NCBI GenBank assembly: GCA_019636655.1
Contig: JAHBXB010000002.1
Location: 694,537 to 758,536 of the forward strand
Source: Phycisphaeraceae bacterium
GTDB lineage: Bacteria > Planctomycetota > Phycisphaerae > Phycisphaerales > UBA1924
DNA length: 64,000 nucleotides
Direction: 5' to 3'
The notes under the pieces were generated by a model, which was not told the origin of the DNA, ran no database searches, and was given only the letters and a program-made list of their open reading frames with translations. The position numbers were made by a program, and so were the translations under genes. Positions 1 to 64,000 of the stretch are shown one piece after another. Numbering within the stretch: the stretch's first letter is position 1; each line of letters starts with the position of its first letter.

Positions 1-1
1 C

Positions 2-3000
2 TTGGCGCGGTACCGCGAGGTGCAGGGCCCGGTTGCCGACCGCATGCTGGAGGAGGGGGCCGACGACGCGGTGGAGCGGACGCGGCTGCTGACCCGCGCC
101 GGGTTCGAGGCCGCGCTGCGCGTGGCCCAGCGGGAGCTCGAGGCCGCCCGCTTTGAGTCCGCACTCCTCACGCTCCGCCAACTCGAGACCCACCCGGACC
201 GCACCGGCGAGGCCGGTCGCGACGCGGCGGAACTGCTCCAGGTCGTCGCCCGGTACGTCAACCGCAGCGACGTCTGGGACCGAGCGGAGCGGTGGGCCCG
301 GCAGGCCGGGGCGCCGACGGGACTCCGGGGAGCCGAGACGTGGCCCGAGGCGACGCTGCGGCGCGGCCTGAGCCCGCTCGATCACCAGGCGCCGGTGTCG
401 CTCACTGGGATGCTGCTGAGCCCGCTCTGGTCCGTGCCCGTGGGCACCGGGCCGGTGGCGCCCATCGGCGGCCGGTCGATCGGCGACGTGCCCGCGTTCG
501 CGCAGGGCCTGTGGATCCTCCCGACGCTGAGCGACGAGACGGTCTACGCGAACGATGGGAACACCATCAGCGCGTGGGACCGCTTCACTCTTTCTCGCCT
601 GTGGTCGACGACGCCGCAGGTCGAGCTCGACCAGGGCCTCGCTGCGAGGGAGTTGGAGGGAAGGCGGACCCGCTTCCCGCTGCGTCCGCGCGGCGCACTG
701 GGGATCGAGGATGCGGCGACTGTCACCGTCGCGGGGCGCGACATTCTGACTGTCACGGGGGTTGCCGGGCCCGGCATCCTGCCGGGCGCGCAGGAATCGC
801 GCCGAACGTCCGAGGGAATCCACGCCATCGATTCCAAGACGGGCCAGGTCCGCTGGAGCGTGGCCCCGATCGAACTGGACCAGGTGCTTACGGACACGAG
901 CGTCCGGGGGCCGCTGGCGGTCAGCGAGGGCACGGTGATCGCCGGGGCCCGGCGCGCCAGCCAGTCCCAGCGGCTTACGAGCCTCTACCTGCTCGGCCTG
1001 GAGCAGGGGACCGGGCGGCTGCGGTGGAAGCGACTGGTCGGCAGCGCGGGGTCGCTCCCGTATGGCAGCCCGCCCTCGCTGCGCGATGGGAGCGAGGTCG
1101 TCGAGGGCGTTGTCTATCGCGGGGACCAGCTCGGCGTGATCGGCGCGTACGAGGCGGGCACGGGACGCTGCGTCTGGGTCCGCCGGATGGGGGCCCCGGC
1201 CTACGGCACGTCGGAAGCGTCATCGCCGTGGGAGATCAACCAGCCGATCATCGACGGCCCGACGATCGTGATGCTCACGCCCGACCGCACCGAGGTCGTG
1301 CGGCTGGATCGCGAGTCCGGGCGGATCCTCGGCCGGCGTCCCGCGGCGGACTTCAGCACACCCGGCCCGGCGTACCTGCTCCGCGTGGGGGACACGCTCG
1401 TGGGTGTGGGCTCGCTGCGCCTGTCGATGGTCCCGATCGGCGCGTTCGAGACCGACGGCATCCGGCAGGAACGGCTCGAGGAGCCGGGCGCCCGGGGGCG
1501 GGTGGTGGTCTCCGGCGATCGGCTGCTCGTGCCGACGGCCACCGGGGTGACGCTGGTCTCGATCCCGGATCAGAAGTCCGCGCGGGTGCCGCCGGAGACA
1601 CTGGCGCTCGCCAGCCCGGGCAACGTGCTCCCGGCGACTAGTCAGCTGCTGGTGGTCGACGACAGCCGGCTCCACGCGTACCTGCTCTGGGACGAGGCCG
1701 AGCGGGTGCTCCGGCAGCGGATGGCCCGCGACCCGGCCGATGCCGGGCCCGCGGTGACGTTCGCGGAGTTGGCGTATCGAGCGGGCAAGGCGGGGCAGAT
1801 TCTCGGGGCCGTTGATGCCGCGCTGAGCGCGCTGGACCGGGGCGCGGACGGGCCGCACCGGAAGGAGAACGAGGCCGCGCGTCGGCGGCTCTGGGACTCC
1901 GTGCTGGGGATGCTGAACGCGAGTCAGGAGCCTGATCCCAGCGCGATCGTGAGCGCCGACTCCGGCCGGCTGGCCGATTCGGAACTGGTCGGCGAACTGG
2001 TGACCCGGCTGGGCCGCATCGCGTCCACCGCCGATGATCGCGCCACCCACCTGCTGACGCTCGGCCGGTTCCGCGAGGGACGGGCGGATGCGGTCGGCGC
2101 GGTGGAGGCGTACCAGCGCATCCTGGAGGAGCCGATGCTCGCCGGGGCCACGTGGACCGGCCCGCGTGTCACGCTGCGTGCTGAACTCGAGGCGACGTGG
2201 CGGCTGGAGCGGTTGCTCCGCGAGCGAGGCCCGGCGATCTATGCCCCGTACGACATGGCGGCGCGTTCGGAACTCGCGGCGCTGGGGCTTTCGCCCGACG
2301 CCGCGGCGCTGGAGCGGCTCGCGCGCCGATTCCCGCTCGCGGCGGTGGCGCCGGGGGCGTGGCTCGCGGCCGGCGAGGCGCTGGAGGCCCACGGCCGGCC
2401 CGCGGCTACGGCGTACGAGGCGGGGCTGCGGGCGGCGCAGCGCCGACCGATGGACTCGGCCGACCGGATCGGCCCTTTGGCGGGGCGGCTGACCCGGGCT
2501 CTTGAATCCGAGGGGCAGTGGGGCGCGGCCGCGCAGGTGCTCAGGCAGACCGCCGCGAAGTTCCCGATGGCGGTGATCACGGACCGTTCCGGGCCCGTCG
2601 ACGCCGAGTCGCTTGCCGCGGACCTGCAGCGCCGCTGGGAGACGGCCCATCGCTGGGCGAACATCGGTTCGATCTCCCGCGAGGCCCCGCAGGTGCTCGC
2701 CGGTTGGTCCATCATGCGTCCCATGATCCGCGATGTGAGCGAGCGGGTCGCGCGGGTCATCGCGATGGAGAACGGGGAGGACTTCGCAGTCTGGACGTGC
2801 GGCGGATCGGGCGGCAGCGAGCCGTGCACCGGGCCGCTCGTCAAAGCGTGGTCGGCCCCGATGGACGGGCAGATGGTGTCGCTGATGCGGGTTGACCAGG
2901 ATGCGGCGTACTTCTTCCGGCAGGACGCAACCGGGGTGTCGCTGATCAAGGTGCTGGGCGGTCCTGGCTCCGAAGGGGGAGGGAGCGTCGCCTGGAAGAC

Positions 3001-4060
3001 CGAGACGTTCGGCAAGATGTTCGCCAGACAGGAGGCCATGCGGTCCAAGGACCCCGGCCGGCCCGCACCCGATGCGCCCGAAGCGCCCTCGGAAGTGCAG
3101 GTCATCCAGACGCCGCTCGACGGCACGGTCACGGCCGACGACCTCATCTACCGGACCGACGAGCGGACCATCGTCCTGTTCGATCGGGTCGGGCGCGGCG
3201 TGGGCCTCGATGCCCAGACCGGGCAGGTGCTCTGGGCGGTGCGGGCGCCGCTCTCACGGGTCTTTGACCTCGATATCCGCGCCGGCGTGCTCGCCCTTGC
3301 CGGCGAGCAGGACGAGAGCCGCGGCGGCGGTCGCGCCGCGGCGCCCAACGGCGATCCGGTCGGCATCATCGCCGTGCTCGATGCCCGGACTGGACGAGAG
3401 ACACAGCGGTTCACCCCGCCCGGGGCGGGGCGCATCCGCTGGGTGCTGCTCAGCGAGATCGGGTCGGTCATCGCCGGCACCGATGTGGGCGTTGTCTCGG
3501 TCGATGCCGCGCGCGGGCAGGCGAACTGGGCGGTGTTCGACGGCGCTCTTCGCGCCAGTCTCGGGGCGTGGATGGCGGGCGACCGGTTCTTCATCCTCGG
3601 CGCGGACCGCCAGCTCTGGAGCGCCGCGGTTCGTGATGGCAAGGTTCGGACGGCGGCCGTCGCGATGCCACCCGAGCAGCTCGACGAGTCGCAGCCGCTC
3701 TACGTCGCGAAGGTCCAGGGCCCGCCGGGACAGGATGCGTTGGCCTTCAGCACGCTCCGCGGCATCGCGGTCGTGGGGACCGACGGTGGGATGCTCGGGA
3801 TCGATGCGCTCGGCGGGCTCGATGCGCTCGTCCCGGCGCTGCCGGGCGAGGGTGTCCTCGTCACCGCCGAAACGGTCGCCAGCGGCCACGAGCCCGACGG
3901 GATGATGATCTTCAACGTCCACCTTGTCGACTCGGCCTCGGCCCGCGTTCAGGAGTCACGCGCTCTCGCGCTGGGGGCGCGCCCGCGGCGCATGGCGTTA
4001 CTGGATGGGCGGATCGCCATCACCGCCGGCAGCACCACCGTGGTGCTCCGGGCCGACTGA
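2..4060 (+). CDS. PQQ-type beta-propeller repeat protein with TPR-like middle (5'-partial)
   Basis: The frame is open from the window edge to a TGA at 4058-4060, so at least 1352 residues are present and the true start lies upstream. An alpha-helical TPR-like part covers about residues 20-120. A first propeller follows at about 125-570, with repeated blades of the type DSKTGQVRW, EQGTGRLRW, EAGTGRCVW and DRESGRILG. A second helical, TPR-like part spans about 570-830. A second propeller covers about 870-1352, with blades such as DAQTGQVLW and DARTGRETQ. These blades are the PQQ-like (BamB/quinoprotein-type) repeat. The conserved residues of a true PQQ dehydrogenase are not evident, so a scaffold or binding role, probably in the cell envelope, is more likely than an enzyme. 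The alternation of propeller and TPR blocks in one chain resembles large planctomycetal proteins of unknown role. Confidence 0.85.
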   Translation: MARYREVQGPVADRMLEEGADDAVERTRLLTRAGFEAALRVAQRELEAARFESALLTLRQLETHPDRTGEAGRDAAELLQVVARYVNRSDVWDRAERWARQAGAPTGLRGAETWPEATLRRGLSPLDHQAPVSLTGMLLSPLWSVPVGTGPVAPIGGRSIGDVPAFAQGLWILPTLSDETVYANDGNTISAWDRFTLSRLWSTTPQVELDQGLAARELEGRRTRFPLRPRGALGIEDAATVTVAGRDILTVTGVAGPGILPGAQESRRTSEGIHAIDSKTGQVRWSVAPIELDQVLTDTSVRGPLAVSEGTVIAGARRASQSQRLTSLYLLGLEQGTGRLRWKRLVGSAGSLPYGSPPSLRDGSEVVEGVVYRGDQLGVIGAYEAGTGRCVWVRRMGAPAYGTSEASSPWEINQPIIDGPTIVMLTPDRTEVVRLDRESGRILGRRPAADFSTPGPAYLLRVGDTLVGVGSLRLSMVPIGAFETDGIRQERLEEPGARGRVVVSGDRLLVPTATGVTLVSIPDQKSARVPPETLALASPGNVLPATSQLLVVDDSRLHAYLLWDEAERVLRQRMARDPADAGPAVTFAELAYRAGKAGQILGAVDAALSALDRGADGPHRKENEAARRRLWDSVLGMLNASQEPDPSAIVSADSGRLADSELVGELVTRLGRIASTADDRATHLLTLGRFREGRADAVGAVEAYQRILEEPMLAGATWTGPRVTLRAELEATWRLERLLRERGPAIYAPYDMAARSELAALGLSPDAAALERLARRFPLAAVAPGAWLAAGEALEAHGRPAATAYEAGLRAAQRRPMDSADRIGPLAGRLTRALESEGQWGAAAQVLRQTAAKFPMAVITDRSGPVDAESLAADLQRRWETAHRWANIGSISREAPQVLAGWSIMRPMIRDVSERVARVIAMENGEDFAVWTCGGSGGSEPCTGPLVKAWSAPMDGQMVSLMRVDQDAAYFFRQDATGVSLIKVLGGPGSEGGGSVAWKTETFGKMFARQEAMRSKDPGRPAPDAPEAPSEVQVIQTPLDGTVTADDLIYRTDERTIVLFDRVGRGVGLDAQTGQVLWAVRAPLSRVFDLDIRAGVLALAGEQDESRGGGRAAAPNGDPVGIIAVLDARTGRETQRFTPPGAGRIRWVLLSEIGSVIAGTDVGVVSVDAARGQANWAVFDGALRASLGAWMAGDRFFILGADRQLWSAAVRDGKVRTAAVAMPPEQLDESQPLYVAKVQGPPGQDALAFSTLRGIAVVGTDGGMLGIDALGGLDALVPALPGEGVLVTAETVASGHEPDGMMIFNVHLVDSASARVQESRALALGARPRRMALLDGRIAITAGSTTVVLRAD

Positions 4061-4146
4061 CCCCCCTCCCCCCACCCCCCATTCCTCACCGTGCGTGCGA
4101 AACAGTGCCGCGACCGCGGTTCGAACATGGCCGTGTCCCTCGCGGG

Positions 4147-5154
4147 TTACTCGCGGGCTTCCCAGCCGTACCCGATGAACTCGTGCCCGAAGGTCCCGTC
4201 GTCGTACAGGTCCACGACGCCGTACCCCTCGCCGAAGCCCTGGTGCTTCCCTTTCCACCATGCGCCGCTCACCGCGCCGTCGCAGATGTAGGTCACCCCG
4301 GAGTAGTCCACACGGTCGCACTGGTGGATGTGCCCGCTGAGGCACAGCTTCACATTGGGGTGCTTGCGGAAGAGGTCTCGCAACGCCCGCGCATCCAGGT
4401 GCATGTTCCCGCCGGGGACGGTCCACTTGCCCTCGTCCACTTCGCGGTTGCGGCTGTCGAAGAGCATGCACGCCGCGAGGATCGGGACGTGCGAGAGCAC
4501 CAGCACCGGGGTCGTCGCGGGCACCGCGGCGAGGTCTCGCTGCAGCCAGTCCATCTGCGCTTCATCGAGCCGTGCCACGTAGCCGGTGCCCCCGTCGCTC
4601 TGCACGCTGTCGAGGATGACGAAGTGCCAGCCCGCTTTGTCGAAACTGCGGTACGGGCGTGCCAGCCCCAGCGTCTGCATCGCCCACGCCTTCCCCCAGG
4701 TCGCCTCCGTGCCGTTGGTGCCGCTCTTGGCCTTGTTCCAACCCCAGATGTCGTGGTTCCCCAGGCAGTGCTCGACCGGGCACGGCGCTCCGTCACGGAG
4801 CGTTCCGGTGAACAGGTCCCACAGCATCTTGCTCCGGTCGAAGGGCTGCTCGAAGACATCCATCACCAGGTCGCCGCCGGTGAGGATCAGGTCCGGCCTG
4901 TCGTTCAGCGCCGCGACGTGCCGGAGGCACGCGGCCATGCCCTCGGCCCCGTGCCGCTCGGGCTGCACATGGAAGTCCGTCAGGTGGGCCACCCGCAGCA
5001 CGCGACTGCGACCCGGCCCGCCGGCGGGGGGCGCGGCCAGCCGTCGTGCCGCGGCGAGTACCGACGATGGCCCGCCCAAGGCCAGGGCCGCGGTCAGAAG
5101 CCCGGCTCCCTTCAGAACATCTCGCCGCGTTGGTACGGGTCGCTGCTGGTCCAT
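4147..5154 (-). CDS. Tat-exported calcineurin-like metallophosphoesterase
   Basis: 335 residues. The start at 5154 is chosen because AGGAGG lies 7 bases upstream and the protein then opens with a twin-arginine signal (TRRDVLK at residues 9-15, followed by a hydrophobic Ala/Leu stretch). The metallophosphoesterase motifs appear in order: D60-x-H62 (TDFH), GD at 94-95, GNHD at 132-135, H222 (LSHVP) and GHIH at 274-277. These ligands bind two metal ions, so it should be an active phosphohydrolase in the periplasm or on the surface; the substrate is unknown. The open frame runs further upstream, but that stretch reads as an out-of-frame shadow of ybeY. It is convergent with the propeller gene, about 86 bases away. 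Confidence 0.92.
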   Translation of the reverse strand: MDQQRPVPTRRDVLKGAGLLTAALALGGPSSVLAAARRLAAPPAGGPGRSRVLRVAHLTDFHVQPERHGAEGMAACLRHVAALNDRPDLILTGGDLVMDVFEQPFDRSKMLWDLFTGTLRDGAPCPVEHCLGNHDIWGWNKAKSGTNGTEATWGKAWAMQTLGLARPYRSFDKAGWHFVILDSVQSDGGTGYVARLDEAQMDWLQRDLAAVPATTPVLVLSHVPILAACMLFDSRNREVDEGKWTVPGGNMHLDARALRDLFRKHPNVKLCLSGHIHQCDRVDYSGVTYICDGAVSGAWWKGKHQGFGEGYGVVDLYDDGTFGHEFIGYGWEARE

Positions 5155-5297
5155 TTCTCGTCCTCCTGATGGCGGCCGCCACCATACACGACGCGGTTCG
5201 GAATGGACGTTATCGGTCTGCAAAGTTGATCGGAAACACCCTAATCCGGGGTGATCATCCCATGTTCGCAGGTTCCGTACGCTGCCGGCTCGGCTTG

Positions 5298-5326
5298 TTG
5301 GCTCGCCGAGCGCCTTGTCGTAGACT
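5298..5326 (+). promoter_or_regulatory. Promoter of ybeY-corC
   Basis: TTGGCT (5298-5303) and TAGACT (5321-5326) are separated by exactly 17 bases, each matching the sigma-70 consensus at 4 of 6 positions. This would give a leader of about 70 bases before the ybeY ATG at 5401. Confidence 0.5.
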
Positions 5327-5400
5327 TGGCATCGCGATCGGCGCCTCGACTTGGCGGCTGGCCGCGATGGGAGTCTGGTGGGCGGGGCCGGGGGGCGGCG

Positions 5401-5922
5401 ATGATGGACGGAACCCTGACAATATCCGATCGATCTGGCCCTGAGGCGGGGGCCGCGGTTGATGTGGCGGACCCTGGGGGGGAGTTCCCGGAATCGGCGC
5501 GGCGGTTCGTGCAGGACACCGCGGTTCGTGCCGTGAGGCACCTGGGGGCCGTGGGGGAGGTGCGGGTCCGCATCGTCGGTGACGAGGCGATGGCGGCCGC
5601 CCACCAGCGGTACCTGGACGACCCGACAACCACGGACGTGCTGACCTTTGATCTGACGGAGGGTCGTGGCGGCGCGGAGGCTCCGCCGCGGCTGGATACC
5701 GATGTGCTGGTGTGCGCCGATGTGGCGAAGCGCGAGGCGGCCCGGCGCGGGATCAGTCCCGAGCATGAAGCGGTGCTGTACGTGCTGCACGCCATCCTGC
5801 ACTGCCTGGGGCACGACGATCACACTCCCGCGGGGTTCGCCCGCATGCACGCGGCGGAAGACGGAGTGCTGAGCGCTCTCGGTGTGGGCCCTGTCTTCGG
5901 TGTGCCGGAGAACCGCGAGTGA
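5401..5922 (+). CDS. ybeY: YbeY endoribonuclease (16S rRNA maturation)
   Basis: 173 residues from the ATG at 5401; the frame stays open back to 5251 but that part is not family-like. YbeY is a single-metal endoribonuclease that helps mature the 3' end of 16S rRNA and takes part in ribosome quality control. The diagnostic His cluster is at residues 130-141 (HAILHCLGHDDH, three zinc-binding His) and the usual TTDVLTFDL segment is at about 77-85. The TGA overlaps the GTG start of the next gene by four bases (GTGA, 5919-5922), indicating translational coupling. The pairing of ybeY with a CorC-type gene is widespread in bacteria. Confidence 0.95.
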   Translation: MMDGTLTISDRSGPEAGAAVDVADPGGEFPESARRFVQDTAVRAVRHLGAVGEVRVRIVGDEAMAAAHQRYLDDPTTTDVLTFDLTEGRGGAEAPPRLDTDVLVCADVAKREAARRGISPEHEAVLYVLHAILHCLGHDDHTPAGFARMHAAEDGVLSALGVGPVFGVPENRE

Positions 5923-7325
5923 GTGCGCTGTGGGTGCTCATCGCGTCGACGGTCCTCGCTGGGATGCTCGCCACGCTGCACTATGCGTTGGCGGACCTGG
6001 CGCGCGCCTCGCTCGAAGAAATCGCCTCGGTCAAGAACCGTCCCGCCGCGACGCGGCGCGTGGACGCGATCCTCCGCGATGTCTCGGGCCATTCGAGGGC
6101 GATCGCGGTGCCCATGATCCTGTGCCTCGCCGCGGCCGTGGCCGCCGCGGTGGAGGAGACGACCAACCTGCGGTCGGGCACGGGCATGCCGGTCACGCAC
6201 GCCGACGAGATCATCGGCGTGCTCGCGGCGTCGCTGATTCTGTGGGTGCTGTGCGTGTCGCTGCCGATGTCGATCGCCTGGCACGCGGGCGAGCGGCTGG
6301 TCTACGCCTGGTCGCCGCTGGTGCGCGGGATCTACCACCTGGGCGCGCCGCTGCGTGCCCTCGGGCGGTTCCTGGACGAGATGGTGAAGCGGCTCGCGGG
6401 GGTCCAGGGCGACACTCGCAACGAGGTGCTGCAGGCCGAGTTGATGAGCGTTGTCGAGGAGGGGGAGCGCGAGGGGCAGATCGACCTTGAGCAGCGCGAG
6501 ATGATCGAGGCGGTCGTCGAGTTCCGGAACCTCACCGCCAAGCAGGTCATGACCCCGCGCACCGAGATCGAGGCGTTCGAGGAGACGAACGAGCTCGGCG
6601 CCGTCACGCGGATCATCAAGGAGATCGGCCACTCCCGCATCCCGGTCTACCAGGGGTCGCTGGACAATGTCGTCGGCATCTTCTACGTCAAGGACCTGAT
6701 GCGCTGGCTCGCCGGCGACGGCACGCACGCGCCCGGCAAGCCCTTCTCGCTCCGGGCCATCCTGCGGCCCGCGCTGTTCGTGCCGGAAACCAAGCCCGTC
6801 CGCGAGCTGCTCCGCGAGCTGCTCAAGAAGAAGGTCCACATCGCCATGGTCGCGGACGAGTTCGGCGGCACCGCCGGGCTGGTCACCATCGAGGACATGG
6901 TCGAGGAGATCGTCGGCGACATCCGGGACGAGTACGAGCCGACCGAACCGGAAAAGCCCGACGTCGAGGTGAAGCTGCACGAGCGCACCGCCGAGGTGGA
7001 TGCGCGGGCGTACATCGACGATGTAAACGACGCCCTGTTGCCGCTGGGCTGGTCGCTGCCCGAGGGGGACGACTACGACACCGTCGGCGGGTTTGTGATC
7101 ACCACGCTGGGCCGCATCCCCGAGCAGGGCGAGTCATTCCGGCACGACCGCGCCACGGTGACCGTGCTCGAGGCCTCGCCGACCCGCGTCCTCAAGGTCC
7201 GGCTGGAGGTCGGCCAGGACGACGACGATCACCACCATGATGAGGATGATGAGCCTGCCAGCCGCAACGGGGGGCCGGTCCCCCAGCGCCCCGGCGATCG
7301 GCCCGCGGAACCTCGCACCCAGTAA
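5919..7325 (+). CDS. CNNM/CorC-family membrane protein with CBS pair
   Basis: 468 residues, GTG start overlapping the ybeY stop. The N-terminal CNNM (DUF21) part has about three to four hydrophobic segments within residues 1-130. Two CBS domains follow (about 205-265, beginning MTPRTEIEAF, and about 285-340, containing EFGGTAGLVTIED). A CorC/HlyC C-terminal domain spans about 350-430. The family is linked to Mg2+/Co2+ export or resistance, and older annotations call it hemolysin. The last residues are unusual: after the CorC domain there is a run of Asp and His (about 429-438) that could bind divalent metal, then a Pro/Arg tail. It is cotranscribed with ybeY. Confidence 0.92.
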   Translation: MSALWVLIASTVLAGMLATLHYALADLARASLEEIASVKNRPAATRRVDAILRDVSGHSRAIAVPMILCLAAAVAAAVEETTNLRSGTGMPVTHADEIIGVLAASLILWVLCVSLPMSIAWHAGERLVYAWSPLVRGIYHLGAPLRALGRFLDEMVKRLAGVQGDTRNEVLQAELMSVVEEGEREGQIDLEQREMIEAVVEFRNLTAKQVMTPRTEIEAFEETNELGAVTRIIKEIGHSRIPVYQGSLDNVVGIFYVKDLMRWLAGDGTHAPGKPFSLRAILRPALFVPETKPVRELLRELLKKKVHIAMVADEFGGTAGLVTIEDMVEEIVGDIRDEYEPTEPEKPDVEVKLHERTAEVDARAYIDDVNDALLPLGWSLPEGDDYDTVGGFVITTLGRIPEQGESFRHDRATVTVLEASPTRVLKVRLEVGQDDDDHHHDEDDEPASRNGGPVPQRPGDRPAEPRTQ

Positions 7326-7386
7326 GCACTCGCCGCCCGGTTCGGCGGTGCGGCTGGCGCTCCCTCGTTTGCCCGGGCCGTGCCTC

Positions 7387-7392
7387 TAGACT
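7387..7392 (+). promoter_or_regulatory. -10 element directly before cysS (leaderless)
   Basis: TAGACT lies 6 bases before the cysS ATG, with no purine-rich ribosome site in between. A transcript from here would begin at or beside the start codon. No convincing -35 is visible. Confidence 0.5.
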
Positions 7393-7398
7393 TGGCCC

Positions 7399-9030
7399 AT
7401 GCCGCTGCGCCTGTACAACACGCTGACCCGGACGATCGAACCCCTCGCGCCCCGCGACCCGGCGATGGTCACGTTCTACACCTGCGGCCCGACGGTGTAC
7501 GACGACGCCCACATCGGCAACTTCCGCTCGTTCCTCGCCGCGGACCTGCTGCGCCGCTTCATCGAGTCGCCCATGTGCGAACTCGCAAGCCAAGACGGCT
7601 CGCCGAGCAAGGGCCCGCGGCGGGTCGTGCACGTCATGAACATCACCGACGTCGGCCACATGACCGACGACGCCGAGGGGGGCGAGCACGGCGAGGACCG
7701 GATGGCGGTCGCGGGCCGCCGGCTCGCGGAGGCCAAGAAGGCGGGCAAGCTGCCCGCGAGCGTCGAGATCAATCCGAACGACCCGTACGCCATCGCGGCG
7801 TTCTACGCGGAACGGTTCATGGAGGACGCCAGGAGGCTGGGGCTCAAGGTCGCCATCGAGGCCCGGACCGATCCGACGCTGATGCCCTTGGCCACCGCCA
7901 ACATCGGCGGGATGGTCGCCGCGGTGCAGCGGCTGATCGAGCGCGGCCACGCGTACGTCGTCGGCGAAACGGGCGCCCGCGTCGTTTACTTCCGCGTCCG
8001 CTCGTTCCCCTCCTACGGCCGGCTCTCGGGCAACACGCTCGACGCGCTGCGGGCCGGCGAGGGCGGTCGCGTGCTGGCCGAGAACCAGGCCGGCAAGGAG
8101 CACCCGGCGGACTTCCTGCTGTGGAAGGAGGATCCGAGCCACATCATGAAGTGGGACTCGCCGTGGGGCAAGGGCTACCCGGGGTGGCACATCGAGTGCA
8201 CGGTCATGGCCGCGAGCCGCCTGCTTGGCCCCTCGGTGTTCGGGGATCTTCTCAGGGGATCCGGCGCCACGGGCGGCATCATCGACCTGCACTCGGGCGG
8301 CGAGGACAACATCTTTCCGCACCACGAGTGCGAGATCGCCCAGTCCTGCGGTGCGTTCAACACGGAGGAGTCCATCCAATCGGGCGAGGCGACGTTCTCC
8401 CGGCTCTGGTTCCACCCGCGGTTCCTGCTCGTCGAGGGGACGAAGATGTCCAAGAGCAAGGGCAACTTCTTCACCGCGCGGGACCTGTTTGCCCGCGGCG
8501 TCGAGCCCGCGGCCCTGCGCCTCGAACTCATCAAGACCCACTACCGCAGCAACGCTAACTTCACGTTGCAGGGCCTCACGGATTCCCAACGCACGATCGA
8601 CCGCTGGCGCCGCATGCTCGAATCGCCGGAGCCCGGCAACGGCGACGGCGCGCGGCGGGATCGCTGCGCCCGCGAGTTCGCCGAAGCGATGCACGAGGAT
8701 CTCAACATCGCCGCGGCGCTCGGGGCGTTGAACTCGTGGGCGAACGACACCAGGTCCCCCACTCGCTCGGACGCCGCGCTGCTCCGGGACCTTGATGCGG
8801 TCCTGGGCGTTCTCGGGCTCGAGCGCCCGGCGAGCGCGCAGACCGAGATCGGGCTGTTCGCCCCCGGCCTGGCGCCGGACCCGGCAGTGGTTGCCCTGCT
8901 CATCGAGCGGTGCGACGCCAAGGCTCGCAAGGATTTCCCGCGTTCCGACGCCATCCGCGACGAACTCGCCCGGATGGGCTATGCCATCAAGGACGTCGCG
9001 GGCGGCAAGGTCGAGGTCAGGCGGGCGTGA
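7399..9030 (+). CDS. cysS: Cysteinyl-tRNA synthetase
   Basis: 543 residues. Class I aminoacyl-tRNA synthetase that charges tRNA-Cys in the cytoplasm. The zinc/substrate Cys is C29 (YTCGPTVY), the HIGH motif appears as HIGN (38-41), a second zinc ligand is near C267 (HIECTVM), the third lies in the PHHECE segment, and KMSKS is at 349-353. It is longer than the roughly 460 residues common in this family; part of the extra length is a polar segment near residues 65-120 that follows the first half of the Rossmann fold. The C-terminal DALR-like helical region is present. No Shine-Dalgarno precedes the ATG; see the adjacent -10 element. DUF486 follows after 10 bases. Confidence 0.96.
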   Translation: MPLRLYNTLTRTIEPLAPRDPAMVTFYTCGPTVYDDAHIGNFRSFLAADLLRRFIESPMCELASQDGSPSKGPRRVVHVMNITDVGHMTDDAEGGEHGEDRMAVAGRRLAEAKKAGKLPASVEINPNDPYAIAAFYAERFMEDARRLGLKVAIEARTDPTLMPLATANIGGMVAAVQRLIERGHAYVVGETGARVVYFRVRSFPSYGRLSGNTLDALRAGEGGRVLAENQAGKEHPADFLLWKEDPSHIMKWDSPWGKGYPGWHIECTVMAASRLLGPSVFGDLLRGSGATGGIIDLHSGGEDNIFPHHECEIAQSCGAFNTEESIQSGEATFSRLWFHPRFLLVEGTKMSKSKGNFFTARDLFARGVEPAALRLELIKTHYRSNANFTLQGLTDSQRTIDRWRRMLESPEPGNGDGARRDRCAREFAEAMHEDLNIAAALGALNSWANDTRSPTRSDAALLRDLDAVLGVLGLERPASAQTEIGLFAPGLAPDPAVVALLIERCDAKARKDFPRSDAIRDELARMGYAIKDVAGGKVEVRRA

Positions 9031-9040
9031 GGAGGCTGCG

Positions 9041-9406
9041 ATGCGGGCGCTGGTGACGGTCGTGCTGCTGGTCTGCTCGAACCTGTTCATGACCTTCGCG
9101 TGGTACTACCACCTCAAGAAGCCCGGGTGGCCGCTATACACCGCGATCGTCGCTTCCTGGGGCCTCGCGTTCTTCGAGTATCTGCTGCAGGTCCCCGCCA
9201 ACCGCTACGGCCACATCAGCCACGCCGGCCCGTTCACGGCGCCGCAACTCAAGATCATCCAGGAGGCGATCACGCTGACCGTGTTCGCGGCGTTCTCGAT
9301 CGTCGTTCTGGGCGAGAAGCTCCGCCTCCAGGACGCGGTCGCGTTCGCGCTGATCATGGCGGGCGTCGCCGTCTCGATGTGGGGCCGGGGGAGCGCCCCG
9401 GCCTAG
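9041..9406 (+). CDS. DUF486-type small membrane protein (DMT superfamily)
   Basis: 121 residues, ATG at 9041 with GGAGG about 7 bases upstream; it begins 10 bases after cysS and is probably in the same operon. Four hydrophobic segments are predicted (about 3-20, 30-48, 70-88, 95-113). The FMTFAWYYHLK and VPANRYGH elements are characteristic of the DUF486 group, related to small drug/metabolite transporters. No substrate is known. It ends 2 bases before the convergent dockerin-type gene. Confidence 0.85.
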   Translation: MRALVTVVLLVCSNLFMTFAWYYHLKKPGWPLYTAIVASWGLAFFEYLLQVPANRYGHISHAGPFTAPQLKIIQEAITLTVFAAFSIVVLGEKLRLQDAVAFALIMAGVAVSMWGRGSAPA

Positions 9407-9408
9407 CG

Positions 9409-10848
9409 TCAGCAGTTGCCCGACAGGGCGTTGAACCACCCGTTCACGAACGTCGCGATGTCTGCGGGCTCGATGAGCCCGTTCCCATCAACATCGCCCA
9501 GCAGCGACGGGGCCGCGATCGACGTGACCCAGTCGTTGATAAATCCAGCAATATCCGCCGGTTCGACGGCGCCGTTCATGTCCCAATCAAAGGGGCACCG
9601 AAGCCCGGGGGGAACACTCACGCCGATGATGGCGACCACCTCGGTGCCGCCGCCGATGGGAACCAGATCGACGTTGGCGTACACCACGGGCTCGTTGGAA
9701 ATATCGAGACCCGGTCCGATCGCGAGCGAGGCGTTGAAATCGGTCAGCGTGTAGTCGGCGATGGTGTCGTTGTCGACATCGATCGTCGCCCCGACCGAGA
9801 GCAGCCGCTTCGTACGGCTCCCCAGCAGCGGCCCGTACCCATAGAACAGCGTCTCGGTGGCGGTGGGGCTGAGGATGAACGCGACCTGGTTTCGGTTGTT
9901 GATCGACACGGAGTTCACGGCCGCGCCCGACGGGATCGCGATCCCGTCCACCACATCACCCTCGCGGACCTTGATCAAACCGTTGTAGGCGATGAACAGG
10001 TCGACGGCCGTGGCGGCGCTGGTGTCGCCGCCGAACACGTAATGACCCGAGTCGTTGATCGAGACGCCGGCGTAGTTCTGCCAGTTGTCGGCCAGCGGCG
10101 ATCCGGTCGGAGAGCCCTCGCGGTGGCGCATCTGTCCATCCACGTAGATAAAGGTGTTGGCGGCCGCGGCTTCGGTCGTGTCGACCTGGTGGATATGGTG
10201 CAGGCCGTTGTCGGAGATGCAGTAGCCGAAGTTGTTCGCGCTCGACAGGAGGGTGAACCCATCGATGACATCGTTCCCGCCCAGCAATCGTGTGAACACG
10301 GGGCCGGGGAACGCCGCCCGGTACAGCGCGCGATTCGTCGTGGAGCCGCCGGACGTCGCGGATTCGCCGGCGACGAAGTAGGCCGTGCCGTCGGCCCCCA
10401 TGCTGGGCCGGCTGGCGAACGACCAGAACAGACCCGTGCCGGGGATGTCGTCGTCGCTGACCGCCAACGCTCCGAGCTGCGTCCAGACCGAGTCGTTCCC
10501 CTCCGTGCTCGGGCTGTAGATGAACTGCCCGGAGTTGCCCACGCCCATCGTCCCTTCTGCGCCGGTCAGCACGCCGGCCCCGGCGTCGGAGTTGCGCCAC
10601 ACGACCTGGTTCTCGAAGAACACGAAGTAGTCGGTGCCGCTGAGCGTCGTCAGGCTCCCGGTGAACCCGATCTTCCCGTTGCCGGCGGTGAACGGCGCGT
10701 TGAGGGTCGAGACCGTGTCTGTTCCAGACCCGGCGAGCACCTGGTTGCGGATGGCGACGAGCGTGACCGACTGCTGAGCGACCGCGATCGCGGCGCTCCC
10801 GGCAACGGCGAACAGAGCGGCGGCAGCGGTGTGGCGTCGTACGTGCAT
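9409..10848 (-). CDS. Secreted protein with C-terminal paired dockerin-like repeats
   Basis: 479 residues. The start at 10848 gives a clear Sec signal peptide (MHVRRHTAAAA... ending AVAQQ, about 1-25) and has GGAAAGGG upstream; the longer frame adds 36 residues lacking signal features. The body (about 26-415) consists of repeated beta-rich segments with NDSG, DGIAIPSG and NNRNQVAF elements, resembling planctomycetal secreted repeat proteins of unknown function. The last 62 residues (418-479) begin and end with Cys. They hold two EF-hand-like repeats (DWDMNGAVEPADIAGFI and GDVDGNGLIEPADIATFV), the same module as in the genes at 27652 and 61094. Likely surface-located; the target is unknown. 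Confidence 0.85.
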   Translation of the reverse strand: MHVRRHTAAAALFAVAGSAAIAVAQQSVTLVAIRNQVLAGSGTDTVSTLNAPFTAGNGKIGFTGSLTTLSGTDYFVFFENQVVWRNSDAGAGVLTGAEGTMGVGNSGQFIYSPSTEGNDSVWTQLGALAVSDDDIPGTGLFWSFASRPSMGADGTAYFVAGESATSGGSTTNRALYRAAFPGPVFTRLLGGNDVIDGFTLLSSANNFGYCISDNGLHHIHQVDTTEAAAANTFIYVDGQMRHREGSPTGSPLADNWQNYAGVSINDSGHYVFGGDTSAATAVDLFIAYNGLIKVREGDVVDGIAIPSGAAVNSVSINNRNQVAFILSPTATETLFYGYGPLLGSRTKRLLSVGATIDVDNDTIADYTLTDFNASLAIGPGLDISNEPVVYANVDLVPIGGGTEVVAIIGVSVPPGLRCPFDWDMNGAVEPADIAGFINDWVTSIAAPSLLGDVDGNGLIEPADIATFVNGWFNALSGNC

Positions 10849-10958
10849 CGGATGTTCCCTTTCCTTCGCCTCGTGCAGGCACTGATCCGCGACCGAGCGG
10901 CCGCGATCCGGGCAGTTTACTTGGCACCGAATTCTGGGCAAGGCCCGGGCCGTCAAGT

Positions 10959-12035
10959 TCAGCAGACCTCGGGGGCTCCCGAATCCGCACCCCTCCCCGA
11001 ACCCGCGACCGCCGCACCGTCATCCTCGACCGACGCCACGAACAAGTACTCCGTGTTCCGCGCCGGGCCCGGGACGCCCACCCGCTCGCCCCGCGGGTTG
11101 TGGATGCCGATCTGGGCTCCGACATACCGCTTGAAGTCGATCGGCCGAGTCGAGACCCGGCCGCGCCGGCCCAGGACCGCCTCGACCTCCTCGCGAGAGA
11201 GGTACCCCTCGTCACTCACCGAAACGATGATCGACTGGACGCGGAGCGTGCACACCAGGCGTTCGAACGCGCCCGGCGCCCCCCGGCGCGAGTTGAACTC
11301 GCTCTTGCGCGTCCGGCAGTCCTCCCGCTTGCACGCCACACCGTACACGCCCGGCTTGTCCCACCGCACCAGCGACTCCCACACGTGGTAGTTCCCCAGG
11401 TAGGAGTGCTGGTTGTACGGCGGGTCGATGTACGCAACATCCGCCTCGAACGCGGCGGCGGCCTCCAGCGCGTCCATCCCGTGGGCCTCCCCTTTTCCGG
11501 CCGGCGCACGGGTCAGCACGTCGGGCGTGCGCAGTTCCAGATCCTGCCTCGCCCTCGGGGCCCAGTCCTTCAGGTACGCCATCTGCACCCCGGTGGTCGA
11601 ATCCACGCGGTCCGCCGCCTCCAAGAGCGACACGAGCACGACGGCCTCGATCTCCGGACCCAGGCCCTTCGCCGCGATCGCCTCGCGGATCGCGTCGATC
11701 CGCTCTCCGTTCCGGGGCTGGATGTAGCGGGACCGCACGCAGAACGTCTCCGTGAAGTACCCCGCCCGGCCCGGTAGCGCGTTGAACTCGGCGATCAACC
11801 GGACCGCATCCTCGAGCACGTCCTCGCGGTCCGCCTGTACATAGCACCGGGCCAGCGTCTGGGCGTAGGCGTTGTGGTCGTTCGCGATTACCCGCCGGCC
11901 GAGCCGCTTCATCGTGTGCCCGACGCGCGATGTCCCCGAGAACAGGTCCAGCACGGTCTCTGATCGTGGCAGCGACGCCACCGCCTCCACGATGTGAGGC
12001 AGGAGGAGCCGCTTTGAACCGAGGTACTTGATCAT
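10959..12035 (-). CDS. D12-class N6-adenine DNA methyltransferase (orphan)
   Basis: 358 residues. An SAM-dependent adenine methylase related to Dam. The SAM motif is DLFSGTSRVG (about 30-39), a second motif is VIANDHN (about 49-55), and the catalytic motif is DPPYNQHSY (about 202-210). The C-terminal half carries several Cys (VACKREDCRTRK), which might form a small metal site. It starts with MIKYLGSKR, the usual D12 opening. No restriction endonuclease is adjacent, so it is an orphan modifier or regulatory methylase; the target sequence cannot be told. It lies 51 bases downstream of ispD on the same strand and is probably cotranscribed. Confidence 0.9.
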   Translation of the reverse strand: MIKYLGSKRLLLPHIVEAVASLPRSETVLDLFSGTSRVGHTMKRLGRRVIANDHNAYAQTLARCYVQADREDVLEDAVRLIAEFNALPGRAGYFTETFCVRSRYIQPRNGERIDAIREAIAAKGLGPEIEAVVLVSLLEAADRVDSTTGVQMAYLKDWAPRARQDLELRTPDVLTRAPAGKGEAHGMDALEAAAAFEADVAYIDPPYNQHSYLGNYHVWESLVRWDKPGVYGVACKREDCRTRKSEFNSRRGAPGAFERLVCTLRVQSIIVSVSDEGYLSREEVEAVLGRRGRVSTRPIDFKRYVGAQIGIHNPRGERVGVPGPARNTEYLFVASVEDDGAAVAGSGRGADSGAPEVC

Positions 12036-12086
12036 GCACGGGACCGATGCCGCGGAGGGCTCGCGAGACGCGCCGGCGCACGCGGC

Positions 12087-12911
12087 TCAGAATCGCTTGT
12101 GCGCCTCCCGACCGGCCGGCCCCTTGACGCCCAGGACCAGACGGGCCAGCAGCAGGTCGCGCGGGCGGGTGATCTTGATGTTCGACGGGTCCCCCTCGAC
12201 GACCACGACTCTCTCTCCCAGTCGCTCCACCAGTTGTGCATCGTCCGTGCTGCTCAGGTCCGCCTGCGCGTACGCCCGCCGGATCAGGTCGATCCTGAAT
12301 ACCTGCGGCGTCTGCACGGCGACCAGCCCCGACCGGTCGACTGTCTCTTCGACCGCCCGGACCGAGGCGGCCGAGGCGCCGGCGCTGCCGAGGATCGCCG
12401 CGAGCGGGTCCGGGGCCTCCGGCAGGTGATCCTTCGAGACTCGCTTGAGGGTGTCGGGCACATCAACGCCAGGGATCGCGGCCCCGTGCCGCTCCGCCGC
12501 GCGGAGCACCCGCTCGATCAGTTCCTCGGAGGCGCACGGCCGCGCCGCATCGTGGATGGCCACGTGGGTGCACCCTCCCGCAGCGCCATCGGGGATCTCC
12601 CGGAGCGCGTTCGCCACGGTTTCGTAGCGGTGGTCCCTCCCGCCGCGGCAGAGCCGGACGCCCAGCAACCCGAGCTTGTCTGCGTGCCGCAGGCGGAACT
12701 GGGCGAAGGCCTCCTCGTCCGCCGGCCCGGCGACGATGATGATCGATACCTCCGGGATCTTGGTGAAGAGTTCCACCGTCCGGTGCAGCACCGGCCGTCC
12801 GCCGAGATCCTCGTCGAGTTTGGACCGCCCGCCGGACTCACCCCCCAGTGGAGCGCCCTCGCCGTAGCGGCGCGACGAGCCCGCGGCGGGAATGATGACT
12901 GCAAGGTTCAT
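12087..12911 (-). CDS. ispD: 2-C-methyl-D-erythritol 4-phosphate cytidylyltransferase
   Basis: 274 residues. Third step of the MEP isoprenoid pathway: transfer of CMP from CTP to methylerythritol phosphate. The nucleotide-binding opening is VIIPAAGSSRRYG (5-17), the GG(R)DHRYETVANAL segment is at about 89-102, and HDAARP is at about 119-124. It is longer than the roughly 230 residues typical of IspD because of a Gly-rich insert at about 19-30 and an insert near residues 155-190 (DHLPEAPDPL). No Shine-Dalgarno is visible; a -10-like hexamer sits 5 bases before the ATG. It is divergent from ssrA. Confidence 0.93.
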   Translation of the reverse strand: MNLAVIIPAAGSSRRYGEGAPLGGESGGRSKLDEDLGGRPVLHRTVELFTKIPEVSIIIVAGPADEEAFAQFRLRHADKLGLLGVRLCRGGRDHRYETVANALREIPDGAAGGCTHVAIHDAARPCASEELIERVLRAAERHGAAIPGVDVPDTLKRVSKDHLPEAPDPLAAILGSAGASAASVRAVEETVDRSGLVAVQTPQVFRIDLIRRAYAQADLSSTDDAQLVERLGERVVVVEGDPSNIKITRPRDLLLARLVLGVKGPAGREAHKRF

Positions 12912-12916
12912 GCGGC

Positions 12917-12922
12917 AGGGTA
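12917..12922 (-). promoter_or_regulatory. -10 element directly before ispD (leaderless)
   Basis: TACCCT on the minus strand ends 5 bases before the ispD ATG at 12911. No ribosome-binding site fits in the gap. Confidence 0.4.
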
Positions 12923-12948
12923 GAACCGGGCCCGGCGATCGGGCGTTC

Positions 12949-12954
12949 TACAAT
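12949..12954 (+). promoter_or_regulatory. -10 element of ssrA
   Basis: TACAAT (5 of 6 to TATAAT) lies 18 bases before the mature 5' end of tmRNA. This leaves a short precursor that RNase P would remove. No clear -35 at the usual spacing. Confidence 0.5.
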
Positions 12955-12972
12955 GACGCCTCTTTGACAACC

Positions 12973-13323
12973 GGGGCCGAGACGGCAATCGACCGGACAG
13001 AGCCGGTCCGTCGTGGCGCGTCGGGGAGCATGCTGGCCCCGTCAACAAGCATGCACAACACATAGTTGCCAACAGCAACTACGCTCTCGCGGCCTAATTT
13101 AGGCTGCGCGATCCCTGCCCGACGCCCGATGGGGCGGGGATCGAATGCATCGGGCTGGTCCGCCAGTGGCGCCCCCGGGCGACGCGGATGAGAATCAGCT
13201 GGGGGCTGGGCCAAAGGGGATGCCGCCGGAGGCAGCCCCAAGGTCGAGATTAATACTCCGGATACACGCGTAGAGGCGACGGGTCGACTGGACGGCACCG
13301 GGGTTCGACTCCCCGCGGCTCCA
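12973..13323 (+). ncRNA. ssrA: tmRNA (transfer-messenger RNA)
   Basis: The acceptor stem is GGGGCCG (12973-12979) paired with CGGCTCC (13316-13322), seven pairs with one G-U. The discriminator A is at 13323 and CCA is not encoded. A perfect T-arm (five-pair CGGGG/CCCCG stem, TTCGACT loop) precedes the 3' acceptor strand. The mRNA-like part resumes at GCC 13068 and reads ANSNYALAA then TAA (13068-13097), matching the NYALAA ending of known proteolysis tags. Total about 351 bases, a normal one-piece tmRNA. With SmpB it frees stalled ribosomes and tags the incomplete protein. Reverse-strand open frames across this region are not genes. Confidence 0.96.
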
Positions 13324-13424
13324 TTGGGCTTTCAAGTGCGGGGCTCTGCGCGCCCGTGGGCCGCATACAGTCATCGCCGGAGGCGGCTGTCGCAACCGGA
13401 ACCAGGGGGTTGGAGAACGAACAA

Positions 13425-14102
13425 ATGATCTCGAGCAAGTGGTCTGGCGTCCTGGCGTTTGTCGCAGCAGCGGGCATCGCATCCTGGGCCCTGGTCGATA
13501 GCGCCCCGGCGTATGGGCAGCCGGTCAAGGTCCCCAAGAAGGAAAAGGACAAGAAGGACACCAAGTCCAAGGACTCCGCCAAGAAGAAGGGCGCCGGGGT
13601 GAGTGTCGGCGACACGGCCCCTGACTGGACTGTCACTGGGGTCGACGGCAAGGAGCACAAACTCTCGGACTTCAGGGGCAAGATTGTCCTGATGGACTTC
13701 TGGGCGACCTGGTGCCCGCCGTGCAGGGCGGCCATGCCCGGCATGCAGAAGATCCACGAGGAGTACAAGGACAAGGGCGTCGTCGTTCTCGGTATGAACT
13801 GCTGGGAGCGCGGCGACCCCAAGGCCTTCATGGAATCCAACAAGTACACCTACGGCCTCATGCTCAAGAGCGATGCCGCCGCGGAGGCGTATGGGGTCAA
13901 TGGCATCCCCGCGTTCTTCCTCATCGGTCCCGACGGCAAGGTGCTCATGGTCGAGCGCGGCTTCGCCGAGGATGGCGAGAAGAAGATCGCCTCCACCATT
14001 GACAAGCACCTGAGCAAAGAGAAGTCCGATGCTCCGGCCAAACCGACCGACGATGCGGCTGCCGGTAGTCCGAAGAAGGGCGCGGCGGCACCGAAGCACT
14101 GA
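13425..14102 (+). CDS. Exported TlpA/ResA-like thioredoxin-fold protein
   Basis: 225 residues from the ATG at 13425, which has TGGAGAA about 9 bases upstream; the frame is open back to 13356 without a better start. A signal peptide or N-terminal anchor spans about 1-31 (ending PAYGQ). A very Lys-rich linker covers about 35-57. The AhpC/TSA-type thioredoxin domain covers about 58-195, with the redox motif WCPPC at 96-100 and the cis-Pro region GIPAFFLIGPDG. A polar Ala/Lys tail ends the chain. Likely a periplasmic thiol-disulfide reductase. A strong terminator follows 50 bases downstream. Confidence 0.92.
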   Translation: MISSKWSGVLAFVAAAGIASWALVDSAPAYGQPVKVPKKEKDKKDTKSKDSAKKKGAGVSVGDTAPDWTVTGVDGKEHKLSDFRGKIVLMDFWATWCPPCRAAMPGMQKIHEEYKDKGVVVLGMNCWERGDPKAFMESNKYTYGLMLKSDAAAEAYGVNGIPAFFLIGPDGKVLMVERGFAEDGEKKIASTIDKHLSKEKSDAPAKPTDDAAAGSPKKGAAAPKH

Positions 14103-14153
14103 GTTTCGTCGGCGACTACTTCCGATGGTCGCCGATCCAACCACGACCAACCC

Positions 14154-14194
14154 AATCGGACCGCTCGGACTATGACTGCGGTCCGATTTCTTTT
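14154..14194 (+). terminator. Rho-independent terminator after the thioredoxin gene
   Basis: Perfect 11-pair stem (AATCGGACCGC 14154-14164 with GCGGTCCGATT 14178-14188), 13-base loop, followed by TTCTTTT. Confidence 0.9.
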
Positions 14195-14829
14195 GGTATT
14201 CTCAGAACTCGCCGCTCAGCGATCGACAAAGGCTGCGGCTTTGTGTTTTCTCATTGTGCCGCAAGTACTTATCTCACGCGGGCACATCCCAACCCGGACA
14301 CTGTGCGAAATGCAATGCCCCGGTTGAAGGGAGTTGCTCCCAAGAGCGTGTCTCTCGCTGGCGGTCGTCATGCGAGTTGTCGTCCTCGGTACCTTCTGTG
14401 ATTCCTCTGGTGTGTCGCTGGAAACGGCGCAAGCGTCGTGCAAACGCTTGCCTTGGCTGGGTCTGGCCCCTACGTTTTCTGAGCGGAATTTCTCGATGGA
14501 GAGGTTTTTTGGCGACCGACGTTGTCGCCCGAGACTGGCCTGCTGAGTGTGTCGCGCAGAGCCGGACCAAACGCAGCAGGCGCGGACCGAGGATGGATCC
14601 CGGTTCGCTGGCTGGTGTGCACGGATGTGAAGAGCCGACGACCGCCGCCCTTTTCGGTGGCGCGAAGTCCGGGTATCGGCCGAGAGCCTCGGCGCCGTCC
14701 ATGTCGACGGAATGAAACGGTTTGTTTGTGCGAACAATGCTCGTGTTCCCGGAATGTTCCGGTGTGGGCATGTGTTCGATGGATTCACCACGTATGCAGC
14801 CGGGCGGGGATCGAAAAGGAGCCCACGGA
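14195..14829 (+). other. 635-base stretch without a recognisable gene
   Basis: No frame here has a family resemblance, a consistent start signal or the codon bias of the neighbours; apparent frames are short and conflict. The composition looks less G+C-rich than the flanks. Near its 3' end are two dyads (separate entry) and then the ribosome site of the OmcB-like gene. It may be a long regulatory leader, an unrecognised small RNA, or decayed sequence. Confidence 0.5.
14722..14762 (+). promoter_or_regulatory. Two tandem dyads upstream of the OmcB-like gene
   Basis: Dyad 1 (14722-14737) is TTGTTTG-TG-CGAACAA, seven pairs with one wobble. Dyad 2 (14749-14762) is CCGGAA-TG-TTCCGG, six perfect pairs. 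Both have a TG centre and the centres are 26 bases apart, about 68 bases before the start codon. They may be operator sites or RNA hairpins. Confidence 0.35.
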
Positions 14830-16482
14830 ATGAAACGAACTCGTGCAACACAACTTGTATCGCTGCTGGCGACGGCCGCCTGCGGCGCCTTGGGCCTGAT
14901 GGGTTGCGAGGCGCAGCAGGGCACCGAGAAGGTGACCTACCGCTACGGCGGCGGCCAGACGATGACCGAGTACCGCGCCACCGGCGCCCCGGCCCCGGCC
15001 CCGGCTCCCGCCCCAGCGCCGGCCCCGGCACCCGCCCCGGCCCCGGCTCAGCCTCCCTCCGGCGGCTGCCCCGTCGGCACGGACATGGCCCAGTCTGTCG
15101 CCTACCTCCCGACCGGTGATCGCAACACCAGTGCGATCATGATCCAGAAGGTCTTCCCCAACGAGGCCATCGTCGGCAAGACGTTTGATTACACGATCTG
15201 CGCCACCAACCTCACCTCCATGTCGCTCATCGACGTCGTCGTCAAGGATGCCGTCCCCACGAACTACAAGGTGGCCTCGACCGATCCCAAGGCCGAGATG
15301 TCCGGCAACAACATGCTCTTCCGCCTCGGCGATGTCGGCCCCCGTCAGACCCGCGTCATCAAGGTCTCCGGCGCCGCCGCGAACAGCGGGCAGGTCATGA
15401 ACTGCTCGTCGGTCAGCTGGGACAACAGCATCTGCATGGCGGTCAACATCGTCCAGCCGGCGCTCAAGGTCACGCGGACGGCCACCCCCGAGGCCACGCC
15501 GTGTGATTCGGTCCTCGTCAAGATCGATGTGACCAACACCGGCTCGGGCATCGCCGAGAACGTCAAGATCACCGACACCCTCGGCGCCGGCCTGAGCACC
15601 GCCGACGGCAAGACCGGCACGCTGACCCTTGATGCGGGCAACCTCGGCCCCGGTCAGACCAAGTCCTTCCCGATGACCATCAAGGCCGCCAAGACCGGTG
15701 TCTACACCAACACGACGACGGCGACCGCCTTCGGCGGGCTCAGCGCGACCTCGAACCAGACCACCACCACCGTCAAGGCCCCGGCCCTGGCGATCAAGGC
15801 CGAGTGCACGGCGACGTCCTACGTCGGCCGCACCGTCATCGGCCGCTACGTGGTCAAGAACACCGGCGACGCCCCGGCGACCAATGCCCAGGTCATCGCC
15901 AACCTCCCCGGCAACGCCAAGTTCATGTCCGCCGACTCCAACGGGACGATGGCCAGCGGCCGCGTGACCTGGAACCTCGGCACTATCGGTGCGGGCGAGT
16001 CCAAGACCGTCTCGTTCACCGTGATCCCCAACACCGTCAGCAACCTCCAGTCGTCCGCCACGGCCACCGCGACCTGCGCCACCGCCGTGACGGATCAGTG
16101 CACTGTGAACGTCGTCGGCGTCGCCGACATCGAGAGCAATCTGGACGATGAGTCCGGCGTCGTGTTCGTCGGCGAGACGCACGACTTCGTCTACACCCTC
16201 AAGAACCAGGGCCAGGTTCCCCTCACCGGGATCACAGTCAAGGTCGACCTCTCCGACGGCCTGGAGTACGTCTCGTGCACCGCGGAGACGCAGCCTGTCC
16301 GGGAGGGTAACCTCTACGTCTTCAAGTCCAACAGGACGCTGCCCCCGGGCGAGATCCACAAGTTCGTCCTGACCCTCCGCGGCACGGCCGCCGGTGATCA
16401 GTACTGCAACACGCAGACCAGCACGAACGAGATCAAGACCACCGCCCGCAACGACGGCCAGGTCACCTACGTCGCGAAGTAA
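14830..16482 (+). CDS. OmcB-like DUF11-repeat lipoprotein
   Basis: 550 residues, ATG at 14830 with AAGGAG about 8 bases upstream. The signal ends in a lipobox, LMGC with Cys26 as the lipidated residue. Next comes a 19-residue Ala-Pro alternation (53-71), then about four to five beta-sandwich DUF11 repeats (about 85-550) with phrases such as VTNTGSG, VVKNTGDAP and TLKNQGQVP. About eleven Cys are scattered through the repeats. The nearest known relatives by pattern are OmcB/CrpA-type cysteine-rich envelope proteins of chlamydiae and DUF11 adhesin-like proteins. Likely a covalently anchored, disulfide-stabilised envelope protein. A terminator follows, then a second small lipoprotein. Confidence 0.85.
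   Translation: MKRTRATQLVSLLATAACGALGLMGCEAQQGTEKVTYRYGGGQTMTEYRATGAPAPAPAPAPAPAPAPAPAPAQPPSGGCPVGTDMAQSVAYLPTGDRNTSAIMIQKVFPNEAIVGKTFDYTICATNLTSMSLIDVVVKDAVPTNYKVASTDPKAEMSGNNMLFRLGDVGPRQTRVIKVSGAAANSGQVMNCSSVSWDNSICMAVNIVQPALKVTRTATPEATPCDSVLVKIDVTNTGSGIAENVKITDTLGAGLSTADGKTGTLTLDAGNLGPGQTKSFPMTIKAAKTGVYTNTTTATAFGGLSATSNQTTTTVKAPALAIKAECTATSYVGRTVIGRYVVKNTGDAPATNAQVIANLPGNAKFMSADSNGTMASGRVTWNLGTIGAGESKTVSFTVIPNTVSNLQSSATATATCATAVTDQCTVNVVGVADIESNLDDESGVVFVGETHDFVYTLKNQGQVPLTGITVKVDLSDGLEYVSCTAETQPVREGNLYVFKSNRTLPPGEIHKFVLTLRGTAAGDQYCNTQTSTNEIKTTARNDGQVTYVAK
14986..15042 (+). repeat. In-frame Ala-Pro hexanucleotide repeat
   Basis: About nine degenerate copies of GCCCCG encode alternating Ala-Pro (residues 53-71 of the OmcB-like protein). 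It forms a stiff spacer between lipid anchor and folded domains, and its length could vary by slippage. Confidence 0.8.
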
Positions 16483-16510
16483 TCGCGCCGCGGGATAAAC
16501 GGTTTTCTCC

Positions 16511-16545
16511 GAGTCGCGCCCGGAAACGGGCGCGACTCGCTTTTT
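16511..16545 (+). terminator. Rho-independent terminator after the OmcB-like gene
   Basis: Perfect 11-pair stem GAGTCGCGCCC (16511-16521) with GGGCGCGACTC (16528-16538), GGAAAC loop, then GCTTTTT. Confidence 0.9.
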
Positions 16546-16671
16546 GGAAGCATTGGAAGAGGCACGGCGTAGCGTGCGTTGACCATGCAGAGGCCAACCA
16601 CCCGTGCCCCGTCCTGGCGGGTCCCGCCGAACCAAACGGGTGCCGTCTCACACCTAACTGGGAGACTCTCG

Positions 16672-17106
16672 ATGCGGTACGCAATCCTGACGATGGCGAT
16701 CCTCGGCCTGGCGTTTGCTGGATGTGAGGAGAAGAAGACTCCGAACGTCGAGAACTCGGTCTCCGGCGCCATGGACACGGTGAAGGAGAAAGCCGGGGCC
16801 GCGATGGACGACGTCATGAAGAAGAAGGACGAACTGATCGCCGCCGCCAACACCAAGATGGCCGAGATGGAGAAGGCGGCCGCCGACTGGAAGGCCAAGA
16901 TCGAGGCGATGCCCGAGGCCGCACGCGGCGCCGCCAACTCGCTCGTCGAGTCCTATCACTCCGCCGTCGCTTCCGCCAAGGAATCCGTCGCTAAGCTGAA
17001 GGATGCAACAGCCGAGAACTTCCCCACGCTCAAGAGCAATGCCGACGCCGCGATCAAGAAGGTCAGCGATGCCTACGAGGCCGTCAAGGCCAAGCTCGGC
17101 GCCTGA
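16672..17106 (+). CDS. Small helical lipoprotein
   Basis: 144 residues, ATG at 16672 preceded by GGGAG at 6-7 bases. The signal ends in a lipobox, FAGC with Cys18. The rest is almost entirely charged alpha helix rich in Ala, Lys, Glu and Met, probably coiled coil (KEKAGAAMDDVMKKKDELI, KAKIEAMPEAARG). No enzyme motif is present. Size and composition recall Lpp-like or apolipoprotein-like spacer proteins, but I cannot assign a family. It stands alone between a terminator and a convergent hairpin. Confidence 0.8.
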   Translation: MRYAILTMAILGLAFAGCEEKKTPNVENSVSGAMDTVKEKAGAAMDDVMKKKDELIAAANTKMAEMEKAAADWKAKIEAMPEAARGAANSLVESYHSAVASAKESVAKLKDATAENFPTLKSNADAAIKKVSDAYEAVKAKLGA

Positions 17107-17139
17107 CGCCAACAGCGACATTCCGGATCAACAACTACT

Positions 17140-17180
17140 TGGGCGCTGAACCACGGGAGGCTTCCCTGGTTCGGCGCCCA
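17140..17180. terminator. Bidirectional hairpin between convergent genes
   Basis: A 14-pair stem (17140-17153 with 17167-17180, one wobble) with a 13-base loop separates the helical lipoprotein gene (+) from sixA (-). There is no strong T-run on either side, so termination efficiency is uncertain. Confidence 0.6.
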
Positions 17181-17188
17181 GTTCCGCT

Positions 17189-17689
17189 TCAGTCTTCCTC
17201 GCCCTCGAGCCGCAGCGTCTCCACCACGCGGCAACTCCCCGCGAGCGGAGATGACGCGTCGTCCGGCGCCTCCAGCACCACGCACTCTCCGGTGCGCACC
17301 ACGATGCCGCCGCGGGCGCCCGGGCACAACGCCGCGACAAGGTTCTCCATCGTGGGGTTGTGACCCACCACGGCGAGCACCCGTCGCGATGGGTCGAGTC
17401 TCCGGACTGTCTCGATCAGCCCGATCACTGCCGACGCCGTGGTGTCCGTCTCGAGTGCCCGCTCGATCCGAAGCACCGACCCCAGCACGCCCTGGATGAT
17501 CCGAGCCGTCTGCACCGCCCGCAGGATCCCGCTCGAGAGCACCAGGTCGGGCGGAGCCGCATCAGCGGCGAGCGCCTCGCCCAGATGGCGTGCCTGCCTC
17601 TCGCCGCGGCTGGTGATCAACCGCTCCGCATCCCGGCCCGTTGACGACTGTTTCTCGGCCTTCGCATGCCGGATGATGTGGAGCCGCAT
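17189..17689 (-). CDS. sixA: SixA-type phosphohistidine phosphatase
   Basis: 166 residues from the ATG at 17689; the open frame continues upstream but the family begins at MRLHIIRHAKAE. Histidine phosphatase superfamily: catalytic RHA (7-9) and a second conserved His in the GHNPTMENL segment. SixA dephosphorylates phosphohistidine on signalling or PTS proteins such as HPt domains. No Shine-Dalgarno; a TACGAT hexamer sits 6 bases before the ATG. Divergent from the DASS transporter gene with 79 bases between starts. Confidence 0.9.
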   Translation of the reverse strand: MRLHIIRHAKAEKQSSTGRDAERLITSRGERQARHLGEALAADAAPPDLVLSSGILRAVQTARIIQGVLGSVLRIERALETDTTASAVIGLIETVRRLDPSRRVLAVVGHNPTMENLVAALCPGARGGIVVRTGECVVLEAPDDASSPLAGSCRVVETLRLEGEED

Positions 17690-17695
17690 GCCACG

Positions 17696-17701
17696 ATCGT
17701 A
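17696..17701 (-). promoter_or_regulatory. -10 element directly before sixA (leaderless)
   Basis: TACGAT on the minus strand, 6 bases before the ATG at 17689. No -35 recognised. Confidence 0.45.
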
Positions 17702-17756
17702 GCGAAGGTTCGCCCTGTCCCGGCGCGTCGAACCCCATGAGCATCGCCGAAGGTGG

Positions 17757-17762
17757 TAGATT
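17757..17762 (+). promoter_or_regulatory. -10 element directly before the DASS gene (leaderless)
   Basis: TAGATT, 6 bases before the GTG start at 17769, with no ribosome site. It mirrors the sixA element on the other strand, 55 bases away. Confidence 0.45.
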
Positions 17763-17768
17763 GCCAGC

Positions 17769-19328
17769 GTGACTGCTCCCGCTACCGGTGATGCAACCCC
17801 CGCGATCAGTCCTTCGCGACTGGCCGCCCTGGGCAACCTCGGACTCGTTGCGGGTCCACTGCTGGCCGCGGCCGTCTACTGGTTCCTCCCGCCGCTCCCC
17901 ACCGGCCTCTCCCACGAAGCCCGGTCCACCGCCGCATTGGGCGTGCTCATGGCCATCTGGTGGATGACCGAGGCGATTCCGCTCAGCGCCACCTCGCTCC
18001 TGCCGATTATCGCACTCCCGCTCCTCCGCGTCACGCCGGTCGGGGCCGCGGCGGCGCCCTACGCGGACCCGCTGATCTTCCTGTTTCTCGGCGGCTTCAT
18101 CCTCGGCCTTGGCATGCAGAGGTGGGGGCTCCACCGTCGTCTCGCCCTGCTCACCATCCTCACCGTGGGCGGAAACCCTCGCCGCACGGTCCTGGGCTTC
18201 ATGGTCGCCACGGCCATGCTCAGCATGTGGGTGAACAACTCCGCCACCGCGATGATGATGATGCCCATCGGCCTGAGTGTCATCGCCCTCGTCTCCGCCC
18301 GCCTCGGACGGGGCGACCTCTCGAATCCTGATGCCGAGGGACTCCCGGGCCGCAACTTCGCCACCTGCATCATGCTCGGCATCGCCTACAGCGCCAGCAT
18401 CGGCGGCGTGGGCACGCTGATCGGCACCCCGCCCAACCTCGTCTTTGCGTCGCAGGCCCGCGCCATCTTCGGCCAGGAGATCGGCTTCCTCCGCTGGATG
18501 TGGCTCGGTGTCCCCATTGTCATGATCCTCATCCCAGTCGTCTGGATCTACCTCACCTTTCTCGCCTTCCCCGTCCGCATCCAGTCCATCCCGGGCTCCC
18601 GCTCCATGCTCCGGGATGAGTTCAAGCGCCTCGGCCCCATGTCCCGCGGCGAGATCGCCGTCATGGTCGTCTTCTTCATTGCCGCCGCGTGCTGGATTAC
18701 CCGGCCACTGCTGACGGCCCGCGGCCTTCCCATGCTGCACGACTCGGTCATCGCCGTCGCGGCCGCCGCGGTGCTCTTCCTCATCCCGATCGACCTCCGC
18801 GCCCGCCGTTTCGTGATGGACTGGGAGACCGCCGAGAAACTCCCGTGGGGCGTTCTCCTGCTCTTTGGCGGTGGCCTGAGCCTCGCGAGCGCGTTGACCG
18901 CCACCGGGGTCGACGCCTTCATCGGCCATTCGCTCGCCCGCATGGACGGCGTGCCCGACCTCGTGCTCGTCGCCGCCGTTGCCGCCGCGATCCTGTTTCT
19001 GACGGAGATCGCCAGCAACACCGCGATCGCCACGGTCATGATGCCCGTCCTCGCCGGCGCCGCCGCCGGGCTCGGCGTCCACCCCTACCTGCTCATGATC
19101 CCGGGCTGCCTCGCCGCGAGCCTCGCGTTCATGATGCCGGTCGGCACGCCTCCCAATGCGATCGTTTTCTCGACCGGCCGCGTCACCATGCGACAGATGG
19201 TCCGCGCCGGCTTCTGGCTCAACCTCGTCAGCATCCTCGTAGTGACCGTCGTGGTCTACTACGCTGGCTCGTGGCTGCTGGGCATGGACCTCCACACCGT
19301 GCCGCCCTGGGCCAGGCTGCCCGGCTAA
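17769..19328 (+). CDS. DASS/SLC13-family anion:sodium symporter
   Basis: 519 residues, GTG start. About 11-12 hydrophobic helices. The two SNT-type signature regions are visible: WVNNSATAMMMMP at about 156-168 and EIASNTAIATVMMPV at about 413-427, with the inverted-repeat Pro-rich loops (GTPPNLVF, GTPPNAIVF). The family imports di- and tricarboxylates, or sulfate, with Na+ at the inner membrane. The substrate cannot be told from sequence alone; a C4-dicarboxylate such as succinate is a reasonable guess. A large reverse-strand frame over this gene is a shadow. Confidence 0.93.
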   Translation: MTAPATGDATPAISPSRLAALGNLGLVAGPLLAAAVYWFLPPLPTGLSHEARSTAALGVLMAIWWMTEAIPLSATSLLPIIALPLLRVTPVGAAAAPYADPLIFLFLGGFILGLGMQRWGLHRRLALLTILTVGGNPRRTVLGFMVATAMLSMWVNNSATAMMMMPIGLSVIALVSARLGRGDLSNPDAEGLPGRNFATCIMLGIAYSASIGGVGTLIGTPPNLVFASQARAIFGQEIGFLRWMWLGVPIVMILIPVVWIYLTFLAFPVRIQSIPGSRSMLRDEFKRLGPMSRGEIAVMVVFFIAAACWITRPLLTARGLPMLHDSVIAVAAAAVLFLIPIDLRARRFVMDWETAEKLPWGVLLLFGGGLSLASALTATGVDAFIGHSLARMDGVPDLVLVAAVAAAILFLTEIASNTAIATVMMPVLAGAAAGLGVHPYLLMIPGCLAASLAFMMPVGTPPNAIVFSTGRVTMRQMVRAGFWLNLVSILVVTVVVYYAGSWLLGMDLHTVPPWARLPG

Positions 19329-19347
19329 CCGAACCAGCGGACCGGCC

Positions 19348-19815
19348 TTACGCCCGCCCGTACTCCGCCCAGCTCGACGATGTCTCGCTCACCCGCACCC
19401 GTTCGAGCACCACGCCTGGGTTGAAGCGGTACTCGCCTCCGTGCGCCTCGCGGTACGACCCGCCGCGCGCAATCTCCCCGGCAAGGAACTCGTAGATGTA
19501 CTTCGCGAAGACCTCCGTCGTCGGGTCCTGATCATTGAAGACCACCAGCCGCTCCCGCTGCGCCGCCGGGAGATGGCCCACGACCGGGTCGTTGCTGTTC
19601 ACCGCCATCGCATGGTCGAGCCGGTTCAGAAACTCGCCGACGGCGAGCCGCACGACCTTGAAGTCGCACACCATGTCGTACTGGTCGAGCGTCTCACACG
19701 CCAGCACGACCTCCACCCGGCGCGTGTGTCCGTGCAGAAACCGGCACAGCCCGGGGTGCTTGTGCAGCATGTGCCCCGACTCGATCTCGAATGACTTGCA
19801 GACCCGGTAGACCAT
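19348..19815 (-). CDS. queD: 6-carboxytetrahydropterin synthase
   Basis: 155 residues. Second step towards queuosine: 7,8-dihydroneopterin triphosphate to 6-carboxytetrahydropterin. Zinc ligands H15 (SGHML) and H28/H30 (LHGH), with the catalytic Cys at C23 (LCRFLHGH). The DHAM segment is at about 67-70. It is last in the gene order fructosamine kinase-queC-queE-queD. The 71-base gap from queE could still be one transcript. Confidence 0.94.
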   Translation of the reverse strand: MVYRVCKSFEIESGHMLHKHPGLCRFLHGHTRRVEVVLACETLDQYDMVCDFKVVRLAVGEFLNRLDHAMAVNSNDPVVGHLPAAQRERLVVFNDQDPTTEVFAKYIYEFLAGEIARGGSYREAHGGEYRFNPGVVLERVRVSETSSSWAEYGRA

Positions 19816-19886
19816 CGTAAATCAGCGGAAAGAGCCCGCCCCCGGCGTGGCCGCCCATCGTAGGAGGAGCTTCCCTCCCCGGCCGC

Positions 19887-20624
19887 CTATGTCCTCCGCG
19901 TGTGCCCGAACAACTGGATGTGCAGCCGCGGGCAGTATCGCCACGATCTCGCCACGCAGTGCCGCAGGATCATGTCGGTCAGTGCCCGCGCCGGCGTCGA
20001 GACGCCCTCGGGCATGAGCAGCACGTCGACGGGGGCCCAGCCGGTGAGGCGGGCCAGCACTCCCTCGATCTCCGCGATGTCCTCCTCTCGCGATACGACG
20101 AACTTGAGTTGGCACGCGGGTGACGGGTGCGCCTTGATCAACGCCTGGATCGCCGCGAAGTCCAGCCGCCGCTCCTCGTGCCGCGCCGCCCACGCACCCC
20201 CGGGGTCGCGGGGATCGCCCGGGCCCGGCGTCGAGTTCGCGAGTTTCGGGCTGATGCTCATCAGGTGGCACGACACGGGCCTCACCACCGTTCCCGCCGT
20301 CTCGATGGTGATGTGCATCCCGACCTCGTCCGCGAGCCGACGGGTCAACTCGGTCACACCGGGGAACATCATCGGCTCACCGCCGGTCACCACCGCGTGC
20401 CGAACACCAGACCGCCGTGCTTCGACGACCAGATCGTCGATAGACCGCCGCGGCCCCTCCGGATTCCAGGAGGCGTGCGGCGTGTCGCACCATGTGCAGC
20501 GGAGGTTGCACCCGCTCAACCTCACGAACCACGACGGGATTCCGACGAGTTTCCCTTCCCCCTGGATCGAGACGAATGTCTCTGCGATCCGCAGGCCAGC
20601 ATCTGCCGTCGGCTCGGCCGTCAT
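19887..20624 (-). CDS. queE: 7-carboxy-7-deazaguanine synthase (radical SAM)
   Basis: 245 residues from the ATG at 20624; the open frame extends into queC but that part is not family-like. Radical SAM enzyme that contracts the ring of 6-carboxytetrahydropterin. The 4Fe-4S motif is CNLRCTWC (C-x3-C-x2-C, about 39-46), preceded by the SIQGEG and WFVRLSG elements typical of QueE. The TGGEPMM motif is at about 81-87. Located 25 bases after queC. Confidence 0.95.
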   Translation of the reverse strand: MTAEPTADAGLRIAETFVSIQGEGKLVGIPSWFVRLSGCNLRCTWCDTPHASWNPEGPRRSIDDLVVEARRSGVRHAVVTGGEPMMFPGVTELTRRLADEVGMHITIETAGTVVRPVSCHLMSISPKLANSTPGPGDPRDPGGAWAARHEERRLDFAAIQALIKAHPSPACQLKFVVSREEDIAEIEGVLARLTGWAPVDVLLMPEGVSTPARALTDMILRHCVARSWRYCPRLHIQLFGHTRRT

Positions 20625-20649
20625 GGTGTGCGTCCCTGTCCCGCCGGCC

Positions 20650-21423
20650 CTACGCGTGGACCACGGGCGGCTCATTGGCGTACAGCGTTGGATCGGATAC
20701 CCCGGCCTCGGCGAACCCACGGGCCCTGATGAGGCACGAATCGCACCGGCCGCACGCCTGCGCGATGCGATCGGCGCCGGCCGGCGCCGGCGAGGGGTCG
20801 TAGCACGAGGTCGTCAATCCCAGGTCCACCCCGAGATCGCACCCCATCCGGATGATCTGCGCCTTGGTCAGGCTCACCAGCGGCGAATGGACCGTAAACG
20901 CCCGGCCGTGCTCGGCTCCCGCCGAGGTCCCCAGCGTCGCCGCCCGCTCAAACGCCCGCAGGAACGGCTCCCGACAATCCGGGTACCCCGAGTAGTCCAC
21001 CGCGTTCGCCCCGATGTACAGGTCCGTCGAACCGAGGGTCTCGGCGAGGCCCGCGGCGAGGCTCAGAAAAATCAGGTTCCTCGCCGGCACATAGGTGACC
21101 GGGACCCCCCCTCCTTCCCCCCCCTCTCGCCCGCCTCGCCGACCGATCGTCGCGCTCGGGGTGTCCTTCGGAACCGCGATCGATGGGTCCGTCAGCGCCG
21201 AGCCCCCGATCGCCGCGAGATCCACTCCGATCACCGAATGCCGCGATACCCCCTGCTGCGCGGCGACCGCTCGCGCCGCATCCAGTTCAAGCGCGTGCCG
21301 CTGCCCATAGTCGAACGAAACCGCCACGCACCCGTACCCGCTCGCCCGCGCTGCGCCCAGCGCCACCGCGCTATCCAGACCGCCCGAGAGCAGAACCACC
21401 GCGATGGGACTCGTGCTGTTCAC
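20650..21423 (-). CDS. queC: 7-cyano-7-deazaguanine synthase
   Basis: 257 residues from a GTG at 21423. ATP-dependent conversion of 7-carboxy-7-deazaguanine to preQ0. PP-loop SGGLDS near residues 13-18 and FDYGQRH near 37-43. A C-terminal zinc site is formed by TSCYD and CGRCDSC. A TTG at 21429 would add two residues, but it overlaps a -10 hexamer (TACGAT), so the GTG is preferred. An insert of Gly/Arg-rich residues lies at about 94-107. With queE and queD it makes preQ0 for tRNA or, possibly, DNA modification. Confidence 0.94.
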
Positions 21424-21428
21424 CTTCA

Positions 21429-21434
21429 ATCGTA
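21429..21434 (-). promoter_or_regulatory. -10 element before queC (leaderless, internal)
   Basis: TACGAT on the minus strand ends 5 bases before GTG 21423. It lies just after the upstream kinase gene, so queCED could have its own start in addition to read-through. Confidence 0.4.
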
Positions 21435-21453
21435 GGAGATCGCCGGCTGATCC

Positions 21454-22329
21454 TCACCACCCCAGCCGATCCAGCGTCCCGCACACGGCGCCGACATATC
21501 CGCCGCCGAACAGCCGGACATGCACCAGCAGCGGGTACAGGTTGTAGATATGCCGCCGCTCCTTGAAGAACCCCGGGGCGATCGGGCTCAGCTCCTGATA
21601 CCGTTCGAAGAACGCGGGGCCGAACGTGTCAAAGAGCGTGATGAACGCCAGCTCGATCTCCCGGTGCCCGAAGTACACCGCCGGGTCCAGGAACGCGGTC
21701 AGGCGCCCACCCCGCGCCAGGACGTTCGTGGTCCAGACATCCCCGTGCAGCAGCGAGGGCCGCTCGGGCTCGCCGATCAATCGCGGGAGTTCGGCCGCGA
21801 GCCGTTCGATCCGCCCCAGCACATCCCACGGCAACCGCCCCTCGTTGCGGGCTGCCCGCGCCATGTGCAGCAACCGCCGGTCACGGAAAAACCCCACCCA
21901 TGATCCGCACCACCCGTTGGGCTGCGCCAGCCCGCCGATCAGGGTGTCCCGCTCGAGCCCGAACCTCCCATCGTCACTCGAGGCGGTGTGCAACTCCGCG
22001 AGCAGTTCCGCACCATGTCGCTGCGCGGCCTCGTCAAACCGGCTCTCCCCTTCCATCCGCTGCATGACCAGCAGCGAGGGCGACGCGAACAACACCCGCG
22101 GCACGGGCAGGCGCGATCGCTGGCGCAGCACGCCGAGCATGTACGCCTCGACATCCAACGAAGCGAGTGCTACCCCCTCTGCGTGCTTTGCGACCACGTC
22201 CACCGGCCCGCCATGTGTGGCGATCGTCGCGCCATAGACCGCAGCGACACACCCGCCGTGCAGCGGTACCAAGCTGCTAACGGATGCGCCAAGTGCTCGC
22301 TCAATGGCGGCGGCGACGTCGGACATCAC
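21454..22329 (-). CDS. Fructosamine kinase family protein
   Basis: 291 residues, GTG start at 22329 (an ATG follows directly). A protein-kinase-like fold of the fructosamine-3-kinase/ketosamine-3-kinase group: an early HGGCVAAVYGA loop, the catalytic loop LLHGDVWTTNVL at about 191-202, and the metal motif FLDPAVYFGHREIELAF at about 211-227. The family phosphorylates glycated lysines so that the sugar falls off (protein deglycation). It lies 24-30 bases before queC in the same direction, so it is probably cotranscribed with the queuosine genes; a functional link is not established. Confidence 0.9.
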   Translation of the reverse strand: MMSDVAAAIERALGASVSSLVPLHGGCVAAVYGATIATHGGPVDVVAKHAEGVALASLDVEAYMLGVLRQRSRLPVPRVLFASPSLLVMQRMEGESRFDEAAQRHGAELLAELHTASSDDGRFGLERDTLIGGLAQPNGWCGSWVGFFRDRRLLHMARAARNEGRLPWDVLGRIERLAAELPRLIGEPERPSLLHGDVWTTNVLARGGRLTAFLDPAVYFGHREIELAFITLFDTFGPAFFERYQELSPIAPGFFKERRHIYNLYPLLVHVRLFGGGYVGAVCGTLDRLGW

Positions 22330-22334
22330 GTCTC

Positions 22335-22340
22335 AGCCTA
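22335..22340 (-). promoter_or_regulatory. -10 element before the fructosamine kinase gene (leaderless)
   Basis: TAGGCT on the minus strand, 5 bases before GTG 22329. No ribosome site present. Confidence 0.4.
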
Positions 22341-22365
22341 CGCGCTTCCTGCCGCGGCACCCGGC

Positions 22366-23547
22366 TTAGCCCGCCCGCCGACGGGCGTTCGCGGAGCGGC
22401 ACGCCTCGATCAACCGCCCGAGCTCTTCGGTAGCCCCGGTGGCCCCGCCGGTGCGTTCCATAGCCTTCAGCACCGTGTCCGCAAGCCCGCCGATCCCCGC
22501 CAGCCCCATATGCGGCGTGGTTTCCCTGAGTTGCGTGCACAGCTTGCGGATGTCCTGCGTCGACCTGTTCCTGAGGAGGTACTCGAGCCGATCCGCGTCG
22601 CCCCGTAGGTTCGCGAGGAACCCGGCCGCCATGGATGGCGAACGCTCCGCTGTCGTCGGGCCCGGCGCCTTGCCTGCCGGCATAGCCCGCAGGAGGAACT
22701 CGGCGGCCGCACGCAGCAGGAGCGGCTGCGACAGCGGCTTGACCAGGCACGCCTGCACATCGATCCCTTCGACGCGCTCGCGAGTGACCGTGGAATCGTC
22801 CGCCGTGACAAGAATCACCGGGGTGGCAATGCTCCGTCCGCGGATCGACGCGACGCACTCGATCCCGTCCGGCCCGGGCAGGCTCAGGCTGCACACGATG
22901 AGGTCCACCCCCTCCAGCGCCTTGTCCAGCCCGCTGTCGGCGTCCTCGGCCGCCACCACCTGCATGTTCGTGTCACGGAGGTAATAGCGGATCAGCCGCC
23001 GGTCCGCGGCCGAGTCATCGATGCACAGCAGCGTCCCGCGCAGGTCCGCGGGGTCGACCTGCTCCCTCGTATAGAAGTCGGCGAACAGGTCGTTGGACAG
23101 CAGCAGCCGGGTGTCCAGCGCCTCATCGAACTTGATCCCCAGTTCGTGCACCATCCCGCGCCGGTGCGAGCACCGCACCACCTGCCCGCGCACGCTCACG
23201 TGCGAGCCGGTCGGCATCGGCAGCGCGATGGTGCACGGCGTTCCCAGGTGCACGTACGCGTTGTGGAGCACGCTCAGTCCGCCCGTCGAGATGTTCCGGC
23301 AGGCCACCGGGAACGTTTGCAGACCACCTCCCGGCTGGAACACCTGCATCGGGATCCGCGTGTGGCGGAACCGTCGCCGGATGTACTTCCGCACCGGCGC
23401 GTTCTCCGCATCCGTGTTCGCGCCCTCGAACGAGTCGAGGATCTCGTCCAGTTCGCGCCGGTTCAGCCCCACGGTGTTGACCCGACCCGATGAGGCGAGC
23501 ACGCCCGATGGCCGGCGGGACGGTGAGGGGTTTGGTGATCGAGTCAT
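22366..23547 (-). CDS. PilZ domain - degenerate receiver - C-terminal helical protein
   Basis: 393 residues from the ATG at 23547, which has GGAG at about 8 bases; an ATG at 23625 is in frame but lacks a ribosome site. A PilZ domain (about 50-165) has the c-di-GMP motifs RRRFR and NISTGG. A CheY-like receiver (about 170-290) keeps the acidic pair (CIDDS), the Thr (LVTADDS) and the Lys (LVKPL). The phosphoacceptor Asp is replaced by Ser220 (DLIVCSLSLPG). The C-terminal 100 residues are helical and could be HPt-like, but I see no phosphorylatable His. Probably a c-di-GMP effector with a non-phosphorylatable receiver. Confidence 0.85.
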   Translation of the reverse strand: MTRSPNPSPSRRPSGVLASSGRVNTVGLNRRELDEILDSFEGANTDAENAPVRKYIRRRFRHTRIPMQVFQPGGGLQTFPVACRNISTGGLSVLHNAYVHLGTPCTIALPMPTGSHVSVRGQVVRCSHRRGMVHELGIKFDEALDTRLLLSNDLFADFYTREQVDPADLRGTLLCIDDSAADRRLIRYYLRDTNMQVVAAEDADSGLDKALEGVDLIVCSLSLPGPDGIECVASIRGRSIATPVILVTADDSTVTRERVEGIDVQACLVKPLSQPLLLRAAAEFLLRAMPAGKAPGPTTAERSPSMAAGFLANLRGDADRLEYLLRNRSTQDIRKLCTQLRETTPHMGLAGIGGLADTVLKAMERTGGATGATEELGRLIEACRSANARRRAG

Positions 23548-23702
23548 CGATGGCTCCGGCACGAAGGGCGCGGCCGGCGTCCGAGAACTCGGCGCTCGGG
23601 CGACCGTTCCCAACCGATCATGCATCGACCATCCAACGCCCGGACCCCAGCCACCCCCCGCCGCCAGACCCCCTTTCGGCAGCGCCAGCGGGTGATAACT
23701 CG

Positions 23703-26534
<2,832 letters not shown>

Positions 26535-26685
26535 TCACAGTCTAGGCGCGCCGACCCTCTCCCGCCCCTCACTCCGGCCCCTGTTCGCTACCAAATCTTC
26601 CCCGGAAACCAGCGCCGCAGCCGTCCGGCCCGGGGCATAATGCAGCCCCTCCTCGGACCCCCGGCGGGAAGGCGGACAACTAGCG

Positions 26686-27645
26686 ATGCCCGACGCCCCT
26701 CCCAGCCCGCCGCCGACCCCTGCCGCAGCCGAGTCCTGCCGATTTGTCCAGTCCGGCCACCGGTCCACGATGGCGGCCGGCGCCATCATGCTCCTGATCC
26801 TCGCGGCGTTCCCCGTCCTGATCACGCTCCTGGCCCTGGGCCTGGGGCGGTTCCTCCAGGGGGTCCTCGGGCTCGCCGGCGTCACCGGGCCCCTGGTCGC
26901 AGTGGTGGGCACGGTCGGCTTCGTCGTGCTTGTCATCGCCTTCGTCCGCTGGTACCGGGTCAGTTCCAAGTACGAGCGGCTTCCCGGGCTTCTGGACAGG
27001 ACCATCCGCATCCAGGTTGTCGCCTGGGCCCGGCAGGTTCCCGAGCTTCAGGCCATTGGCGATACCCCCTTCGAGCCCCGAATCGCCCGCCTCCCTCTGG
27101 GTGTCTTCCGCATCGCGGCCGTCGGCCCGCAGACCACCCCCCCTACACGGGCCGAGATGGCCGCGGGCGCCCGCCGGGGCGTCGGCCTTGCGGTCGGCAT
27201 CAACGCCACGGTCTGGCTCCTCACCTTCGGCATCCGCCATTCCTCCCCCACGATGCAGCTGGCGATCCCGGCGATCGTCTTCTTCGCCTTCGTCCTCCTT
27301 TGGTTCTGGCCCGTGTACATCCGGGTCACACCCGGCCGCCTGGAGGTCATCAGGTTCAATCCCCTCCGCGGCAGCTCCCCTCCAGCCGTCGAGCGGTTCG
27401 ACCTGCGGACCCAGCGCCTCGTTGTCGACATCAAGACCTGGCTGATCACGATCGAACCGCCCGAGGAGGGCAAAGCAGGTGCGACCGCCGGGCCCGGCAC
27501 GATGAACAACCAACCGCCCGCGCTCCGGCGCGACATCTCGCTGCTCTTTGTTCCTTCCAGGCGCGAGCTCGCCGAAGCCGTGATCATGGGGGCCCTCTCG
27601 ACCACCCCGACCCCCGAACTCGCCGCCGACGACCTGTCTCATTAG
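26686..27645 (+). CDS. Membrane protein of unknown function (four TM)
   Basis: 319 residues, ATG at 26686. Hydrophobic helices lie at about 30-55, 63-87, 163-180 and 190-210. Before them is a Pro-rich cytoplasmic-looking N-terminus. Between and after them are soluble parts, the last ending in a short PH-like or bacterial-PH-like beta segment (FDLRTQRLVVDIKTWLITIEPP), which is only a suggestion. I do not recognise the family. A CATAAT at 26634-26639 may be its -10. It ends 6 bases from the convergent dockerin-type gene. Confidence 0.7.
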   Translation: MPDAPPSPPPTPAAAESCRFVQSGHRSTMAAGAIMLLILAAFPVLITLLALGLGRFLQGVLGLAGVTGPLVAVVGTVGFVVLVIAFVRWYRVSSKYERLPGLLDRTIRIQVVAWARQVPELQAIGDTPFEPRIARLPLGVFRIAAVGPQTTPPTRAEMAAGARRGVGLAVGINATVWLLTFGIRHSSPTMQLAIPAIVFFAFVLLWFWPVYIRVTPGRLEVIRFNPLRGSSPPAVERFDLRTQRLVVDIKTWLITIEPPEEGKAGATAGPGTMNNQPPALRRDISLLFVPSRRELAEAVIMGALSTTPTPELAADDLSH

Positions 27646-27651
27646 TCTCGT

Positions 27652-28467
27652 TCAGCACCCGCCGACCCCCGCGAACCACGCGCCGATGAAGACGGCGATA
27701 TCCACCGGCTCGACAGTGCCATTCTCGTCCACATCCGCCGCGAGACCGCCCGACGACACATCTGAGAGCCATTGGGCGACGAAACCGCCGATGTCGGCCG
27801 GTTCGACCACCCGGTTGCGGTCCCAGTCGCCCAAACACCCGACCCGGCCGTACACGTATTCCGCCGCATCGGTCGCCGCCTCATGCTCGGCCTCCGGCCG
27901 CTGCTTGTTGATGACCAGCCACAGTGGGCGGCTCTCCGCGACCGCTGGATCGGTGCTGAACATGGAGAGTTCCAGCAGGTAGATCCCGGGCTCCGCCGGC
28001 GCGGTCAGGGTGTATTCCAGGTGGTGGTGCCAGTCTCCCGCGGCCAGCACCTGAACGGTAAACCCCGTGACAATCTCCCCGGGAATTGTCGGCGTGAACA
28101 CCGGGCCCAGAGGTGGAAACAGCGAGAGCGTCACCGCGATTTGTTCCGCGCCGGCCGCGTTGAAGTCCGCCCCGTTCCACCGGCGCAGCGGCCCCCGCAA
28201 CCTGAACCCGAGGCTTGACCCCGGCGCGAACACACCCACCTCCGAGTCGAACCCCGGCTCGTTGGTTGAGTTCTCGCCCAGGTCGCCCAGTTCCGCCGGG
28301 AATACCCGTCGTTCGGGCGGCGGGTCCCCGGCTTCACCTTCTGTACCGGTTACGATGCGGCCCTCCACGACGCTGAGCAGGATGTCGCCATCGTGCTGTG
28401 CCACCGCACCAACACTTGCACCCGAGACTACCAGCGCACCGAGACACACTCGAACACTCATGGACAT
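27652..28467 (-). CDS. Secreted His-rich beta protein with dockerin-like tail (all3515-like)
   Basis: 271 residues with a Sec signal (about 1-23, ending VGAVAQ). The mature N-terminus starts HDGDILLSVVEG. The phrases NEPGFDSEVG, FRLRGPLRRWNGADF, GDWHHHLEYTL and PGIYLLELSMFS recall, from memory, the all3515-type secreted proteins described as Zur-repressed in cyanobacteria; this needs a search. Residues 211-271 form the Cys-bracketed pair of dockerin-like repeats (DWDRNRVVEPADIGGFV, ADVDENGTVEPVDIAVFI). It is last in a three-gene operon with a prepilin-like gene and a His/Cys-rich gene. Role inferred: extracytoplasmic zinc (metal) handling. Confidence 0.75.
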   Translation of the reverse strand: MSMSVRVCLGALVVSGASVGAVAQHDGDILLSVVEGRIVTGTEGEAGDPPPERRVFPAELGDLGENSTNEPGFDSEVGVFAPGSSLGFRLRGPLRRWNGADFNAAGAEQIAVTLSLFPPLGPVFTPTIPGEIVTGFTVQVLAAGDWHHHLEYTLTAPAEPGIYLLELSMFSTDPAVAESRPLWLVINKQRPEAEHEAATDAAEYVYGRVGCLGDWDRNRVVEPADIGGFVAQWLSDVSSGGLAADVDENGTVEPVDIAVFIGAWFAGVGGC

Positions 28468-28470
28468 GAT

Positions 28471-28488
28471 GAATGACCTCGTTCATTC
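28471..28488 (-). promoter_or_regulatory. Inverted repeat holding the ribosome site
   Basis: GAATGA (28471-28476) and TCATTC (28483-28488) pair perfectly around a 6-base loop that contains the GAGG ribosome site of the dockerin-type gene. It could be a translational hairpin or an operator half-site pair. Confidence 0.3.
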
Positions 28489-28569
28489 CGCCGAAGGCGA
28501 TACTCGCCGCGGTGGATGGATAACGGAACTTGGATAACCAACGCAGAGAAGGGAACTGATGGATGTGCG

Positions 28570-29397
28570 TCAGAACGCGTATGGCGGCCAGAACTTCTGC
28601 CGCTCCCGGTTCTTCCACACCTCGCCGAACTTCAGTGTCGCCGCGTGACCGTCGAGGAAACCCCAGTTGCCGACCGATCCGAACGAGCGGGGCGGCCCGC
28701 CGTGCGCATCGATCTGGACCTGCGCACTCGCGTTTCCTGGCACCTCGGAACCTGACCCCATGACCGGGGCCCAGTTCTCGATGTGCGTGTGATCGGAGCG
28801 AGCAAACTCTCCCTCGAACGCCATCATCAGGAAGTGCACCGTGCCGTACGGCCGCTCGACCGCGCTGATGCGGTCAAACAGCGGCCCACCAGGCCTGGCC
28901 GAGAATGTCTTGCTCGGCACGACCAGATTGTTCAGCCCGTAGCTGGTCCACCGGCAGATATCGCCCGCCCGCGGGTCGTTCGAGGGATCATCGTCCTCCA
29001 GCCGATCCCACGCCTGCCGCAGTGTCAGGCCGCTGCTCGTTCCTCCCTCGAGCACGCTCCACTGCGTGCTCCGATCCACCGGTGATCGGATCACCAGCGG
29101 CGTCGAGAAGTACTGCTGCAGCGTCTGAACCCACGACCGGCGCGGATCCCCCGCGCCGCCGTGGGGCAGGTCCGCATCGATGAACAGACCCTTGGAGTCG
29201 TCCATGTACATGGTGTGACCGACCTCGAGCATCCGGATGTTGCTCAGGCACACCGCCGCCTTCGCGGCGCTGCGGGCCCTTGCCATCGCCGGGAGCAACA
29301 GGCCGACCAAGACCGCGATGATCGCAATGACAACCAGCAGCTCGATGAGCGTGAACGCGCGAACGCTCCGCCCTCGAACCCGAGGGAACGCGTGCAT
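28570..29397 (-). CDS. Prepilin-type N-terminal methylation domain protein (H-X9-DG type)
   Basis: 275 residues from the ATG at 29397 (GGAG 6 bases upstream). Type IV pilin-like leader: RAFTLIELLVVIAIIAVL at about 12-29, cut by a prepilin peptidase before Phe. The C-terminal region has WGFLDGHAATLKFGEVW, the H-X9-DG-type ending seen in hundreds of planctomycetal pseudopilins. Such proteins are membrane-anchored pseudopilins of largely unknown role. Several His occur in SDHTHIENW. Operon position between a His/Cys-rich gene and a putative Zur-type secreted protein suggests a specialised envelope structure for metal capture (inference). Confidence 0.88.
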   Translation of the reverse strand: MHAFPRVRGRSVRAFTLIELLVVIAIIAVLVGLLLPAMARARSAAKAAVCLSNIRMLEVGHTMYMDDSKGLFIDADLPHGGAGDPRRSWVQTLQQYFSTPLVIRSPVDRSTQWSVLEGGTSSGLTLRQAWDRLEDDDPSNDPRAGDICRWTSYGLNNLVVPSKTFSARPGGPLFDRISAVERPYGTVHFLMMAFEGEFARSDHTHIENWAPVMGSGSEVPGNASAQVQIDAHGGPPRSFGSVGNWGFLDGHAATLKFGEVWKNRERQKFWPPYAF

Positions 29398-29481
29398 GAC
29401 CACTCCAGTGCAAGTGTGGTGGGCGCAGGGAACGCCTGATTCAGATAGGGCCGGTCCCCTCCTCAAAAGGAGAGGCCGACG

Positions 29482-29796
29482 TCACGCGTCGCCAGGCGGC
29501 GGGCCACGGGCTCGCAGGGCAAGGTCGACCCACCGGTGCGCCGACCTCGCATCGACCACGACCACTGTGCCGATTCGTTGCAGCGGCCACACCGCCGGCG
29601 CCTCAGCCCGAGGCGTCATCGTGGGGAGGTGGTGCACGGCGTAGCAGACCGCGCACGATTGCTCATCGTGCCCGTCCCCCTCGTCGTGGTCGTGATGGTG
29701 CCACGCCGGCGCCGTGATCGCCGCCAGCAGCGCCACGGCGGCAAACACCGCTGCCGCGCGTCGCCACAGGCCTTCAAGCCACGCCGACCGGCTCAT
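29482..29796 (-). CDS. Small membrane-anchored His/Cys-rich protein (DUF2946-like)
   Basis: 104 residues, ATG at 29796. One hydrophobic segment (about 11-31), directly followed by a metal-binding-looking run WHHHDHDEGDGHDEQSC, then CAVCYAVHH (residues about 46-55). The arrangement resembles short DUF2946/CopL-like proteins linked to copper or zinc handling. It is first gene of the operon; the promoter elements end 6 bases before the ATG and overlap an A+T-rich dyad. No other motif is visible in the C-terminal half. Function is unproven. Confidence 0.75.
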   Translation of the reverse strand: MSRSAWLEGLWRRAAAVFAAVALLAAITAPAWHHHDHDEGDGHDEQSCAVCYAVHHLPTMTPRAEAPAVWPLQRIGTVVVVDARSAHRWVDLALRARGPPPGDA

Positions 29797-29831
29797 GAGA
29801 ATAGATTATCAATAAGCCGACGGGGCGTCAA
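29796..29831 (-). promoter_or_regulatory. Leaderless promoter with overlapping A+T dyad (Fur/Zur-like)
   Basis: On the minus strand, TTGACG (29831-29826), a 17-base spacer and TAATCT (29808-29803) end 6 bases before the ATG. A dyad TGAGAAT-AG-ATTATCA (29796-29811 on the plus strand) overlaps the -10 and the start codon. It matches the TGATAAT/ATTATCA half-sites of Fur/Zur boxes at 6 of 7 and 7 of 7, but with a 2-base spacer instead of 1. Confidence 0.5.
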
Positions 29832-29880
29832 CAACCACGCCGGCCTTTCCGGCAGATTCCTGCTCGCTCCGGGTGGTCCC

Positions 29881-31446
29881 TTACCCGCCCTGCGCCGCCG
29901 GCGGCTCCGTCGCGGGCTTGTTGGCCCCGACCGCCGCCTGCGAGATCGCCGCCTTCATCGATCGCGTCGTCTTCGTCTTCCCGTACATCCGCTTGGGTGG
30001 CATCATCGTCGGCACCACCCCGCCCGGGAACTTCGTTGGGTCCGGCCGTGCGGGGACCACCGGGTTCGCCGTCACCGCGAAGCGGTTGAACGACTGCGTC
30101 AGTTTCGCCTGCTGCTCGTCCTGCTCGCGGGACTTGAGCACGCTCTCGGGCACCGGACCCGGCTTGAAGTCCGGGTAGTCGAGTTTCGGGATCTCCGCGT
30201 TGATCAGCAGTTCGATCTGCGTCAGCAGTTTTCCCTCTTCCGGCGTCACGAACGCCCACGCCACCCCGCCTCGCCCGGCCCGCGCCGTGCGGCCGATCCG
30301 GTGCACGTACAGGTCGGGATCGTCGGGCAGGTCGTAGTTGATCACGTGCGTGATTCCCTCGACGTCCAGCCCGCGCGACGCCAGGTCCGAGGCGATCAGC
30401 ACCCCGAGGTTCCCCTTCCGCAGCCGCTCCATCACCTTGTTCCGCGATGACTGGTACATGTCGCCGTGCATCGCGTGCACGTCGATCCCCTTGGTCTGCA
30501 GGTACTTGGTCAGGTCGTCGACGGTCCGCTTCATCCGGCAGAAGACCACCGTCAGCGCCGGCTCTTCGTGGGTCAGCAGGTGGGCCAGCAGCCGCCGCTT
30601 GTCCCACCGCTCCACCGTCAGGTGGAACTGCTTCACCATCGTGGCCGTCAGAGCCCCGCTCGTGGAGACGATCTTCTGCGGGTTCAATGCGTGCGACCGC
30701 GCCAGGCTTTCGATCTCCCCCGAGATCGTCGCTGACACGAACACCGTCTGCCGCCCGCCCTGGTCTCGCGGCCCGGGGGCCGGGCACGACCGCAGGATCC
30801 GGCGGATGTCGTCGCGGAAGCCGATGTCCAGCATCCGGTCCACCTCGTCGAGCACCACCGTCCGCACGTTCCTGTAGTGCAGCAGACCCCGCTGGGCCAT
30901 GTCCATGATCCGGCCCGGTGTCGCCACCAGGATCTCCGGGCCCTTGGCCAGCCGCTGCGCCTGCGTCTTGACGTTCTCCCCGCCGAACACGGCCGATGTC
31001 TTGATCGGCGTGTGCACCGCGAACCGGGCGATGTCCGAGGCGACCTGCACGGCCAGCTCCCGGGTCGGCACCAGCACCAGGCCCTGGAACTCCTTGCCGC
31101 GCTCCGCTCCGTGGATCATCGGGAGTCCGAACGCGGCGGTCTTGCCGGTCCCCGTCTTGGCCTGGCCCAGCACGTCGTGCCCCGCGAGGATCACCGGGAT
31201 CAGCGTTGCCTGGATCAGCGTCGGGTGCACGAACCCCAGTTCCTCGATCGCCTTGAGCACGCTGTTGCGCAGGCCAAGGTCGGCGAACTTGGTGGTCGTG
31301 TTGAAGATCTCGTTCGCCCGCGCATCGCCCGCGGGCGGCACGTGCGGGTGACCTTCGCCCGATGGCGCCGCACCCGCCGCGGGGGCGCTGTCGGCAGGGA
31401 GCGGGTTGGTATTCGGACTGGGGATCGGGGAATCGGGCTGCGTCAT
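29881..31446 (-). CDS. DEAD-box-family ATP-dependent RNA helicase
   Basis: 521 residues. Q motif TKFADLGLRNSVLKAIEELGF-type region at about 52, Walker A AKTGTGKT at about 95-102, PTRELA at about 126, TPGR at about 174. Motif II reads DEVD (198-201) rather than DEAD. SAT is at about 235, and the C-terminal motifs are SRGLDVEGITHVINYD and HRIGRTARAG. A Pro/Ala-rich N-terminus (1-45) and a basic tail with KRMYGKTKTTRS follow the core. Likely works in ribosome assembly or RNA decay, as RhlE/CshA types do. The substitution of Ala by Val in motif II is conservative and the ATPase should be active. Confidence 0.93.
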   Translation of the reverse strand: MTQPDSPIPSPNTNPLPADSAPAAGAAPSGEGHPHVPPAGDARANEIFNTTTKFADLGLRNSVLKAIEELGFVHPTLIQATLIPVILAGHDVLGQAKTGTGKTAAFGLPMIHGAERGKEFQGLVLVPTRELAVQVASDIARFAVHTPIKTSAVFGGENVKTQAQRLAKGPEILVATPGRIMDMAQRGLLHYRNVRTVVLDEVDRMLDIGFRDDIRRILRSCPAPGPRDQGGRQTVFVSATISGEIESLARSHALNPQKIVSTSGALTATMVKQFHLTVERWDKRRLLAHLLTHEEPALTVVFCRMKRTVDDLTKYLQTKGIDVHAMHGDMYQSSRNKVMERLRKGNLGVLIASDLASRGLDVEGITHVINYDLPDDPDLYVHRIGRTARAGRGGVAWAFVTPEEGKLLTQIELLINAEIPKLDYPDFKPGPVPESVLKSREQDEQQAKLTQSFNRFAVTANPVVPARPDPTKFPGGVVPTMMPPKRMYGKTKTTRSMKAAISQAAVGANKPATEPPAAQGG

Positions 31447-31688
31447 GGATCTCGCCGGCGAAGGGTCAACTCAGGCGGTCTGAAGCCGCCGCGGGCCCGC
31501 CACGCCCGTGAACGGCCCCTGCTCGGGGCCGCTGGCCGGTACGATGGCGGCAACTCCGGGCGGACCGCCCGGCGCATGCGGGACTTGGCTCTCGGCCCGC
31601 TTCGCGATTGATCGTAGGGACGCGTCCGGGTCGATACAACACGCGGGTCATCCGCGGGGTTTCGACGAACAGGGAGGTTCACAGCCAC

Positions 31689-33131
31689 GTGCCCAGCAGC
31701 CGCCTCGAAGTCGATCTCCATGCCGTGGACCACAACCTGCGGGTGATCCGCTCCGTGGTCTCTCCGGCCTCCCGTCCCACCTCCGATCCTGCCGCGGCGG
31801 AGATTGTCCGCCCCCCCGCGTCGGCCCGTCAGCCCGTCTCCATCTGCGCCGTTCTCAAGCAGGATGCCTACTCGCTCGGGGCTGTCCGGATCGCCAAGCG
31901 GATCGCGTCCGGCCTTGGCCCCGGTTCCCCTGACAGCGTCGAGATGATCGCCGTCTACGCCCTCGACGAGGCCCGTGAACTGGCCGAGTCCAACATCACC
32001 ACGCCGACATTGATCCTCAAGCCGGTTCGCGACATCGACCGCACCGACCCGGTCTATCGCGCCGCCGCCGCCGGACGCCTGCACCTCACCCTCCACGACC
32101 TCGATCAACTCGCCCACCTCGAGCGGCTCTGCACCCGGTTGGGATTCGTCATCCCCGTCCACGTCTTTGTCGACACCGGCCTGGCCCGCGGCGGGGCTCT
32201 CCCCTCCGAAGCCGCCGCGATGGTCCAGCGGATCATCCGCGGCGTCGGCCCCTCGGGCATGGGCGGCCCCCGGGTCCGCCTCGCCGGGGTCATGACCCAC
32301 TTCGCGAGCCCGTGCGACGACGCCGCCTTCACCCGCGAGCAGGCCGCCAGCTTCCGAGAGTGGGTCGCCTCGGTCCGCGACACGCTCCCCAACGGCGGCT
32401 CGGGGCTCGCCCTCCACGCGGCGAACACCTGCGCCACCTTCCGCTCCGAGAAGTACCACGGGACGATGGTCCGCATGGGGCAGTCGCTCTACGGCTACGG
32501 CCTCGACGAGGGGTGCAACCTCAACGAGTTCGGCTTCGCCGATGCCGCCCGCTCGCTCAAGGCAGCCGTGCGCTGGCTCGCCCCGATCGTTCAGATCAAG
32601 GACATCCCGCCCGGCCACCCCGTCGGCTACGGCTCCACCTGGCGCGCCCCGCGCCGGCATGACGGCCGGCACACCCGCATCGCGCTCGTGCCCGTCGGCT
32701 ACGCCGACGGCTACCCGCGCTCCCTGGGCAACCGCGCCAGCGCCGGCCTCAACGCTCGCCCGTTCGATCGCAAGGGCGGACCGGATGACGGGGTCGCCAC
32801 GACCGTTTTTGCCCCGGTAGTCGGCCGCGTCAGCATGGACCAGATCTGCCTCGATGTGACCGAGGCTCCCGAGTCGCACGTCTTCGCGGGGTCGGAGGTC
32901 GAACTGGTCGGGGCCGACCGTACGTCACCGAACTACCTGCCCGCACTCGCCTCCGCCGCGGGCACCATTACCCACGAGCTGCTGGCCCGCATCAACCCCC
33001 GTATCGAGCGGGCCCACAAGTACCACACCGCCGCCGCGGCACCGCCGATCCCGATCTCCCGCCCGGCCCCGCTGATCGCTCAGGGCCGTACCAGCGGTGG
33101 CCATGGCGGGCCGGCCGCGGTCGCTCGGTAG
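31689..33131 (+). CDS. alr: Alanine racemase
   Basis: 480 residues from GTG 31689; GGGAGG at 31672-31677 lies 11 bases upstream. The frame opens at 31608 but the family begins at SRLEVDLHAVDHNL. PLP enzyme that supplies D-Ala for peptidoglycan. The catalytic Lys is in VLKQDAYSLGA (about 62-72), RMGQSLYGY is at about 263, the second catalytic Tyr is in VPVGYADGYPRS at about 336, and GRVSMDQICLDVT is at about 379. It is longer than the usual 360-380 because of inserts at about 30-50 and about 375, and a Pro/Ala tail. If functional, it argues that this lineage makes peptidoglycan. Confidence 0.93.
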   Translation: MPSSRLEVDLHAVDHNLRVIRSVVSPASRPTSDPAAAEIVRPPASARQPVSICAVLKQDAYSLGAVRIAKRIASGLGPGSPDSVEMIAVYALDEARELAESNITTPTLILKPVRDIDRTDPVYRAAAAGRLHLTLHDLDQLAHLERLCTRLGFVIPVHVFVDTGLARGGALPSEAAAMVQRIIRGVGPSGMGGPRVRLAGVMTHFASPCDDAAFTREQAASFREWVASVRDTLPNGGSGLALHAANTCATFRSEKYHGTMVRMGQSLYGYGLDEGCNLNEFGFADAARSLKAAVRWLAPIVQIKDIPPGHPVGYGSTWRAPRRHDGRHTRIALVPVGYADGYPRSLGNRASAGLNARPFDRKGGPDDGVATTVFAPVVGRVSMDQICLDVTEAPESHVFAGSEVELVGADRTSPNYLPALASAAGTITHELLARINPRIERAHKYHTAAAAPPIPISRPAPLIAQGRTSGGHGGPAAVAR

Positions 33132-33157
33132 CGTTCCCCCCACTCATCCCGCGCGGC

Positions 33158-34012
33158 TCATCGCTCCGGACTCCTGCTCATCTCGATGAGCATGGCGTGC
33201 TTCATGAGCGCGCCCGCTGCCGATGACGCCGCGGCGAGCCACCCCGGATAGCCATCAAGGAACGCCCGCTTGAGGATCAGTTGCTTGAGCAGGGCCGCGA
33301 TCGGCGAGACCAGGAGCGCGGCGTATGAGCCGCGCGAGCCCGCCGCGTGGAGGCTGCGGGCCATCGTCCGCGAGTGGTCCCACTGCTTGCGGAAGTGCTC
33401 GCTGAAGGTCTCGAAGGAGTCGTGCCGGAGCGTTCCCTCGAGTGAGCCGATCCAGCCGCCGGCGGTGCAGCGGCCGGTGAGCTCCATCGCGTCGTGCGGG
33501 TCGATCCCGCCCCAGCGGCAGCAAGCCGGGCGGACGAGCCGCAGACGAGGCTCCGGCTGCCAGACGTGGTTGAGCGCCCGCCCGCGGTAGAAGACCTTGC
33601 GGTTGAGGCGGTACCCGGCAACGGCGACGTCATTCCGCGCCACGGCGGCAAGGATCGAACGCTCCAGCGCCTCATCGGGCGACTCGTCGCTGTCGAGGCA
33701 GAGCACCCAGTCCGAGGCGCAGGCGTCGAGTGCGAGCTGCTTGGTCCGCACGTGCCCGAGCCACTCGGAATGGATCACCCTCGCGCCGTGGCCGGCGAGG
33801 AGTTCGAGCGTGCCGTCGGTCGATCCGGAGTCCACAGCGACCACTTCCCCCGCTCCTCCCCCGCCCGGTCCGGCCGAGCCCCCGTTCCCGCCGGTGGCAT
33901 CGACGAGGCGGCGAGCCGACTCGAGCGTCCGGGCGATCGTGCGCGCGTTGTCGCGGCAGACCACGGCGACCGAAAGGGTCGCGCGCCGCGGGACCGGGGC
34001 GTTGTCCTGCAT
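33158..34012 (-). CDS. GT2 glycosyltransferase, WaaE/KdtX-like
   Basis: 284 residues from the ATG at 34012. GT-A fold: the opening SVAVVCRDNARTIARTLES, then VVAVDSGSTDGTLEL, and the DxD-type metal motif LCLDSDESPD at about 124-133. The VFYRGRALNHVWQPEPRLRL and HDAMELTG segments and LEGTLRHDSFETFSEHFRK are the pattern of the LPS-core beta-1,4-glucosyltransferase group (WaaE/KdtX). An Ala/Gly-rich loop at about 48-60 is an insert. An in-frame ATG at 34027 is possible, but the promoter (TTGACA-17-GACGAT) ends 6 bases before 34012. Divergent from a WaaP-like kinase. Confidence 0.85.
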   Translation of the reverse strand: MQDNAPVPRRATLSVAVVCRDNARTIARTLESARRLVDATGGNGGSAGPGGGGAGEVVAVDSGSTDGTLELLAGHGARVIHSEWLGHVRTKQLALDACASDWVLCLDSDESPDEALERSILAAVARNDVAVAGYRLNRKVFYRGRALNHVWQPEPRLRLVRPACCRWGGIDPHDAMELTGRCTAGGWIGSLEGTLRHDSFETFSEHFRKQWDHSRTMARSLHAAGSRGSYAALLVSPIAALLKQLILKRAFLDGYPGWLAAASSAAGALMKHAMLIEMSRSPER

Positions 34013-34018
34013 GCGACG

Positions 34019-34047
34019 ATCGTCCATTGGCCGCTCTCGCGTGTCAA
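34019..34047 (-). promoter_or_regulatory. Promoter of the WaaE-like gene (leaderless)
   Basis: On the minus strand, a perfect TTGACA (34047-34042), a 17-base spacer and GACGAT (34024-34019) end 6 bases before the ATG at 34012. Confidence 0.5.
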
Positions 34048-34078
34048 CCCGTGTACCCCGACCCGTCGAGCGGCCGGG

Positions 34079-34084
34079 TACGCT
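34079..34084 (+). promoter_or_regulatory. -10 element before the WaaP-like kinase gene (leaderless)
   Basis: TACGCT, 7 bases before the ATG at 34092, with no ribosome site between. Confidence 0.4.
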
Positions 34085-34091
34085 GACGGCC

Positions 34092-34955
34092 ATGTCCGAT
34101 CGTGCCGCTCCCGCCATCCGAATCCTCCGTGCCGACCCCGGCGCGACCGCAAACCAGTGGCGGGAGCGGGTAGCGGAAGCATGGCGCGACGGAGGAGGCC
34201 GCGTGCTCAAGGACAGCCCGGGCGGCCGCGTCGAGGTGCTCGAACTCGGGGGGAAGCCAATGGTTCTCAAGACACGGCCGATCGGCTCGCTCCTGGATCG
34301 GATCCGGGTTGAAGTCGGCCTCTCGCGGCACGCCCGGCACTGGCACGGCGCACGGTGGCTGGCGGCCAAGGGGTTCAGCACCCCCCGGCCGCTGGCTCGC
34401 GGCGTGCTCCGTGGCGGTGGACTCCATGGCGGACGATCGGCCGAGTTCCTGCTGCTGGAGTTCATCCCGGGCAAGACGGTGCTGCGACACCTGTCCGACC
34501 GCGACCTGGGCGTGCGCGAGGAGCACGCCGTGGCGAGGTCCCTGGCACGTGACATGGTCCGGTTCTTCACTCTCGGGCGGTTCAACCGGGACCACAAACC
34601 GTCGAACCTGCTCGTCGTCGAGCCGGTACGGGGCGATGTCGGGGTTCGGGTCGCCGTGCTGGATGCCGATTCGATCCGGCCGTCGACGGTGGCCAACTTC
34701 AACTCGGCCGAGCGGATGGCGGCGTCGCTGGTGATCGAGGCGATCGGGTGCGGGTGCGAGCCGCGACGGGCGCTCAAGGCCCGGGTGATCCACGAGTTCG
34801 TGGCTCAGTTCGAGCGGCTGGCCGGGCTAACCTCCGAGGCCTCGCTGTCGCACCGCGATCGCCGGGCGAGGCTGTGGCGATGCGTGGCCCGGCGGGTGGC
34901 GGCGCACGGGAATCCGACGCCGACAATCAATCCGCTGAGGGGAGACACCGGATGA
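34092..34955 (+). CDS. Lipopolysaccharide kinase-like protein (Kdo/WaaP family)
   Basis: 287 residues. Protein-kinase-like fold. ATP-site Lys in PMVLKTRP at about 59; the FLLLEFIPGKTVL hinge at about 118; the catalytic loop FNRDHKPSNLLVV at about 165-177 (Asp and Asn present); the metal Asp in VLDADSIRP at about 194. The pattern fits the WaaP/KdkA group that phosphorylates heptose or Kdo in LPS core. Facing a WaaE-like glycosyltransferase gene across 79 bases, it suggests decoration of an LPS-type glycolipid. Its real acceptor is unknown. All catalytic residues seem intact. Confidence 0.83.
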   Translation: MSDRAAPAIRILRADPGATANQWRERVAEAWRDGGGRVLKDSPGGRVEVLELGGKPMVLKTRPIGSLLDRIRVEVGLSRHARHWHGARWLAAKGFSTPRPLARGVLRGGGLHGGRSAEFLLLEFIPGKTVLRHLSDRDLGVREEHAVARSLARDMVRFFTLGRFNRDHKPSNLLVVEPVRGDVGVRVAVLDADSIRPSTVANFNSAERMAASLVIEAIGCGCEPRRALKARVIHEFVAQFERLAGLTSEASLSHRDRRARLWRCVARRVAAHGNPTPTINPLRGDTG

Positions 34956-34987
34956 CGCCGCGTAGGGCGGTGGTGCGGCCAGCGTCC

Positions 34988-34993
34988 TATCCT
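34988..34993 (+). promoter_or_regulatory. -10 element before the methyltransferase gene
   Basis: TATCCT, 8 bases before the ATG at 35002; no purine-rich ribosome site. Predicts a leader of zero to a few bases. Confidence 0.4.
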
Positions 34994-35001
34994 CTCTTCT
35001 T

Positions 35002-36042
35002 ATGGCAGCCGGTTCAATGTTTCGAAAAGCCGCCGCGAGGGCCATCACTGCTGTCGGCGGTCCAGGCGCGACCGCGACCGTCAAGGTGGTGATGTCGAAC
35101 CTGGGGCTGACGCAGCCGGCACCGGGATTCCCCCAGCCGGACTTTGGGCCGACTTACACGCCGCCGCGGGACGGGGAGATCCACGGGATGCTGGGGACGC
35201 CCGACGGGGCGGTACGGGTGGTGCCGGCGCGGGGGCAGTTGCCCAACTCGAACTCATACCCGGCGGCGCCGCCCGCGCCGCGGGTGCCGCGGCGCAAGTC
35301 CGAGGTGCCGCTGAAGGAACTCAAGTACCTACCCGTGTGGCACACCGAGGGGCACCCGACGCACTGGGAGTTTCCGGCGTTTCTGGACAACCCGGGGTGC
35401 CAGTGGCTGCAGGGGCTCAAGCGGCTGTACGCGAACCCGCTGAGTTTCCCGTCGTCGCTGTCGCCCGAGGGCGGGCTGCTGGTGCACTCGCTGATCCGGA
35501 ACATCCGGCCGCGGCTGGTGATCGAGACGGGGACCTTCGTCGGGGTGTCGACGATCTGGATCGCGGCGGCACTGAAGGAGAACGGGGATGGCGGGGTGAT
35601 CCACACGTTCGACGACTTCGGACCGATCAAGGCAGCGCCGTGGCGGGAGGTGGAGCTGAAGTCGGGGCGGCTGGAGTTTGTAGCCAGGAACGTCACATCG
35701 GCCGGGCTGGCGGACCAGGTGGTCTTCCACCCGGGGAACTCGCCGTTCGAGATCCGGGCGGCGCAGGAGGAGTTCAACGCGGCGGGCGGGTGCCAACTGG
35801 CGTTCCTGGATGCGGACCACGGGATCGTGGGCGCGTGGCACGATCTATGGGCGACCGAGCCGGTGCTGAACACCGGCGGGTTCGTGCTCCTGCACGACAC
35901 GTTCCCGCACATCTGCTCGTACGACGGACCGCGGAACGTGCTGGACAACATCAACAAGAACGCGGTGGGGCGGTACGAAAAGCTGGATATGTACCTGTCG
36001 CCGATCAACTACGGGCTGGGGCTGATCCGGCGGATCGGGTAG
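35002..36042 (+). CDS. Class I SAM-dependent methyltransferase (Methyltransf_24-like)
   Basis: 346 residues. The N-terminal 130 residues are Pro-rich with no clear domain. The C-terminal Rossmann domain begins LVIETGTFVGVSTIWIAAAL (SAM motif I, about 174-193), then FDDFG, LAFLDADHGI (about 269-278) and VLLHDTFPH. These elements match the small-molecule or cephalosporin-hydroxylase/rhamnosyl-O-methyltransferase type that acts on sugars. It lies 46 bases after the WaaP-like kinase and may modify the same glycan, though it has its own -10 element. Convergent with a small lipoprotein gene. Confidence 0.82.
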   Translation: MAAGSMFRKAAARAITAVGGPGATATVKVVMSNLGLTQPAPGFPQPDFGPTYTPPRDGEIHGMLGTPDGAVRVVPARGQLPNSNSYPAAPPAPRVPRRKSEVPLKELKYLPVWHTEGHPTHWEFPAFLDNPGCQWLQGLKRLYANPLSFPSSLSPEGGLLVHSLIRNIRPRLVIETGTFVGVSTIWIAAALKENGDGGVIHTFDDFGPIKAAPWREVELKSGRLEFVARNVTSAGLADQVVFHPGNSPFEIRAAQEEFNAAGGCQLAFLDADHGIVGAWHDLWATEPVLNTGGFVLLHDTFPHICSYDGPRNVLDNINKNAVGRYEKLDMYLSPINYGLGLIRRIG

Positions 36043-36084
36043 GCCGGCGTCGATTCAGGCTCGGCGCCGTGCCGGACCCAGGCA

Positions 36085-36555
36085 TCACTTCTTAAGGGTG
36101 AGCTTCGGCACGTCCTCGGGCAGCAGGTCCCCCAGGTACTCAACCGTGATTCGGTCGGCGGGCATCACGGCTCCGCTATCGGTGAGCCGCTCGAACCGCA
36201 TCGCGGAGCGGTCGCCGGCGAGCCGCAGCGTGTACGGCCCGGGCTCCCACATCGTGACGCTCATGGCACGCCAGGTCTGGTTGACGGGGGAGCGCCAGAA
36301 GATCACCGTGTACAGGCGACCGACGCCTGTCGCGGGCAGGTCCTGGAGGGTGCGGGTGGTGACCGAGCCGGGTACGACGTCAAAGACCTTGGTGTCCGGC
36401 GGATAGTCTCGCGGGAGGCCGGCGCGGCCGTCGGTGTGGGCCTGCACGCGAACGACGGTATCGAGGGCGTTTTCAACGCTGATCGTCTGCGTCGAGCAGC
36501 CCGCGGCGATGGTCGCGGCGGAGATGGCCAGCACGATCGGCGCGCGCCGCGTCAT
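36085..36555 (-). CDS. Small lipoprotein (YxN-type family, copy 1)
   Basis: 156 residues from the ATG at 36555. Signal with lipobox, AAGC with Cys20. The mature part starts with a beta strand and NxT-like element (QTISVENALDTVVRVQA), then a GSVTTRTL turn and several strands. The same order (strand, Asn, strand, 'GP/GS' turn, strands) is seen in the three small lipoproteins at 39287, 39664 and 40052. I infer a common beta-sandwich family of unknown function. It lies 11 bases after nuoE on the same strand. Confidence 0.72.
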   Translation of the reverse strand: MTRRAPIVLAISAATIAAGCSTQTISVENALDTVVRVQAHTDGRAGLPRDYPPDTKVFDVVPGSVTTRTLQDLPATGVGRLYTVIFWRSPVNQTWRAMSVTMWEPGPYTLRLAGDRSAMRFERLTDSGAVMPADRITVEYLGDLLPEDVPKLTLKK

Positions 36556-36566
36556 GCATCGATCCC

Positions 36567-37112
36567 CTAGTGGTGGCCCTTGGCGCTGTTCCGGGCCCCA
36601 TCGATGAGCGCAGCGACCTGGTCGGGCCGGACGTTCTCGTGCAGGGTCTCGTCCACCAGGAGCGCCGGCGCGGTGCCGCAGGAGCCGAGGCACTCGACCT
36701 CGATGAGCGTGATTGCGCCGTCGTCCGTCGTCTCGCCGACGTCGACGCCGAGGGCGTCCTTGCAGGCCTCGGAAACGGCGCCCTGCCCGCAGAACTCGCA
36801 CGCAATCGACCGGCAGACGGCGACCAGGTGCTTGCCGCGGGGCTTGAGCCAGTACTCCTCGTAGAACGAGGCGGTGTCGATGACATCGCTGGGCTGGAGG
36901 CCGTAGAAGTCGGCAAGTTCCTCCATGGCCTGGGGCGGGACCCACCCGTACTCATGCTGGATCATGTGGAGAGCGGGAAGGAGGGCGCCCTGCTTGCGCT
37001 CATAGCGCGGGAGGATGTCGCGGCTCAGGCGGTCCTTCATCGCGCCGGTCAGGTACGGCTCGCTGCGCCGGTCGACGGCGGTCGTTGCGGAGTTCTTGGT
37101 AATCCAGGCCAT
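36567..37112 (-). CDS. nuoE: NADH-quinone oxidoreductase subunit E
   Basis: 181 residues, AGGAG 6 bases before the ATG. The 24-kDa 2Fe-2S subunit of complex I. N-terminal helical domain at about 25-90 (RYERKQGALLPALHMIQ, GWVPPQAMEELADFYGL). Thioredoxin-like [2Fe-2S] domain with ligands C100, C105 (VCRSIAC) and C142, C146 (ECLGSC). An extra Cys pair in the same region (CEFCG) is not a standard ligand. No nuoF/G neighbours; the next nuo gene in the window is nuoD, 5 kb away. Confidence 0.93.
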   Translation of the reverse strand: MAWITKNSATTAVDRRSEPYLTGAMKDRLSRDILPRYERKQGALLPALHMIQHEYGWVPPQAMEELADFYGLQPSDVIDTASFYEEYWLKPRGKHLVAVCRSIACEFCGQGAVSEACKDALGVDVGETTDDGAITLIEVECLGSCGTAPALLVDETLHENVRPDQVAALIDGARNSAKGHH

Positions 37113-37166
37113 TGGGTGCTCCTCGCGCCGGGCTCAGATGGTAGCCGAGGGGTGCTGATGCGGGGT

Positions 37167-37925
37167 TCACCCGCCGGCGGGCGCCCGCTCCGCCGGATCG
37201 CCGAACTCGCCCGGGCTGTAGAGCGGCTTGGCGAGGTCCGAGTGCGAGAACAGAGCCGACGAGGGGTCGCGCCGCGTCACGCTGGACCGGCTCACCAGCG
37301 GGGCCTCCTCGACCAGGCCCTTCTCAGGCTTCTTCTCGGCGAACTTCCCCCACCAGACGCAGTGCACCGCCTCGCCGGAGGGGTCGCTCAGGAGCACCCA
37401 ATCGCCCCCGTTCGCCCACGAGATCGAGGACGAGGTTGCATCGATGGTGAAGACATACGCACCGTGGAACGCCGCGTTCCCCTCGGCGGGCGCGGACTTG
37501 GTGGTGCCCACAGGGCCCTTCCACTTCTGCCCCTGGCCGTTGAAGACAACGACCACGCCGCCGGGCGGCAGTTCGAGCGCCGGGAAGGTGAACCTGAGTT
37601 GAGCCCGGCCCTCGTTGCGGTCGGTGATCGTGTAGCCGCGGAGGTTGATCGGTCGGTCGTGCGGGTTGATGAACTCGACGAACTCATCACCCGCGGCGTC
37701 GCGCTTTCCGTCGCCATTGGCATCGCCGTCGCCGGCCCCGGGCACGGCGTACAGGATCTCGGTGATCAGGGGATGCGGGTACGGCACGATCGAGTTGGCC
37801 CCGGGCTTCGGAGCGGTCGCCGCATCCGGGGCAGCGGGAGCCGGCTCGGCCGGGGGGTCGGCAATACACACGATTACAACCGACGCCGACACCATCGCCG
37901 CGAACACCGCGCTGTATGTACCCAC
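37167..37925 (-). CDS. Secreted lamin-tail-domain protein
   Basis: 252 residues, GTG start with GGAGG about 9 bases upstream. N-terminal signal (about 1-22), then an Ala/Pro linker. A lamin tail domain (LTD) covers about 50-205: PLITEILYAVPG, DEFVEFINPHDRPINLRGYTITD, GGVVVVFNG. Within it, GDGDANGDGKRDAAGDE is a Ca-binding EF-hand-like loop inserted between LTD strands, a common feature of secreted LTD proteins. The function of bacterial LTD proteins is not settled; adhesion or nuclease targeting have been proposed. It stands between nuoE and a glycosyltransferase. Confidence 0.85.
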   Translation of the reverse strand: MGTYSAVFAAMVSASVVIVCIADPPAEPAPAAPDAATAPKPGANSIVPYPHPLITEILYAVPGAGDGDANGDGKRDAAGDEFVEFINPHDRPINLRGYTITDRNEGRAQLRFTFPALELPPGGVVVVFNGQGQKWKGPVGTTKSAPAEGNAAFHGAYVFTIDATSSSISWANGGDWVLLSDPSGEAVHCVWWGKFAEKKPEKGLVEEAPLVSRSSVTRRDPSSALFSHSDLAKPLYSPGEFGDPAERAPAGG

Positions 37926-37940
37926 GAGAAGCGACCTCCG

Positions 37941-39179
37941 TTACCCCGCCCGCCTGTTCTGGATTCCAAGCATGCTGTAGAAGAACGACATGAGCACGGT
38001 CTGAACGCCGATGGCCGTGAGGGTCGCGCCCACAATCATGGGCCTGAGGGTGCGCCCGACGTCCAGGTTCCCAAAGCCGGCGAGCCCCCACCTGGCAACA
38101 AGCCAGCCGATCAGCCCGACACCCGCGGCGGCCACCAGCGCCCCGACAATCAGGCCCAGTTCAAGCGTGAGGTGCGAGAAGAGCCGCAGCATCACCGGGG
38201 AGGGGGGACCGATCTCTTCCCGCATCGCGAAGATCCGGGCCGCGATGCCGATCGTCAGCGCCTGGTATCCGACGATCACCATCAGGCTCGCGGCGAGGAG
38301 CGTGTGGACATCGAACGTCACTCCCGCGGCCGTCACAGGGCCCAGGGAGACGATCGCCCCGAGCACGCACCCGGCGAGCATCAGGGCCAGGCCGGGAGCG
38401 ATCAGCGTCCAGAGCGGAGCCAGAAGGAGCATGAACCGGAGGTGGCGCCAGCCATCTCGCCACGGGCGGAGATGCGGCGGACGGTCCCGCCCGTCCTTGT
38501 GGAGCGTGATGGGAACTTCGCAGATCCTCTGGCCGCGAAGGGAGGCCTTGATCGCGAGTTCGCTCGCGAACTCCATGCCTGTCGTTCGGACGCCGAGTTG
38601 CTGGTATGACGCTTTGCGAAACGCTCGCAAGCCGCAGTGGAAATCGGTGACGGGGGTTCGGAAGAGGATGCGGCCGATGGTGGTCAGCGTGGGGTTGCCG
38701 ATCCAGCGATTCTTCCAGGGCATCGCGCCGGGCTCGATCGAGCCGCCGCCGCGTGGGAGGCGGGAACCCATGACCAGATCGTGTCCTTCCCGGAGCCTTT
38801 GAACGAACGCCATCCCCTGTCCAAAGTCGTAGGACTGGTCGGCATCGCCCATGATGATGAACTCGCCGCGAGCGGCCTCGATACCGCCCATGAGCGCAGC
38901 GCCGTAGCCGCGCGCCGGGACGTCGACAACGCGGGCGCCAAGGGATCGAGCGATCTGCTGCGAGCCGTCGGTGCTGCCGTTGTCGGCGACGATGATCTCG
39001 GCATTCAGGGAGTGGCTGTCGATGCAGGCCTGCGCGGCCTGGACGCAGCCGCCGAGCGTTCTTGCCTCGTTCAGGCAGGGCATCACGAAGGAAACCTCGA
39101 CGGTCTCTCCGGAGGGTCCGCGTCCGACCGGGGCATCTCCCGCAGACTGAGATCGGGGTTGATTGATCGGTGCGTTGAT
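37941..39179 (-). CDS. Membrane GT2 glycosyltransferase (DPM1-like)
   Basis: About 412 residues if translation starts at ATC 39179. N-terminal GT-A domain: SFVMPCLNEARTLGGCV, IIVADNGSTDGS and the DxD-type motif MGDADQSYDF, then FHCGLRAFRK. It is followed by about four TM helices (about 255-400), as in DPM1/DPG synthase-like transferases that load sugars on polyprenyl phosphate. The frame has no ATG, GTG or TTG between 39377 and the catalytic domain. A GTG at 39380 would overlap the upstream lipoprotein by 94 bases and add a low-complexity tail. The ATC at 39179 is preceded 9 bases earlier by GAGGGG. The start is therefore uncertain. Confidence 0.85.
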   Translation of the reverse strand: MNAPINQPRSQSAGDAPVGRGPSGETVEVSFVMPCLNEARTLGGCVQAAQACIDSHSLNAEIIVADNGSTDGSQQIARSLGARVVDVPARGYGAALMGGIEAARGEFIIMGDADQSYDFGQGMAFVQRLREGHDLVMGSRLPRGGGSIEPGAMPWKNRWIGNPTLTTIGRILFRTPVTDFHCGLRAFRKASYQQLGVRTTGMEFASELAIKASLRGQRICEVPITLHKDGRDRPPHLRPWRDGWRHLRFMLLLAPLWTLIAPGLALMLAGCVLGAIVSLGPVTAAGVTFDVHTLLAASLMVIVGYQALTIGIAARIFAMREEIGPPSPVMLRLFSHLTLELGLIVGALVAAAGVGLIGWLVARWGLAGFGNLDVGRTLRPMIVGATLTAIGVQTVLMSFFYSMLGIQNRRAG

Positions 39180-39286
39180 GGTGCCGGACCCCTCGCGCGC
39201 CGTCGCATGTCGGGCGGTCGGGCGCAGCGAAGAGTCTACCAGCCCGGTGCGCGTGCCGCGCGGGGCCTTGCCCGCGGCTCCGTCGA

Positions 39287-39667
39287 TCAGTCGGTCTCGC
39301 GGACCTGGATCGGGGCGGCGGGCATGTCGTTGATCTGGGTCACTTCGTACCGCGTCGTGCCCTGGCGGAGCACGATCCACCGGATCTGGCGCGGGCTGGG
39401 CGTCACATCCACGATGAGGACGGCCTGGGAGTCGGCGGGTGTGGAGACCGGGCCGACGGTCTCATCCGAGTCCGGACCGACCGCCTCCGTGGCGAGGAGC
39501 TTCATGGCCCCCGACGCGCTGCGCTCGAAGACGGCCGCGTAGACGGTCCGGGTGGTCCGGTTCGTCACGTTCGCCGAGTACCCGGCGCACCCCGCAACCA
39601 CCGCCGCCACCAGCACGCCCCCCGCGGCCGCGGCGATCGCGCGGGTGGCGGAGCGAACTCGCCTCAC
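39287..39667 (-). CDS. Small lipoprotein (YxN-type family, copy 2)
   Basis: 126 residues. Signal with lipobox VAGC, Cys27. The mature part begins YSANVTNRTTRTVYAAVF, then a Ser/Ala turn and VGPDSDETVGPV, then strands ending in ITQINDMPAAP-like sequence. It overlaps the upstream lipoprotein by four bases (ATGA, 39664-39667), so the two are translationally coupled. It looks paralogous to the neighbours at 39664 and 40052. Unknown function; probably an inner-leaflet outer-membrane or surface lipoprotein. Confidence 0.75.
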   Translation of the reverse strand: MRRVRSATRAIAAAAGGVLVAAVVAGCAGYSANVTNRTTRTVYAAVFERSASGAMKLLATEAVGPDSDETVGPVSTPADSQAVLIVDVTPSPRQIRWIVLRQGTTRYEVTQINDMPAAPIQVRETD

Positions 39668-40050
39668 GGATAGACCTCGATCTCCTGCACCTCGAGCGGG
39701 CCGCCGGTGGCATCCCCCTTCTGACGGATGTTGAAGACGGTGGTGCCGGGGCGCAGCTCACGGAAGACCGGGCCGCGCGGATTGGGAAGGGTGTCGAGCG
39801 TCAGGATCGCCGTGCCGGTGGGCAGCCGCACGGGACCGATCGACTTCTTGTCGCCCGGGCCCAGCCGCTCCTCCGCCTTGACGGGCATGCTGCCATCGTC
39901 GTGCTGCTGCACGATCTTGGCGTACAGCGGCTGGGGCGTCATGTTGACCAGTGTCGCCGTATAGGAACTGTTGCACCCCACCAGGCCGCAGCCGCCGGCC
40001 GCGAAGGCCATCCCCCCGATGATCCCCGCCCGCACGCCTCGGATCGTCAT
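39664..40050 (-). CDS. Small lipoprotein (YxN-type family, copy 3)
   Basis: 128 residues. Two candidate lipid Cys, C21 and C26 (LVGC best fits the lipobox). The mature start YTATLVNMTPQPLYAKIV parallels copy 2, as does RLGPGDKKSIGPVRLP. Ends with a Glu-rich strand. It starts one base after copy 4 stops (40052) and overlaps copy 2 by ATGA, so three copies form one operon. No known domain recognised. Confidence 0.75.
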   Translation of the reverse strand: MTIRGVRAGIIGGMAFAAGGCGLVGCNSSYTATLVNMTPQPLYAKIVQQHDDGSMPVKAEERLGPGDKKSIGPVRLPTGTAILTLDTLPNPRGPVFRELRPGTTVFNIRQKGDATGGPLEVQEIEVYP

Positions 40051-40051
40051 A

Positions 40052-40468
40052 TCACTGCACTCCAGGCTCCACGACCGTGACCTCGATCAGCGAGTCGATG
40101 TTCTCCGTCGTCTTCGCCGTGTCATCCCCCAGACGATACCGCCTGGCCTCTCGCGGGTTCTCTGCGACACTCCAGACGAGCAGGTCGTCCCCGACCGAAT
40201 AGGCCAGCCACCGCGACTGGCCCGGCGACAGCCGCGTCGCCTTGACGACCAGGCCCGACCCCCGCCACTCCGCCAGCCCGTAGACCACCTGCTTGTCGGC
40301 AATATTCCGGATCAGCACGCGGGGGCGCGCATCGCCCGGCACTGCCGACTCAGGGACCGCGAGGTGCCGCGATTCACACCCAAGGAAAACGCCCAGCCCC
40401 AGGCACGCGGCTGCTCCGAAGACAGGCCATCGGCTTCGCGCGGCGCTGTTGGTCGGGTCTGGTGCCAT
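40052..40468 (-). CDS. Small lipoprotein (YxN-type family, copy 4, first in operon)
   Basis: 138 residues from the ATG at 40468. A TTG two codons upstream is in frame but lies inside a -10 hexamer. Signal with lipobox FLGC, Cys31. The mature part carries PRVLIRNIADKQVVYGLA and RLSPGQSRWLAYSV, the same strand-Asn-strand and P-G-turn order as the other copies, but more diverged. It heads the operon copy 4-copy 3-copy 2, followed by the DPM-like glycosyltransferase gene and possibly more. Confidence 0.72.
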   Translation of the reverse strand: MAPDPTNSAARSRWPVFGAAACLGLGVFLGCESRHLAVPESAVPGDARPRVLIRNIADKQVVYGLAEWRGSGLVVKATRLSPGQSRWLAYSVGDDLLVWSVAENPREARRYRLGDDTAKTTENIDSLIEVTVVEPGVQ

Positions 40469-40473
40469 GATCA

Positions 40474-40479
40474 AGTGTA
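40474..40479 (-). promoter_or_regulatory. -10 element before the lipoprotein operon (leaderless)
   Basis: TACACT on the minus strand, 5 bases before the ATG at 40468; the alternative TTG start falls within it. Confidence 0.4.
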
Positions 40480-40525
40480 TTCGACCCTTCGGGAGCCCCG
40501 CTTAACTGCCCGAAGTGATGCCGCG

Positions 40526-42010
40526 TCAGGTCTTAGTATGTTCCCGCGGGCGGTCCCCTCGGAGCGAGGAGATGGTCGCCGGAAGCACACCGAGAGCGAT
40601 GTACCAAGTCACCCAAGCGGGAAGACCGTAACGGCTCGAGGGCAGCAGCATCGCGGCATGGGCGGCCACGAACAGCAGGGTGCCCGCCATCAGCACGGCG
40701 ACCGGGCGTCGCTCGCGCGATCGAAGCGAGACCAGTGTGACGATGCATGCCGCGATGAAGAGCGGGATCTGCGGGATGCCACGGATCTGACGCTCGGAGA
40801 AGACCCCGAACCAGCGGTAGAAACGGCGGACAAGCCCCCCATCGTCCCACTGCTGGAACTGGCGGACCATGTTGAGGTCGTGCTGGATGTGCATGTTGGG
40901 GGCGGGAGGTGCCACAGGCGTCGGTGTCTGGCCAAGACGGGCGAGGAACCAGCTTGTCTCGTTGGTCGCGACCGGTCCGGAGGATGGGAAGTTGTTGAGC
41001 TGCCAGAGGAGCGCGCGGGCCGCGGCCTTCAGGTAGGCGCCCGGATGCTCGCGCCAGCTTGCGTTGGTCCACGCCTTCAGCATGGCCAGCGTCTTCGGCG
41101 ACTCAACAGCGCCGATCGCCCAGAGAAAGTGCCACGTGTCGCTGTCGGAGCGCTCCGAAGCCAGGAACGTGCCGTATGCGTTCCTTGTCGGCTCGTCGAG
41201 CGGGAACGTGTCGCTGAGCACGCCGGCACGCGCGAATCCCTGCCAGGTGACAACCTCCATGCCGCGGGCGAACCCCGCGACCGAGCGGGAACGGTTGTAC
41301 GCAAGCCATGGCACGGTGAGCAGCGCGAATGCAAGGACCATGCCGATCGCCGGGACCACCACTGAACGTCGACGCCGCGGCGACATCGTGTCCCAGCATC
41401 TCAGTATCCAGGCCAGCCCCGCAAACAGGGCGAACACCTGGAGGCTGGGGCGGATGAGCACCCCCGCGGCGAGGACCGCGCCAAGCGCGACCGACCAGAG
41501 CAGCGTGCGGATCAACTCTCGACGCGAAGCGACGGCCACCGGCGCCGTGAGCGCGATCGCGGTGGCGATGACCATGCTCGCCGCGCTGGGCCCCTCGGTG
41601 AGCATGCAGGATTCGAAGCCCAGCAGCCACGGGTCGACCGCCGCGAGCAAGCCGGCGACCAGGGCCATCCGAGGGCCGGCGAGCCTGGCGACCGTGGCCG
41701 CAATCAGGCCACAGGCGAGGACGCCGAGTAAGTGCTGCACCAGGAGAATGCCGGCGGGGCTGTTGCCAAAGAGCAGGTTCACAAGGCCGAGCAGCGCGGG
41801 GTAGCCCGGAGTGCGATAGACGGAAATGCCGGCGAAGCTGCCGGCGGCGACCTGCTGGCCATACAGAACGTAATCGACGCTGTCATTGACAACCAGCAAC
41901 GAGAGCCCACCCTGAGCCAGCAAGCGGGTCAGGCATGCGGCAGCAACGGTCATCCACACCGCACTGCGGCTGGAGAGGCGCCGGGTCGTAGCGAGCATGG
42001 GGGCGGACAT
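40526..42010 (-). CDS. GT39/ArnT-like membrane glycosyltransferase
   Basis: 494 residues from the ATG at 42010. About ten to eleven hydrophobic helices. The N-terminal luminal loop contains NDSVDYVLYGQQVAAG, where the acidic residue of this GT-C group is expected (D43-x-x-D). YRTPGYPALLGL follows, then IRPSL. The C-terminal part has one periplasmic domain (about 260-410) and final helices. The family uses polyprenyl-phosphate sugars as donors to glycosylate lipids or proteins on the periplasmic side. It lies 109 bases after nuoD on the same strand. Donor and acceptor unknown; a link to the DPM-like gene 1 kb away is plausible. Confidence 0.78.
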   Translation of the reverse strand: MSAPMLATTRRLSSRSAVWMTVAAACLTRLLAQGGLSLLVVNDSVDYVLYGQQVAAGSFAGISVYRTPGYPALLGLVNLLFGNSPAGILLVQHLLGVLACGLIAATVARLAGPRMALVAGLLAAVDPWLLGFESCMLTEGPSAASMVIATAIALTAPVAVASRRELIRTLLWSVALGAVLAAGVLIRPSLQVFALFAGLAWILRCWDTMSPRRRRSVVVPAIGMVLAFALLTVPWLAYNRSRSVAGFARGMEVVTWQGFARAGVLSDTFPLDEPTRNAYGTFLASERSDSDTWHFLWAIGAVESPKTLAMLKAWTNASWREHPGAYLKAAARALLWQLNNFPSSGPVATNETSWFLARLGQTPTPVAPPAPNMHIQHDLNMVRQFQQWDDGGLVRRFYRWFGVFSERQIRGIPQIPLFIAACIVTLVSLRSRERRPVAVLMAGTLLFVAAHAAMLLPSSRYGLPAWVTWYIALGVLPATISSLRGDRPREHTKT

Positions 42011-42119
42011 GGGGCGCAGACCGAGTGGCGAGAGAGCACAGGGGTGCGACCGAACGAGTCGTAACGAGTCAACCGCGCCGGAGGAGAAACCCTCGCCACG
42101 CGGCGCTGCGAGCAGCAGG

Positions 42120-43430
42120 CTACCGATCCAGTTCCGCGGCGATGACGTTGATGCTGCCCAGGACGACCACAACATCCGAGAGCATGTGGCCCTCGGTCAG
42201 TTTCTGCATGAGCGAGTAGTTGATGAAGCAGGCAGGTCGGGTCTTGGCCCGCCAGGGACGGCTGGTGCCGTCAGAAACGATGTAGAACCCCTGCTCGCCG
42301 TTGGGCCCCTCATTCCAGCCATAGGCCTCGGCGACCGGCGGCTTCCAGCCGCGGTTGGTCATGATCATCTCGAAGTGCTGGATCAGCCCTTCGATGGAGG
42401 AGTAGACCTCCTTCTTGGTGGGCTTGACCATCTTGGAGTCGCTGAAGACATCGACAGGGCCGCCCGGGATCGCGTCGATGAGCTGGCGGATGATCTCCAT
42501 CGACTGGCGGATCTCCTGCACGCGGACGTTGAATCGGGCGTAGGAATCGCCGCCGCCCTTGCCGTTGGCCGGATCGTTGCCGACGACAACCTTGAACTTG
42601 ACGGCCGGGGCTCCCTGGCCGTCCCAGTTGTCGGCGTAGCAGAGGTAGGGCATGTCCTTGCGCAGGTCCCGCTCGACGCCGCTGGCGCGGGCCATGGGCC
42701 CCGAGGCGCTCCAGCCGATGGCCTCGGCCTTGGTCAGCACGCCGATGCCGGCCATTCGATCGATGAAGATGCGGTTGCGCGAGACGAGGGTCTCGAAGTC
42801 CTCCAGCGCCCGCGGCAAGATCTCGTCAACGAGTTCCTTCACCAGCTTCCTGAAGACCGCCTCGTCGGGCAGGTCCTGCATCAGACCGCCGACGCGGGTC
42901 CAGTCGGAGTGAAACCGCTGGCCGGAGATGAGGTCGCAGATGTCGTAGATCTTCTCACGAGGGTTGAAGGCGTACAGGAACGCGGTGATCCCGCCGATAT
43001 CCAGCGCCGCCGCGGCGACGCTGAGCAGGTGGTTCTGGATGCGGGCGATCTCGTTCATGATCGTCCGCAGGGCCTTGCAGCGCGGGGTGATCTCGATGCC
43101 GAAGAGCCGCTCAACCGCCCCGTGCCAGGTGATGTCGTTATGGATGGGCGAGCCGTAGTCCATGCGGGAGACAACGGTGACGTACTGGTTGTAGTCGTGG
43201 TGCTCGCCGAGCTTCTCGAAGCCGGAATGGAGGTAGCCGATGTGCGGCGTGCAGCGGGCGACCCGCTCGCCGTCGAGTTCAAGTACCAGCCGGAGCGTGG
43301 TGTGCGTCGCCGGGTGCTGGGGGCCGAAGTTGAGCACCCACCGCTCGCCGGTATCGACGTGCTCCTTGAGATAGTCGACGTTCTCGACCCCGACGTCGAA
43401 TCCTTCGTAGGGCTTGAGCGTGTATGGCAT
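42120..43430 (-). CDS. nuoD: NADH-quinone oxidoreductase subunit D
   Basis: 436 residues from ATG 43430 (AGGGA upstream); an in-frame ATG at 43451 is possible. The 49-kDa subunit that, with NuoB, forms the quinone site. FGPQHPATHTTLRL (about 34-47), PHIGYLHSGFEKL (about 62-74), RIQNHLL and FIDRMAGIGVL are classic NuoD motifs, and the C-terminus is INVIAAELDR. It stands alone: neither nuoB/C nor other nuo genes are adjacent. A -10-like TATAGT lies 64 bases upstream. Confidence 0.95.
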   Translation of the reverse strand: MPYTLKPYEGFDVGVENVDYLKEHVDTGERWVLNFGPQHPATHTTLRLVLELDGERVARCTPHIGYLHSGFEKLGEHHDYNQYVTVVSRMDYGSPIHNDITWHGAVERLFGIEITPRCKALRTIMNEIARIQNHLLSVAAAALDIGGITAFLYAFNPREKIYDICDLISGQRFHSDWTRVGGLMQDLPDEAVFRKLVKELVDEILPRALEDFETLVSRNRIFIDRMAGIGVLTKAEAIGWSASGPMARASGVERDLRKDMPYLCYADNWDGQGAPAVKFKVVVGNDPANGKGGGDSYARFNVRVQEIRQSMEIIRQLIDAIPGGPVDVFSDSKMVKPTKKEVYSSIEGLIQHFEMIMTNRGWKPPVAEAYGWNEGPNGEQGFYIVSDGTSRPWRAKTRPACFINYSLMQKLTEGHMLSDVVVVLGSINVIAAELDR

Positions 43431-43493
43431 GCAAACGTCCCTGGAGTCCATCACCCGCCACCCCGAACCGACGCCGGGCAGCGGCGCGGCCAG

Positions 43494-43499
43494 ACTATA
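43494..43499 (-). promoter_or_regulatory. -10 element of nuoD
   Basis: TATAGT (5 of 6) on the minus strand, about 64 bases before ATG 43430. A normal leader with ribosome site follows. Confidence 0.4.
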
Positions 43500-43521
43500 G
43501 ACGACCGCTGGTGAACCGCCC

Positions 43522-45861
43522 TCAGGCCCCGGGGCCCGTTGCGCCGGGGCGGGATCGCCGCGCATACCAGCGGTACAGGCCGCTGCCCTTGATCCGCTGG
43601 ATCAGGCGGTACGGCCGGCTGGCTTTGATCTGTGCGAGCCTGACGTCGGGCGGTTCCGGGGCGGTCGGCGCATCCCACCCCCGGCCGAACCTCGCCCGGG
43701 CCACCGCGCGGTAGATCGCCATGGACTTCAGCCGCGCAACCGCCCGCCAGGCCCGCGAACCGAGGATTTGCTCCAGTTCCTGGTGCGCGCGCAGGGCCGC
43801 ATCCGGGCTGTGGTCGGCAACAGGGAGACCGAGTCGCGCGCGAAGGTCATCAATCGTGCAGCGAGCCCGCCACGCATCCATGTGCTCACGGAAGAACATC
43901 GAGTCCTTCTCGGTAAGGGCGGATTCCATGTGAACGAGGTACATCGGGGCATGACGCTCGACTATCTGGCGAACGGGGATGGGGCGGTGGCGCTGCGTGT
44001 GCGAGAGCATCGAGCCGCCCGCGTGCTGGCGATACATGAACAACGGCTGGGGGACCAGCCGGCCGCGGTAGCCGACCTGGAGCAGCGAGAGCCACAGGTC
44101 CCAGTCCTCCATGCCGTGGAGCATCGATTCCGCGTACCCGCCGGCCAGGTCGAACGCGGACCGCCGGACCAACGCGGTCGCCGTGCTCAGGTTGGCGACC
44201 AGGAGCGTGAAGGGGTTGTACTCCGGGCACCGCCAGGTCCCGGTGGAGCTGCCGAAGTACTCAGCGTGGCAATACGCATAGCCCAGCGATGGGTCAGCCG
44301 CGAGCGGGGCGAGGAGGTACTCGATGAACCCCGGGCGGAGCAGGTCATCGGCGTCCAGCGGGACGAAGAACTCGGCATCGGTGGCCCGGATTCCGGCGTT
44401 CCGCGCCGCGGCGAGCCCGGCGTTGTCCTGACGGATCACCCGTGTCCCTTCGCCCCGGAGCCGGTCGAGCGCTTCGAGTGTGCCCGCCACGGTCGAGCCG
44501 TCGTCCACCACGACGACGTCGACGTTCGTATGCGTCTGGCCGCGGGCGCTCTCCACCGCCTCCCGCACGAACGCCCCGTGGTTGTAGCAGGGGATGACGA
44601 CGGCCACCCTCGGGGGCCGCGGGGCGCGAGCCGCCGCGGGAATCGGCCGGCGCATAGCGACAGACTGAGCCGCGTAGCCCGCGTAGAGCGAGCCGATCTG
44701 CTCGCAGACCCGGTCGGCATGGAAGCAGCCTCGCACGCGCTCCCGCGCTGCAGCGCCCATCTTCCGCCGATCGGCCTCGGGCATGGAGTAGACATCGATC
44801 AGCGTCCTTGCTAGGTCCGCGTCGTCCCCCGCGCGCACCAGGCGGCCGCTCACACCGTCCTCGATCATGTCCCGCATGCCGGAGTAATCGCTGCCGATGC
44901 AAGGACGGGAGAGCGACATGGCCTCCAGGCACGTGTACGGGCCATTCTCGAAGAGCGAGGGAAACACGCACACCCTTGCCGAGGCGAGCCGGCGGAAGAG
45001 GTCCTCGCGTCCCATCCGTCCCGTGAACACCACGCGGTCCGCGTGCCTTGCCGGAACCAGTCGCCCGAGGAACGACCGCATCGATGGTTCGCTCGCGCCG
45101 CGCTCGGCGTCACCACCGATCAGCACCAGGCGAGCCCCCGGGCACGCATCCAGAAACTCCGGGGCGGCTCGCACGAGTTGCTCGACACCCTTGCGTTGCT
45201 CCAGTCGACCGACGAACACGGCTTCCGGAGTTGGTTCCCCGGCGTCGGTCGCCAGGTCCAGCAGGGCGGGGTCCGCGGGGTGGCGCACGATGTCCATCGG
45301 CCCGACCCGCGGCAGGAGCCTACGCAGCACTTCCTCCTGCGGGCCCGGGGGGGCGACGATCCGGTCGGCGAGCAGCATCGCCTCGTTCTCGAGCGCCTCG
45401 AGCACGGGCTTGGGGCCGTCGGCGGTGTTGTACTCGCCGATCACGCAGAGCGGGCAGTGCAGCCTGACGACGCACACGGGGCGCTTGCCCGGCGTTGTGC
45501 GCGCCAGGTAACTGAAGCCCTCCGCAAGGTAGTCGGGAAACTCGATGACATCCGCCCCCTCCACCTCGACGAATCGCTCGAGAAAATCGCCGACACGGTC
45601 CGAGTGGTCCTTCCGGTACGCGAGCGATCGGAGGGGTTCCGGCCCGCTGTGCCTCACGTGCGGGAGGCGGACGACCTCCATCCCGGCGGTGAACTCTCGC
45701 GTGACAAACGGGTCCGCCCCTACGGTCACGACCGTCACGCGGTGCCCCTGTCGGGCAAGCCCGCGGGTCACGATGTCAACATACGTGCCGATCCCCCCGC
45801 CGATCTGCGGGGGATACTCGAACGAGACATACACCAGTCGCAGGGGTCGGTTGGTTTGCAT
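43522..45861 (-). CDS. Fused glycosyltransferase: GT4 domain plus GT2 domain
   Basis: 779 residues from the ATG at 45861; the frame also allows GTG 45903, which lies too close to the -10. Residues about 5-385 are a GT-B GT4 transferase: SFEYPPQIGGGIGTYV, VGRLEQRKGVEQLVRA and the donor-site E-x7-E type FENGPYTCLEAMSLS. Residues about 405-640 are a GT-A GT2 transferase: VAVVIPCYNHGAFVRE, VVVVDDGST and the metal motif PLDADDL. The C-terminal 100 residues are helical and basic. A bifunctional enzyme adding two sugars to one glycan is the likely role. Divergent from a second protein of the same build. Confidence 0.88.
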   Translation of the reverse strand: MQTNRPLRLVYVSFEYPPQIGGGIGTYVDIVTRGLARQGHRVTVVTVGADPFVTREFTAGMEVVRLPHVRHSGPEPLRSLAYRKDHSDRVGDFLERFVEVEGADVIEFPDYLAEGFSYLARTTPGKRPVCVVRLHCPLCVIGEYNTADGPKPVLEALENEAMLLADRIVAPPGPQEEVLRRLLPRVGPMDIVRHPADPALLDLATDAGEPTPEAVFVGRLEQRKGVEQLVRAAPEFLDACPGARLVLIGGDAERGASEPSMRSFLGRLVPARHADRVVFTGRMGREDLFRRLASARVCVFPSLFENGPYTCLEAMSLSRPCIGSDYSGMRDMIEDGVSGRLVRAGDDADLARTLIDVYSMPEADRRKMGAAARERVRGCFHADRVCEQIGSLYAGYAAQSVAMRRPIPAAARAPRPPRVAVVIPCYNHGAFVREAVESARGQTHTNVDVVVVDDGSTVAGTLEALDRLRGEGTRVIRQDNAGLAAARNAGIRATDAEFFVPLDADDLLRPGFIEYLLAPLAADPSLGYAYCHAEYFGSSTGTWRCPEYNPFTLLVANLSTATALVRRSAFDLAGGYAESMLHGMEDWDLWLSLLQVGYRGRLVPQPLFMYRQHAGGSMLSHTQRHRPIPVRQIVERHAPMYLVHMESALTEKDSMFFREHMDAWRARCTIDDLRARLGLPVADHSPDAALRAHQELEQILGSRAWRAVARLKSMAIYRAVARARFGRGWDAPTAPEPPDVRLAQIKASRPYRLIQRIKGSGLYRWYARRSRPGATGPGA

Positions 45862-45903
45862 CTCGGTCCGAGGCCTGCTCCACTTCGAGGTCGCGGCGAC
45901 CAC

Positions 45904-45911
45904 CTTATAGT
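45904..45911. promoter_or_regulatory. Overlapping divergent -10 elements
   Basis: CTTATAGT reads TATAGT on the plus strand (45906-45911) and TATAAG on the minus strand (45909-45904). Two divergent GT4-GT2 genes (starts 45861 minus, 45948 plus) would compete for one RNA polymerase site. -35 elements are weak. Confidence 0.4.
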
Positions 45912-45947
45912 TCGCGGTCGGGCGTCACGGGGCATACGGAGGCGGTC

Positions 45948-48254
45948 ATGCGGATTTGTCTGGTCTCACGCGAGGCCTACCCGTTCATCGGCGGCGGTAT
46001 CGCGGCGTACGTCGCGGAAATCGGCAGCGCCCTCGTTGCCGCGGGACATGAGCTGCACCTGCTGACGTATCCGTATGAAAGCCTGACGACCCGCGGCGCG
46101 GACGCCCTCCCCGGCGTCGTCTTCCACTCCGTGGACACCAGCGACGGCCCCGCGGCGATTCCCGGCGCCTACTTCTGCGAAGCCGCCCAGTACGCCATGG
46201 CCGTGTACTCGACGCTCAAGGGGCTCCACGAGATCCACCGCTTCGATTACATCGAGTTCCCGGAGTACCGCGGCGAGGGATACTTCGCCCTGCGGGCCAA
46301 GCGCACGCTCGGCCACTTCGAGGGCGCGGTGCTTGGCGTCCGCCTCCACACGCCGCTGTACCTCTGCCACGACCTGGACCTGCAGTCCTCGCTCTCGCTC
46401 GAGATCGAGATCCTGAGGCACATGGAGATCCGCTCGGCCGCCAACGCCGATGTGCTCCTCTCGGCCAGCCGATCGATGATGGATCGCATGCTCTGCGAGA
46501 TGGGGGACGAGGCGCCGCCGGAATCGGCTCAATCCCGCGTGGTGCTCCCTCTGCCTGTTCACCTCGACACGCTATCGGAGCGGATGGGCGTGGATCTTGT
46601 GGAGGCCAAACGCCCGGTCCCCGTCACCACCGCCGGCCACGCGACCAGGACGGTGCTGTACTTCGGCCGGCTGCAACTGATCAAGGGGGTTGTGGAGCTT
46701 GTCGAGGCGGGCAAGCGGCTCCTGGAGCGGGGACTGGATCTCCGGTTCCTGCTTGTCGGCGGCGACACGCTCAGCGGCCCGTTCGGCCGGAGCATGCTCG
46801 CACACCTCGAAAAACTCGTCCAGGGCCCGTGGCGTGACCGGTTCGAGTTCGCCGGCCAGTACCCACGCGAGAGGCTCGGCCCTGCGATCCGGCAGGCCGC
46901 GGTCTGCTGCCTCCCCTCGCGATGGGAGTCATTCTCGATGGCCTGCATCGAGGCGATGTCGCTGGGCGCCGTCGTCGTCGCGGGGGACGCGGGCGGCCTG
47001 GGCGAGATCATCGAGGACGGCAAGAACGGCGTGAAGTTCGCCGCCGGCGAGGCCGCCTCGCTCGAGCAGGCGCTGCTCCGCGCCCTCGAAGACGAATCCC
47101 TCCGCGCCACCATTGCCGCGAACGCCCCCAAGCGGGCCTTCGAGATCAGCGACTCGGCGTCGATCGTCCGCGGCCTGGGCGAGGCCATCGCCGCCGCCCG
47201 CCCGATGACCGCCCGCGAGGAGCGTCGCGCGGCCGCCGCGGCGGCCCGCCGGGCGCGCGCCGAGGGGCCAGACCTGACGGTGGTCATCCCGTTCTACAAC
47301 GTCGGCCACTACCTGCCCGAGACGCTCGACTCGATCCACGCCCAGACGCACCGCGATTTCGACCTGATCATCGTCAACGACGGCTCCACCGAACCGCACA
47401 GCCTCCGCCTGCTGGCCGACCTGGAACGCGACGGCTACCGCGTCGTTCACAAGCCCAATGGCGGCCTCGGCTCGGCGCGAAACGCGGGGTTCCACGCCGC
47501 TCGCAGCAAGTGGATCATCCCCATCGACGGCGACGACCTGGCGCACCCGACCATGGTCGAGAAACTGCTGGGCGCGATCAAGCGGGGCGACCCCGTCGGC
47601 GGCCTCGCCTCGGTGAGCCCGATGTTCGTCTCGTTCACCGACCGGCACGAGAACCTGGTCTCGGGCTACGCGCCGATGGCCTTCGACCGCGACCTGCTGC
47701 TGGCGCGGAACATCGCCGGGCCCGGCGGCGGATCGATCCTTGATCGCCAGGCCGTGCTCGATGTCGGCGGCTACGACGAGTGGCTGACCAGCTACGAGGA
47801 CTGGGACATGTGGTGCCGCCTGGCCAAGACCGGCCGGCGCGGCGTCGCACTCCCCGAGTTCCTCCTCTACTACCGCCTCCGCCCGGGGTCGCTGATGCGC
47901 GCCGAGGCCATCCCCCGCAACCAGGCGCTCAAGTCCTACCTGCTCTCGAAGCACGCCGACATGGCCCTCTCGCCCTCGCGCGTCCTCCGGCTCGAGCACG
48001 CCGAGGCCGAGCGGTACAAGGCCCTCGCCGCACTCCGCGAATCCCAGGCGCACGACCTCGAGGCCCGCCTGCACGCCTCCGCCACACTCGACGGCGCCGA
48101 CCCGATCGCCCGCACCCGCGCCGAGATCCGCGCCCGCGAACTCATCGACCAGAACATCCGCTACCGGATGGTCGACAAGGTGAACACCGCGATGAAGGCC
48201 ATCCGGATCCAGCGCCCCGTCAAACGGCTGCTCAGGATGCGACCGGGGCGCTGA
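45948..48254 (+). CDS. Fused glycosyltransferase: GT4 domain plus GT2 domain
   Basis: 768 residues, ATG with GGAGG 5 bases upstream. GT4 part (about 1-410): SREAYPFIGGGIAAYV, YFGRLQLIKGVVELV and SRWESFSMACIEAMSLG. GT2 part (about 440-660): LTVVIPFYNVGHYLPE, IIVNDGSTEPHS and the metal motif PIDGDDLAHP. The C-terminal helices are charged. The build parallels the divergent gene at 43522, so the pair may have arisen by duplication, though the sequences have diverged strongly. Its 3' end overlaps the next convergent gene by 23 bases. Confidence 0.88.
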   Translation: MRICLVSREAYPFIGGGIAAYVAEIGSALVAAGHELHLLTYPYESLTTRGADALPGVVFHSVDTSDGPAAIPGAYFCEAAQYAMAVYSTLKGLHEIHRFDYIEFPEYRGEGYFALRAKRTLGHFEGAVLGVRLHTPLYLCHDLDLQSSLSLEIEILRHMEIRSAANADVLLSASRSMMDRMLCEMGDEAPPESAQSRVVLPLPVHLDTLSERMGVDLVEAKRPVPVTTAGHATRTVLYFGRLQLIKGVVELVEAGKRLLERGLDLRFLLVGGDTLSGPFGRSMLAHLEKLVQGPWRDRFEFAGQYPRERLGPAIRQAAVCCLPSRWESFSMACIEAMSLGAVVVAGDAGGLGEIIEDGKNGVKFAAGEAASLEQALLRALEDESLRATIAANAPKRAFEISDSASIVRGLGEAIAAARPMTAREERRAAAAAARRARAEGPDLTVVIPFYNVGHYLPETLDSIHAQTHRDFDLIIVNDGSTEPHSLRLLADLERDGYRVVHKPNGGLGSARNAGFHAARSKWIIPIDGDDLAHPTMVEKLLGAIKRGDPVGGLASVSPMFVSFTDRHENLVSGYAPMAFDRDLLLARNIAGPGGGSILDRQAVLDVGGYDEWLTSYEDWDMWCRLAKTGRRGVALPEFLLYYRLRPGSLMRAEAIPRNQALKSYLLSKHADMALSPSRVLRLEHAEAERYKALAALRESQAHDLEARLHASATLDGADPIARTRAEIRARELIDQNIRYRMVDKVNTAMKAIRIQRPVKRLLRMRPGR

Positions 48255-50559
48255 GCCGACGGCCCGGGGTGACGGTCACGCCGTCTCCATTGGCCCGCGC
48301 GTGGCCCGCCGGCCCGTCCCCCGTCGCGCCCGACGTCGCGGGTCCGGATCCCAGGTTCAGGAAGTCCTCAACCGACCGCCGGCACCGGGCCTCGTACGTC
48401 GGCAAGTACCGCCGGTACTCGGCCGCGATCTCCACACGCTCGTCGATCGCCCGCACCAGGTATTCCGCGATGACGTCGGCCCGCTCCGGGAACGGCACCA
48501 CGAGCCGCTCGTAGAGATACCGGTTGTCCTCGAACAGATGGCTCACCGGCCCGATCAGGCACGGCACACCCATCCGCAGGCTCTCCAAGGGCAGCATCGG
48601 GCAGCACTCCGCGAACGTCACGTACATCGTGCAGTGCGTGCGCCGCATCGCCGGGAACAACTCGTCATGCGTGAGCTGGTCGCTCTGCATGCGGACGCAC
48701 GGGATGCCCAGGTACTCGATCACCGCACGCGCACGTTCATCGACACCCGTCGCGTGCAGCCGCACCTCGGGCACGAGCTTGAGCGCCGAGAGCGCCGCGT
48801 GCGGGTTCTTCCGCGAGGTGAACCCCGAGAGCCACATGCCCACGTGCCGCTCATTGGGCGGCAGGTCCGTCGCCGGCTCCACGCACTCGCCATCGACCCG
48901 GTTGAGCAGCACCGCCGACCGGACGCCGAGCGAGCGGAACAGCCGATCCTGGCCGAACTTGTCCGTCGCGATGCTGTGGATCACGCCCCGCCGCGCGGCG
49001 TCGACCCACATCCCAAAGAGCTGCCACGTGTAGTCCTCGGAGAACTGCACGTACGAAGCGTGCCAGAACAGGTCAAACCGCGCCGACGGCCGCAGCCTCC
49101 GCACCGCCTCCACCAGCCGGAGCTGCGCCGTGTCGCCGCCGGAGACGACGACGTGCTCCACGCCGGTCGCCGCGATCACCGCCGCGTGGTGCTCGATCTG
49201 ATCCGCCGGGATGTTGTACGGGTCTTCCTCGCGGGTCGCGGGCACCGGGTACCAGTGCTCGAAGAGCCCGCGCGTCGACGACGTCACCCCGAGCCACCTG
49301 GGGCACGAGACCGCCAGCACGCGCGGCGAGGCCGCCCGCACCGACTCGATGTACTGCTGCTCCCGCGCCGAGAACATCCGGAGTTTCGTGCGCGACGCCG
49401 TGCTCACCGGTGCCGCCGGCGCTTCGGGCGCAACCGGCCGGGCGACCGCGGCCTGCCGCATCGGGTTCTGCGCCGGGCGAACCGTCACGGTCCCCGAATC
49501 GGCGCCGGTTCCCGATACGGAAAGGTCGATCGTCTCCCGCCGCCCCATGAACTCGACCTCGACCAGCCCGCTCCACCCGTGCGACAGAAAGACCAGTTCC
49601 GGATCGGTATCCACCGGCACCCGCGCCGTCCCTGTACCGGCGCACACGAGGCAGCGACCGTACGCCCGATCCGCGGCGGCCCTCGCAGCAAAGCCCCCGT
49701 CACTCTCAATAAAGTCCCACGGCACTGGGGCTAGCCCCGCATTGGCCCGCCCCTCGAGCAGCCACACCTCAGTCCCCTGCGAGCCCGCGCCCGGGCGGCC
49801 CAGGGCACGCACCGTCACGATCCGCTGGTTGCGGTTCCTCAGCCATCGCAGCCGGTTCCACCACCCGTTGCGGCGAAGCCTCGCGCCGACGCGGTACGTC
49901 GAGTGGGCCTTGATATACGCCAACTCATCCGCCATCTCGCAGACGCGCCGGACCACCGTGTCCTCGTCCGGCAGGCGCGGCGCCGGGGGTGCCGACTCCC
50001 GCGAATGAGCCGGTGTTCCCAGCGAAGCTCGAACGTGCTTCGGATCGCTCTTCGACAGGCAGAACACGCCCACGGCGTTGCCGTCGTGGTCCGCGAACAG
50101 CGCGTGGCGGACGCACGACAACGACTCAAAGTCCCGCGGCTCCCACGACCCCGATCCGTCCGCCGGCCCGTCGCCGTCACCGAGCATGACTTGGGCCACG
50201 ACATAGTCCGCACGGTCGAGCGCCGCGCCGAGCAGCGCCCTGCCCGCGTCCCTCCCGCCGCCCCGAAGAATCCCGCTGCCGACCATCACGGCATCCCACC
50301 GACCCGTCTGCGACTCCAGGACTTCCGCTGGCCTCCCCTCGTGAACGGCGTCGTACAGACCGCGGCGTGCCGCATCGAGGCCGCTGCCCGAGGCCGCGAT
50401 CCCTTCAAGCCGCGCCCGCGCGCCGCGGCGGTCATCGCAGAACTCGCGCAGGATCACCCCCCACCGGCCCGAGTCCGCACTGACATCAAGCAGCCGATCC
50501 GGCGCGATCGCCCGCAGCAGATCGATGCAGAAGGGAATGTCATGCCAGGTCGTTGCCAC
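48232..50559 (-). CDS. Methyltransferase-like domain fused to GT4-like glycosyltransferase
   Basis: 775 residues from GTG 50559 (GGAGAG about 9 bases upstream). The N-terminal part (about 1-180) begins WHDIPFCIDLLRAIAPDRLLDVSADSGRWG, a Rossmann methyltransferase opening with a degenerate SAM loop. The middle (180-390) is a less ordered spacer with a beta part. The C-terminal part (about 400-760) is GT-B-like, with DPYNIPADQIEHH, WLSGFTSRKNPHAAL and the donor-site TFAECCPMLPLESLRMG. A final Gly/Ala tail follows. It lies 39 bases after the GT29-like gene and probably acts on the same glycan. Confidence 0.75.
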   Translation of the reverse strand: MATTWHDIPFCIDLLRAIAPDRLLDVSADSGRWGVILREFCDDRRGARARLEGIAASGSGLDAARRGLYDAVHEGRPAEVLESQTGRWDAVMVGSGILRGGGRDAGRALLGAALDRADYVVAQVMLGDGDGPADGSGSWEPRDFESLSCVRHALFADHDGNAVGVFCLSKSDPKHVRASLGTPAHSRESAPPAPRLPDEDTVVRRVCEMADELAYIKAHSTYRVGARLRRNGWWNRLRWLRNRNQRIVTVRALGRPGAGSQGTEVWLLEGRANAGLAPVPWDFIESDGGFAARAAADRAYGRCLVCAGTGTARVPVDTDPELVFLSHGWSGLVEVEFMGRRETIDLSVSGTGADSGTVTVRPAQNPMRQAAVARPVAPEAPAAPVSTASRTKLRMFSAREQQYIESVRAASPRVLAVSCPRWLGVTSSTRGLFEHWYPVPATREEDPYNIPADQIEHHAAVIAATGVEHVVVSGGDTAQLRLVEAVRRLRPSARFDLFWHASYVQFSEDYTWQLFGMWVDAARRGVIHSIATDKFGQDRLFRSLGVRSAVLLNRVDGECVEPATDLPPNERHVGMWLSGFTSRKNPHAALSALKLVPEVRLHATGVDERARAVIEYLGIPCVRMQSDQLTHDELFPAMRRTHCTMYVTFAECCPMLPLESLRMGVPCLIGPVSHLFEDNRYLYERLVVPFPERADVIAEYLVRAIDERVEIAAEYRRYLPTYEARCRRSVEDFLNLGSGPATSGATGDGPAGHARANGDGVTVTPGRRLSAPVAS

Positions 50560-50598
50560 CGTCGTTGCTCTCCGTCCCCGCCCCCACACCCACGCGTC

Positions 50599-51732
50599 TC
50601 ACACCCCGACCCCCAAGACCCGAACCAGGCTCTTGACCAGCCGCTCACGCTCCCACGCGGCGCTCGCCGCGAGATGCTTCGCCGCGACCAGATCGGCCGC
50701 ATCCGACGCCACGATCTGCTCGGCGAGGCGGTCCTTCCGGGCGACCGCGTCCCGCAGCCTCCGCACCTCGGCGGACAGATGCTCCTCCCGTTCGGCCCCC
50801 GCCGCCACGCGCGCGGCGAGTGCTCGAGCCTCATCGTGGAGCCGGGCCGTCTCCTCGCCGAGCCGGCGCGAGGTCTCCTCGAGGGCCGCGCCCACCCGCC
50901 TCAGTTCGTCGTCCAGTTCCGCCGCCCGCCGGACCGCGGCCTCTCTCTCTCTCGCCACGGGCTCGATCTCCGCAACCCGCTTCAGCAGCGAATCCCGCTC
51001 CGCCCAGAGCCGCCGGACGTGCTCGTGCGCCTCGAGCAACTCCCTCTCGTGCCGGAACCCGGCCGAGGTCAACTCCTGCGCCAGCCGCAGGAGTTTCTGG
51101 TTCTCCTCCCACAGCATGGCTTCCACTTCGCCGGCCGCCGATTCCCGTCGCTCCTCGGCCTTTCCACCAAGGCCCGCGCCAACCTCCAGGGCCTCCGCCT
51201 GGCGGGCCGGGTCCAAGAACTCGACCTGCCCCTCGGCGATCAGTTCGAGGAACAGCAGCCGCTCCCGCGTCCCGGAGTGCTTCGGCCCGGCGACGGCGGA
51301 ATCGCTGTAGTGGTGCGATGGGCCCTGGAAAAAATCGAACCCGTGGAGCACGACCTTCCATCCGGCGCGAATGTACGTCATCGCCGCGAGGAGCCCGGAC
51401 GAGGGGTGCTCGTACCCCAGTCGCGCGATCGTCGCCTCCACGTCGTCCCACTTCAGACGCCGTGCGTGCGGGTAGCGGGCCACCATCTCCTGCCAGTTGT
51501 CGACCGGCGGACGGGCCACGCACAGCACGCGCGGGTACTCACTCCTCGCCTGCTCCGCAAACAGCGTCCAGGTGATCCACTCGTCTGTCCGGGAGCCCAC
51601 CTGCTCCTCGTGCCCGTCGATCCGGAACTCGTTGAACCGCGCCACCACGCCGTCAAAGGCGTCGACCGCAGCGCCCAGGTCACCCTGGAGAGCGCTGGGC
51701 CCGTTGCCGATCAGCAGGACACGGTCGCTCAA
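50599..51732 (-). CDS. GT29-like (sialyltransferase-type) glycosyltransferase with coiled-coil tail
   Basis: 377 residues from TTG 51732 (GGAG 7 bases upstream; no ATG or GTG is available in the N-terminal part). Residues 1-205 match the three sialylmotifs of family GT29: L-type VLLIGNGPSALQG...FDGVVARFNEF (5-36), S-type HPSSGLLAAMTYIRAGW followed by VVLHGFDFF (about 119-146), and VS-type H-x4-E as KHSGTRE (about 159-165). The rest (about 210-365) is a long, charged coiled coil. Donor may be CMP-sialic acid or a related CMP sugar. It is the first gene of a pair with the methyltransferase-glycosyltransferase fusion. Confidence 0.7.
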   Translation of the reverse strand: MSDRVLLIGNGPSALQGDLGAAVDAFDGVVARFNEFRIDGHEEQVGSRTDEWITWTLFAEQARSEYPRVLCVARPPVDNWQEMVARYPHARRLKWDDVEATIARLGYEHPSSGLLAAMTYIRAGWKVVLHGFDFFQGPSHHYSDSAVAGPKHSGTRERLLFLELIAEGQVEFLDPARQAEALEVGAGLGGKAEERRESAAGEVEAMLWEENQKLLRLAQELTSAGFRHERELLEAHEHVRRLWAERDSLLKRVAEIEPVAREREAAVRRAAELDDELRRVGAALEETSRRLGEETARLHDEARALAARVAAGAEREEHLSAEVRRLRDAVARKDRLAEQIVASDAADLVAAKHLAASAAWERERLVKSLVRVLGVGV

Positions 51733-51882
51733 ACCCGGTCTCCGACGCGGCCGACGGCGCCCGAAGACACAGTCGACCCGTTCCTCTCCCCCGCCGCCCC
51801 GCGACCACGGTGAAGCCGCACCTTCACGCCCGGGTACCGCTGCCCCGGCGCGTGCAAGCAACAAGTATACGCCTACGCCCCC

Positions 51883-53385
51883 CTAACCCCGGGCGACAAA
51901 CTCCGACACCAGCCGCACGCCCCACCCCGTCGGTCCCTTCACGAACGGCCCCGAATCCCCCTCCACCGCGTGCACCCCGGCGATATCGATGTGGGCCCAC
52001 GGCACGCCTTCGCTCACGAAGTAACTCAGGAACGCCGCCCCCTGGATCGGGTGCGCCTTCCGGTTGGGGTTGCTGTTCACCACGTCCGCGACCGGGCTCT
52101 TCATCATGTCCCGGTACTCCTTGTCCATTGGCAGCCGCCACCACCGCTCGCCGCTGGTCTCCATCGCGTCCTCCAGCCGGCGCCGGAGCTTGTCGTCCTC
52201 GCAGAACATCCCCGCGAACGTGCTCCCCAGCGCCACCACCACCCCGCCCGTCAGCGTCGCGAGGTCCACGATGCACGAGGGGTCCTCGTTCTCGCACGCC
52301 CAGCACAGGGCGTCGGCAAGCACCAGCCGGCCCTCGGCGTCGGTGTTCGTCACCTCCACCGTCACGCCGTTCCGGTACCGGATGATGTCGTCGGGCCGGT
52401 ACGCCTCGTCGCTGATCGAGTTCTCCGCCACGCTCAGCAGCGCCACCACGCGCGTCCGTGGCTTCACGACGGTCGCGATCGCGTGCATCGCGCCCAGCAC
52501 CGCGCACCCGCCGTCCTTGTCCCGCTTCATCCCCACCATCGAGTTGTTGATCTTGAGCGACAGCCCGCCGGTGTCGTAGGTCATCGTCTTGCCCACCAGC
52601 ACCACCGACTTGCCGCCGCGGGACGATCCCCTCGCCGGCTTGTACTCCAGGCGGATCATGCAGGGCTTGTTCTCGCTCGCCTTGCCGACGTTGATCAGCC
52701 CCGTCAGCCGCTCCTTCTCCAGTTCCTTGCCCTCGATCACGCGGCAGGACATGCCCGTCGCCTTCGCGATCTGCTTCGCCTTCGCCGCGATGAATCGCGG
52801 GGTCGCGATGTTCGGCGGCGTCTCGCTGAGCGTCCGCGCGATGTTCACGCTGCGCGCCAGCGCCAGCCCCTGCTCCATCCCGCTGGAGAACGCGGCGCTG
52901 GGCGACGACAGCACCACCGCCACGCGATCGGGCCCCTTCCCGCCGTTGCTTCCGGTGCCCTTGAACTCATCGCACACCCAGCCGAGCAGGCCCATCCCCT
53001 CGCCGAAGCACCGACCGGCCGCCCCAAGGTCCGCACGCACCGCCTTGAGCGGCCCGCTCAGATCCACCCGCACCTTCCCCTCCTTCACCGCCGCCAGCCG
53101 GCGCCCCACCGCCGCCGCCGCCGCACGGAGGTCCCCTACTTTGAACGAGTCCCTGCTCCCCAGCCCGACGATGATCACCCTCGCCGTCCCCCCCCGCGCC
53201 TTGGCCGGAAACGCCTCGGCGATCCGCCCGAGGTCCCCGGTGCACTCGCCCCGCCTTGCCGCCGCCGCGATCGACGCATCGGTATCCAGGTCCCGCGTCT
53301 GCTTGTCCAACTCCGCTTTCTGGAACACCCCCACCACCAGCACCTCGGCGGACCCGCGATCGGCAACCTTGATCGACTGAAACAT
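51883..53385 (-). CDS. pepA: Leucyl aminopeptidase (M17)
   Basis: 500 residues, ATG with AAGGAG 8 bases upstream. Cytosolic, hexameric di-metal aminopeptidase. VGKTMTYDTGGLSLK (about 265-279) carries the catalytic Lys and metal Asp, MKRDKDGGCAVLGAM includes a metal ligand region, and the signature NTDAEGRLVLADAL is at about 344-357. The N-terminal macro-like domain is present (about 1-160). PepA proteins of some bacteria also bind DNA, but nothing here shows that. Confidence 0.95.
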   Translation of the reverse strand: MFQSIKVADRGSAEVLVVGVFQKAELDKQTRDLDTDASIAAAARRGECTGDLGRIAEAFPAKARGGTARVIIVGLGSRDSFKVGDLRAAAAAVGRRLAAVKEGKVRVDLSGPLKAVRADLGAAGRCFGEGMGLLGWVCDEFKGTGSNGGKGPDRVAVVLSSPSAAFSSGMEQGLALARSVNIARTLSETPPNIATPRFIAAKAKQIAKATGMSCRVIEGKELEKERLTGLINVGKASENKPCMIRLEYKPARGSSRGGKSVVLVGKTMTYDTGGLSLKINNSMVGMKRDKDGGCAVLGAMHAIATVVKPRTRVVALLSVAENSISDEAYRPDDIIRYRNGVTVEVTNTDAEGRLVLADALCWACENEDPSCIVDLATLTGGVVVALGSTFAGMFCEDDKLRRRLEDAMETSGERWWRLPMDKEYRDMMKSPVADVVNSNPNRKAHPIQGAAFLSYFVSEGVPWAHIDIAGVHAVEGDSGPFVKGPTGWGVRLVSEFVARG

Positions 53386-53495
53386 GCAGACTCTCCTTGC
53401 GGCCTTTTCGCGCGGTACTCACACCCCACGCGGCCGCAGAGTCTATTCCCCGGCATGTTCCAGGATGCACCCCTCCACCCTCTACTGATCATCCG

Positions 53496-53927
53496 CTACG
53501 CCGCAGCGCGCGGCCGGCACACGGCCTCCTGCGCCAACCACCGCATCACGTCACGGTCCGTCACGATCCCCGACAATCGACCCTGGCGGTCCATCACCGG
53601 AAGGCAGGAGATCGCCATCGAGAGCATCGTCGCCGCGCCCTCGGCGATCGGCGTGTCCACCGTCGCCGAGGCGACCTTGCGCGTCATGATCTGGTGCGCC
53701 CGCTTGGAGAGACAGGCCACGTCGCGCTGCTGCTCCGCCAGTTGACCCACGAACGGGCTCAGGTGCTTCAGCACGTCACGGTCCGACACGATGCCCACCA
53801 CCCGCTTCTCGTGCACCACCACCAGGTGGTGGAATCCGTGCTCCAGGAGCAGGCCGCGGATCGACTCGAGCCGCTCATCCATCCCGATCGTCACCACCTC
53901 GCGGGTCATGATCGTCTCGAGTGTCAT
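53496..53927 (-). CDS. Two-CBS-domain protein
   Basis: 143 residues from ATG 53927 (AAAGGG about 8 bases upstream); the longer frame lacks a ribosome site. The tandem CBS pair fills the protein: IMTREVVTIGMDERL...VGIVSDRDVLKHL (about 6-60) and IMTRKVASATVDTPI...SGIVTDRDVMRWL (about 78-136). Stand-alone CBS pairs sense adenine nucleotides and regulate partners. No partner gene is fused; pepA is the nearest neighbour downstream. Confidence 0.93.
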   Translation of the reverse strand: MTLETIMTREVVTIGMDERLESIRGLLLEHGFHHLVVVHEKRVVGIVSDRDVLKHLSPFVGQLAEQQRDVACLSKRAHQIMTRKVASATVDTPIAEGAATMLSMAISCLPVMDRQGRLSGIVTDRDVMRWLAQEAVCRPRAAA

Positions 53928-54049
53928 GGTTCGCCCTTTCTCATTTGGCAAGGCCCGCCTGCCCCATCTTGGATTCTGCAATTCAGTCGCACCCTCCCCG
54001 CCCGACCCGCGCCCGCCCGAGTCCGCGCCCCCGCGCATCCACTATGGGT

Positions 54050-54055
54050 TACCCT
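54050..54055 (+). promoter_or_regulatory. -10 element before the HIT gene (leaderless)
   Basis: TACCCT, 7 bases before the ATG at 54063; no ribosome site. Confidence 0.35.
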
Positions 54056-54062
54056 TCCTGAC

Positions 54063-54725
54063 ATGCGGCACCCAAACTCGCCAGACCCTTCCGCCGACCC
54101 TCTGGCCTTCCCGATGGCCTCCCTCGCCGCCCCTTGGCGGCTGGAGTACATCGAGTCGCTGGATTCGGACCCTTCACCAAGCACGGCGCCCCCCCCGCCC
54201 GGCACCCCGCCGACCCCGCCAACCAGCGGTTCGTTCCTCCGCGACTACTGGCTCTCGCCGACGATGGATCGGGCCAATCACGTTCTCGCCCGGATCCGCT
54301 ATAGCCCCGACACCTCGCCGCCCGATGGCGATGCGGACCCCGACCGCCTCGCCGGCATGATCCTGCTGAACGCCTACCCCTACGCCAACGGCCACCTGCT
54401 CGTCGCGCTCGCCCAGCCCCGCCCCACCCTGCTGGACTACGACGCCGACCAGCGCGCGGCCCTCTGGCGGCTGACCGATTTCGCAGCGCTGCTGATGCAG
54501 TCCGCGCTGGAGCCGCAGGGCATCAACATCGGCGTGAACCAGGGTCGGGCCGCGGGCGCCGGAGTCCCGTCGCACCTGCACGTTCATCTGGTTCCCCGGT
54601 GGAGCGGCGATGTGAACTTCATGTCTGTCACCGCCCGGATCCGCGTAATTCCCTCATCGCTCGACGCGATGGATGCGCGGTACCGCGCCGCGCTGGCACG
54701 CCTCCGCGCCGCCGGGCAGGCCTAG
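54063..54725 (+). CDS. HIT-family nucleotide hydrolase/phosphorylase
   Basis: 220 residues from the ATG at 54063; a second in-frame ATG is at 54114. N-terminal 50 residues are Pro-rich. The core follows the Ap4A-phosphorylase-like branch of HIT: LLNAYPYANGHLLVAL (about 100-115), GINIGVNQGRAAGAGVPSHLHVHLVPRW, with the active-site triad HLHVHL at about 175-180. Substrate likely a dinucleoside polyphosphate or nucleotidyl conjugate. Convergent with the small PilZ gene after 4 bases. Confidence 0.9.
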   Translation: MRHPNSPDPSADPLAFPMASLAAPWRLEYIESLDSDPSPSTAPPPPGTPPTPPTSGSFLRDYWLSPTMDRANHVLARIRYSPDTSPPDGDADPDRLAGMILLNAYPYANGHLLVALAQPRPTLLDYDADQRAALWRLTDFAALLMQSALEPQGINIGVNQGRAAGAGVPSHLHVHLVPRWSGDVNFMSVTARIRVIPSSLDAMDARYRAALARLRAAGQA

Positions 54726-54729
54726 CGCC

Positions 54730-55113
54730 CTACGCCGCGCGGGCCGACCCGAGCCTCAGCCCGAGCCGCCACCCCTGTCCCTCGCGCCGCCGCCGCACCA
54801 CCACGGCATCGCCCCACGCGCCGGCCTCCGTACGGTCCCGCAGCGTCAGCCTCGCGCCGATCGTGATGCCCCGCGGCGAGGTCACACCCAACCCGCCGTC
54901 GCTCACATCGACCAGGTCCAGCGAGACCAGCCCCATCCGCCCCCGTCCATCCCGCCAGGTCGCTAGAAGGCCGCCGGTCGCCGGCATCCGCACCGCCCGG
55001 CGACGGTCCAGTTTCATGGAACCCTCCCAGGGACCCGCGATCGATGCCGACGACTGCATCGCTCGCGCGAACCCAACCATCCGACGGGCCTGAGACGTCT
55101 GCATCTGTGTCAT
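54730..55113 (-). CDS. Single-domain PilZ protein
   Basis: 127 residues from ATG 55113 with GGAGG 7 bases upstream; the frame is open much further but has no protein-like content there. PilZ motifs: RRRAVR (about 40-45) and DVSDGGLGV (about 69-77). A c-di-GMP-binding effector or adaptor. The second PilZ protein of the window (the first is at 22366), consistent with active c-di-GMP signalling. Confidence 0.88.
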   Translation of the reverse strand: MTQMQTSQARRMVGFARAMQSSASIAGPWEGSMKLDRRRAVRMPATGGLLATWRDGRGRMGLVSLDLVDVSDGGLGVTSPRGITIGARLTLRDRTEAGAWGDAVVVRRRREGQGWRLGLRLGSARAA

Positions 55114-55235
55114 CGCGAAGCCTCCGCGCCGCCCCGTCCCAGAACCACGAATCGGCGGCTTATCGGCCTCGCTTAAGCGCCCTCGCGATGGAGTCGAGTT
55201 TCTTCGCGCGGCCCCACCCCGATGCGGGTGGTTCG

Positions 55236-56681
55236 CTAGTACCCCTCCCCCATCTCCGCCCCGAGCCGCAAAACCAGCTCCAGCGCCTGCTCGTAGTTCA
55301 GGCGCGGATCGCAGGCGGTCTCGTACCGTCTCGCGAGGTCCGCCTCGGTCACTCCCCCCGCACCGCCGGTGCACTCGGTCACATCCTCGCCGGTGACCTC
55401 GATGTGCAGCCCCCCCAGGCGAGACCCGACGGATCGGTGAGTTTCCAGAGCCGCGAGCACCTCGGACTCCACGTCCTCGTACCGCCGCGTCTTCACCCGG
55501 CCGGCTCCTCGTGGAACCACCGTCGTGTTCCCGTGCATCGGATCGCACACCCAGAGCACCCGCCGCCCGGCATCAGCCACCGCCTTCACCAGCCCCGGAA
55601 GAACGCCGCGGACCGCGGACGCCCCTAATCGGGTGATGACCACCGCCTTGCCCCACTCATTCTCCGGATTGATGGCATCCAGCAGTTCGACCAGCCCGGC
55701 GCCGGTCATCCCGGGCCCAACCTTCACGCCCACCGGGTTCCGCACCCCGCGGAAGAACTCCACATGCGGCCCGTCCAGTCCGCGCGTTCGTTCCCCGATC
55801 CAGGGGAGGTGTGCCGAGAGGTCATAGTGGCCCTCGCGGCTGGGCACCTGCCTCGTCAGCGCCCCCTCATAGAGAAGGTTCAGCCCCTCGTGGCTCGTGA
55901 ACATCTCCGACCGGGTCAGCTCCCATGCCCCGCTTCCTCCCCCCGTCGCGGCCCCAACCCCATTTGTCCCGCGCCCACCGGCGCGAGCAACCACGGTCAC
56001 ACGCCCCCCATCTCGTAGCCGGCCCAGCAGCCGCGCAACGACCCGCTGGTACTCGCCCAGCACGCTCTCGGGGAGCCCCGCCCGGTGCATCACGCCCAGA
56101 TCCCAGTACTCCGGATGGTTGATATCCGCGAACCCCCCCATCAGCAGGCTTCGCACGAAGTTCAGCGTCGCCGCGGCCTGCTGGTACCCCTCAACAAGCC
56201 GCCACGGGTCCGGCCGACGGGCCTCTGGCGTGAAGGCCTCACCGTTGACCAGGTCCCCGTAGTACGCGGGTAGGGTGACCGGCTCACCCTCGATCGTCCG
56301 TGTCTCGGTCGCGCTCGTCCGCGGCTTGGCGTACTGGCCGGCAAGGCGGCCGACCCGGACCACCGGCCGACCGGTTGATCCGATCACCACCAGCGAAACC
56401 TGCAGGAGCACCTTCAGCGTCGCCGCGATGGCCTCTGGCCTGCAGTCCGCGAACCGCTCGGCGCAGTCCCCCCCCTGAACAAGGAACCGTTCCCCGCGCT
56501 GCGCGGAGGCAATCAGTTCTCGCAGCCGCTCGATCTCCCACGAAGTCACGAGCGGAGGGAGCGAGGTCAGCCGCTCGACCGCGGCCGCCGCGCCGCGTTC
56601 ATCGGTGTAGGCGATGAGGTGGCCCGATGGTCGTCCGGTCCACGAGAACGGCGTCCAATCCTGGGTCGCGAGGGTCGTCAC
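55236..56681 (-). CDS. Class II 3-deoxy-7-phosphoheptulonate (DAHP) synthase
   Basis: 481 residues, GTG start. First step of the shikimate pathway: PEP plus erythrose 4-phosphate to DAHP. Class II (plant/mycobacterial type) motifs: FLVQGGDCAERFADC (about 66-80), GRLAGQYAKPR (about 111-121), TSHEGLNLLYE, WVCDPMHGNT and the metal-binding GEDVTEC (about 437-443). No Shine-Dalgarno; a TAGGAT hexamer ends 6 bases before the GTG. No other aro gene is adjacent. Confidence 0.94.
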   Translation of the reverse strand: MTTLATQDWTPFSWTGRPSGHLIAYTDERGAAAAVERLTSLPPLVTSWEIERLRELIASAQRGERFLVQGGDCAERFADCRPEAIAATLKVLLQVSLVVIGSTGRPVVRVGRLAGQYAKPRTSATETRTIEGEPVTLPAYYGDLVNGEAFTPEARRPDPWRLVEGYQQAAATLNFVRSLLMGGFADINHPEYWDLGVMHRAGLPESVLGEYQRVVARLLGRLRDGGRVTVVARAGGRGTNGVGAATGGGSGAWELTRSEMFTSHEGLNLLYEGALTRQVPSREGHYDLSAHLPWIGERTRGLDGPHVEFFRGVRNPVGVKVGPGMTGAGLVELLDAINPENEWGKAVVITRLGASAVRGVLPGLVKAVADAGRRVLWVCDPMHGNTTVVPRGAGRVKTRRYEDVESEVLAALETHRSVGSRLGGLHIEVTGEDVTECTGGAGGVTEADLARRYETACDPRLNYEQALELVLRLGAEMGEGY

Positions 56682-56687
56682 GCTTGA

Positions 56688-56717
56688 ATCCTAGAGGTCC
56701 CGCGCCCCGCCGCGCAA
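56688..56717 (-). promoter_or_regulatory. Promoter of the DAHP synthase gene (leaderless)
   Basis: On the minus strand, TTGCGC (56717-56712), an 18-base spacer and TAGGAT (56693-56688), ending 6 bases before GTG 56681. Confidence 0.45.
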
Positions 56718-56939
56718 CCCCTGCGCCAAAGGGGGACCCGGACACAACTTTCCCACGAGCGAAGGGTTTTGATCAACTCGCGGGCCCCCCAGGCCGATGG
56801 TCAGCGCAGACGGGCGTTATCTCCCCCGGCCCATGCGGGCCCGCGCCCGGCCCCGGCCTCGCTTCGACGCGGGCGAACCACACGGCCACACGGGGCGCGG
56901 ATCCTTCTCTCACACCCGCGATAGACAAGGAAGTGAAGT

Positions 56940-57257
56940 ATGGCTTGGACCAGCAACCGCAAGACGGCGCGTCGGACGACCAAGAAGGCCAGCTCCGCCC
57001 GCAAGCACAAGGGCGCGCGCAAGAGCAAGGCTGCCCGCCGCACCACCAAGGCCCGCAAGTCGACGAAGGCCAAGGCCCGCCGCACGACCAAGTCGCGCTG
57101 GAGCACCAAGGCCCGCGCCACCCGCCGCACGGCGAAGAAGTCGGCCCGCAAGACCAGCGCCCGGCGCTCGTCCTCCAAGGCCCGCAAGGCCTCCCCGGCG
57201 AAGACCTTCCGCTTCTCGGCCTGGCGCGGCAACACCGCCCGCCGCCGCGCGGCCTGA
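56940..57257 (+). CDS. Histone H1-like Lys/Arg-rich nucleoid protein
   Basis: 105 residues, ATG with AAGGAAG about 8 bases upstream. Almost wholly Lys, Arg, Ala, Ser and Thr in irregular K/R-T-T-K and S-x-K-A repeats (RRTTKK, RKSTKAKARRTTK, KKSARKTSARR), ending FRFSAWRGNTARRRAA. It resembles the C-terminal domain of histone H1 and chlamydial HC-type proteins. Disordered in solution and expected to bind and compact DNA or RNA. A strong terminator lies 44 bases after the stop, as for a highly expressed single gene. Confidence 0.85.
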   Translation: MAWTSNRKTARRTTKKASSARKHKGARKSKAARRTTKARKSTKAKARRTTKSRWSTKARATRRTAKKSARKTSARRSSSKARKASPAKTFRFSAWRGNTARRRAA

Positions 57258-57300
57258 GTCGCGACGGTTCCTTCCGAGACGACAACGACAACACGCAGCG

Positions 57301-57339
57301 GCGAGCCGGCGCAGGGACGCGCCGGCTCGTCCTGCTTTT
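57301..57339 (+). terminator. Rho-independent terminator of the histone-like gene
   Basis: 11-pair stem CGAGCCGGCGC (57302-57312) with GCGCCGGCTCG (57319-57329) plus a G-U pair, AGGGAC loop, then TCCTGCTTTT. Confidence 0.8.
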
Positions 57340-57561
57340 GGGTCGGCCGCGCTCCTTCACGCTGCATCCGATAACACGCGGCCGCTCGGGGCGCACGCCC
57401 CCTGCCGCCCGCACCCGCCGCACCGCCCGCGCAGGACCACCCCCCGGCCGCGGATCCCGCTCACCCGGTGGCGGTGCCCCCGGACGAAAGGCACATCAGA
57501 GATACGAATGGCAGGGCGATGCTCATGACGCTCTGGCCCTCGGCGGGGTTTCCCGCAACGG
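57340..57561 (+). other. Gene-free interval between two terminators
   Basis: About 220 bases with no credible reading frame, although a second strong plus-strand terminator follows at once. It could encode a small RNA ended by that terminator; I see no conserved fold that I can name. Confidence 0.35.
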
Positions 57562-57605
57562 ACGTCCCGGATCGGCTGCCTCCCCGATTCGGGACGTTTT
57601 TCTTT
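57562..57605 (+). terminator. Rho-independent terminator upstream of coaD
   Basis: 13-pair stem (57563-57575 with 57584-57596, one wobble), 8-base loop, followed by TTTTTCTTT. It would stop transcripts entering the coaD region. Confidence 0.88.
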
Positions 57606-57631
57606 GGCCGCGCGGCCCGCGGCCCCGGGCG

Positions 57632-57637
57632 TAAACT
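57632..57637 (+). promoter_or_regulatory. -10 element directly before coaD (leaderless)
   Basis: TAAACT, 6 bases before the coaD ATG and 27 bases after the terminator's T-run; no ribosome site. Confidence 0.5.
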
Positions 57638-57643
57638 GGCCCG

Positions 57644-58258
57644 ATGAGCCCCGCTCCCACCACCGCCCCCGGCCCCCGGCACGTCGCCATCTACCCGGGG
57701 TCGTTCGATCCGATCACCTACGGCCACCTCGACGTCATCCGTCGCGGCCGGCGGCTGTTCGATCGCGTGGTCGTCGGCGTCGGCCGCCACCCGGGCAAGG
57801 ACCCGCTCTTCTCCCTCGACGAGCGGGTCGAGATGGCCCGCGAACTCATCGCCCAACTCGAGAAGGAAGAACCCGGACAGGCCGCCGTCGAGGTCGAAGC
57901 ATACTTCGGCCTCACCGTCGACTTTGCCCGCAAGGTCGCCGCGGCCAACGGTTCGACGATGACCGGCATCGTCCTGCTGCGCGGCATCCGCAACCTCTCC
58001 GATCTCCAGAGCGAGGTCCAGCAGGCTCTGACCAACCGCCAGGTCGCGGGGCTGGAGACCGCGTTCGTCGTCGCCGGCCAGGACTTCGCGTACACCAGCT
58101 CCAGCCTGATCAAGCAGGTGACGGCGCTTGGCGAGGACACCGAACTGGCCGGCCTCAAGACCATGGTCCCCACAATGGTGATCGACCGCCTGAGGGAGAA
58201 GAAGATCGCCCGCGCCGCCGTGCTCGAACGGCTGCGCCACGCCGGCGGCGAGGAATGA
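57644..58258 (+). CDS. coaD: Phosphopantetheine adenylyltransferase
   Basis: 204 residues. Penultimate step of CoA synthesis. Nucleotidyltransferase motifs: AIYPGSFDPITYGHLDVI (about 15-32, with the T/HxGH motif as TYGH), LLRGIRNLSDLQSE (about 109-122) and the ISSTxI-like YTSSSLIKQV (about 146-155). It carries an N-terminal Ala/Pro extension of about 12 residues and is about 40 residues longer than E. coli CoaD. ATGA overlap (58255-58258) with the MBL-fold gene. Confidence 0.95.
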   Translation: MSPAPTTAPGPRHVAIYPGSFDPITYGHLDVIRRGRRLFDRVVVGVGRHPGKDPLFSLDERVEMARELIAQLEKEEPGQAAVEVEAYFGLTVDFARKVAAANGSTMTGIVLLRGIRNLSDLQSEVQQALTNRQVAGLETAFVVAGQDFAYTSSSLIKQVTALGEDTELAGLKTMVPTMVIDRLREKKIARAAVLERLRHAGGEE

Positions 58259-58998
58259 GCGGCGCCATGGACTTCCGCGTCATCAGCATCGGCACGCTGC
58301 CCGCCCACCCCCTGTGGGGTGAGCGAGCCGGCGCCTCGGTCCGAACGGGCCACGCGACCACCACGCTCATCCGCGCCGGCAAGCGGGTGATCCTCGTCGA
58401 CCCCGGCCTCCCCGAGCAGCACCTCGCCGCGAGGCTCGGTGAGCGCGCGGGCCTCTCCCCAAAGGACGTCACGCACGTCTTCCTGACCTGCTTCAAGCCC
58501 GATGCACGCCGGGCACTCGGCGGCGACCTCGGGCTCCTCGATCACGCTACGTGGTGGGTCAGCGAATTGGAGCGAGAGAGCGTCGGCGTCCCGATGGTCC
58601 GCCGGCTGCAGGAGGCCGTCCAGAACGACGACCCGGAGATGACCGAAATCCTCCAGCGGGACGTCGCCATCCTCAAGCGGTGCGAGGCCGCCCCCGACCG
58701 CCTCGCCGACGGCGTCGACCTGTTCCCCCTCCCGGGCCACACCCCCGGCATGTGCGGGGTGCTGCTCGGCGTTCCCGGGGGCCCGCGCACCGGCCCAAAG
58801 GGCCCCGGCGGGGGCACCCTCCTGGTGTGCGGGGACGCCGTCCCCACCCAGGAGCACCTCGAACGCGGGATGGTCCTCCATGGGTCGCTCGACGTCGACC
58901 GGGCCCAGGAGAGTTTCCGCGAGGCGATCGAGATCGCCGATCTGCTCATCCCCGGACGCGACAACCTGCTTATCAACCCCGTTCGCCGGGGCTTCTAG
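58255..58998 (+). CDS. MBL-fold protein with degenerate metal site
   Basis: 247 residues, coupled to coaD by ATGA. The metallo-beta-lactamase fold is recognisable: TTTLIRAGKRVILVDPGLP, THVFLTCFKPDARRALGGD, PLPGHTPGMCGVLL and TLLVCGDAVPT. The canonical HxHxDH is replaced by CFKPDA (about 83-88), so at least three of the first metal ligands are absent. The last conserved His is also not evident near PGRDNLL. The later His (GHTPG) and Asp (CGDA) remain. Either it does not bind two metals or it is a non-enzymatic relative. A Gly/Pro loop at about 170-185 is an insert. Confidence 0.82.
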   Translation: MSGAMDFRVISIGTLPAHPLWGERAGASVRTGHATTTLIRAGKRVILVDPGLPEQHLAARLGERAGLSPKDVTHVFLTCFKPDARRALGGDLGLLDHATWWVSELERESVGVPMVRRLQEAVQNDDPEMTEILQRDVAILKRCEAAPDRLADGVDLFPLPGHTPGMCGVLLGVPGGPRTGPKGPGGGTLLVCGDAVPTQEHLERGMVLHGSLDVDRAQESFREAIEIADLLIPGRDNLLINPVRRGF

Positions 58999-59076
58999 GC
59001 CCGCCTGACCCCTTTCCCCCCACGGCGGATGTCCCCCGGCGCCTCCCTCGCACCAATACCAGGTTGAGGTGATCAG

Positions 59077-59637
59077 TTGCCGGACTCCGCCCCCCCGTCT
59101 TCGCCCAACCCCCCGCCCTCGGGACGCGAGGTCTTCGAGATCCTCGCCCGGGAGCACGCCGACATGCTCGCGGCGTACCTGCGCACGCTTGTCTACGCGC
59201 CCGATGTCATCGACGACCTGTTCCAGGAGACCATGCTGGTCGCCTGGCGCCGGCTCCAGGACTTCGACAAGTCCCGCCCCTTCGGCCCCTGGCTCCGCGG
59301 CATCGCCGCCAACCTCGTCCTCGAGCACCGCCGCCGGTCCGCACGCGGCGTGATGTGCTGCGACCCCGAGGTCCTCGAGGCCATCGACCGCCGGTTCACC
59401 GACCTCTCCCGCTTCGCCGGGGACAGTTTCCGGGACCGCGCCGGGCGGCTCCGCCACTGCCTCGCCCGCCTTCCCGACAAGCTCCGCGAGGTGGTCGAAC
59501 TCGCGTACGCCCGCGGCCTGCTCCTCAAGCAAATCGCCGAGTCCCTGAGCGCCAGCGAGGAGGCCGTCAAGAAGCGGGTCCAGCGGGCCCGTGAATCCCT
59601 CGTGCTGTGCCTGAGCACCACCGGAGGTGACGCATGA
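59077..59637 (+). CDS. ECF-type RNA polymerase sigma factor
   Basis: 186 residues, TTG start with a strong GAGGTGAT ribosome site. Sigma-2 region at about 20-85 (REHADMLAAYLRTLV, DVIDDLFQETMLVAWRRLQDF, GPWLRGIAANLV) and sigma-4 at about 120-180 (CLARLPDKLREVVELAYARGLLLKQIAESLSASEEAVKKRVQRARESL). It fits the planctomycete/verrucomicrobial ECF branch. The stop overlaps the next start (ATGA 59634-59637), so the next protein is a natural candidate for its anti-sigma factor. Confidence 0.92.
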   Translation: MPDSAPPSSPNPPPSGREVFEILAREHADMLAAYLRTLVYAPDVIDDLFQETMLVAWRRLQDFDKSRPFGPWLRGIAANLVLEHRRRSARGVMCCDPEVLEAIDRRFTDLSRFAGDSFRDRAGRLRHCLARLPDKLREVVELAYARGLLLKQIAESLSASEEAVKKRVQRARESLVLCLSTTGGDA

Positions 59638-60980
59638 CCACCCCACGCGAACCCGACGCCGTCGACTCGCCCGGTGCGGATCCGAACCTCGCTCCGCCCG
59701 ACACCTCGCCCCCAACCCCCGAGCACGCGGCGGGCGACCAGTTCGTCCACGGCCTCCTCTCGTTCCTCCACATGGACTCGCGCGCCCGGCAGGATCGCCG
59801 CATGGCCCGCGTGCTGAGCGCGATCGATTCCGAGTCGGCGGTCGCCGGCCGGATCGGCCCAGCGCGCCGCCGCTTCAACTGGCGGACCGCTTCCGGAATC
59901 ATCGCCGCGGCCCTGGTCCTGACCGGCGTGCTCGCGATCCTCGTCCCCACGGAGCAATCCGCCACCGCCACAGTGCAGACGTCCCTTGCCGCCCTCGATT
60001 CCGGCGGCGACCGCCGTTACGAGGTCCGTGTCCTGGCCGGACGGGACACCGAGTTCCCCAAGAACCCCATGGCCACCGTGGACGTCCGCGACCGAAGCCA
60101 CGTCCTGGTCAAGGCCATCACACCCCGGGGCCACCAGATCACCCTCGGGCGAGACGACGAGGGCCGTTGGATGATCACCCCTGAAGGGGACGTCAACCGC
60201 TTCCCGCCCCGTCAAGCCTGGCCTCGCTGGCTCGACCTGGGTGAGAGCACCGTCCTCGTCGAGTCGATCGACAGCCGCCTCGAGACGATGACTCGCGACT
60301 ACGACCTGAAGAAGTCGGCCCCCGAGCCGCTCCCGGGCGCAGCCGCCGGAGCCCCGACCTTCCAGCGCATTACGGCCCAGCGCACCGGCGGCCCAAGCCC
60401 CGAACCTGCTCGCATCGAACTCTGGATCGACGGCGGCTCGCGCCTTGTAAAGAGGATGGAACTCCATTGGCCCGAGGCCCAGTGGGGCCGCGATCGGCCC
60501 TTGGATGGCGGCGGACGCGAAGGCCCCGGCGGTGATCGCCCCTTCCCGCCGCGGGACCGCCGGTCCCACGATCCCGGGTTCGACGACGAGATGGACCTGC
60601 CTCCCGGTCCGCCGCCCCACGATGAACCGCCCCCGCTGCCCGAGGACGACGAACCGGATGCGGACCGGCCCCCTCTGCCCGATGGACACACCCCACCCGC
60701 CGGTCGGCCCGGACCCGATGACCGCCGCCCCCGACCGATGCGTCCCCGTCCCGGGCCCGACGGTCAGCCTCCCTTCGACGGCCCGCGCCGCCCGGGTCGC
60801 GACGGCGGCGCGATGCCCCCCCCGCAGGGACCCCGCGGCCCGCGCCCGCGGTTCCTCGACGGCCCGCCGGACTTCGCCGGCCCTCGCCAGCCCCCCCCGC
60901 CACGGGTGATGGTCTTCGAGCTCGTCGACGCCCCCGCCCTCCCGGACGGCTGGTTCTCCCCGGCTCAGCACGCGAAGTGA
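59634..60980 (+). CDS. Single-pass membrane protein with Pro/Asp-rich tail (putative anti-sigma)
   Basis: 448 residues. The cytoplasmic N-terminus (1-80) holds the FVHGLLSFLHMDSRARQDRRMARVL stretch. One TM helix is at about 86-105 (ASGIIAAALVLTGVLAIL). The extracytoplasmic part is mixed alpha/beta (about 110-270). Next comes a roughly 150-residue low-complexity region of Pro, Asp, Arg and Gly (about 280-425), and a short hydrophobic-ended tail. No zinc-binding HxxxCxxC anti-sigma motif is seen. Translational coupling to the ECF sigma gene and the topology suggest an anti-sigma or regulator. Low-complexity region could be a cell-wall spacer. Confidence 0.75.
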   Translation: MTTPREPDAVDSPGADPNLAPPDTSPPTPEHAAGDQFVHGLLSFLHMDSRARQDRRMARVLSAIDSESAVAGRIGPARRRFNWRTASGIIAAALVLTGVLAILVPTEQSATATVQTSLAALDSGGDRRYEVRVLAGRDTEFPKNPMATVDVRDRSHVLVKAITPRGHQITLGRDDEGRWMITPEGDVNRFPPRQAWPRWLDLGESTVLVESIDSRLETMTRDYDLKKSAPEPLPGAAAGAPTFQRITAQRTGGPSPEPARIELWIDGGSRLVKRMELHWPEAQWGRDRPLDGGGREGPGGDRPFPPRDRRSHDPGFDDEMDLPPGPPPHDEPPPLPEDDEPDADRPPLPDGHTPPAGRPGPDDRRPRPMRPRPGPDGQPPFDGPRRPGRDGGAMPPPQGPRGPRPRFLDGPPDFAGPRQPPPPRVMVFELVDAPALPDGWFSPAQHAK

Positions 60981-61093
60981 CAGCAAAATCGACCGCCGCG
61001 CGCCCCGGATGTCCCCCGATGGTCCGCCAATGACAATCAGGTAACGACCGAGCCCCCCGGAATCCGCCGGGCCGCTCCACGGAGATTCGAGCA

Positions 61094-62920
61094 ATGCACC
61101 CCAAGATCTGGTTCCTCGGCGCCCTGGGCTCACTGGGCCTTGCCGCAAGCCTGGCCCCGGCACAGACAGTTCCGCCGGTGCCCGTTCCCGCCGCGAATCC
61201 GATCACCGAGCCCAAGCGGATCCTCGGCAAGATCCTCTTCTGGGATGAGCAACTCTCCAGCGACAACACCGTGTCGTGCGCCACCTGCCACCAGTTCAAC
61301 GTCGGCGGCGCCGACCCCCGCCGGGCCCGTAACCCCGGACTCGACGGCCTGGTCAACACACCCGACGACGTCTTCGGCTCGCCCGGGGTCGTCAAGAGCA
61401 CCGCGGCGGGCGACTTCGACAAGGACGCCGTCTTCGCCCTGCTTCCCCAGATCACCGGCCGCGCCGCCAACTCGCCCATCAACGCGGGCTACTCGATCGA
61501 CAGCTTCTGGGACGGCCGGGCCCGATCCCAGTTCATCGACCCGCAGACCGGGCAGGTCGCGATCCCCGCGGGCGGCGGGCTCGAGAGCCAGGTCGTCGCA
61601 CCACCGGTCAACTCTGTCGAGATGGCGCACGCCGACCGCGACTGGAACGCGGTGGCCGCCAAGCTCGCCTCCTCGCGCCCGATGGCCCTGGCCACCGGTC
61701 TTCCGGCCGACGTCGATGCGGCGCTCCGCAGCCGTCCCACCTACGCCTCGCTCTTCGCCAAGGCGTTCGGCGACGGCGAGATCACCGCCCGCCGGATCGC
61801 CTTTGCCATCGCGACCTACGAGCGCACGCTCGTCTCCAACGACACGCCGTGGGACCGCTTCATCGCCGGCCAACCCAACGCCATGACCCCCGGGCAGATC
61901 CAGGGATGGCAGGCCTTCCAGGCGTCCAACTGCATCGTCTGCCACGCGGCCCCGATGTTCAGCGACCAGTCGTTCCGCAACATCGGCCTTCGCCCGATCA
62001 TCGAGGACAACGGCCGCCAGGCGGTCACCGGCAACGCCGCCGACCGCGGCCGGTTCAAGGTCCCGTCCCTGCGCAACGCCGGCCTCCGCACCGGGTTCAT
62101 GCACAACGGCCAGTTCACCAACATCGGCCAGGTGATCGGCTTCTACGCCCGCGCCCCAGGGGCGCCGCAGCAGTTCCCCGACAACCGCGATCCGATCATG
62201 CTCCAGGTCAACGTCCCGCCGCAGGTCGCTCCCGCGATGCAGGACTTCGTCACCAACGCGCTCACCGATGCCCGCGTCACCACCGGACAGTTCCCCTTCG
62301 ACCGGGCCACGCTCTACACCCAGCGGCCCGCGGACCAGCCCATCAACCTCGGCGGCGGCACCTCCGGCCAGGGCGGCATCGTCCCCACGATGATCGCCAA
62401 CGCGCCCCCGTTCATCGGCAACGCCGATTTCCGCCTGGGACTCGATCGCGCCCGCGGCGGCGCCACGGCCCGGATCGCCATGTCCTCGACCCCGCCCGTC
62501 GGCGGCGCGATCCCCCGCACCACCCTCTTCGGCCCCTTCCCGGTCTCGGGCGTGGGCGCCGGCAACGGCTTCGCCACGTTCCACTGGCCCATCGTCCCCG
62601 GCAGCGTCTCGCGGAACCAGACCGTCTACTTTCAGTGGATCGTCGACGACCCCAGCGGCGCCGGCGGAGAGGCGCTCTCGTCCGTCACCCAGGTGCGGTT
62701 CTTCTGCGGCAGCGTCGGCTGCCCGCCCGCCTGCCCCGCCGACTGGGACGGCAGCGGCTCGCTCACCACCGTCGACATCGCCGCGTTCGTAAACGACTGG
62801 ACCTTCGGCATCGGCTCGGGCATCCCGCTGGGAGACTTCGATGGCAACGGCGTGCTCGAGCCCGGCGATATCGCCGCGTTCGTCCGCGCGTGGTTCGACG
62901 GACTCACCTCGGGCTGTTAG
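61094..62920 (+). CDS. Di-haem cytochrome c peroxidase/MauG-like protein with dockerin-like tail
   Basis: 608 residues, GGAG before the ATG. Signal peptide about 1-23 (ending LAPAQT). Two haem c sites: CATCH (62-66) and CIVCH (280-284), each followed by segments typical of CcpA/MauG (FDKDAVFALLPQITGRAANS; VPSLRNAGLRTGFMHNGQ with the distal Met/His region). From about 400, a beta domain holds NFG/PVSG-type strands. The final 62 residues (547-608) are the Cys-bracketed pair of dockerin-like repeats. A periplasmic or surface di-haem enzyme anchored through its tail is the likely picture. Downstream of the sigma/anti-sigma pair by 113 bases. Confidence 0.92.
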   Translation: MHPKIWFLGALGSLGLAASLAPAQTVPPVPVPAANPITEPKRILGKILFWDEQLSSDNTVSCATCHQFNVGGADPRRARNPGLDGLVNTPDDVFGSPGVVKSTAAGDFDKDAVFALLPQITGRAANSPINAGYSIDSFWDGRARSQFIDPQTGQVAIPAGGGLESQVVAPPVNSVEMAHADRDWNAVAAKLASSRPMALATGLPADVDAALRSRPTYASLFAKAFGDGEITARRIAFAIATYERTLVSNDTPWDRFIAGQPNAMTPGQIQGWQAFQASNCIVCHAAPMFSDQSFRNIGLRPIIEDNGRQAVTGNAADRGRFKVPSLRNAGLRTGFMHNGQFTNIGQVIGFYARAPGAPQQFPDNRDPIMLQVNVPPQVAPAMQDFVTNALTDARVTTGQFPFDRATLYTQRPADQPINLGGGTSGQGGIVPTMIANAPPFIGNADFRLGLDRARGGATARIAMSSTPPVGGAIPRTTLFGPFPVSGVGAGNGFATFHWPIVPGSVSRNQTVYFQWIVDDPSGAGGEALSSVTQVRFFCGSVGCPPACPADWDGSGSLTTVDIAAFVNDWTFGIGSGIPLGDFDGNGVLEPGDIAAFVRAWFDGLTSGC

Positions 62921-62958
62921 GCGCCATTCCGCCGCACCCGATCTGCAGTTCCGTCTGG

Positions 62959-62994
62959 ACGCCTCCCCGCCCTCACCGGCGCGGAGGCGTTTTT
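62959..62994 (+). terminator. Rho-independent terminator after the peroxidase gene
   Basis: ACGCCTCC (62959-62966) pairs with GGAGGCGT (62983-62990), with a further inner CGCC/GGCG stem, then TTTTT. Confidence 0.85.
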
Positions 62995-63015
62995 CCTTGG
63001 CCGGACCGCGAATGA

Positions 63016-63441
63016 TCACCGGGTCCAGATGGACCACGCATCCTCGAGAAGTTCCGGCGTGATCGCCCGCCCGCACTCGGGGCACTGGCGAGGCGGCGGC
63101 TCGGTCGGCAACTGGTCCATCGTCATCCCCGCCGAGAGGTCGTAGACGCAATACGGACACACCCGCCGCCGGCGGCTGAGCGCAAAGTCCAGTGCTCGGC
63201 GCCAACGGGCCTCCTGTACGAACCCAAGAGCGGCCAAGCCAATGGACAGCGCCGCCAGGATCGCGGTGGTCGCCGGATCACCGGGCACGTGGACAAACAA
63301 CCGGGCAGCGATCACGAGAAAGAGGATCGAGGCGCCCGCCACGAGGGCAAGGACGGCGTCGCGTCGCGCCCTGCGCTTCAGGATGATGTCCTGCCTGCCC
63401 ACGCGATCTGCCAGCTCCGGTGAATGCCGCACCCGCGCCAT
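63016..63441 (-). CDS. Small membrane protein with C-terminal zinc ribbon
   Basis: 141 residues from the ATG at 63441. Two TM helices (about 29-47 and 55-75, VLALVAGASILFLVIAA and ATTAILAALSIGLAALGF). The cytoplasmic C-terminus has CPYC (about 95-98) and CPECG (about 120-124), a zinc-ribbon pair. No family name recognised; similar short two-TM/zinc-ribbon proteins are common in planctomycetes. Divergent from surE. A TAGGAT hexamer lies 13 bases before the ATG. Confidence 0.78.
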   Translation of the reverse strand: MARVRHSPELADRVGRQDIILKRRARRDAVLALVAGASILFLVIAARLFVHVPGDPATTAILAALSIGLAALGFVQEARWRRALDFALSRRRRVCPYCVYDLSAGMTMDQLPTEPPPRQCPECGRAITPELLEDAWSIWTR

Positions 63442-63454
63442 GCTGCAGGCGAAG

Positions 63455-63460
63455 ATCCTA
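63455..63460 (-). promoter_or_regulatory. -10 element of the zinc-ribbon gene
   Basis: TAGGAT on the minus strand, 13 bases before the ATG at 63441; would give a leader of only about six bases. Confidence 0.3.
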
Positions 63461-63524
63461 CCGATCGGCCGCGGCGACCACATGGCCCGCAGCGGCATCC
63501 CGCCAATCGTCCACCCCCGGCGGG

Positions 63525-63530
63525 TACCAT
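63525..63530 (+). promoter_or_regulatory. -10 element before surE (leaderless)
   Basis: TACCAT, 5 bases before the surE ATG at 63536; no ribosome site. Confidence 0.4.
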
Positions 63531-63535
63531 GCGAC

Positions 63536-64000
63536 ATGAAAGTGCTCCTGACCAACGACGACGGCCTGCTCGCCCCCGGCATTCATGCCCTGTACGAGAC
63601 CCTTGTTGATTCCAAGTCCGAGTTCGGCTCGATGGTCGGCGGCGGCGGTCGCGACGACGGCGGCATCGTCTGCCCCATCGCCCCGCTCACCGTGCAATCC
63701 GCCACCAGCCACGGCGTCACCTTCAAGACCCCGCTGATGATCGACGAGGAGCGGCTAGGGTGGGGCGGCGACCCCGCCATGACCGGCATCACCGTCGAGG
63801 GCCGCCCCGCCGACTGCACCAAACTCGCCCTCACCGCGCTCTGGCCCGAACGGTTCGGCCCCGGCTCACGCCCCGACCTGGTCGTCAGCGGGATGAACAT
63901 GGGCGCCAACGTCGGCATCAACGTCATCTACTCCGGCACCGTCGCCGCGGCGATCGAGGCCGCGTTCCTCGGGGTCCCGGCGATCGCCGTCAGCCTGCAC
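63536..64000 (+). CDS. surE: SurE-type 5'-nucleotidase (3'-partial)
   Basis: 155 codons are present; the gene runs off the window. SurE is a metal-dependent nucleoside-monophosphate/polyphosphate phosphatase of stationary-phase survival. The opening MKVLLTNDDGLLAPGI contains the DD metal site, the later SGMNMGANVG loop carries the conserved Asn, and VIYSGTVAAAIEAAFLG is the family signature. Relative to common SurE, residues about 26-45 form a Gly/Asp-rich loop, and the Ser/Thr before the active site shifts accordingly. Confidence 0.93.
   Translation, partial: MKVLLTNDDGLLAPGIHALYETLVDSKSEFGSMVGGGGRDDGGIVCPIAPLTVQSATSHGVTFKTPLMIDEERLGWGGDPAMTGITVEGRPADCTKLALTALWPERFGPGSRPDLVVSGMNMGANVGINVIYSGTVAAAIEAAFLGVPAIAVSLH

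Follow-up and report, generated by a model that had tools for sequence, protein, structure and literature searches.

A GT29-family glycosyltransferase with a C-terminal coiled coil in a Phycisphaeraceae bacterium, its candidate donor pathways and its viral relatives

The window analysed here is a stretch of 64,000 nucleotides from a Phycisphaeraceae bacterium. On its minus strand, the gene of interest (Table 1) begins with a TTG codon at position 51732. The sequence GGAG was read seven bases 5' of this TTG, and the N-termini of relatives lie 2-3 residues ahead of the same first strand. The gene has the GC content of its surroundings and a codon pattern resembling that of the neighbouring genes. 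The contig carrying it, 1.06 Mb long and from a 98%-complete genome, is no short stray fragment. The encoded protein starts at the first strand and has no N-terminal membrane anchor of the Golgi type. C70 is its only cysteine; therefore, no disulphide can link motifs L and S.

The gene belongs to a small glycosyltransferase cluster, which is flanked by genes for the NADH dehydrogenase 49-kDa subunit and leucyl aminopeptidase. The next gene in the same direction starts 39 bp past the GT29 stop codon. No Pfam or NCBIfam matches were found for its 775-aa product, which by eye appeared methyltransferase-like at the N-terminus and GT-B-like at the C-terminus. When 60 other genomes of the host's family were searched, homologues of this protein turned up in 3, one of them adjoining a GT4-GT2 gene. 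Two genes for two-domain GT4-GT2 glycosyltransferases complete the cluster. At three high-GC loci, tblastn was used.

Table 1. Coordinates of the features discussed (numbering of the window, continued beyond its end for the neu cluster and the adjoining gene; L numbers denote other loci)
Feature	Position	Strand	Basis
GT29 glycosyltransferase with C-terminal coiled coil, 377 aa, TTG start	50599..51732	-	ORF, Pfam
GT29 catalytic domain, about residues 1-186	51175..51732	-	PF00777, AF2, PDB ranks
Sialylmotif L, residues 4-52 (LIGNGPSAL...RFN...GSRTDEW)	51577..51723	-	homologue alignment
Sialylmotif S, residues 109-132 (HPSSGLL...LHGF)	51337..51408	-	homologue alignment
Sialylmotif III, H141-Y142-S-D	51301..51312	-	read off alignment
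Sialylmotif VS, H152-x4-E157	51262..51279	-	homologue alignment
Charged helical coiled-coil tail, about residues 201-377, short amphipathic helix at end	50602..51132	-	heptad periodicity, AF2
775-aa protein	48232..50559	-	ORF
GT4-GT2 two-domain glycosyltransferase	45948..48254	+	domain scan
GT4-GT2 two-domain glycosyltransferase	43522..45834	-	domain scan
neuC	66251-67399	-	above NeuC equivalog cut-off
neuB	67423-68535	-	below equivalog cut-offs for Neu5Ac and Pse synthases
neuA, PseF/KdsB-like cytidylyltransferase	68532-69278	-	below PseF and KdsB cut-offs
1253-aa MptE-like/PseD (Maf-type) and spiroSPASM-type radical-SAM protein	69290-73051 (L014:9290-13051)	-	
Example viral GT29 loci	L066:978-4825, L082:5058-8873, L106:1797-4597, L110:542-2576, L138:4425-6480		

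The assignment to GT29 rests on profiles, motifs and predicted fold, all computed directly. In a Pfam scan, the 377-aa protein scored 31.5 bits (E 1.5e-7) with PF00777 (GT29), for which the curated cut-off is 23. A single-sequence phmmer search of the PDB yielded three weak matches, ST3Gal1 among them (E 0.51). A profile built from six homologues recovered mammalian ST3Gal1 (2e-18), ST6GalNAc2 (1e-13), ST6Gal1 (3e-13) and ST8SiaIII; its matches down to E 1 were sialyltransferases exclusively, including GT42 CstII at 5e-6. With a 65-sequence profile, the best match improved to 8e-27. The AlphaFold (AF2) model of the catalytic domain from the 65-sequence alignment reached a pLDDT of 87.7 and a pTM of 0.85; an initial model from a two-sequence alignment (catalytic-domain pLDDT of 56.8) served for the helical tail only. 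When the catalytic-domain model was compared with PDB structures, ranks 1-30 went to GT29 sialyltransferases without exception (best E 2.2e-7, TMq at most 0.67). The predicted fold was closest to GT29 structures, ahead of every other fold, as the first-pass annotation had proposed.

The first fold match outside GT29, at rank 31, was the MptE (DUF115-type) structure 8sd5 with an E-value of 0.0097, and the 65-sequence profile picked up GT42 CstII at 5e-8. Both observations would fit a DUF115/MptE-like (Maf-type) or GT42 enzyme of similar fold that is no GT29 member, which is extremely improbable: Pfam matches to PF01973 (DUF115/MptE-like) and to GT42 were absent at E<=10, MptE ranked far below the GT29 structures, all four GT29 motifs are present, and the MptE-like protein of the genome is encoded by another gene. 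The DUF115 and GT42 identities were ruled out on the Pfam scan and the PDB fold ranking, and between DUF115 and GT29, which the first-pass annotation had set against each other, the comparison favoured GT29. The window protein is almost certainly a true member of the GT29 family.

The sialylmotifs occur in the order L, S, III, VS. Motifs L, S and VS had been read in order within the first 205 residues from the sequence alone, and alignment with homologues placed them there; motif III (H141-Y142), missing from that earlier list, is also present. Residues of note are G9-N10, D24, D27, R32, N34 and G46 in motif L, and S111-S112-G113 and G131-F132 in motif S. In 65 aligned homologues, G46, S/T111, G113, G131 and E157 were invariant (65/65 each), and H152 was found in 64 of 65. 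These six positions lie outside the pattern by which the homologues were retrieved; the pattern fixes several motif-L residues, and the conservation of those was left out of the evidence. H152 is the predicted catalytic base, being the counterpart of the motif-VS histidine described in that role (PMC10225777). Between D27 and R32, immediately before R32-x-N34, motif L carries a one-residue insertion (window about 51637-51652) that was seen in none of the 64 other aligned GT29 domains.

The C-terminal tail is composed differently. Residues 200-360, approximately, are 38% charged and include one proline. The 3.5-residue hydrophobic periodicity of the tail was 1.06 as compared to 0.55 ± 0.10, and none of 500 shuffles matched it; this heptad pattern was likewise computed directly. 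The full-length AF2 model showed a single continuous helix from residue 175 to 372 with moderate confidence. Thus, the tail has both the extended helix and the heptad periodicity by which a coiled coil was defined. None of the 123 viral GT29 ORFs described below possesses a coiled tail. More than 60 residues C-terminal of the GT29 domain were present in 2 of them, by eye methyltransferases, while 23 of the 123 had more than 100 residues N-terminal of it; the domains found in ten long viral ORFs that were scanned included GT4, GT8, FkbM, methyltransferase and cytidylyltransferase. The cellular GT29 homologues examined stop soon after the domain. Neither viral nor cellular relatives have such a tail; within the sampled relatives, a GT29 domain joined to a coil is thus out of the ordinary, and the earlier description of an unusual charged coiled coil of about 150 residues holds. 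The coil most likely mediates formation of a dimer or larger oligomer, and it would keep the enzyme near partner transferases or the membrane, in the putative role of oligomeriser or scaffold.

The insertion and the tail also bear on whether the protein is still an enzyme. A GT29-derived protein with lost or changed catalysis, the domain of which binds a nucleotide or glycan while the coil is the working part as a scaffold, would be consistent with the unique insertion next to R-x-N of motif L, with the occurrence of GT29 in just 1 of 163 genomes of the host's family, and with a long tail unlike those of relatives. This is improbable, as the predicted donor-binding and catalytic residues N10, R32, N34, S111, G113, G131, H152 and E157 are retained, which is unexpected after loss of function, and the AF2 model is confident across the insertion.

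The presence of pathways for potential donors was determined directly in the genome. A neuC-neuB-neuA cluster lies 14.5 kb from the GT29 gene on the same strand, starting 2.3 kb beyond the window end. A search for all three genes had been suggested by the first-pass annotation as a check, and all three were found in this one cluster. By these gene assignments, the genome is predicted to make a CMP-nonulosonic acid. The Maf/PseD-type protein encoded beside the neu cluster is itself a candidate nonulosonic-acid transferase. NeuC was present in 60 of 61 sampled genomes of the host's family, as compared to 1 of 163 for GT29. Therefore, the nonulosonic-acid pathway is older than GT29 in this family and was not acquired for it; GT29 is the addition. 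The older pathway plausibly serves flagellin modification by the Maf-type protein. In addition, the genome contains KdsB, above the cut-off, and WaaA. CMP-Kdo is therefore available, and the genome appears to both make and use it.

Across the phylum, GT29 was found in 5 of 392 genomes, the window genome included; a peptide-pattern search of genome contigs gave one relative only. The statement that GT29 is sparse in bacteria thus applies to this phylum, whereas it does not extend to phage contigs, with at least 120 stretches. In a Candidatus Neomarinimicrobiota locus (L004), the GT29 gene (35% identity) is directly followed by genes for a PseF-like cytidylyltransferase and NeuB, and a HAD phosphatase gene and a WaaA-like gene were noted by eye further along. 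In two planctomycete genomes, a cytidylyltransferase-like domain is fused N-terminal to GT29 (L029:9474-10691; L030 about 9414-10650), and a cytidylyltransferase-GT29 fusion also occurs in a viral contig (L057:6530-7972). Such fusions unite the activation of the donor with its transfer in a single polypeptide. Adjacency and fusion in relatives tie GT29 to genes for CMP-ulosonic acids.

GT29 is common in viral contigs. A degenerate motif-L pattern, which misses the window gene owing to its one-residue insertion, retrieved at least 120 stretches (L034-L153), and all 123 ORFs from the viral stretches matched the GT29 profile; viral scans seeded with single proteins found no relatives. Among the matches listed, 12 of 120 viral loci had NeuA and/or NeuB close to GT29, several of these being compact NeuA-NeuB-GT29 cassettes, and about 90% of the viral loci had no NeuA/NeuB within the DNA stretches covered. 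As a rough background, since this collection differs from that of the viral contigs, close NeuB relatives were found in 2 of 50,697 phage records. The 484-kb uncultured phage LR756508.1 harbours four GT29 genes in 5 kb (L021:5962-10780); a NeuB synthase gene separates the first two of them, and two sugar-epimerase-like genes lie upstream. In the second NeuB-bearing phage record, no GT29 was found within 10 kb of NeuB. Four viral GT29 proteins examined matched no PHROG family. In BFVD, at least one phage protein bears the name glycosyl transferase family 29. A literature search found no paper on phage GT29, which is not proof of absence.

In the phylogenetic tree, the window gene fell within an 11-row viral clade (97/95) with L115 as its sister (99/92; 38% identity). 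Phage L046, where a KdsB-like cytidylyltransferase gene (L046:3672-4433) lies 167 bp upstream of GT29, belongs to the same clade; in L046 and L048, GT29 is located beside terminase or portal genes. The L046 terminase gene (L046:8169-11357) is interrupted by an intein-like segment. Since only viral contigs were densely sampled for the tree, this placement does not show a phage origin of the window gene. Recent capture from a phage was considered and is unproven, the GC content being equal to that of the surroundings.

Taken together, the donor of the window enzyme is very probably a CMP-ulosonic acid. The neu cluster of the genome, the gene order in L004, the fusions, the 12 of 120 viral loci and LR756508.1 count in favour of a nonulosonic acid. 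Several observations count against it: the neu cluster is not adjacent to GT29 and stands beside the candidate Maf/PseD-type transferase, NeuC is nearly universal in the host's family without GT29, CMP-Kdo is made by the genome and a KdsB-like gene accompanies GT29 in the clade-mate L046, motif L has its unique insertion, and about 90% of the listed viral loci are without NeuA/NeuB. With CMP-Kdo or another short ulosonic acid as donor, the protein would be the Kdo-type transferase for a polysaccharide of the surface or for a glycan linked to lipid A. This is possible, though doubtful. KdsB above the cut-off and WaaA in the genome, the KdsB-like gene of L046 and the plant GT29 RCKT1/MGP2, assigned as a CMP-Kdo transferase (PMC11288761), are in line with it. 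However, the donor-synthesis genes beside GT29 mostly encode NeuB and PseF-like cytidylyltransferases and not KdsB, and a dedicated WaaA-type Kdo transferase is already present in the genome. On balance, an active enzyme using a nonulosonic acid rather than Kdo is mildly favoured.

From this evidence we infer catalytic activity, donor choice, acceptor and the role of the coil as follows. The GT29 enzyme would work in the cytoplasm and use a CMP-activated nonulosonic (sialic-acid-like) sugar supplied by NeuC, NeuB and NeuA of the genome. Transfer onto a growing glycan would be inverting, with H152 as catalytic base. The acceptor glycan is probably built by the neighbouring multi-domain glycosyltransferases (43522-50559), and GT29 would cap it. 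Because genes for making the corresponding activated sugar are also present, the enzyme probably adds a sialic-acid-like unit and thereby decorates a surface sugar chain. A cytoplasmic CMP-nonulosonic-acid transferase that caps the glycan of the adjacent glycosyltransferases, with the coil as oligomeriser or scaffold, is the best explanation, held with slight preference.

More tentatively, prokaryotic GT29 might be a large, mostly phage-borne family of CMP-ulosonic-acid transferases, some in NeuA-NeuB-GT29 cassettes, from which the host took one compact transferase, fused it to a coil and fed it from its older flagellar nonulosonic-acid pathway. If this were true, the family would be prokaryotic and viral for the most part, with the eukaryotic sialyltransferases as a single branch. 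Thanks to the phage copies, tests of where the eukaryotic enzymes originated can draw on many more sequences than the 23 from bacteria used in 2018. Compact, cysteine-poor GT29 domains could possibly be used in sialoside production.

The GT29 family is already known; what is added here is its occurrence in this taxon, the way the domains are arranged and the evidence from gene linkage. The range of GT29 now includes a planctomycete-like lineage, where its domain arrangement is new, and fusions and neighbours provide linkage evidence for the use of CMP-ulosonic acids by prokaryotic GT29s, an assignment that in 2018 rested on motif similarity (PMC5811610). The mammalian enzymes ST3Gal1 (2wnb), ST6GalNAc2 (6apl), ST8SiaIII (5bo9) and ST6Gal1 (4js1) share motifs L, S, III and VS, the fold and the profile match with the window protein, which differs by a catalytic domain about 100 residues shorter, a single cysteine, the lack of a membrane anchor and the added coiled-coil tail. 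GT42 CstII/CstI (1ro7, 2p2v) show distant profile similarity to the window protein, which has no GT42 Pfam match. The plant protein RCKT1/MGP2, a Golgi membrane protein, is, like the window protein, a GT29 member outside animals; since it has been assigned CMP-Kdo as donor (PMC11288761), membership in GT29 is no proof of a sialic acid donor. Bacterial GT29s were reported in 2018 with 23 sequences, 19 of them alphaproteobacterial (PMC5811610), and like the window protein they have no conserved disulphide cysteines and no transmembrane segment and have kept the sialylmotifs. Planctomycetes and coiled coils are unmentioned in that report, whereas the window protein has both a planctomycete host and a coiled coil.
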